From an uncultured bacterium (GTDB taxonomy: Bacteria > Verrucomicrobiota > Kiritimatiellia > CAIKKV01): 25,134 nt of DNA. The first letter of the stretch is position 1. The number at the start of each line of letters is the position of its first letter. Shown one piece after another: positions 1-25,134 of this stretch. The notes under the pieces are model-generated. The model saw nothing but the letters and a program-made list of their open reading frames with translations, was not told the origin of the DNA and did no database searches. The stretch spans positions 1 through 25,134 of the forward strand of contig CAIKKV010000660.1 in the NCBI GenBank assembly GCA_903828035.1. The letters run 5' to 3'. The translations under genes and the position numbers were made by a program.

Positions 1-10
1 GAACAGGGCG

Positions 11-46
11 AAAAAAAAAGGATTCCGGCCATCAAAGCCGGAACCC
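11..46 (-). terminator. intrinsic terminator of the small secreted-protein operon
   Basis: Read on the minus strand, a 10-bp stem (GGGTTCCGGC pairing with GCCGGAATCC, one G-T wobble) closes a 7-nt loop and is followed at once by nine T residues (positions 19 to 11). It lies 23 bp beyond the stop codon of the last gene of the pair. This is a textbook Rho-independent terminator and the strongest one in the window. Confidence 0.93.
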
Positions 47-69
47 TCTGATCAAACGCAGACACTGAC

Positions 70-357
70 TTAATAGTACATGGCGCCGTACTGGGCGGTC
101 AAATCGGCGCTAGTCATCCCGCTCGCGCAATCGACTCCATTCCAAAAATAAATTACAATTCCGACATAGGGAATCAGCTGGCCCCATTCGCGCCAGTGGA
201 TCATCTTGCCGTCGTTATAGGCCGCGCCGGCACGAAGGCCGAAGCAGCACCCGCCGATGAATCCCATGATACCACCACGTCCGGAATACGGGGCCGCCTG
301 GGCCGCCGAAACCGTCAGGAGCAGAGCCGCCATCAACATCGCAAGCATCTTACGCAT
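70..357 (-). CDS. small secreted protein, GGCCFGLR/WREW family, paralogue A
   Basis: This 95-aa protein has a signal peptide (MRKMLAMLMAALLL..., likely cut after AQA near residue 21) and a mature part of about 75 residues. Visible motifs are GRGG (26-29), GFIGGCCFGLR (32-42), AYNDGK, HWREW (54-58), a hydrophobic LIPYVGIVIYFW stretch (61-72), GVDCA and a C-terminal GAMYY. The start at 357 was chosen over longer in-frame starts because it has an SD sequence (AGGAG) and begins the signal peptide. It lies 22 bp downstream of a colinear paralogue that is also 95 aa, so the pair is a tandem duplication in one transcript. I do not recognise the family or a function. The paired Cys plus a third Cys could form a disulfide in the periplasm; this is inference. 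Confidence 0.8.
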   Translation of the reverse strand: MRKMLAMLMAALLLTVSAAQAAPYSGRGGIMGFIGGCCFGLRAGAAYNDGKMIHWREWGQLIPYVGIVIYFWNGVDCASGMTSADLTAQYGAMYY

Positions 358-379
358 AGACTGCTCCTGTATCGTTATT

Positions 380-667
380 TCAGTAGTACATCGAGCCGTA
401 TTCAGCGGCCAGGTCCGACGTGGTCTTTCCGCCGGCGCAATCGATGCCGTCCCAGATGCCCACAACCAGGCCCACCACGGGAATCAGACGGATCCATTCA
501 CGCCAGTGAATCTCTTTGCCGTCGTTATACGCCGTGCCGCACCGGAGCCCGAAACAGCAGCCGCCGATGAATCCCATGAATCCCCCGCGTCCCTTGACGG
601 GAGCCGCGGACGCGACCGTCCCCATCAACATCAGAGCCGCAAGCATTGAAACAATCGTCTTCTTCAT
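380..667 (-). CDS. small secreted protein, GGCCFGLR/WREW family, paralogue B
   Basis: This 95-aa protein is colinear without gaps with the next gene downstream; about 53 of the 75 mature residues are identical, while the signal peptides have diverged. Residues 1-21 form a signal peptide (MKKTIVSMLAALMLM...ASA). The mature part repeats GRGG, GFIGGCCFGLR, AYNDGK, IHWREW, a hydrophobic LIPVVGLVVGIW segment, GIDCA and C-terminal GSMYY. It has one extra Cys (CCFGLRC). The start at 667 follows an SD (GGAG, spacing about 6). It is the first gene of the two-gene unit, with a possible promoter at 692-721. The function is unknown; the conserved mature part and free signal peptide suggest selection on the exported form. 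Confidence 0.82.
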   Translation of the reverse strand: MKKTIVSMLAALMLMGTVASAAPVKGRGGFMGFIGGCCFGLRCGTAYNDGKEIHWREWIRLIPVVGLVVGIWDGIDCAGGKTTSDLAAEYGSMYY

Positions 668-691
668 AGCGTCTCCTTCATTTAGTAGTGA

Positions 692-721
692 TTTATAGTA
701 TGAAACGGGGACTGAATGCAA
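692..721 (-). promoter_or_regulatory. possible sigma-70-type promoter for the tandem small-protein pair
   Basis: In the 56-bp gap upstream of the pair, the minus strand has TTGCAT (721-716) as a -35. A TA-rich block follows that could serve as a -10 (TATAAA at 697-692 with an 18-bp spacer, or TACTAT at 700-695 with 15). The fit is partial, and read-through from the LolA-like gene upstream is equally possible. Confidence 0.4.
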
Positions 722-723
722 TT

Positions 724-1500
724 CTATTTTTTAAGCGCTTTTTGCGCCTCCTCGGGAGACAGAAAGCGGATGCCCGGCGCCTTCTTGAGGGGATCGAACG
801 TTTCCGGGGGGATCGGCTCGTTGACCACCAGCCCGCTGACCCGGAGCGTTTCCCGCACGCTGGAGCCATCCCGGCCGCGCGCTTCCATCTTCTGGAGGCA
901 GGGAATCCAGATGCCCGGCTTCGCCTCCTTCCACCCCTCATACTCGACCAGCAGCAGCCGGTTGGTGGCGTCGGAGTTCGCGAAAAACTCGAGCCGGGCC
1001 AGCCGCCCGGTGGCGTCGAGGGAAAGCACCGTGTAGGGATGGGGCGCCGGGGGCTCGTAGGCACACCGCACGGGAAACGCCTCGGTCGGCGGCAGCGCCT
1101 TTTCCGCATATTCCCGGATGCGCATCAGCTGCTCGTCGGCCGTGCCCGGAACGCGCCGCACCTGGATCAGCTCGCCCGGGGGAGCCTCCGTGAGCGGAAT
1201 CCGCACGCCCAGCGTCTGCCCCTCGATCCACTTGTGGATGCCGACACCGTCCACCACGATCCGCCGGGCCTCGGGCACCGACATCTCCACGCGCAGCCGG
1301 TCCGGCCTCCCGAACCACACGCGGCTGAGGGTCGGCACCGCCTGCCCCTGCGCCTCCGCCTCGCGCCGGATTTCGCATTGGATCGTCTTGATCTTGCCGC
1401 TCTCGGCCAGCAGCCGCTCCACCACCGGCACCGGCGCCGGTTCCCCGGCCAGGCTCGTCCCCGCCAGCATCATCGCCGCCATAACCTGGATTCCTCGCAT
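724..1500 (-). CDS. exported LolA-like lipoprotein-carrier-fold protein
   Basis: This 258-aa protein starts with a signal peptide (MRGIQVMAAMMLAGTSLAG). The mature part begins with a helix (VVERLLAESGKIKTIQCEIRREA), then alternating strands with WFGRPDRLRVEM, VVDGVGIHKWIEG, RLARLEFFANSD and a C-terminal EPIPPETFDP segment. The order of leading helix, convex sheet, 'rpdrlr' strand and 'd.f.p' tail matches the LolA/LolB-like fold that binds lipid acyl chains in the periplasm. Length is somewhat above LolA of E. coli. No LolCDE genes are nearby, so true LolA function is not shown. The start has an SD (AAAGGA) and a good promoter sits upstream. The last codon precedes the small-protein pair by 56 bp, so co-transcription is possible. 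Confidence 0.65.
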   Translation of the reverse strand: MRGIQVMAAMMLAGTSLAGEPAPVPVVERLLAESGKIKTIQCEIRREAEAQGQAVPTLSRVWFGRPDRLRVEMSVPEARRIVVDGVGIHKWIEGQTLGVRIPLTEAPPGELIQVRRVPGTADEQLMRIREYAEKALPPTEAFPVRCAYEPPAPHPYTVLSLDATGRLARLEFFANSDATNRLLLVEYEGWKEAKPGIWIPCLQKMEARGRDGSSVRETLRVSGLVVNEPIPPETFDPLKKAPGIRFLSPEEAQKALKK

Positions 1501-1530
1501 GGTTGTTCCTTTCCACCGTCCTTGCGCGCC

Positions 1531-1560
1531 ACTATACGGCCAAGCCCCGCCGAATGAAAA
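1531..1560 (-). promoter_or_regulatory. predicted promoter of the LolA-like gene
   Basis: On the minus strand a -10 box TATAGT (1536-1531, 5 of 6 consensus) lies 18 bp after TTTTCA (1560-1555). This predicts a 5' leader of about 24 nt before the ATG at 1500. Confidence 0.5.
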
Positions 1561-1570
1561 GCAAAAGTGC

Positions 1571-1650
1571 GGTTCAGCGGCTTGCCCTGAGCGAAGCCGA
1601 AGGGTTCAGGGGTTCAGCGGCTTGCCCTGAGCGAAGCCGAAGGGTTCAGC
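1571..1650. repeat. two tandem 40-bp copies of a dispersed CCTGAGCGAAG repeat
   Basis: A 40-bp unit built around TTGCCCTGAGCGAAGCCGAA is present at 1571-1610 and again at 1611-1650, identical except for the last base. A third copy with a one-base change in the core (GAAGTCGAAGG) sits at 12150-12187. The core is a partial palindrome. Repeats with this core are familiar from many bacterial intergenic regions; their role is not established. Confidence 0.85.
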
Positions 1651-1662
1651 GGTTCAAAAGTT

Positions 1663-1708
1663 GTCATCCCGAGCGGAGGCCCGCTTCGGGACGAAGTCGA
1701 GGGATCTC
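1663..1708. repeat. GTCATCCCGAGCG...GAAGTCGAGGGATCTC dispersed repeat
   Basis: Thirteen bases after the tandem repeats lies a second intergenic repeat type: GTCATCCCGAGCG, an inserted GC-rich hairpin (CCCGCTTCGGG, which pairs CCCG with CGGG), then ACGAAGTCGAGGGATCTC. It resembles the common GTCATCC-type bacterial intergenic repeat with an internal insertion. It is non-coding. Confidence 0.6.
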
Positions 1709-1723
1709 CGACGGGCAAGGAAA

Positions 1724-1756
1724 TCCAGTATGTCCAATTTTCCCGGACATACTGGA
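1724..1756. repeat. perfect 12-bp inverted repeat with 9-nt loop
   Basis: TCCAGTATGTCC (1724-1735) and GGACATACTGGA (1745-1756) are exact reverse complements separated by AATTTTCCC. There is no T-tract on either side, so a terminator is unlikely. It could be a regulator's operator, a REP-like element or a stem in a transcript. The rest of 1757-1880 shows nothing recognisable. Confidence 0.8.
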
Positions 1757-1880
1757 AAATGCACCAATCCGGAAACTCTGTCGCAGCAGGCCCGCTTGTC
1801 CGTCACAGAATCAAATCCGTGGGCCTAAGACGGGAACCCAAGTCGCGCAACCTAAACCCTGCCCCAAACCGGCTTTGGAA

Positions 1881-1910
1881 TTGACAGGGCCCCCGCTTTC
1901 GGGCCATTCT
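1881..1910 (+). promoter_or_regulatory. possible promoter for the DUF6941-like/TIM-barrel/exporter operon
   Basis: A perfect TTGACA (1881-1886) is followed after 18 bp by CATTCT (1905-1910, 3 of 6 consensus). It would start transcription about 15 nt before the ATG at 1933. The -35 is strong, the -10 weak. Confidence 0.45.
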
Positions 1911-1932
1911 TTCTGCTTTCCGGGAGACTCTT

Positions 1933-2364
1933 ATGAACATCCAAATCGCGTGCCTCTGCGACGCGGCGACCGATTACCAGGGCAAGCTCAACCTGCTCGG
2001 CACCTTCGACACCATCTTCACCCGCACCCTGCCCGCCGTCCACCCCAGCTGCGCCATCGTGCTCCGGGCCATCTTCAGCCGCGATGAAACCGGCACCCAC
2101 CGCATCCGCCTCAACTTCGTCAACGAGGACGGCCAGCCCGTCATCCAGGCGCTCGACCTGCCCTTCGAGATCCGCCTCCCGCAGGGCGCCAACACCCTCA
2201 GCCGCAATTTCATCGTCAACCTGCAGCAGATCAAGTTCGACCGCGCCGGCAGCCACTCTGTCGACGTCGCCATCGACGGCCGCCACGAGGTCTCCATCCC
2301 CCTCTCCATCCGGCAGGTTCAAGACGCCGCCGAAAACACCCCTCTCGAACCCCCTCCCGCTTAA
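1933..2364 (+). CDS. DUF6941-like small soluble protein
   Basis: This 143-aa cytoplasmic protein starts MNIQIACLCDAATDYQGKLN and continues with LGTFDTIFTRTLPAVHPSC, HRIRLNFVNEDG, LPFEIRLPQGANTLSRNFIVNLQ and SHSVDVAIDG. It looks like an all-beta domain in which a polar loop follows each strand. The opening 'CDAATDYQGKLNLLGTFDTI' pattern matches what I recall of the uncharacterised DUF6941 family; this is from memory, not a search. The SD GGGAGA lies about 7 nt before the ATG. It leads a same-strand group with the TIM-barrel gene 38 bp downstream, but no functional link is known. The C-terminal tail (PLEPPPA) is proline-rich and probably disordered. Confidence 0.7.
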   Translation: MNIQIACLCDAATDYQGKLNLLGTFDTIFTRTLPAVHPSCAIVLRAIFSRDETGTHRIRLNFVNEDGQPVIQALDLPFEIRLPQGANTLSRNFIVNLQQIKFDRAGSHSVDVAIDGRHEVSIPLSIRQVQDAAENTPLEPPPA

Positions 2365-2402
2365 CCTCGATCCACACGACCAGACCAGAAAGGACGGCAT
2401 GT

Positions 2403-3395
2403 ATGGGCAGACCAGTCACCTTGTTCACGGGCCAGTTCGCGGACATCCCCCTCGAGACCCTCTGCAAGAAGGCCAAGGCCTGGGGCTATGACGGCCTCGA
2501 GCTCGCCTGCTGGGGCGACCATGTCGACGTCGCCCGCGCGGCCAAGGACCTCGCCTACGCCAAGACCCGCAAGGAGATCCTCGCCGCCCACGGCCTGAAG
2601 CTCTTCGCCATCAGCAACCACCTCGCCGGCCAGCTGGTCTGCGACCCGAACAACGACGAGCGCTCCGACCTGTTCGCGCCCAAGAGCTGCCACGGAAACG
2701 CCGAAAAGAAGCGCGCCTGGGCCGTCCAGACCATGAAGGACTCCGCGGTGGCCGCCAAGAACATCGGCGTCAAGGTCGTCAACGGCTTCACCGGCTCCTC
2801 CATCTGGCACATGATCTACAGCTTCCCGCCCGTCAGCGACGCCATGATCCAGAAGGGCTTCGAGGATTTCGCGAAGCTCTGGAACCCCATCCTCGACGTG
2901 TTCGACAAGTCCGGCGTCCGCTTCGCCCTCGAAGTGCACCCCACCGAGATCGCCTTCGATATCGTCACCGCCCGGCGCGCCCTGGCCGCCCTCAAGAACC
3001 GCAAGGCCTTCGGCTTCAACTTCGACCCCAGCCACCTGCACTGGCAGATGGTGGACCCGGTCCGCTTCATCAAGGCGTTCCCGGACCGCATCTACCACGT
3101 CCACATGAAGGACGCGGCCGTGACGCTGGACGGCGACAGCGGCATCCTCGCCTCGCACCTGAACTTCGGCACGCCCGGACGCGGCTGGGACTTCCGCAGC
3201 CTCGGCCGCGGCCAGATCAAGTTCGAGGAGATCATCCGCGCCCTGAACGTGATCAACTACAACGGCCCGCTCTCCGTGGAATGGGAAGACGCCATGATGG
3301 ACCGCGAGCACGGCGCCCCCGAGGCGGCCGCGTTCGTGAAGCAGCTCGACTTCCCCAAGTCGGACCGCGTGTTTGACGAGGCGTTCGGCAAGTAG
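2403..3395 (+). CDS. sugar phosphate isomerase/epimerase, xylose-isomerase-like TIM barrel
   Basis: This 330-aa soluble protein belongs to the AP-endonuclease-2/xylose-isomerase-like TIM-barrel superfamily. Barrel strands are visible: VTLFTG (5-10), GLELACWGDHVDV (31-43), KLFAISNHL (66-74), VKVVNGFTG (123-131), RFALEVHPTEI (173-183), FGFNFDPSHLHW (203-214), IYHVHMKD (230-237) and GPLSVEWED (288-296). Likely metal ligands are E177, D208, H211, H232 or H234 and E293. Members isomerise or epimerise sugars, inosose or sugar phosphates; the exact substrate cannot be read here. The ATG at 2403 has AGGA 8 nt upstream; another ATG at 2399 is out of frame. It lies 6 bp before the exporter gene and has no signal peptide. 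Confidence 0.88.
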   Translation: MGRPVTLFTGQFADIPLETLCKKAKAWGYDGLELACWGDHVDVARAAKDLAYAKTRKEILAAHGLKLFAISNHLAGQLVCDPNNDERSDLFAPKSCHGNAEKKRAWAVQTMKDSAVAAKNIGVKVVNGFTGSSIWHMIYSFPPVSDAMIQKGFEDFAKLWNPILDVFDKSGVRFALEVHPTEIAFDIVTARRALAALKNRKAFGFNFDPSHLHWQMVDPVRFIKAFPDRIYHVHMKDAAVTLDGDSGILASHLNFGTPGRGWDFRSLGRGQIKFEEIIRALNVINYNGPLSVEWEDAMMDREHGAPEAAAFVKQLDFPKSDRVFDEAFGK

Positions 3396-3401
3396 CGACC
3401 C

Positions 3402-5075
3402 ATGTCCATCTCCAACGCCCTTGTCTACCAGGCCGCCTGCTCGTGGCGCAACCAGCTCCGGCTGTTGCGCCACGATTCGCGGTTCAAGGTGTTTTTCATC
3501 GGCCTGGTTTTCACCGCCTTTTTCCTGGGCATCCGGCTCCTCTTCCTCAGCAGCTTCCGGTTCATGGACGACCTGGGCGGGCTGAGCTCGCTGATCATCA
3601 GCCATCTCTTCGCCCTCTTCTTCCTGGGGTTGGGGCTCATGATGGTGGTCTCGGGCATCGTCACCTCCTACTCCACGCTCTACGACTCGCCGGAAGTCCC
3701 CTTCCTCCTGACCACCCCCGCCACGCCCCGGCAGATCGTGATGGGGCGGGTCGCCGAGTCCATCCTGCTCTCGTCGTGGGCCTTCTTCTTCATCATTATC
3801 CCCTTCATCGCCGCCTACCAGGCGCACAAGGGGCTCTCGCCGCTCTTCCTGCTCTGGTCGCTGCTCTTCGCCGTCCCCTTCCTGGTCCTCACCGCCGGCC
3901 TGGGCTCCCTGCTCGTGCTGGCCGCGCTGCGCTGGATTCCCCGCGGCCGCAGCCTCCTCGCGGCCGCTCTGATCGTCCTGGCCCTGGCCGGGGTGGCGAC
4001 GGTGCTGATCCTGCTGGGCCGCTACCGCCATGCGGAGTCGGAGGAGGTGTTCGTGCTGACCAACCTGGTGCCCGGCATGAAAGCCGCCTCCCAGCCGTTC
4101 TGGCCGAGCTGGTGGATGTCGGAGGGCATCATGGCCGGCTCCCGCGGCCTCTGGGGGCGCGGGCTGCTCTTCCTCCTGCTGCTCACCTCCCACGCGCTGC
4201 TGGTGCTGACCGTCATTGAAGAGCTGGGCGCGGCCGCCTTCTATGAATCCTGGCAGCGCGCCACAGGCGAGTCGGCCTGGGGCCGCCGGGCGCCCATCCT
4301 GCTGGCGGGCCTGGAGCGGGCGGCGGCGCGGCTGCTCCCGCCGGACCTGCGCGCCCTGGCGTTCAAGGACATGCGCACCTTCCTGCGCGACCCGGCCCAG
4401 TGGGCGCAGAGCCTGATTTTCTTCGGCCTGCTGGGGCTCTACTTCTTCAACCTGCGCACGTTCCGCTACAACCTGATGCCCGAGGTGTGGCGTAGTTTCA
4501 TCGCCTTCCTCAACGTGTTCAGCGTCTCGGCGGTCCTCTGTTCGCTGGGCGCGCGGTTCGTCTACCCCCAGCTCAGCCTCGAGGGGCACGGCTTCTGGAT
4601 CCTGAACCTGGCGCCCACCACGCCCCGCCGCATCCTGTTCGGCAAGTTCGCCCTGTCGGCCCTGGCCATGCTGCTGATCAGCCTGGCACTGGTGCTTCTT
4701 TCCACGACGATGCTCGAGGTGACCACCCCCGTCCGGCTGGTCACGCTGGGCGTGGGGCTGGCGGTGCCGGTCGCCGTGGCGGGCCTCTCCACCGGCCTGG
4801 GCGCGCTGTTCATGGACCTGCGCGAGCGGAATCCGGCGGCCATCGTCTCGGGCTTCGGCGGCACGCTCAACCTGGTGCTCTCCCTCGCCTACATGCTCCT
4901 CGCCATCCTGCCCTTCGCCGCGCTGTTCCACCAGTCCCTGCTGGGCCGCCTGAGCCCCCCCGTGTTCCACCGCGGCGTCGCCGCCGCCTCGCTCTGGTGC
5001 CTCGCCCTCACGGCCGCCGCCGCCGTCCTCCCCCTCTTCCTCGCCAACCGCAGCCTCACCCGCCGCGATTATTGA
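3402..5075 (+). CDS. large polytopic membrane protein, putative ABC exporter permease
   Basis: This 557-aa integral membrane protein has about a dozen hydrophobic segments (for example 29-50, 62-90, 121-140, 148-177, 184-206, 254-273, 335-349, 364-385, 415-436, 445-470, 485-510, 526-547). The pattern 'LLTTPATPRQIVMGRVAES' (102-120) is typical of ABC-2-like and 'putative ABC exporter' permeases. It recurs as LNLAPTTPRRILFGKFALS (401-419), so the protein is an internal duplication. A cytoplasmic segment, FKDMRTFLRDPAQWAQS (321-337), precedes the second half. No ATP-binding subunit is encoded nearby, so it must pair with a distant ATPase or act otherwise. The start lies 6 bp after the previous stop with no clear SD, suggesting translational coupling. 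Substrate is unknown. Confidence 0.72.
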   Translation: MSISNALVYQAACSWRNQLRLLRHDSRFKVFFIGLVFTAFFLGIRLLFLSSFRFMDDLGGLSSLIISHLFALFFLGLGLMMVVSGIVTSYSTLYDSPEVPFLLTTPATPRQIVMGRVAESILLSSWAFFFIIIPFIAAYQAHKGLSPLFLLWSLLFAVPFLVLTAGLGSLLVLAALRWIPRGRSLLAAALIVLALAGVATVLILLGRYRHAESEEVFVLTNLVPGMKAASQPFWPSWWMSEGIMAGSRGLWGRGLLFLLLLTSHALLVLTVIEELGAAAFYESWQRATGESAWGRRAPILLAGLERAAARLLPPDLRALAFKDMRTFLRDPAQWAQSLIFFGLLGLYFFNLRTFRYNLMPEVWRSFIAFLNVFSVSAVLCSLGARFVYPQLSLEGHGFWILNLAPTTPRRILFGKFALSALAMLLISLALVLLSTTMLEVTTPVRLVTLGVGLAVPVAVAGLSTGLGALFMDLRERNPAAIVSGFGGTLNLVLSLAYMLLAILPFAALFHQSLLGRLSPPVFHRGVAAASLWCLALTAAAAVLPLFLANRSLTRRDY

Positions 5076-5108
5076 CCCGCTTTGGCTGCAAGACAGATTG
5101 CCCGTCGG

Positions 5109-5332
5109 GTTGCTGCGTTTCGGCGTTAAGGCGAGGCCGCTTTCGGGCGGATCCGCCTTCAGACTTCGGCGTCGGGGCACCAGCCCACGCCGCCTCGTCT
5201 TCAGGCGGCTGCGCCTCGAAATCGACTCACGCCTTTCCGCTGATCGAAACGCAGCAACACCCTGGCCATCGCGCGCCCGCGGGTCTGCCGACCACGCTCG
5301 GGCGGCGCGCGATTGGATTCTCGATCAATCGC
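5109..5332 (-). repeat. structured repeat unit L (divergent copy, minus strand)
   Basis: Read on the minus strand from 5332 to 5109 (224 nt), the unit has three stems. Stem 1 is GCGATTG/CAATCGC (5309-5315 with 5326-5332). Stem 2 is TCGCGCGCC...GGGCGCGCGA (arms 5300-5312 and 5269-5278, loop 21 nt). Stem 3 is a 14-bp perfect long-range stem, GTTGCTGCGTTTCG with CGAAACGCAGCAAC (5109-5122 and 5245-5258). Conserved blocks shared with unit R are TTTCGATCAG, CGATTTCG-GGC-CAGCCG, GATC-GCCCGAAAGCG-CC. A 22-codon open frame runs from an ATG right after stem 2 (5269 to 5201, MARVLLRFDQRK...). Confidence 0.8.
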
Positions 5333-5368
5333 CCGACAACAAGCTACGCAATAGCACATTTTTGAGGC

Positions 5369-5593
5369 GGGCTCTTGCGGAAGCCCTCTCGCGCGCCGCC
5401 CATGTGAGCGAGAGCGAACAGGGCGCGCGATGGCTAAGTCGTTATTCCATTTCGATCAGGCGAAAATGGGCGAGGCGATTTCGTGGCTCAGCCGGCTCCC
5501 GGCGAGGTGAGCAGGCCTCGTGGCCGCGAACCTCCAGCCGAAAGCCGGATCAGCCCGAAAGCGACCGCCCATTGGCGCCCGAAATGGAATAAC
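5369..5593 (+). repeat. structured repeat unit R (divergent copy, plus strand)
   Basis: This 225-nt unit is homologous to unit L and points the opposite way, 36 bp away. Stem 1 is GGGCT/AGCCC (5369-5373 with 5382-5386). Stem 2 is TCGCGCGCCGCCC...GGGCGCGCGA (5389-5401 with 5421-5430, loop 19 nt). Stem 3 is GTTATTCCATTTCG with CGAAATGGAATAAC (5441-5454 and 5580-5593), 14 bp and perfect. The outer part of stem 3 differs from unit L on both sides yet still pairs. A 26-codon open frame starts at 5430 (MAKSLFHFDQAK..., stop 5508-5510). The remaining non-coding sequence 5076-5108 and 5594-5648 shows nothing else. Confidence 0.8.
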
Positions 5594-5648
5594 CCGCCGC
5601 GTATCCGCCACCCTGTCCCCACCAAAGATCACACGCCATTATCGCGCC

Positions 5649-5677
5649 TTGTATCGCGAAAGAAGATTTGCCATACT
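5649..5677 (+). promoter_or_regulatory. predicted promoter of the sensor kinase/NamZ/MurU-AmgK operon
   Basis: TTGTAT (5649-5654) and CATACT (5672-5677, 4 of 6 consensus) are separated by 17 bp. This predicts a start near 5684 and a leader of about 30 nt, with an SD GGAAAGG at 5697-5703. Confidence 0.45.
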
Positions 5678-5713
5678 GACCGCCTGAACTCATGTTGGAA
5701 AGGGTAGGCGCTC

Positions 5714-7648
5714 ATGGCCGGCATACGCATCCTCCTGGTGGAAGACAATCCCGCCATTGCCGCGGAGATCAAGGCCTCCCTCGAAAAGCTGGGCTACGAC
5801 GTCCACCCCCCCTTCCGCAACGGCAAGGACGCCATCAAGGCCTCCTACGCCCACAAGCCCGACCTCGCCCTCGTCGACGCCCGCCTCAAGGGCCGCCCCA
5901 ACAGCATCGAAACCGGCGACAGCCTCCGCCACGCCCACCAGATCCCCGTCATCTTCATCGCCGAACACATCGACGACACCACCCTCGAGGACATCAAGAC
6001 CGCCGCCCTCTTCGGCTACATCCACCACCCCTTCGAAAAGACCGACCTGAAGATCGCCATCGAGGTGGCCCTCTTCCGCCACCGCTCCGAGCGCGTCCTC
6101 GAGGAAAACCGCCGGTGGTTCGCCACCGCCCTCGACTCGATCGGCGACGGCGTCATCGCCGCCGGCCGCGACGGCGTCATCACCTACATGAACCCCACGG
6201 CCGAGGCCATCACGCTGTGGAAGAAAAAGGACGCCGTCGGACGCCGCCTCGAGGAGCTCGGCGTCACCCAGCACGCCGAAACGAACGAGCCGGTCGAGGT
6301 GATCGGCATGAAAACGCTGCGCAACGGCCTCCCCGAAGGCGACGACGCCCGCGTCTTCGCCTTCCTCGATCGCAACGGCCTCCGCAAAGACATCCTCGCC
6401 TCCTCCTCCCCCATCCTCTCGCCCAGCGGCGTGGTCGAGGGCGTCATCATCGTCATCCACGACGTCACCAGCCGCCGCATCCACGAGCGCCACCACCACA
6501 GCATCGAGAAGATGGAGGTGCTCGGCAAGCTGTCCAGCACCGTCGCCCACGAGTTCAGCACCCTCTTCGGCGTCATCACCGGGTACGCCTCCTCCCTGAT
6601 CGCCAGCCTGGCCAGCAACACCCCCGCCTACGAGGACGCGCAGAAGCTGCTCGACGCCGCGCGCCACGGGCAGGACCTGACCCGCCGCATCCTCGTCATC
6701 GCCCGCGCCAGCAACGCCGAGGGCGACATCCGGCTCCAGACCGTCTCCCTCCGCCAGACGATCCGGCGCGCCATTGAAAACACGCACGACACCCTGGCCC
6801 GCAACCAGGTCGAGATCAAGTTCCAGGAATCGGAGCACATGCCCTCCGTCATGGCCGATCCCACCCAGCTGGTCGACGTGCTGATGGACTTCTTCTACAA
6901 CGCCGCCGAAGCCATGCCCGCCGGCGGCGCCATCAAGGTGGCCGTCCAGGACCAGATGGTCAAGCGCCCCGACGTGAAGGCCAACCCCAAGGCGGCCAGC
7001 GGCCCCTACGCCGTCATCCGCATCACCGACTCCGGCTGCGGCATCGACCCCGACGTGCTGGAGCGCATCTTCGAGCCGTTCTTCACGACCAAGAAAAACC
7101 GCGGCGTGGGGCTGGGGCTGGCCGTGGCCAACAGCGCCATCCTCGGCTACGGCGGCTGGATCCGCGTCCGCAGCAAGGTCGACGAAGGCACCACCTTCCA
7201 CCTCTTTATCCCCATCGCCGCCCCCAAGGCCGCCGGCGTTCTCCATCATGACAAGGCGCCCCTCTTCCTCCTGATCGATCACGAAACCGACCTGCTCAAC
7301 GAGACGGCCGCCATCCTCAAGGCCGAAGGCTTCCGGGTGCAGACCGCCGAAACAGCCTCCGACGGCCTGGCCCTCTACAAGAAGAATCCCGACGCCTTTT
7401 CCCTCTGCATCGTCGACGCCATCATGCCCGACATGGAAACCGGCGAGATGACGCGCAAGCTGCTGGAGGCCAAGCCCGGCACCCCGCTCATCATCACCTC
7501 CGGCTTCTCGCGCGACTACATGCGGCGGTTCATGCCCCACAGCGAGTGGGCCTTCATCCAGAAGCCGGTGGAGCGCGAGGCCCTGCTCACGGCCATCACC
7601 CGCCTGCTGGGCGACGAGTCCGAGCCCCGCGAGACTCCCGCTCCATGA
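5714..7648 (+). CDS. hybrid sensor histidine kinase (REC-PAS-HisKA-HATPase-REC)
   Basis: This 644-aa soluble hybrid kinase has five parts. An N-terminal receiver (about 4-122) has phospho-acceptor D55 in LALVDARLKG. A PAS domain spans about 131-252. The H-box LSSTVAHEFSTLFGVITGYAS carries H279. The HATPase domain has N-box DFFYNAAEAM (N396), DSGCGI (439-444), FEPFFTTK and GVGLGLA (465-470). A C-terminal receiver (about 516-632) has D568, S596 and K617. No membrane segment or signal peptide is present, so it senses a cytoplasmic cue. The N-terminal receiver has A83 where Thr/Ser is usual and H104/H105 where the conserved Lys is usual, so it may not switch normally. The stop overlaps the NamZ start (ATGA), tying it to cell-wall salvage. 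No DNA-binding output is encoded. Confidence 0.9.
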   Translation: MAGIRILLVEDNPAIAAEIKASLEKLGYDVHPPFRNGKDAIKASYAHKPDLALVDARLKGRPNSIETGDSLRHAHQIPVIFIAEHIDDTTLEDIKTAALFGYIHHPFEKTDLKIAIEVALFRHRSERVLEENRRWFATALDSIGDGVIAAGRDGVITYMNPTAEAITLWKKKDAVGRRLEELGVTQHAETNEPVEVIGMKTLRNGLPEGDDARVFAFLDRNGLRKDILASSSPILSPSGVVEGVIIVIHDVTSRRIHERHHHSIEKMEVLGKLSSTVAHEFSTLFGVITGYASSLIASLASNTPAYEDAQKLLDAARHGQDLTRRILVIARASNAEGDIRLQTVSLRQTIRRAIENTHDTLARNQVEIKFQESEHMPSVMADPTQLVDVLMDFFYNAAEAMPAGGAIKVAVQDQMVKRPDVKANPKAASGPYAVIRITDSGCGIDPDVLERIFEPFFTTKKNRGVGLGLAVANSAILGYGGWIRVRSKVDEGTTFHLFIPIAAPKAAGVLHHDKAPLFLLIDHETDLLNETAAILKAEGFRVQTAETASDGLALYKKNPDAFSLCIVDAIMPDMETGEMTRKLLEAKPGTPLIITSGFSRDYMRRFMPHSEWAFIQKPVEREALLTAITRLLGDESEPRETPAP

Positions 7649-8808
7649 ACCAGCGCTTCCGCCCCGGCATCGACACCCTCCTCTCCTCCGGCGCGCTCCA
7701 GGGCCGCCGCGTGGCGCTGATCTCCCACACGGCCGCCATGACCGCCGCCGGCGCCACCTCCGCCGAGGCGCTCCAGGCCGCCCCCGGCGTCACCCTCGCG
7801 GCCCTCTTCGCGCCCGAGCACGGCTTCTTCGGCGCCGCGGGCGCGGGCGATCCCGTCCACACCCGCCGCCATCCCGTCTGGCGCATTCCCGTCTACTCGC
7901 TCTACGGCCGCCGGCTGGCCCCCTCGCCGGCCCAGCTCAGGAAGCTGGACGTCCTGGTCTTCGACCTGCAGGACCTGGGCGCGCGCTGCTACACGTACGT
8001 GTCCACCCTCCGCCACACGCTCGAGGCCGCCGCCCGGGCGGGCCTCCCCGTGGTGGTGGCCGACCGGCCCATCCCCCTGCCCGCCACGCCGGACGGCCCG
8101 CTGCTCGAGCCGGGCTTCGAAAGCTTTGTCGGCTGCGTGCGCACCCCCCTGTGCTACGCCATGACTCCCGGTGAAACCGCCCGCTGGCTCCAAAGGGATC
8201 TGGGGCTTAAGATCGACCTGACCGTGGCGCGCCTCTCCGGCTACCACCGCGAGCCCCGCCGCGGCGCCGACTGGCCGCCCTGGGCCCCCCCCTCGCCCGG
8301 CATCCGCTCGTGGGAAACCGCCGCCTGCTACCTGGCGACCGTGTTCACCGAAGGCGTGGCCGCCCTCAGCTGCGGCCGGACCACCACGCTGCCCTTCCAG
8401 GTCTTCGGCGCCCCGTGGATGAAAGCGGAGGCCATAAGGGAAATGCTCGGAGACGAGGCGCTGCCGGGAGTCGCCTTCCACCCCCATCCCTTCATTCCGC
8501 CCACCGACCCCTACGCCGGCCGCCTCATTCCGGGCCTCCGGATGACCGTCACCCAGCCGGCCCTCTTCCGGCCGGCCCGGACCTCCGTGTCGATCCTGGC
8601 CGCCCTCCAGCGGCTCCACGGCCGCCGGCGGATCTGGGGCGCCCCGGGAACCCGTCCCGATTTCTTTGACAAGCTCTACGGCACCGACGGCGTCCGGCTC
8701 GCGCTGCTCGACGGCGAATCGGGCGCCACGATCGCGGCCCGCTGGAACCCCGGCCTGGCGGCCTTCGCCGCCACTCGCGCCAAGGCCCTCCTCTATACTT
8801 CCCGATGA
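7645..8808 (+). CDS. NamZ-type exo-beta-N-acetylmuramidase (DUF1343)
   Basis: This 387-aa protein of the DUF1343 family includes NamZ, which releases MurNAc from the non-reducing end of peptidoglycan fragments. Family motifs are ALISHTAAMT (24-33), LFAPEHGFFG (54-63), LVFDLQDLGARCYTYV (104-119), VVADRPIPL (137-145), FTEGVAALSCGRTTTLPFQVFGAPWM (234-259). The Glu in PEHG (E59) is the likely key residue. The start ATG at 7645 overlaps the kinase stop (ATGA), and its own stop overlaps the next start the same way. There is no signal peptide, so it would act in the cytoplasm on imported muropeptide sugars, unlike secreted homologues. The next gene could phosphorylate and activate its product. Specific activity is inference from family and context. 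Confidence 0.87.
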   Translation: MNQRFRPGIDTLLSSGALQGRRVALISHTAAMTAAGATSAEALQAAPGVTLAALFAPEHGFFGAAGAGDPVHTRRHPVWRIPVYSLYGRRLAPSPAQLRKLDVLVFDLQDLGARCYTYVSTLRHTLEAAARAGLPVVVADRPIPLPATPDGPLLEPGFESFVGCVRTPLCYAMTPGETARWLQRDLGLKIDLTVARLSGYHREPRRGADWPPWAPPSPGIRSWETAACYLATVFTEGVAALSCGRTTTLPFQVFGAPWMKAEAIREMLGDEALPGVAFHPHPFIPPTDPYAGRLIPGLRMTVTQPALFRPARTSVSILAALQRLHGRRRIWGAPGTRPDFFDKLYGTDGVRLALLDGESGATIAARWNPGLAAFAATRAKALLYTSR

Positions 8809-10733
8809 AACACCCCCGCCCCACCCAAGCTGTCATTCTCGCCGCCGGCCTGGCCACCCGCCTGCGGCCGCTGACCCAGCGGATGCCCAAGGCGTGCCTG
8901 CCCGTCTGGGGGCGCCCCGCCATCCACCATGTGCTGGACCTGCTGCAATCGTGGGGCGTCCGGGAGGCGCTCATCAACCTGCACCACGAGCCGCTGACCG
9001 TGCTGGAGACGGCGAGGGCCTGGTCCGGCCGCATCCGGCTGAACTTCTCCTTCGAGCCGCTGAAGCCCCTGGGCACCGGGGGCGCGCTCCGGCAGGGCGC
9101 CTGGTTCCTGCGCGACAAGCCCTTCTGGCTGATCAATGCCGACATCATGGCGGAGCTCGATCCCGCCCCCCTGATCAAGGCGTTTTATGGCCCGGCCAAA
9201 CCGCTGGCCGCCTTGTGGATGGTGCCGGATGCCGGCCCCCGCACGGTGGCGCTGAGCGGGGGGCTTGTCTCCAATTTCGCCGTGGCCAAGCCGGGCGCCC
9301 CGGGCACGGTCACCTTCAGCGGGCTGCACCTGGTTCATCCCGGGGTTCTCCGCTACCTGCCCCCCGAGCCCTTTTCCACGATTGTCGGCGCCTACCGCTC
9401 GGCCATCGCCGAGGGCCGCCCGGTGGCGGGGGTCGTCATTCCCGGGACCTACTGGGAAGACATCGGCATCCTGTCGGAATACCTGCGGGCGCATGCGGAA
9501 ATCGAAGCCGCCTGGAAAGCGGGAAAGCCGGGCGGGCGGCTGTACGATCCAAAAACGCCGGCCGTCCTCCGGGCGCTGAAGCGGCAGGGGGTGCGGGTCG
9601 ACGGATTTGTTTCCGCCGCGCCGGATGTCCGCGTGAGCCGCGGCGTGGCGCTGCGCAACTGCATCCTCTGGCCCGGCTCCCGCGTGGAGGCCGGCTCCCG
9701 GGTGGACGAGGCGGTCGTGGCCGAAGGCGTGCGGGTCCAGGGCGAGGTGACCGGCATGGCGGTCTCCGCCCGCGTGCTGCCGGAGGCCGGCGCCTTTCTC
9801 GAGGCCCACGGCTGGCCGGCCGATAAAACCGCGGCCCTGCCGCTGGGGCCGCGCGGCTCCGACCGCTCCTTCGCCCGCCTGCAATACAACGGGAACAGCG
9901 CCATCCTGGTTCAATACGGCCGGGAGCGCCATGAAAACACCCTCTACGCGGGCCACACCCGCTTTCTCCTCTCCCAGGACATCCGCGTGCCGCGGCTGAT
10001 GGGGCAGGATGCCCGCCGCCGGCAGCTGCTCTTCGAGGATGCCGGACGGCGCGACCTGCTGAGCGCGCTGGCGGGCGCCGGCGACGAGGAGCGGCTGGCG
10101 CTGTACCGGCCGGTGCTGGGACTGGTCGCGCGGCTCCACACCGCCGGCTCGCTCGCCGCGCACCACTCCCGCTTGCGGCTGGTGGCCGGTTTCTCCCCGA
10201 AGCTCTACCGGTGGGAGCGGCTCTACTTCGTCCATCACTTTTTGCAGAAGCGCCTGAAGCTGTCGCCCACGCAGACCACGCCGATCGCCGCCGACCTGCG
10301 GCGGCTCTCCTTGCGGCTGGAGGCGCTGCCGCGCGTGCTGATCCACCGCGACCTGCAATCGACCAACGTCATCCTCACGCCGGAGGGGCCGCTCCTGATC
10401 GACTACCAGGGCATGCGCTACGGCGCGGCGGCCTACGACCTCGCCTCCCTGCTGGCGGATCCGTATGTGTCGCTGGCCGAGGGGGAGCAGCGCCTCCTGC
10501 TGGACGACTACCGGCGCGAGGCGAAGCTGGACATGCCCGACGAGCTGTTCTGGACCGCCGCCATCCAGCGGCTGTCCCAGGCGCTGGGCGCCTATGCGCG
10601 GCTGGGCGCGAATCCCCCCACGGCGGGTTTTGCGAAACATATCCCCCCCGCTCTCGCCATGATGAAGCGGGCGGTCCGGCATGTGGAACCCGGCCTCGTC
10701 CCCAGCCTCGCCCGCTTCCTCGAAGGCACTTAG
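8805..10733 (+). CDS. fused MurU-like nucleotidyltransferase and AmgK-like sugar kinase
   Basis: This 642-aa two-domain protein has an N-terminal nucleotidyltransferase (about 8-240) with AVILAAGLATRLRPLT, K29 in MPKACLPVWGRP, GTGGAL (90-95) and the metal-binding NAD at 111-113. Hexapeptide-like turns follow (about 265-320), then an aminoglycoside-phosphotransferase-fold kinase (about 345-640) with GSDRSFARL (351-359), HRDLQSTNVIL (H514, D516, N521) and D533 in LLIDYQG. In Pseudomonas, AmgK phosphorylates MurNAc/GlcNAc at C1 and MurU converts MurNAc-1-P to UDP-MurNAc. The domains here match those two enzymes, and the upstream NamZ would supply MurNAc. The ATG overlaps the NamZ stop (ATGA). 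GlcNAc or another hexose as substrate remains possible. The fusion and domain order are directly visible; the pathway is inferred. Confidence 0.85.
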   Translation: MKHPRPTQAVILAAGLATRLRPLTQRMPKACLPVWGRPAIHHVLDLLQSWGVREALINLHHEPLTVLETARAWSGRIRLNFSFEPLKPLGTGGALRQGAWFLRDKPFWLINADIMAELDPAPLIKAFYGPAKPLAALWMVPDAGPRTVALSGGLVSNFAVAKPGAPGTVTFSGLHLVHPGVLRYLPPEPFSTIVGAYRSAIAEGRPVAGVVIPGTYWEDIGILSEYLRAHAEIEAAWKAGKPGGRLYDPKTPAVLRALKRQGVRVDGFVSAAPDVRVSRGVALRNCILWPGSRVEAGSRVDEAVVAEGVRVQGEVTGMAVSARVLPEAGAFLEAHGWPADKTAALPLGPRGSDRSFARLQYNGNSAILVQYGRERHENTLYAGHTRFLLSQDIRVPRLMGQDARRRQLLFEDAGRRDLLSALAGAGDEERLALYRPVLGLVARLHTAGSLAAHHSRLRLVAGFSPKLYRWERLYFVHHFLQKRLKLSPTQTTPIAADLRRLSLRLEALPRVLIHRDLQSTNVILTPEGPLLIDYQGMRYGAAAYDLASLLADPYVSLAEGEQRLLLDDYRREAKLDMPDELFWTAAIQRLSQALGAYARLGANPPTAGFAKHIPPALAMMKRAVRHVEPGLVPSLARFLEGT

Positions 10734-11156
10734 CTTTGATCCCGACGCTAAAGCGACTCGTCCTCAACATAGCCCTCTACCTCGAAAGCGTTTCGCTAAA
10801 GACTGAAACTGAAGAGACGCGAAGCGGGTGGCATTGACTCGGATTGAATCCGCGGGATCCGCGTTGATTTTCTTCTCTTCTCCGTGGCTTCGTGTGAACT
10901 TTTTCTTCAGCGGGGGTGCGGGGCGGCCCCGCCCATCTTCCCGTATCCGGTTTTCGTGTGGTTCGTGTTTTTCGTGGTTACTAATCATCGGGTTCATCGC
11001 GCCACGGTGTGGCGCTCCCACAAAAGGGCCCTACCTGAAACCCTCTCTTCTCCGCGTCTCCGCGCCTCCGCGTGATTCCCACCTTCATGCCCTTCATGTT
11101 CTTCATGGTTACGCGTTCCCGTCTATCGGCTTGATTTTTCCCTGATTTGGCGTACG
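10734..11156. repeat. non-coding gap with blocks of 8-9-nt periodic repeats
   Basis: No gene is supported here. The gap holds several short periodic blocks: ATCCGCGNN twice (10848-10865), TTCGTGNNN three times (10953-10979), CTCCGCGN three times with period 8 (11050-11073) and CTTCATGNN three times (11083-11109). Each block has a fixed 6-7-nt core and variable spacer bases. Similar 'CGAAG/ATGAAG' ladders occur in many environmental bacterial genomes. A small hairpin AGCG-TTT-CGCT (10787-10797) lies near the operon end but lacks a T-tract. Confidence 0.75.
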
Positions 11157-11158
11157 AT
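11131..11158 (+). promoter_or_regulatory. possible promoter of the lipoprotein/zinc-ribbon pair
   Basis: TTGATT (11131-11136) and TACGAT (11153-11158) are separated by 16 bp. If used, transcription would begin near 11165, downstream of the first ATG and right at the in-frame ATG at 11166. This would give a leaderless mRNA. Confidence 0.35.
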
Positions 11159-11435
11159 GAAGAGCATGAAACTGCTTCCTTCCCTTTTCCTGGGAGCCAC
11201 CCTGCTGGCCGGTTGCCGGCAAGCGCCGGTGCCCACGCCTGCCGACAAGCCGATCGCGAAGCCCCAGGCCGCCGCCGCCGCGCCCGCCAAACCGGCCGCG
11301 CCCACCGTGGGCAGCGCCGTGGTGGACGTGATTACCCAGCGGGACAAGATTGAAGCCGGTAAAAGGGCCAAGGCCACCCTCGAGGCGGCGGCTTCCAGGG
11401 AAAACAAGGACATCGAGGACGCTCTCAAGCAGTAA
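11157..11435 (+). CDS. small Ala/Pro-rich lipoprotein
   Basis: This 92-aa predicted lipoprotein has a signal sequence MKSMKLLPSLFLGATLLAGC with lipobox LLAGC (Cys20). After the Cys come an Ala/Pro-rich linker (about 24-49) and a charged, probably helical C-terminus (DVITQRDKIEAGKRAKATLEAA). The linker is typical of proteins that tether a short helix away from a membrane. An alternative start at 11166 would shorten the signal by three residues; neither start has a convincing SD. It sits 11 bp before the zinc-ribbon membrane protein, so the two are probably co-transcribed. Family and function are not recognised. Confidence 0.75.
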   Translation: MKSMKLLPSLFLGATLLAGCRQAPVPTPADKPIAKPQAAAAAPAKPAAPTVGSAVVDVITQRDKIEAGKRAKATLEAAASRENKDIEDALKQ

Positions 11436-11446
11436 GGCGGAATCGC

Positions 11447-12139
11447 ATGGCTGACATCACCCTGACCTGCGACGCCTGCGGCGCGACGCTCACCTTGTCC
11501 GAATACGCCCGGCCCGATCACCTCGCCTGCCCCAAGTGCGGCAAAGCCCTCGCCATGCCGGACACCAAGAAGGAGCCGAACGGCCTTCTCCTGCCTGAGC
11601 ATATCCGCAAGGCGAAAGCCGATGCCAAAGCCGCCCTGGAGGCGCGGGGCGGCCAGCCGGACATCCAGCTCTCCGACGTCTCCACCCACATCCATGACCG
11701 CGGCCCGCGCCGCATGAAGACCGAGCTGATCGTGCCCACCCTGAAGGCCGCGGCCCTCTTCCTCTGCCTGGCGGGCGGGCTGGGCTACCTCCGCTACTTC
11801 GACGGCTACCAGCTGCTCCTTCCCAAAGAGGGGCTGGACACGGTGCGCCTGGCCGGTTTCTATGCGATCCTCTTCTTCCACATCGTCATCGTCATCGAGG
11901 CCCTGACCACCGATTTCGTCACCGGCCTCCTCTGCCTGATCGTGCCGGGCTACTCGCTCTATTACCTCTACACGAGCAGCGACTCGTTCTGGCTGCGCGC
12001 CATCATGCTCGCGCTCGTCCTCGTGTTCGGCCGCGATTTCGCCTTCTACGTCCACGATTACGCGATGGCGACCTTCCGGTTCATCAACGAATGGCTGGCC
12101 GCCGGGGCCACGCCCGAGCCCACCACGCGGTTGAAGTAA
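11447..12139 (+). CDS. zinc-ribbon membrane protein of unknown function
   Basis: This 230-aa protein has an N-terminal zinc ribbon with two CxxC knuckles (C8/C11 in CDACG, C28/C31 in CPKCG). A charged linker follows (about 50-90, helical, KAKADAKAALEARGG), then three or four hydrophobic segments (about 100-114, 137-153, 156-174, 183-200) and a short cytoplasmic tail. The layout suggests the ribbon faces the cytoplasm. Purine-rich AAGGCGGA precedes the ATG. It forms a pair with the upstream lipoprotein. A dispersed CCTGAGCGAAG repeat begins just after its stop. I do not recognise a family; zinc-ribbon plus membrane modules are common in PVC and delta-type genomes. Confidence 0.7.
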   Translation: MADITLTCDACGATLTLSEYARPDHLACPKCGKALAMPDTKKEPNGLLLPEHIRKAKADAKAALEARGGQPDIQLSDVSTHIHDRGPRRMKTELIVPTLKAAALFLCLAGGLGYLRYFDGYQLLLPKEGLDTVRLAGFYAILFFHIVIVIEALTTDFVTGLLCLIVPGYSLYYLYTSSDSFWLRAIMLALVLVFGRDFAFYVHDYAMATFRFINEWLAAGATPEPTTRLK

Positions 12140-12149
12140 AAAGAGGCTC

Positions 12150-12187
12150 AGGGGCTTGCCCTGAGCGAAGTCGAAGGGTTCAACGGT
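12150..12187. repeat. third copy of the CCTGAGCGAAG dispersed repeat
   Basis: GGGCTTGCCCTGAGCGAAG-TCGAAGGGTTCAACGGTTC matches the tandem copies at 1571-1650 with a few changes. It fills the space between the convergent zinc-ribbon and CoaB genes. On the minus strand its edge supplies the last two codons and the TGA stop of the CoaB gene. Confidence 0.85.
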
Positions 12188-12818
12188 TCGCCAGTTGATC
12201 CTCGATCCACGCGACAATGCGGCGGCCGACCTCCAGCTTGCTCATCAGCGGGAGGCGCTCCACGCCGCTCTCGGCCACCAGGGAGACCCGGTTCGTCTCC
12301 ACGTCGAAGCCCGCGCCGGGCGCGGTCACGTCGTTCACCACCACCAGGTCGCAGTGCTTCTTGCGCCGCTTCCGCGCCGCCTCGGCCTCGAAATCGCCGC
12401 CCGTCTCCGCGGCAAAGCCCACGAAAATCCGCTCCCCCTTGTGCGCCGAGGCGCCGGCCAGGATGTCGGGCGTCTTCACCAGGCGCAGCACGGGCGCTGT
12501 CCCCATTTTCTTGATCTTCACGGGATTCACTTCCGCCGGCCGCCAGTCCGCCACGGCCGCGCACATCACCAGCGCCTCGCACGCCTCCAGGCGCGCCTGG
12601 ACCGCCGCCCGCATGTCCTCCGCGGAAACCACGGGGACCAGCAGCACGCCTTCGGGCGGGGGGATGGCGACGGGCCCGGAGATGAGCACCACCTCGTGGC
12701 CCCGCTCGACGGCGGCCCGGGCCACGGCGTAGCCCATGCGGCCGGAGGACCGGTTGCTGATGTAGCGCACGGGATCAATGGCTTCGCGGGTCGGCCCCGC
12801 CGTGACCAGGATCTTCAT
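12180..12818 (-). CDS. coaB: phosphopantothenate-cysteine ligase, stand-alone CoaB
   Basis: This 212-aa CoaB domain is without the CoaC decarboxylase that is fused to it in most bacteria. CoaB joins 4'-phosphopantothenate to cysteine using a nucleotide triphosphate in coenzyme A synthesis. Motifs are ILVTAGPTREAIDPVRYISN (3-22), SSGRMGYA, LVMCAAVADWRP (82-93), KIKKMG (101-106), VKTPDILA, VGFAAET and the NDVT loop (162-165). The ATG has GGAG 7 nt upstream. It lies 12 bp after the thymidylate-synthase-like gene on the same strand, so the two probably form one transcript. The stop codon falls inside a dispersed repeat, so the C-terminus may be slightly altered. CoaC must be encoded elsewhere. 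Confidence 0.92.
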   Translation of the reverse strand: MKILVTAGPTREAIDPVRYISNRSSGRMGYAVARAAVERGHEVVLISGPVAIPPPEGVLLVPVVSAEDMRAAVQARLEACEALVMCAAVADWRPAEVNPVKIKKMGTAPVLRLVKTPDILAGASAHKGERIFVGFAAETGGDFEAEAARKRRKKHCDLVVVNDVTAPGAGFDVETNRVSLVAESGVERLPLMSKLEVGRRIVAWIEDQLANR

Positions 12819-12830
12819 GAGGCGGCTCCG

Positions 12831-13739
12831 TTAATGCTTCTGGCGCATGGTGAACGCCTCGTCCTGCGCGCGGATCTTCTCGAGAACAACGGCCCCCGCC
12901 TCCTTGTAGATGGAGTGGATGGTCTCGTCCTTGAACTCGTAGGTGCGATCCTCGAAGTCGGTGGTCGGGATGCGGTTGAACAGCCGCTGGCGGGCCTGCT
13001 CCAGGTCCTTGCCGTAAATGTGGAACGAGTCGGCCTGCCAGTTCAGCCGGCCCATGCGGATCCGCTTGCTGGTCCGCCGCACCAGCTCGGGAATCATGAT
13101 GTCCCGGTTGAACAGCGTGAAGCCGAACATGTTCATGAAGTTCGCGCCCCAGGCGTCGTTGCTCCGGAAGCGGATATTGCAGTTCAGCCACCACTCGCCA
13201 GTGGCCTCGTCCTCCAGGATCCGGTACCAGATCGACTGCAGGCAGGGCGGGTCGTAGCAGTCGAGGTCGATGTTCGGCATCCAGGTGATCATCTGCGCCT
13301 GGCGCGTGAAGGGCTGCTTCGCCAGCTTGGCCAGCACGCCCTCGATCTGGTCGATCGAGAAAAACCCGGTTTCGACCGAGTGGCCCTCCTTCAGCTCGCG
13401 CCACGCGCCGTACGCGGCCAGGCGGCCGTGGTAGGTGTACTCCCAGCGCGTGTCGGCCGCGTCGTTCATGTTCTTGACCCAGTGGTCCTTGACGCCCTGC
13501 ACCTCCATCACATACTCGCGCAAATCCTCGATGCCGCCGGGGAACGCCTTGTGGATCATGGGCTCGGCCAGGGGGTCCTCGATCGTCATGTTCATCGTGC
13601 AGTCGAGGCTGGCGGGGTCGCCCGGCTTGTCGTACTGGGTCTTGATCCGGATTCCCTTCTCGTGGAGGGCGACCAGCGCGCGCTCGTAGGTTTCGGCTAG
13701 GCCGCGGCCGGCGACGGTGAGCACGGGAATGTTGGGCAT
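12831..13739 (-). CDS. divergent thymidylate synthase, ThyA family
   Basis: This 302-aa protein resembles folate-dependent thymidylate synthase (dUMP to dTMP) but is far from the E. coli type. The catalytic cysteine is C166 in DPPCLQSIWYRI. RFRSND (190-195) matches the phosphate-binding 'QRSxD' box. N203, 11 residues after that Arg, aligns with E. coli N177, which selects dUMP over dCMP. FHIYGKDLEQ (239-248) matches the 'HxY' motif. The overall order agrees with the family. The start at 13739 was chosen because AAGGAG lies 6 nt upstream; an in-frame ATG ten codons earlier has no SD. It is 12 bp upstream of coaB and divergent from lacZ. A hydroxymethylase role is less likely because of N203. 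Confidence 0.78.
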   Translation of the reverse strand: MPNIPVLTVAGRGLAETYERALVALHEKGIRIKTQYDKPGDPASLDCTMNMTIEDPLAEPMIHKAFPGGIEDLREYVMEVQGVKDHWVKNMNDAADTRWEYTYHGRLAAYGAWRELKEGHSVETGFFSIDQIEGVLAKLAKQPFTRQAQMITWMPNIDLDCYDPPCLQSIWYRILEDEATGEWWLNCNIRFRSNDAWGANFMNMFGFTLFNRDIMIPELVRRTSKRIRMGRLNWQADSFHIYGKDLEQARQRLFNRIPTTDFEDRTYEFKDETIHSIYKEAGAVVLEKIRAQDEAFTMRQKH

Positions 13740-13793
13740 GGTCGACTCCTTGATGATCGGATCCTGCATCAGGGAAAAGTAGCCGGAAAGGCC

Positions 13794-16969
<3,176 letters not shown>

Positions 16970-16989
16970 ACATCCCTGAAGAGGTTCCC

Positions 16990-18714
16990 ATGACTCCTGG
17001 AAAAGCCCGCAACTGCCGATTCATCCGCCTGGAGCGGGTGGCCATGCGCGACGGCACGCCTCTGGCCACCTCGATCTTCCTTCCCGAAGCGGAAGGCCGC
17101 TACCCCGTGATCCTCCAGCGCACGCCCTACAACAGGCTGGGCTGGATGGCCGGCTGGGAGGAGTGGGTCCGCAACGGCTACGTCTTCATCTGCCAGGACG
17201 TCCGCGGGCGCTTCGACTCCGACGGCGACTACGCGCCGTTCGTCCAGGAGATCAACGACACGCCGGACACCGTGGCCTGGATCCGGAAGCAGGCCTGGTG
17301 CAGCGGCAAGGTCGGCATGACCGGCCCCTCCTACCTCGGCTGGTCCCAGATGCTGGGGGTTTCCCACGACTCCGGCCCGACGCCCGACGCGCTGGTCCCC
17401 ACCTTCATGCCCAGCACGCCCTGGCTGCGGGGCTTCTACAACAGCGGGCCTCTGACCCTTTTCCTGGCCTACACGTGGGCCTGCTTCGACACCGGCTCCC
17501 GCACCGGAAACAGCGGCCTGCTGGACATCTTCAACGTCGAGGAGCTGTGCCGCCGCCTGCCGCTTGAAACGCTGGACGAAAGCTGCGGAGCCGGCGCGAA
17601 CCGGCTCTGGCGCGAGGCCATGGCGCATCCCACGAAGGACGACTACTGGGAGTCCTGGACGATCCAAGGCCGCTATGACCGCTTCACCATGCCGACCTTG
17701 AGCGTTGGCGGCTGGTACGACTACTACCCTGCCCAGGTCCTGAACACCTGGAAAAGCATGGTGGCGGAAGCGCGCACGCCAGAGATCGCCGCCGGCCACA
17801 AGGTGGTCATCGGCCCCTGGGGCCATCACCACGGGCTCGAGCCCACCCCGGACGGCCAGCGCGCCGTCGATTTCGGGCCCGCGTCCAAATACAACTGCCA
17901 GGGCCTCTACCGGTCCTGGTACGACCGCGTCTTCAAAGGCCTCAAGCCCGCCGACGGACTGGGCGACCGGCCGGTCCGCCTCTTTGTCATGGGGCTGAAC
18001 CAGTGGCGCGACGAGGACGAATGGCCGCTCGCCCGCACGCGCTACGTGGCCTATCACCTCCATAGCAAGGGCCGGGCCAACACCCTGGGCGGCGACGGAC
18101 GGCTCCTGCCGGAGGCGCCCCGGGACGAATCGTGCGACCGGTTCGACTACGATCCCGCCAACCCGGTCATGGGGCGCGGCGGAAACCACTCCGTGGGCCC
18201 CTGGAGCAACGCCTATAAAAACCTGATCTGGTGCGGGCCCTGCGACCAGCGCCCCAACGAAGAGCGGCCGGACGTCCTGGTCTACACCGGCGAGCCGCTG
18301 GAGCAGGACCTGGAAGTGACCGGCCCGGTGGTTGTGAAGCTATGGGCCTCCACCAGCGCGCCCGACACGGACTTCGTCGCCCGCCTCGTGGATGTCCACC
18401 CGGACGGCAAGGCCATCAACATCACCGAGGGGATCGTGCGCGCCCGGTATCGTCATGGGAACTGGACGACCCCGGGGCTGCTTGCGCCCGGTGAGGAGTT
18501 CGAGTACACGGTGGACCTGCAGGCCACGAGCAACGTCTTTTTAAAGGGGCACCGAATCCGGCTCGAAGTGACCAGCAGCAACTTCCCGCTGTGGGACCGC
18601 AACCTGAACACGGGCGAAGATCCCAACCGGAGCAGCGCCATTCAGGTGGCGCACCAGCGGATTCTCCACGATCCCGCGCATCCCTCGCGCCTCATCCTGC
18701 CGGTCATTCCCTGA
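16990..18714 (+). CDS. CocE/NonD family alpha/beta hydrolase (X-Pro peptidase-like)
   Basis: This 574-aa protein of the S15/CocE family comprises acyl-ester or X-Pro dipeptide hydrolases. The alpha/beta-hydrolase core shows CQDVRGRFDSDG (68-79), nucleophile S114 in GMTGPSYLGW, D244 in GGWYDYY and H279 in GPWGHHHG. A C-terminal jelly roll follows (about 430-574) with VVVKLWASTSAPDTDF and HRIRLEVTSSNFP. There is no signal peptide, so it is probably cytoplasmic. The ATG at 16990 was chosen for its SD (GAAGAGG) and because upstream codons overlap lacZ. The pairing with lacZ suggests removal of ester groups or a role in glycan use, but this is inference; the natural substrate cannot be read from sequence. 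Confidence 0.88.
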   Translation: MTPGKARNCRFIRLERVAMRDGTPLATSIFLPEAEGRYPVILQRTPYNRLGWMAGWEEWVRNGYVFICQDVRGRFDSDGDYAPFVQEINDTPDTVAWIRKQAWCSGKVGMTGPSYLGWSQMLGVSHDSGPTPDALVPTFMPSTPWLRGFYNSGPLTLFLAYTWACFDTGSRTGNSGLLDIFNVEELCRRLPLETLDESCGAGANRLWREAMAHPTKDDYWESWTIQGRYDRFTMPTLSVGGWYDYYPAQVLNTWKSMVAEARTPEIAAGHKVVIGPWGHHHGLEPTPDGQRAVDFGPASKYNCQGLYRSWYDRVFKGLKPADGLGDRPVRLFVMGLNQWRDEDEWPLARTRYVAYHLHSKGRANTLGGDGRLLPEAPRDESCDRFDYDPANPVMGRGGNHSVGPWSNAYKNLIWCGPCDQRPNEERPDVLVYTGEPLEQDLEVTGPVVVKLWASTSAPDTDFVARLVDVHPDGKAINITEGIVRARYRHGNWTTPGLLAPGEEFEYTVDLQATSNVFLKGHRIRLEVTSSNFPLWDRNLNTGEDPNRSSAIQVAHQRILHDPAHPSRLILPVIP

Positions 18715-18737
18715 GGGCGCCTTGCCCGGTCGCCGGA

Positions 18738-19157
18738 TCAGGGCGACTTGCGAATATAGATCGGCAGCTCGCCCGGCTTCTGCACCGTGAAGCCGCCTCC
18801 GGGCGATGGCCGCACATAGGTGGGAAGCTCGCCGGGGGTGGTGATGGTGAGGCCCCCGCCGGGCGACGGCCGCACATAGGCGGGAAGCTGGCCGGGGGTG
18901 AAAATGGTGCTCCCGCCCCCGGGCGAGGGACGGACGTAAACGGGGAGCTGGCCTGGCGCCATGATCGTCGACCCTCCGCCCGGACTGGGGTAGACGGTGG
19001 TGGGCAGTTTACCCGGCGTGAAGAGGGTCGTGCCGCCTCCGGGCGACGGACGCACATAGGTCGGAAGCTCGCCTGGCTTCTGAATGGTGTAGGATTGCGC
19101 CTGGAGCGACGCGGCCCACGCAAAGACTGCCAGCAGCGCTAAGTTCAAACCCTTCAT
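18738..19157 (-). CDS. secreted protein of six exact 20-residue repeats
   Basis: This 139-aa protein has a signal peptide at 1-20 (MKGLNLALLAVFAWAASLQA). The whole mature part is six tandem units of exactly 20 residues (21-40, 41-60, 61-80, 81-100, 101-120, 121-139) with no insertions. The consensus is GGxTIxxPGxLPxYVRPSPG. The first and last units both carry IQKPGELP/VQKPGELP, so the ends resemble each other. Alternating hydrophobic residues with a Pro-Gly turn in every unit suggest stacked beta hairpins or a small solenoid outside the cytoplasm. The start has GGAGAG 6 nt upstream and a 17-bp-spaced promoter. I cannot name the family. It is convergent with the CocE gene, 23 bp away. Confidence 0.82.
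   Translation of the reverse strand: MKGLNLALLAVFAWAASLQAQSYTIQKPGELPTYVRPSPGGGTTLFTPGKLPTTVYPSPGGGSTIMAPGQLPVYVRPSPGGGSTIFTPGQLPAYVRPSPGGGLTITTPGELPTYVRPSPGGGFTVQKPGELPIYIRKSP
18741..19097 (-). repeat. six in-phase 60-bp coding repeats
   Basis: The tandem 60-bp units encode the six 20-aa repeats. Sequence between units varies mostly at third positions and at a few set residues, so the array looks old and kept for the protein rather than freshly expanded. Confidence 0.85.
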
Positions 19158-19183
19158 GGCAGCTCTCCTTTCATCGTGTTCAC

Positions 19184-19212
19184 ATCTTACAGTCGCCGTA
19201 GCGCATAGCCAA
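19184..19212 (-). promoter_or_regulatory. predicted promoter of the 20-aa-repeat protein gene
   Basis: On the minus strand TTGGCT (19212-19207) and TAAGAT (19189-19184) are separated by 17 bp. The predicted start lies about 20 nt before the ATG at 19157. Confidence 0.5.
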
Positions 19213-19298
19213 TACCCAAATGGAAAGGCACCCAAATGGCAGGGCAAACACACCTTGTCATGATGCCGCACTGACTCCTGATGTACGGGTTGCATGAA

Positions 19299-19363
19299 GC
19301 GGGTTGCGCCGTTTCGATCAGCCCAAACGCGTCCGCTTGTTAACGCCGAAACGGCAAACCCGC
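19299..19363 (+). repeat. short (deleted) copy of the structured repeat family
   Basis: GCGGGTTGCGCCGTTTCG (19299-19316) pairs with CGAAACGGCAAACCCGC (19347-19363) with one small bulge, around a 30-nt loop. The left arm plus ATCAGC matches the 5' end of units L and R, and GATCAGCCCAAACGCG-CCGC...CGCCGAAACGG matches their 3' third. The middle is missing, with the join at GATCAG, which occurs twice in unit R. It lies between the acetyltransferase stop and the repeat-protein promoter. Confidence 0.75.
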
Positions 19364-19422
19364 GCCGCGCCTACTGACAGGCAACTGCGAGGTCCGCTTT
19401 TCACCAACGACTGAAGAAGGCG

Positions 19423-19995
19423 TTATCCAGCCAGCGTTTTCTCCACCAGCGGATGCGGATAAATCCTGGCGTAGGCGGACCAGATCGCGCGGGCCCCTTC
19501 GGGCGCCAGATCGGGCGCAAAGTCGAAGTCCAGGTAGAGCTTGATGGCGCCGATGCGCTCAATGGCGGTGACCAGATACGCGCGATCATGCCACTGGGCC
19601 AGCACGCGCATGGCATAGGCCAGGCCGGCCCGCGCCAGCCCCTTGCCCTGGTGCGAGGGCCGCACCGCCACCCAATGAATCCGCCCGTAGTCCTGCCCGT
19701 TAAACTCCCGGTTGTACCAGGCGCTGATCGTGCCCACGCCCAGCCCGCGCGGATCGGTCAGGATGAAGCACCGGCCCGGAACGGCCGCCAGGTCGTCCCC
19801 GAAGGCTTTGCGGAACAGATCCGGCTGAACCGCGAAAAACGGCTCGGCGTCCATCTCGATATCGATCCACAGCCCGATATCATCCAGACTCATGGGCCGG
19901 ATGCTGTAGCCGGCAGGGAACAGGGGGGCCGGCAGGCCGTCCATATGCGGGCGGATCATGTTGACGCTATTGAGTTGCGGCTGGCTTGCGCTCAT
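19423..19995 (-). CDS. GNAT family N-acetyltransferase
   Basis: This 190-aa protein has the GNAT fold. After an N-terminal extension (1-28), YSIRPMSLDDIGLWIDIEMD opens the domain. GVGTISAWYN (strand 4), IHWVAVRPSHQGKGLARAGLA (acetyl-CoA-binding motif A, about 105-125) and IGAIKLYLDFDFAPDL (motif B, about 147-162) follow. The acceptor is not predictable; the motif fits small-molecule or ribosomal-protein acetyltransferases alike. It starts 3 bp after the PPIase stop, and its SD (AAAAGGA) lies within the end of the PPIase gene. The two are therefore one transcript. Confidence 0.87.
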   Translation of the reverse strand: MSASQPQLNSVNMIRPHMDGLPAPLFPAGYSIRPMSLDDIGLWIDIEMDAEPFFAVQPDLFRKAFGDDLAAVPGRCFILTDPRGLGVGTISAWYNREFNGQDYGRIHWVAVRPSHQGKGLARAGLAYAMRVLAQWHDRAYLVTAIERIGAIKLYLDFDFAPDLAPEGARAIWSAYARIYPHPLVEKTLAG

Positions 19996-19998
19996 ACG

Positions 19999-20958
19999 CT
20001 ATTCCTTTTCGGCCTGCTCGATTTCCTCTTCGATCGAGGGATCCATGGAAATCGTCGCCGACGCCTGGAGCACATTGATGAACGCCATGAAGGCTTCCTG
20101 CTTCCGGCGCTGGGCGAGATGCTCCAGGATCTGGTCCTTGCATTCCGCGAAGGAGCGCATCGAGCCGTCCTCGCGCGCGGTCACCTCGATCAGATGAAAG
20201 CCGAAAGGCGTCTCCACCACCTCCCCCACGGTGCTCAGGGGCTGGGAAAACGCGGCATCCTCGAACGGCTTGACCATCTGGCCGCGGCCGAAGGATCCCA
20301 GGCTGCCGCCTTCCTGGGCGGACGGGCACTCGGAGTGGGCCTTCGCGAGCGCCGCAAAGTCGGCCCCCGCCCGGAGCTCGCCGCGCAGGCCTTCGATCTT
20401 GGCGCGCTTCTCCGCCTTGACCTGGGCGCTGTCCTTGGCGTCGCTCATGACGAGGATATGCCGGGCGCTGACGGTTTCCGGGCCGGTCATGGAGCCCGTC
20501 TCCTTGGCGTAGAAGGCCTCGGCCTCCGCCTCCGTGACGGCGGGAACCTTGGCCATGACGGTGTTGACGAGCTCCCGCACCCGCAGCTCTTTCTCCAGGC
20601 GCGCGGTGAACATCTCGAGGGTCATGCCGCCGGCGGCGAGGGCCTCCTTGAGGGCGGTGCCGGGGGGGAGGCGGCCGGAGACGTCCTTCAGGGCCTTCTC
20701 CACCTCGGCCGGGGGGACGGCGATCTGGCGGGCGGCGGTCTCGCCTTCCAGGAGGACCTGGGTGATGAAGTCGCGGACCGCATGGGCGCGGAAATGGCGG
20801 ATGGCGTCCGAAATCTGTTCCGCTTTCAGCGAATTGCCATGCTGGGCCATCTGGGCCTCGACGATCTCGTTCAACTCGTGGGCGCTCAGCGTCTGGCCGT
20901 TCACCTCCACGAGAACAAGGTTGGCGTCCTGCGATTCATTTTCGTTTTTCGACGTCAT
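19999..20958 (-). CDS. parvulin-type peptidyl-prolyl isomerase (SurA/PrsA-like)
   Basis: This 319-aa protein has a helical N-terminal chaperone-like region (about 14-140, opening LVLVEVNGQTLSAHELNEIVE as in SurA-type proteins) and a parvulin domain at about 163-260. The parvulin domain has SARHILVMSD, GADFAALAKAHSECPSA, GGSLGSFGRGQMVKPFEDAAF and ETPFGFHLIEV. A helical acidic tail ends the protein. Parvulins catalyse cis-trans isomerisation of X-Pro bonds and help secreted proteins fold. The ATG at 20958 has AAGGAAG upstream; the in-frame ATG eight codons earlier has no SD and would place that SD inside the gene. Neither start gives a signal peptide, which is unusual for SurA/PrsA-like proteins. 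The GNAT gene follows within 3 bp. Confidence 0.88.
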   Translation of the reverse strand: MTSKNENESQDANLVLVEVNGQTLSAHELNEIVEAQMAQHGNSLKAEQISDAIRHFRAHAVRDFITQVLLEGETAARQIAVPPAEVEKALKDVSGRLPPGTALKEALAAGGMTLEMFTARLEKELRVRELVNTVMAKVPAVTEAEAEAFYAKETGSMTGPETVSARHILVMSDAKDSAQVKAEKRAKIEGLRGELRAGADFAALAKAHSECPSAQEGGSLGSFGRGQMVKPFEDAAFSQPLSTVGEVVETPFGFHLIEVTAREDGSMRSFAECKDQILEHLAQRRKQEAFMAFINVLQASATISMDPSIEEEIEQAEKE

Positions 20959-21025
20959 AATGCTTCCTTTATTGTGCGCCAAACTACCACGGATCCGCGA
21001 TTGTGTCCATAATCGTCAACCCCGA

Positions 21026-21062
21026 CAAAACGTTTTGAAACGGATCCCGGGTAGGGTATGCT
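21026..21062 (+). promoter_or_regulatory. promoter with overlapping palindrome for the GT-C-like gene
   Basis: TTGAAA (21035-21040, 5 of 6) and TATGCT (21057-21062, 4 of 6) are 16 bp apart and predict a start near 21069. A perfect 12-bp palindrome, CAAAACGTTTTG (21026-21037), overlaps the -35 and is well placed for a repressor or activator. Confidence 0.5.
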
Positions 21063-21090
21063 GTGCGGCGATCGAACGCAGAGGGGTGGG

Positions 21091-23532
21091 ATGACCATGC
21101 AGTTATTTACAGCCGCGGCGTGGCTCGCGGGCCTCCTGGCCCTGGCGGGCCTGGGCGGCATGGCCCTGGCCGCGCGCGTGTCGTCGCGCCGGCTGAGCGC
21201 GTTCGACAAGGGCGTCCTGGCCCTCTTATGGGGCCCCTTGCTCCTCTCCGTGCTGGCGCTGGCGCTGGCGGACGCCGGCTGCTTCAGCCTCCGGCTCCTG
21301 ACCGCGGCAGCGGGCCTCTGGGGCCTGGCGGGCCTGATCCTCCTTCTTCGCCCGCGCCCGGCCCGGCCGGAGCCGGAACAAGAGCCGCCCCGGGCGGCGT
21401 TCCTGCTAAGCGCGGCGGCGCTCCTGGCGGCGACCTGCTTCCTGATTACCCCGGCCCACACCTACCTGTTCGGCGGCTGGGACCCGGGTGAATATGTCTG
21501 CACGGCCTCCAACATCGCCCGCACCGGCGCGCTCGAAATCCACGATCCGATCCTGGCCTCGCTGAAGCCGGCGCAGCAGCGGACGCTGATGCACGAGCCC
21601 GAGCCCCCGCGCCGGACGCTCCAGCCCGGCTATCTGGTGACCGATCCCGGCAAAGGCCTCTTGATGCCGGATTACTTCCACCTCTATCCCTCCTGGCTGG
21701 CGGTATGGGTGGGACTTTTCGGGCTGGGCGGCGCCTGGGCGGGCCACACCGCCATCGCGCTGTTCGCCCTGGGCATGGTCGTCCTGGCGGCGGGGAGCCT
21801 CTTCGGGAAGCGAACGGCCCTGCTGGCGGGCGCGGCCCTCGCGCTCTGCCCGGCCCAGCTCTACCTGATGCGCTTTACGACCGCCGAAATGATGACGCAG
21901 TTCTGCCTGTTTGCGGGCTTCTGGGCGCTCGAGCGGGCGTGGCGGCGGCCCGGCGCCGAAGGGGTGGCGCTGACCGCGGGCGCCGCTTTCGGCGCCGCGA
22001 TCCTCGCGCACAGCACCTCCGTGCTGCCGGTGGCGGGAATCCTGATGGCGGCCGCCGCGCGCGCGCGGGTCTCGCCCCGCCCCGGGGCCTGGGGCGTGCT
22101 CCTGGCCACCGCCCTGTTCTCCACGCTGGCCATGGCGTGGAACCTGGCCCGGGCGGATGTCATGACGCGCTTCCTGTGGACTCACCTGACAAGCCACCCC
22201 TCCTGGTGGATGCCGGCCGCGGGATTGGCGGCGGCCGCCATCGCGGCCGGGCCGATCCTGGCCAAGCTGTTACTCCGCCGGCAACCCGGCCCCGCCTGGA
22301 ATCGGGCGTGGCGCTGGACGCCGCTCGCGCTGGCGCTCCTGCTGGGCGCGCTGGGCTATTTCGTCCGCCCGCGGCTGGATGCCGGACCGGACGGACGCAA
22401 TCTCGTGTTTTTCGCGAGCCTTCTCGGCCCGGCGGGAGCCCTGCTCGCCGTGGCGTTTTTCGGCTTGCGCCGCTGGACGGACTGGACCGATAGCCAGCGG
22501 GCGTTCCTGGTGGCGGGACTGGTCACGGCCGGCGTGCTGCTGGCCTATAAAATGGTCCAGCCCGTTTACCTGTGGGCCGCCCGGCGCTGGGTGCCGGTGG
22601 TCTTCCCGTTTGCCGCCATCCTCGCCGCGGAAACGGCCATTTCACTGATGCGGAGGATGGGAAACCGGGGGCGCGCGAGGCAGGCGGGAGGCCTTGTCCT
22701 GGTGGCGGCGCTGGCGGCCGGCTGGTATTCCGGGATGCGGCCCAGGCCGGCCACCCTCTTCCGCTCGCGCGAGTTCGAGGGCCTGCCGGCTTTCATGACC
22801 CGGGTGGCAAGCGCGGTCGCCGACGCCGACGTGGTCTTGTGCTGGCATGCCGAGCCGAGCACCCCCTTGCGCTACCTGTACAACCTCCCGACTTTCGCCC
22901 TCACGCGTCTTCCCGAAAAGACGGGGATCCGGAATGCCAAGGCCGCCACGGCCCTGATCCTCCGCTGGCTGAAAGAGGGGAAGCGGGTCTATTGGATCGG
23001 CGAGCCCTTTTATCATCCCTCGATGCGCGCGATCGAAACGACCGCCGTGTCCGGACAATTCCAGATTCTCGAACGCCGCCTCGACCGCTTGCCGCGGAAC
23101 CTGGTCCGGGAAAAACGGACGTTCCGCATTTGCCGGCTGGAGCCGGACTCGACCCGGCCCTTCACCGCGCCCATCACGCTGGACGTGGGGTTCTCGGCCA
23201 TGGGGCTGATCAGGGGCTTCTCCATGGCCAAACAGGACTGGGAGGGAGCCCACCGCTTCGGTTACCGGCAAACCATCGGAACGGGAGCCCTCTATATCCC
23301 CGCCCTGGCGGGAACCTGGAGCATCCGGATGAAACACGACGACCCGGCCGCCCAGACCCTTCCCGTGAAACTGCTGGCGGAAGGCCGTGAGCTGGCCGTG
23401 GAGCCGGTGACGCGGCAATGGAGGGACCATCGATTCACGCTCCCCCCGGGGCTGGGCACCAACGGCGTGGTGCTGCTTGAGATTGCCCGGACGGGCATCT
23501 CCATCGACCGCCTTTCCTGCGCGGGCGACTGA
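21091..23532 (+). CDS. GT-C-like polytopic membrane glycosyltransferase
   Basis: This 813-aa protein has about a dozen hydrophobic segments up to residue about 560 and a soluble C-terminal part (about 570-813). After two N-terminal membrane pairs, the first large loop holds GGWDPGEYVCTASNIARTG (128-146), the place where GT-C glycosyltransferases carry their acidic catalytic residue (D131 here). These enzymes transfer sugars from polyprenyl-phosphate donors outside the cytoplasmic membrane. The C-terminal tail (about 690-813) is strand-rich, with GTWSIRMKHD and GTNGVVLLEIARTG, and may be a carbohydrate-binding-like sandwich. The start at 21091 follows AGGGGTGGG; an upstream in-frame ATG lacks an SD. 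It is divergent from the PPIase gene. Donor and acceptor are unknown. Confidence 0.7.
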   Translation: MTMQLFTAAAWLAGLLALAGLGGMALAARVSSRRLSAFDKGVLALLWGPLLLSVLALALADAGCFSLRLLTAAAGLWGLAGLILLLRPRPARPEPEQEPPRAAFLLSAAALLAATCFLITPAHTYLFGGWDPGEYVCTASNIARTGALEIHDPILASLKPAQQRTLMHEPEPPRRTLQPGYLVTDPGKGLLMPDYFHLYPSWLAVWVGLFGLGGAWAGHTAIALFALGMVVLAAGSLFGKRTALLAGAALALCPAQLYLMRFTTAEMMTQFCLFAGFWALERAWRRPGAEGVALTAGAAFGAAILAHSTSVLPVAGILMAAAARARVSPRPGAWGVLLATALFSTLAMAWNLARADVMTRFLWTHLTSHPSWWMPAAGLAAAAIAAGPILAKLLLRRQPGPAWNRAWRWTPLALALLLGALGYFVRPRLDAGPDGRNLVFFASLLGPAGALLAVAFFGLRRWTDWTDSQRAFLVAGLVTAGVLLAYKMVQPVYLWAARRWVPVVFPFAAILAAETAISLMRRMGNRGRARQAGGLVLVAALAAGWYSGMRPRPATLFRSREFEGLPAFMTRVASAVADADVVLCWHAEPSTPLRYLYNLPTFALTRLPEKTGIRNAKAATALILRWLKEGKRVYWIGEPFYHPSMRAIETTAVSGQFQILERRLDRLPRNLVREKRTFRICRLEPDSTRPFTAPITLDVGFSAMGLIRGFSMAKQDWEGAHRFGYRQTIGTGALYIPALAGTWSIRMKHDDPAAQTLPVKLLAEGRELAVEPVTRQWRDHRFTLPPGLGTNGVVLLEIARTGISIDRLSCAGD

Positions 23533-23534
23533 GG

Positions 23535-24845
23535 TCAGGCCGGCAAGCCGTCCCAGGCCGACCCCAGGCCGGCCGGAACCTTTCCCGGCAGCCGGTGCGC
23601 GCCGTCGCGCGGCTCGAACAGGCCCGCCAGGCGCGGCATCCAGGCGGCGTTGGCCGAGGGCATGAACTGGGGGCTGTTCAGCTCGACCCCGTTCAGGGTC
23701 GGCACGAAGGCCGCGAACCAGGCCGCGTGAATGGCGGACAGCCCCGGATTGGTCAGGTCCTGCAGCGCCACCGGCAGGCCGCGCTGATGCGCCCAGGCGG
23801 CGGCCGCCAGCGCGAAGCTGTGGCCCTTGCAGGTCTTCAGCGCGAGGCCCGACCACCCCTGCTCCTCCGCCTCGGCCAGGCGCTCGAACGAGGTCAGCCC
23901 CTCGTCGAGCAGGACCGGCTTCACCGCCGCCACCCGCCGCCAGTCCTCCGGGCGCCGCACGATGTCGCGGCTCGTCGGCTGCTCGAGATAGCCGAGCGCG
24001 TCAAACGCCTCCCGGTCCAGCGCGGCCAGCCGCTCCAGGTATTCCATCACGCTGGCGGCATCGGGGTTGCCTTCGTTCGAGTCCACCGACAGGCGCGGGC
24101 GCGCCACCCCGAAGGCGCGGACGGCGCGATACACCTCCGCCGTGCGGGCGGCGTCCTCGGCCGCCCCCTTCCCCATGATCTTCAGCTTGAAGCAGCCGTA
24201 GCCCCGGTCGCGCACCCACGGCCGCACGTCCCGCTCCAGGTCGTCGTGCTTGCCCACGATCAGCCAGGCCGGCAGCTCCCGCAGGGGCTCCGGCCGCAGC
24301 AGGGCGCGAACCGCCCGCGTGGCATTCGATTTCGGGAACAAGTGCGCGGCCGAGGGAATCGCGGCGTCCCCGGCGTAGAAGGAGAAGGCGGAGCGGTCGA
24401 GGGCGCGGCCCGCCGCGTCGTGAAGGGCGGCGTCGAACGGGCTCAGGGCGTTGGCCAGGGCCAGGGCGGGCATGGGGTGGCCGGGAAGCGGCTCGGGATG
24501 GCTCCGCAGGACCGCCTCGTGCAGCCGCAGCCCCAGCTCCAGCGGATGGGCCGGGCCGCCGCACAGCTCTTTCAGGCTGCCGGCAATCCAGTCGGCGATC
24601 CGCCGCATGGCCGCATCGCGCCGGCCGTGGTCCAGCTCCGGCTCGGGCCAGGCCCACAGGTCGCTCAGGCAGATGGAGCCCGCGCCGGAGGCCTCCACCG
24701 CGCCGCAGCGCACGCGCACATGGGCCGTCGCCTCGGTGATCACCGAAATGGGGCCCGTGCTGAGCAGCAGGGGCTTGATCAGCGTGCGCTCCGAAAAGGT
24801 GACTTCGGCCGACAGGATCCGCGTCTCTTCGAGGGTCGTTTTCAA
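23535..24845 (-). CDS. enolase-superfamily (mandelate racemase/muconate-lactonising-like) enzyme
   Basis: This 436-aa protein has an enolase-superfamily capping domain and barrel. K220 and K222 (FKLKIMG) are the usual KxK base. D255 in SVDSNEGN, E288 in YLEQPT and D314/E315 in LLDEG are the expected Mg ligands at the ends of barrel strands. K337/K340 (ALKTCKGHS) lie where the opposite-face base is found. Such enzymes abstract a proton alpha to a carboxylate, in dehydration, racemisation or epimerisation; sugar-acid dehydration would suit the sulfatase neighbour. The start is TTG at 24845, preceded by GGAGAAAG and overlapping the sulfatase stop (TTGA). No ATG gives a better start. Exact substrate is not predictable. 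It ends 2 bp from the convergent GT-C gene. Confidence 0.87.
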   Translation of the reverse strand: MKTTLEETRILSAEVTFSERTLIKPLLLSTGPISVITEATAHVRVRCGAVEASGAGSICLSDLWAWPEPELDHGRRDAAMRRIADWIAGSLKELCGGPAHPLELGLRLHEAVLRSHPEPLPGHPMPALALANALSPFDAALHDAAGRALDRSAFSFYAGDAAIPSAAHLFPKSNATRAVRALLRPEPLRELPAWLIVGKHDDLERDVRPWVRDRGYGCFKLKIMGKGAAEDAARTAEVYRAVRAFGVARPRLSVDSNEGNPDAASVMEYLERLAALDREAFDALGYLEQPTSRDIVRRPEDWRRVAAVKPVLLDEGLTSFERLAEAEEQGWSGLALKTCKGHSFALAAAAWAHQRGLPVALQDLTNPGLSAIHAAWFAAFVPTLNGVELNSPQFMPSANAAWMPRLAGLFEPRDGAHRLPGKVPAGLGSAWDGLPA

Positions 24846-25134
24846 TACTTTCTCCAGCCCAGGCGCCCCGCGGAAAAGGGCTTTTCCTCCGGCAGGGGGC
24901 TCACCGCCAACTCGCCCCCGGGAATCATGGCGTCATCGCCCTGGTCGCGGCACCAGGTGGTCAGGCGCTCGCGCAGGTCCGAGCGGACGTGCGAAAACGC
25001 CGGATCCGCGGCGAGATTGGCCAGCTCGTACGACGGCCGGCTCACGTCGTAGAGCTCCTCCACGCCGCCCATCTCCGAATACAGGTATTTCCACTCCGCG
25101 GTCCGCAGCATGTACTTCTGCTCGGGCGACTCGC
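24842..25134 (-). CDS. sulfatase, C-terminal fragment (runs off window)
   Basis: Only the last 96 or so residues are present; the frame is open to the window edge with no start. The visible part, RTAEWKYLYSE...EELYDVSRPSYELANLAADP followed by LRERLTTWCRDQ, is the standard C-terminal subdomain of formylglycine-dependent sulfatases (a W-K-Y strand, an 'ELYD...E..NLA..P' segment and a final helix). The catalytic Cys/Ser-x-Pro-x-Arg region lies outside. Its stop overlaps the TTG start of the enolase-superfamily gene by 4 bp, so the two are translationally coupled and likely act in one pathway on a sulfated glycan or its sugar acid. Confidence 0.85.
   Translation of the reverse strand, partial: ESPEQKYMLRTAEWKYLYSEMGGVEELYDVSRPSYELANLAADPAFSHVRSDLRERLTTWCRDQGDDAMIPGGELAVSPLPEEKPFSAGRLGWRKY

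Follow-up and report, generated by a model that had tools for sequence, protein, structure and literature searches.

The current work indicates that positions 5109-5593 of the analysed stretch of DNA (25,134 nucleotides, hereafter the window) hold what are, on balance, probably two copies of a high-copy, non-autonomous and modular mobile element of hairpin DNA, similar to REPINs and BIMEs, which would insert as single-stranded DNA at the replication fork. In the related MAG "PVC group bacterium isolate MiH-14oct19-188" (hereafter G001) the element is dispersed in about 70 copies, resident copies decay, inverted doublets occur and orientation is tied to GC skew. The earlier note on this DNA had offered a structured RNA, a hairpin-DNA mobile element or the remains of one. 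The number of copies, their decay, their sporadic occurrence and the skew-linked orientation favour the mobile element, and the structured RNA has become less likely. A clearly less probable variant is a separate class of single-stranded DNA mobile element, made of tag-less, three-hairpin units of about 225 nt that would move only as a folded strand at the fork, singly or as an inverted doublet of about 485 nt, by an enzyme other than a cognate RAYT.

The two homologous, divergent units of about 225 nt that had been described from the sequence were confirmed by alignment of unit 2 (5369-5593, + strand) over its whole length with unit 1 (5109-5334, - strand), once the latter is read on the - strand. 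The limits of the blocks were set by comparison with other copies. Read 5' to 3', a small hairpin comes first in each unit, followed by a GC-rich stem (TCGCGCGCCGCCC...GGGCGCGCGA), a linker of 10 nt and a long hairpin of 150-153 nt (Table 1). A perfect 14-bp stem closes each long hairpin (5109-5122/5245-5258 and 5441-5454/5580-5593, both recovered as first reported), and the stem sequence is unlike between units 1 and 2. The nested inverted repeats were also found again, the inner at 5300-5312/5389-5401 (13 bp) and the outer at 5234-5278/5421-5465 (78% complementary), the latter including the previously noted 5265-5278/5421-5434; the whole doublet can be folded through both GC stems as one nested structure, which is this same nested repeat. 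Two details were revised. The spacer between the units exists, and other copies show that it measures 34 nt, not 36. The loop of about 20 nt ascribed to the GC stem is likewise present, and often contains a small stem of its own (GGTC-GGCA-GACC in unit 1, by eye).

Table 1. Coordinates of the divergent pair, the shortened third copy and the neighbouring genes in the window
Feature	Position	Strand	Remark
Unit 1 long hairpin (module C), 150-nt imperfect palindrome, closed by GTTGCTGCGTTTCG/CGAAACGCAGCAAC	5109..5258	-	140 bits with model R1, which includes this copy
Unit 1 linker, 10 nt, from GC stem to long hairpin	5259..5268	-	Spacing similar in other copies
Unit 1 5' module: small hairpin and GC stem TCGCGCGCCGCCC..GGGCGCGCGA, inner loop GGCA by eye	5269..5334	-	
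Central spacer of the divergent pair, 34 nt	5335..5368	.	Spacers of G001 pairs recur
Unit 2 5' module: small hairpin GGGCTCTTGCGGAAGCCC and GC stem, inner loop GAGA by eye	5369..5430	+	
Unit 2 linker, 10 nt	5431..5440	+	Spacing similar in other copies
Unit 2 long hairpin (module C), 153 nt, closed by GTTATTCCATTTCG/CGAAATGGAATAAC	5441..5593	+	154 bits with model R1, which includes this copy
Third, shortened copy: both ends of the long hairpin retained, middle absent	19303..19360	+	R1 E = 6e-5
Neighbouring gene, ABC transporter (PF16949)	3402..5075	+	G001 counterpart without a unit nearby (none in L001)
Neighbouring gene, response regulator / PAS / histidine-kinase ATPase	5714..7648	+	G001 counterpart on contig C20

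The ABC transporter gene of the window led to 80 loci in genome_contigs, the best of which (L001, 80% protein identity) belongs to G001. Many of the loci that follow it carry the names Kiritimatiellia, Lentisphaerae or Verrucomicrobia; G001 probably belongs to Kiritimatiellota, the host of the window is presumably a kiritimatiellote too, and the DNA of G001 is 67-82% identical to parts of the window. With unit 2 as DNA query, at least 49 hits were obtained in G001 (the best 40 of 96 candidates scored); G002 yielded two weak hits (E 0.17 and 0.6), G003 and G004 no hit. R1, a covariance model built from the long hairpins of 31 copies, gave at least 116 matches over both strands of G001, at about 70 places (the best 150 of 3673 candidates scored), and no match in G002, a family-mate of G001. 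Thus the covariance search of related genomes suggested in the earlier note shows that further copies exist. From 138 matches, 71 best-strand places were collected in 1.12 Mb of G001 loci; duplicates on the opposite strand were removed, as were four matches that were short or weak (L175, L155 9367, L151 7013 and L093). Some of the 71 places, at contig ends, could be halves of a single copy. The units are chiefly intergenic: at a coding fraction of 0.80, overlap with a crudely predicted gene exceeds 75 nt in 6 of the 71.

Among 345 genomes of the class, R1 matched three, namely G001, G036 (at least 7 matches) and G039 (at least one), and in an even draw of 387 genomes across the phylum G001 alone matched. 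Both scans used strict filters with the best 7-8 candidates per genome scored, so that diverged members may escape them. The element of G036 and G039 has the same build (a small and a long hairpin, about 228 nt by eye), and its core is homologous to the 71 units (best 54 nt at 80%, E 7e-8). Plasmids and phages yielded short pieces only (36 records, best E 0.2, and 7 records, best E 3, respectively), and E. coli genomes gave no match to the units. A short-core DNA pattern had no hit in viral_contigs or genome_contigs; it was too strict, because G001 does carry copies. The units of the window and of loci L101, L104 and L109 have no Rfam 15 match at gathering score, the one tRNA in L104 lying away from the unit. 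At E<=1 nothing was found for window 5050-5650, and loci L192, L111 and L119 returned only MIR8622 on L192 (33.5 bits against a gathering score of 197). Neither the Rfam searches nor, for the host's group, the open-licence PMC papers in the ranked listings show such an element, in agreement with the first impression that no named element has these blocks.

The fold is far stronger than in shuffled sequences, with z = -13.3 for RNA folding of 5109-5593 (0 of 100 shuffles) and z = -9.5 for DNA folding of 5441-5593 (0 of 200). In an alignment of 31 long hairpins, standard pairing holds in 97.6% of 1483 cells, and changes in both partners are seen for 36 of the 48 pairs. On all five pairing measures the 500 shuffles fall short of the alignment, a test that kinship among the sequences can by itself beat. 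Sliding the partners by 1-3 columns, which preserves kinship, lowers pairing to 36-46%, the structure itself having been derived from the same 31 hairpins. The structure of the long hairpin is under selection, and the question of whether pairing is kept in further copies is thereby answered in favour of structure. The alignments A2 (31 of 36 rows, five partial rows removed) and A3 (27 of 31, four rows with inserted or deleted loops removed) favour intact copies by this choice of rows, and alignment A4 was fitted to the model structure.

The length of the long hairpin is almost fixed (150-155 nt in the 31), and the units measure 211-253 nt, mostly 224-230. The GC stem is near-invariant, unlike the long hairpin, with its 8 arm pairs retained in 26 or 27 of 27 copies. 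By pattern it was found upstream in 52 of the 71 copies, and the small inner stem could be scored in 50, with the loops GACA (16), GCGA (7), GGCA (7), GATA (4), GGA (3) and others (13).

Important information on the history of the copies may be found in the frequencies of their pair types. Non-majority types were tabulated in 65 of the 71 copies, five truncated rows and one outlier being left out, a selection that again leans toward intact copies. Types present in a single copy comprise 11 Watson-Crick, 12 G-U and 31 broken pairs; those in two copies 5, 2 and 11; those in three to five copies 10, 5 and 9; and those in six or more copies 28, 1 and 1. Among 66 copies, those at least 94% identical differ in their stems by 106 broken pairs, 25 G-U steps and 1 double change (82 non-independent comparisons), and those at least 90% identical by 189, 55 and 72 (137 comparisons, likewise non-independent). 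The types private to one copy are mostly broken or G-U (43 of 54) and those in six or more copies almost all Watson-Crick (28 of 30); therefore resident copies decay, and the hairpin is kept in the lineages that spread. Inserted copies drift while lineages with an intact hairpin spread, which is the pattern of a mobile element. Such decay is not expected of a host RNA or a host site needed at every place.

A multi-copy family of structured non-coding RNA acting after transcription is, for this and other reasons, unlikely. It would account well for the very strong covariation of the long hairpin, and some inner loops of the GC stem are of the GNRA type (GCGA 7, GAAA 1 and GAGA 1 of 50). The commonest loops, however, GACA (16/50) and GGCA (7), are not; broken pairs accumulate in single copies, the units are without an Rfam match, and their orientation tracks GC skew, not the flanking genes. 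The composition of the pairs is more favourable to RNA. In non-majority positions, top-strand G-U cells exceed A-C cells (56 vs 20), as do the corresponding types (20 vs 13, p 0.30; 6 vs 1 among types in at least three copies). This excess leans toward folding of the top strand, as RNA or as DNA. G-U pairs make up 61 of 3066 paired cells in the long hairpins of 66 copies; their rarity had been considered as proof of DNA pairing, an argument dropped after a control with seven tRNAs of the same genome (3 of 80) and the comparison of G-U with A-C. Frequency spectra and orientation together would make it possible to tell hairpin-DNA mobile elements apart from structured RNAs, a distinction for which covariation by itself is insufficient.

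In G001 the top strand of solitary units lies on the C-rich strand in 56 of 59 cases (27+2 / 1+29, Fisher p = 2e-13), and the three exceptions are all near contig ends. The 12 units of six divergent pairs, having one of each orientation by definition, stand outside this count. With crude ORF calls, skew at codon position 3 agrees with unit orientation in 50 of 57 cases for + genes and 52 of 57 for - genes; for orientation against the strand of the left gene p is 0.55, against that of the right gene 0.26, and against the gene majority a borderline 0.07. Composition is not the source of the pattern, because the top strand of the units, which sits on the C-rich strand, is itself rich in G (mean skew +0.07, with negative values in 2 of 71). 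Two words, one C-rich (p 2e-10) and one G-rich (p 7e-9), likewise track skew, which is what composition alone would give and makes them an unfair control for a long insert; for a short repeat the result was borderline (p 0.07), none of its 12 places lying apart from units. The window follows the rule (negative skew, copies at 5369+ and 19303+), as does G039 (2 of 2). The bias was not reproduced on the short contigs of G036, with 8 vs 5 loci by codon-position-3 skew and 7 vs 6 by total skew. The G-rich strand is usually the leading strand. On this assumption the lagging-strand template, exposed as a single strand, is the unit's bottom strand; the lean toward the top strand therefore counts against folding of the bottom strand.

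Eight divergent pairs were found, one of them partial: that of the window, and six plus the partial one in G001. The doublets measure 482-503 nt, and 59 of the 71 G001 copies lie outside full divergent pairs. The spacers of the G001 pairs fall into three groups (z 13-21 within groups and 4-11 for many pairs between groups, the latter scores being raised because the spacers as cut take in small hairpins). Since the spacers recur, doublets seem to be copied as such.

Two places in the window can be followed into G001. The shortened copy at 19303 adjoins the 3' end of a - strand gene (ORF 19423-19995), whose counterpart on G001 contig C13 (71% DNA identity) has a unit end directly past the gene end, oriented alike relative to the gene. 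There the unit is truncated by a RAYT-like ORF of 166 aa that is accompanied by three copies of a REP-like repeat of its own (GGCCCTGACGGAGCAGGGCCCTCCGAACGGTAGC...; L187, 1302-2080). Most simply, the unit is an old insertion common to the window and G001. The genes beside the 5109-5593 pair have their counterparts on separate G001 contigs, the ABC gene on C14 and the response-regulator gene on C20, neither with a unit beside it; upstream of the C20 counterpart lies a coding region, MiaB-like by eye, instead of a unit. With no G001 counterpart of the pair and its neighbours on different contigs, the pair therefore stands at a synteny break, and is probably younger than the split or arrived with a rearrangement.

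These histories also bear on a chromosomal DNA site kept by the host and oriented along the replichores, such as a boundary, a binding site for gyrase or nucleoid proteins, or a segregation signal resembling KOPS. The skew-linked orientation, the intergenic placement and the one place common to the window and G001 are all compatible with it. We nevertheless regard it as improbable: resident copies decay, occurrence in the class is sporadic (3/345 genomes), and the G001 genes corresponding to the neighbours of the window pair are both without a unit.

As a mobile element of hairpin DNA, the unit would fold as single-stranded DNA at the replication fork and be recognised in this form, and a strand-specific endonuclease of the HUH/Y1 type would move it in trans; the identity of the enzyme and of the folding strand is conjecture. 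Movement of this kind is proposed for REP sequences and documented for IS200/IS605, as given in parts of PMC6006769. No mobilising gene was found: Y1 genes (PF01797) occur in all four genomes tested, including the element-free G002, and reverse transcriptase (PF00078) does not follow it either (G001 2, G036 1, G002 0, G039 0). Four of five Y1 genes inspected closely adjoin repeats of their own (L187 and L236 by tool, L184 and L185 by eye), and R1 found no unit in the loci of four G001 Y1 genes. The inverted flanks of the L184 gene, of the GGGGTCAGG type, and the GGTGTCAGG variant at L185 (both by eye) recall the TIRYT flanks quoted in an excerpt of PMC6006769. In G039 (C106, L236 10273-11466) a Y1 transposase gene, 0.9 kb away from a unit, is flanked on both sides by inverted repeats that belong to it (AGGGTGAAGTCTATACTATTTACTTTTG).

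With REPINs and BIMEs the element shares dispersed extragenic hairpins, inverted doublets, compensatory changes and decaying singlets, as far as these are described in the portions of PMC3116915, PMC6006769 and PMC3733652 used here. The definition of REPINs, in which REP doublets form hairpins, drew on evidence of a similar kind, with compensatory changes among it (PMC3116915, in part). Their dimensions are different: REPs of 20-40 nt (PMC3733652, in part) stand against units of about 225 nt, and REPIN doublets of 71 or 110 bp (PMC3116915, in part) against 482-503 nt. The foot GTAG/GTGG or CGTC of REPs and REPINs was seen by eye in neither the consensus of 31 long hairpins nor that of 27 5' modules. 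A RAYT flanked by the same repeats, another REPIN feature, was not found with intact units at the four G001 Y1 genes or in the parts of G036 and G039 inspected. The copying of a doublet as a unit is suggested by the recurring spacers of the G001 pairs, yet most copies here are single. Thus, in its working the element appears most like REPINs and BIMEs, but by this comparison it would lack three of their features: the foot tag, the unit size and a RAYT flanked by intact units. If the favoured reading is true, this is a REPIN-like population whose units exceed severalfold the size of those in the cited REP papers, and two signatures at the population level, Watson-Crick pairing almost only in spreading lineages and skew-linked orientation, make single-strand transposition testable from sequence.

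IS200/IS605 elements are similar in that insertion is tied to one strand of the fork and hairpins lie near the ends (PMC6006769, in part). Their orientation bias along the fork has a parallel in G001 (56/59), and was not reproduced in G036. They contain tnpA (Y1), whereas the present units are too short, non-coding and without a transposase gene; at the G001 and G039 places inspected no pair of units brackets a Y1 gene. Unlike in IS200/IS605, the hairpins almost fill the unit. For ERIC/RU-type and other MITE-like palindromes we know of neither strand bias nor multi-hairpin anatomy. They are likewise non-coding intergenic repeats, of 100-170 nt in the parts of PMC2759123 and PMC2229807 drawn upon.

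That the units are MITEs of an ordinary DDE transposon, moved as double strands by cut-and-paste between terminal inverted repeats, appears rather remote. Small size, non-coding nature, dispersal and terminal stems in the form of inverted repeats are indeed what such elements would show. However, so strong an orientation preference relative to replication is not expected of them, the interior of the hairpin is constrained by structure, and no target duplication was recognised by eye in the listed flanks, from which neither an empty allele nor a clean insertion boundary was obtained.

Integron attC sites are long bulged hairpins used as single strands, with the ends RYYYAAC...GTTRRRY. An integron-like attC or other folded single-strand site of a tyrosine recombinase would fit the hairpins in this respect, but is very improbable: most copies end GTTGCGG...CCGCAAC, so that GTT...AAC is the reverse of the attC ends, none of four genomes passes the integron-integrase cut-off (TIGR02249), and the tyrosine-recombinase-like proteins found below the cut-off in all four also occur in 14 of 14 controls. 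The related idea of gene cassettes was abandoned, since in G001 the genes found between two pairs of same-strand neighbours, 1.6 kb apart, look ordinary (ORFs by eye).

Several other repeats were observed near the units. A short repeat like CCCTGAGCGGAGTCGAAGGGC is present in the window at 1568-1663 and 12142-12197, and is inserted inside the GC stem of several G001 units (for example L095 17821-17909 and L103 15789-15853). A second palindrome, of the form TGCGGCTCGGACGGAGCCTCGCCCTCCA, often follows within about 70 nt downstream of the long hairpin (L098, L104, L105, L145, L150, L154, L163 and others, by eye), and is either a further module or a separate repeat. Head-to-tail tandem units with a period of about 349 nt occur at contig ends (L110 1-900 and L143, C28, 1-502), which suggests short arrays that broke the assembly. 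In G036, diverged units occupy two successive gaps of an apparent trp gene cluster (C43, L229 7900-10500, by eye), at which a small hairpin with a GCA loop (GTGCGCAGCAC) also recurs. The same genome has a canonical GTAG-tagged REP (GTAGCCGGCCTCGGTGAGGCCGG; L193 and L194, with a variant in L195), distinct from the present element. Within the window itself, 60-nt-period repeats at 18759-19089 lie inside the - strand ORF 18738-19295 and correspond to protein repeats of about 20 residues, and the long gap at 10733-11150 contains phrase-like repeats such as TTCGTGTGGTTCGTGTTTTTCGTGGTTA.
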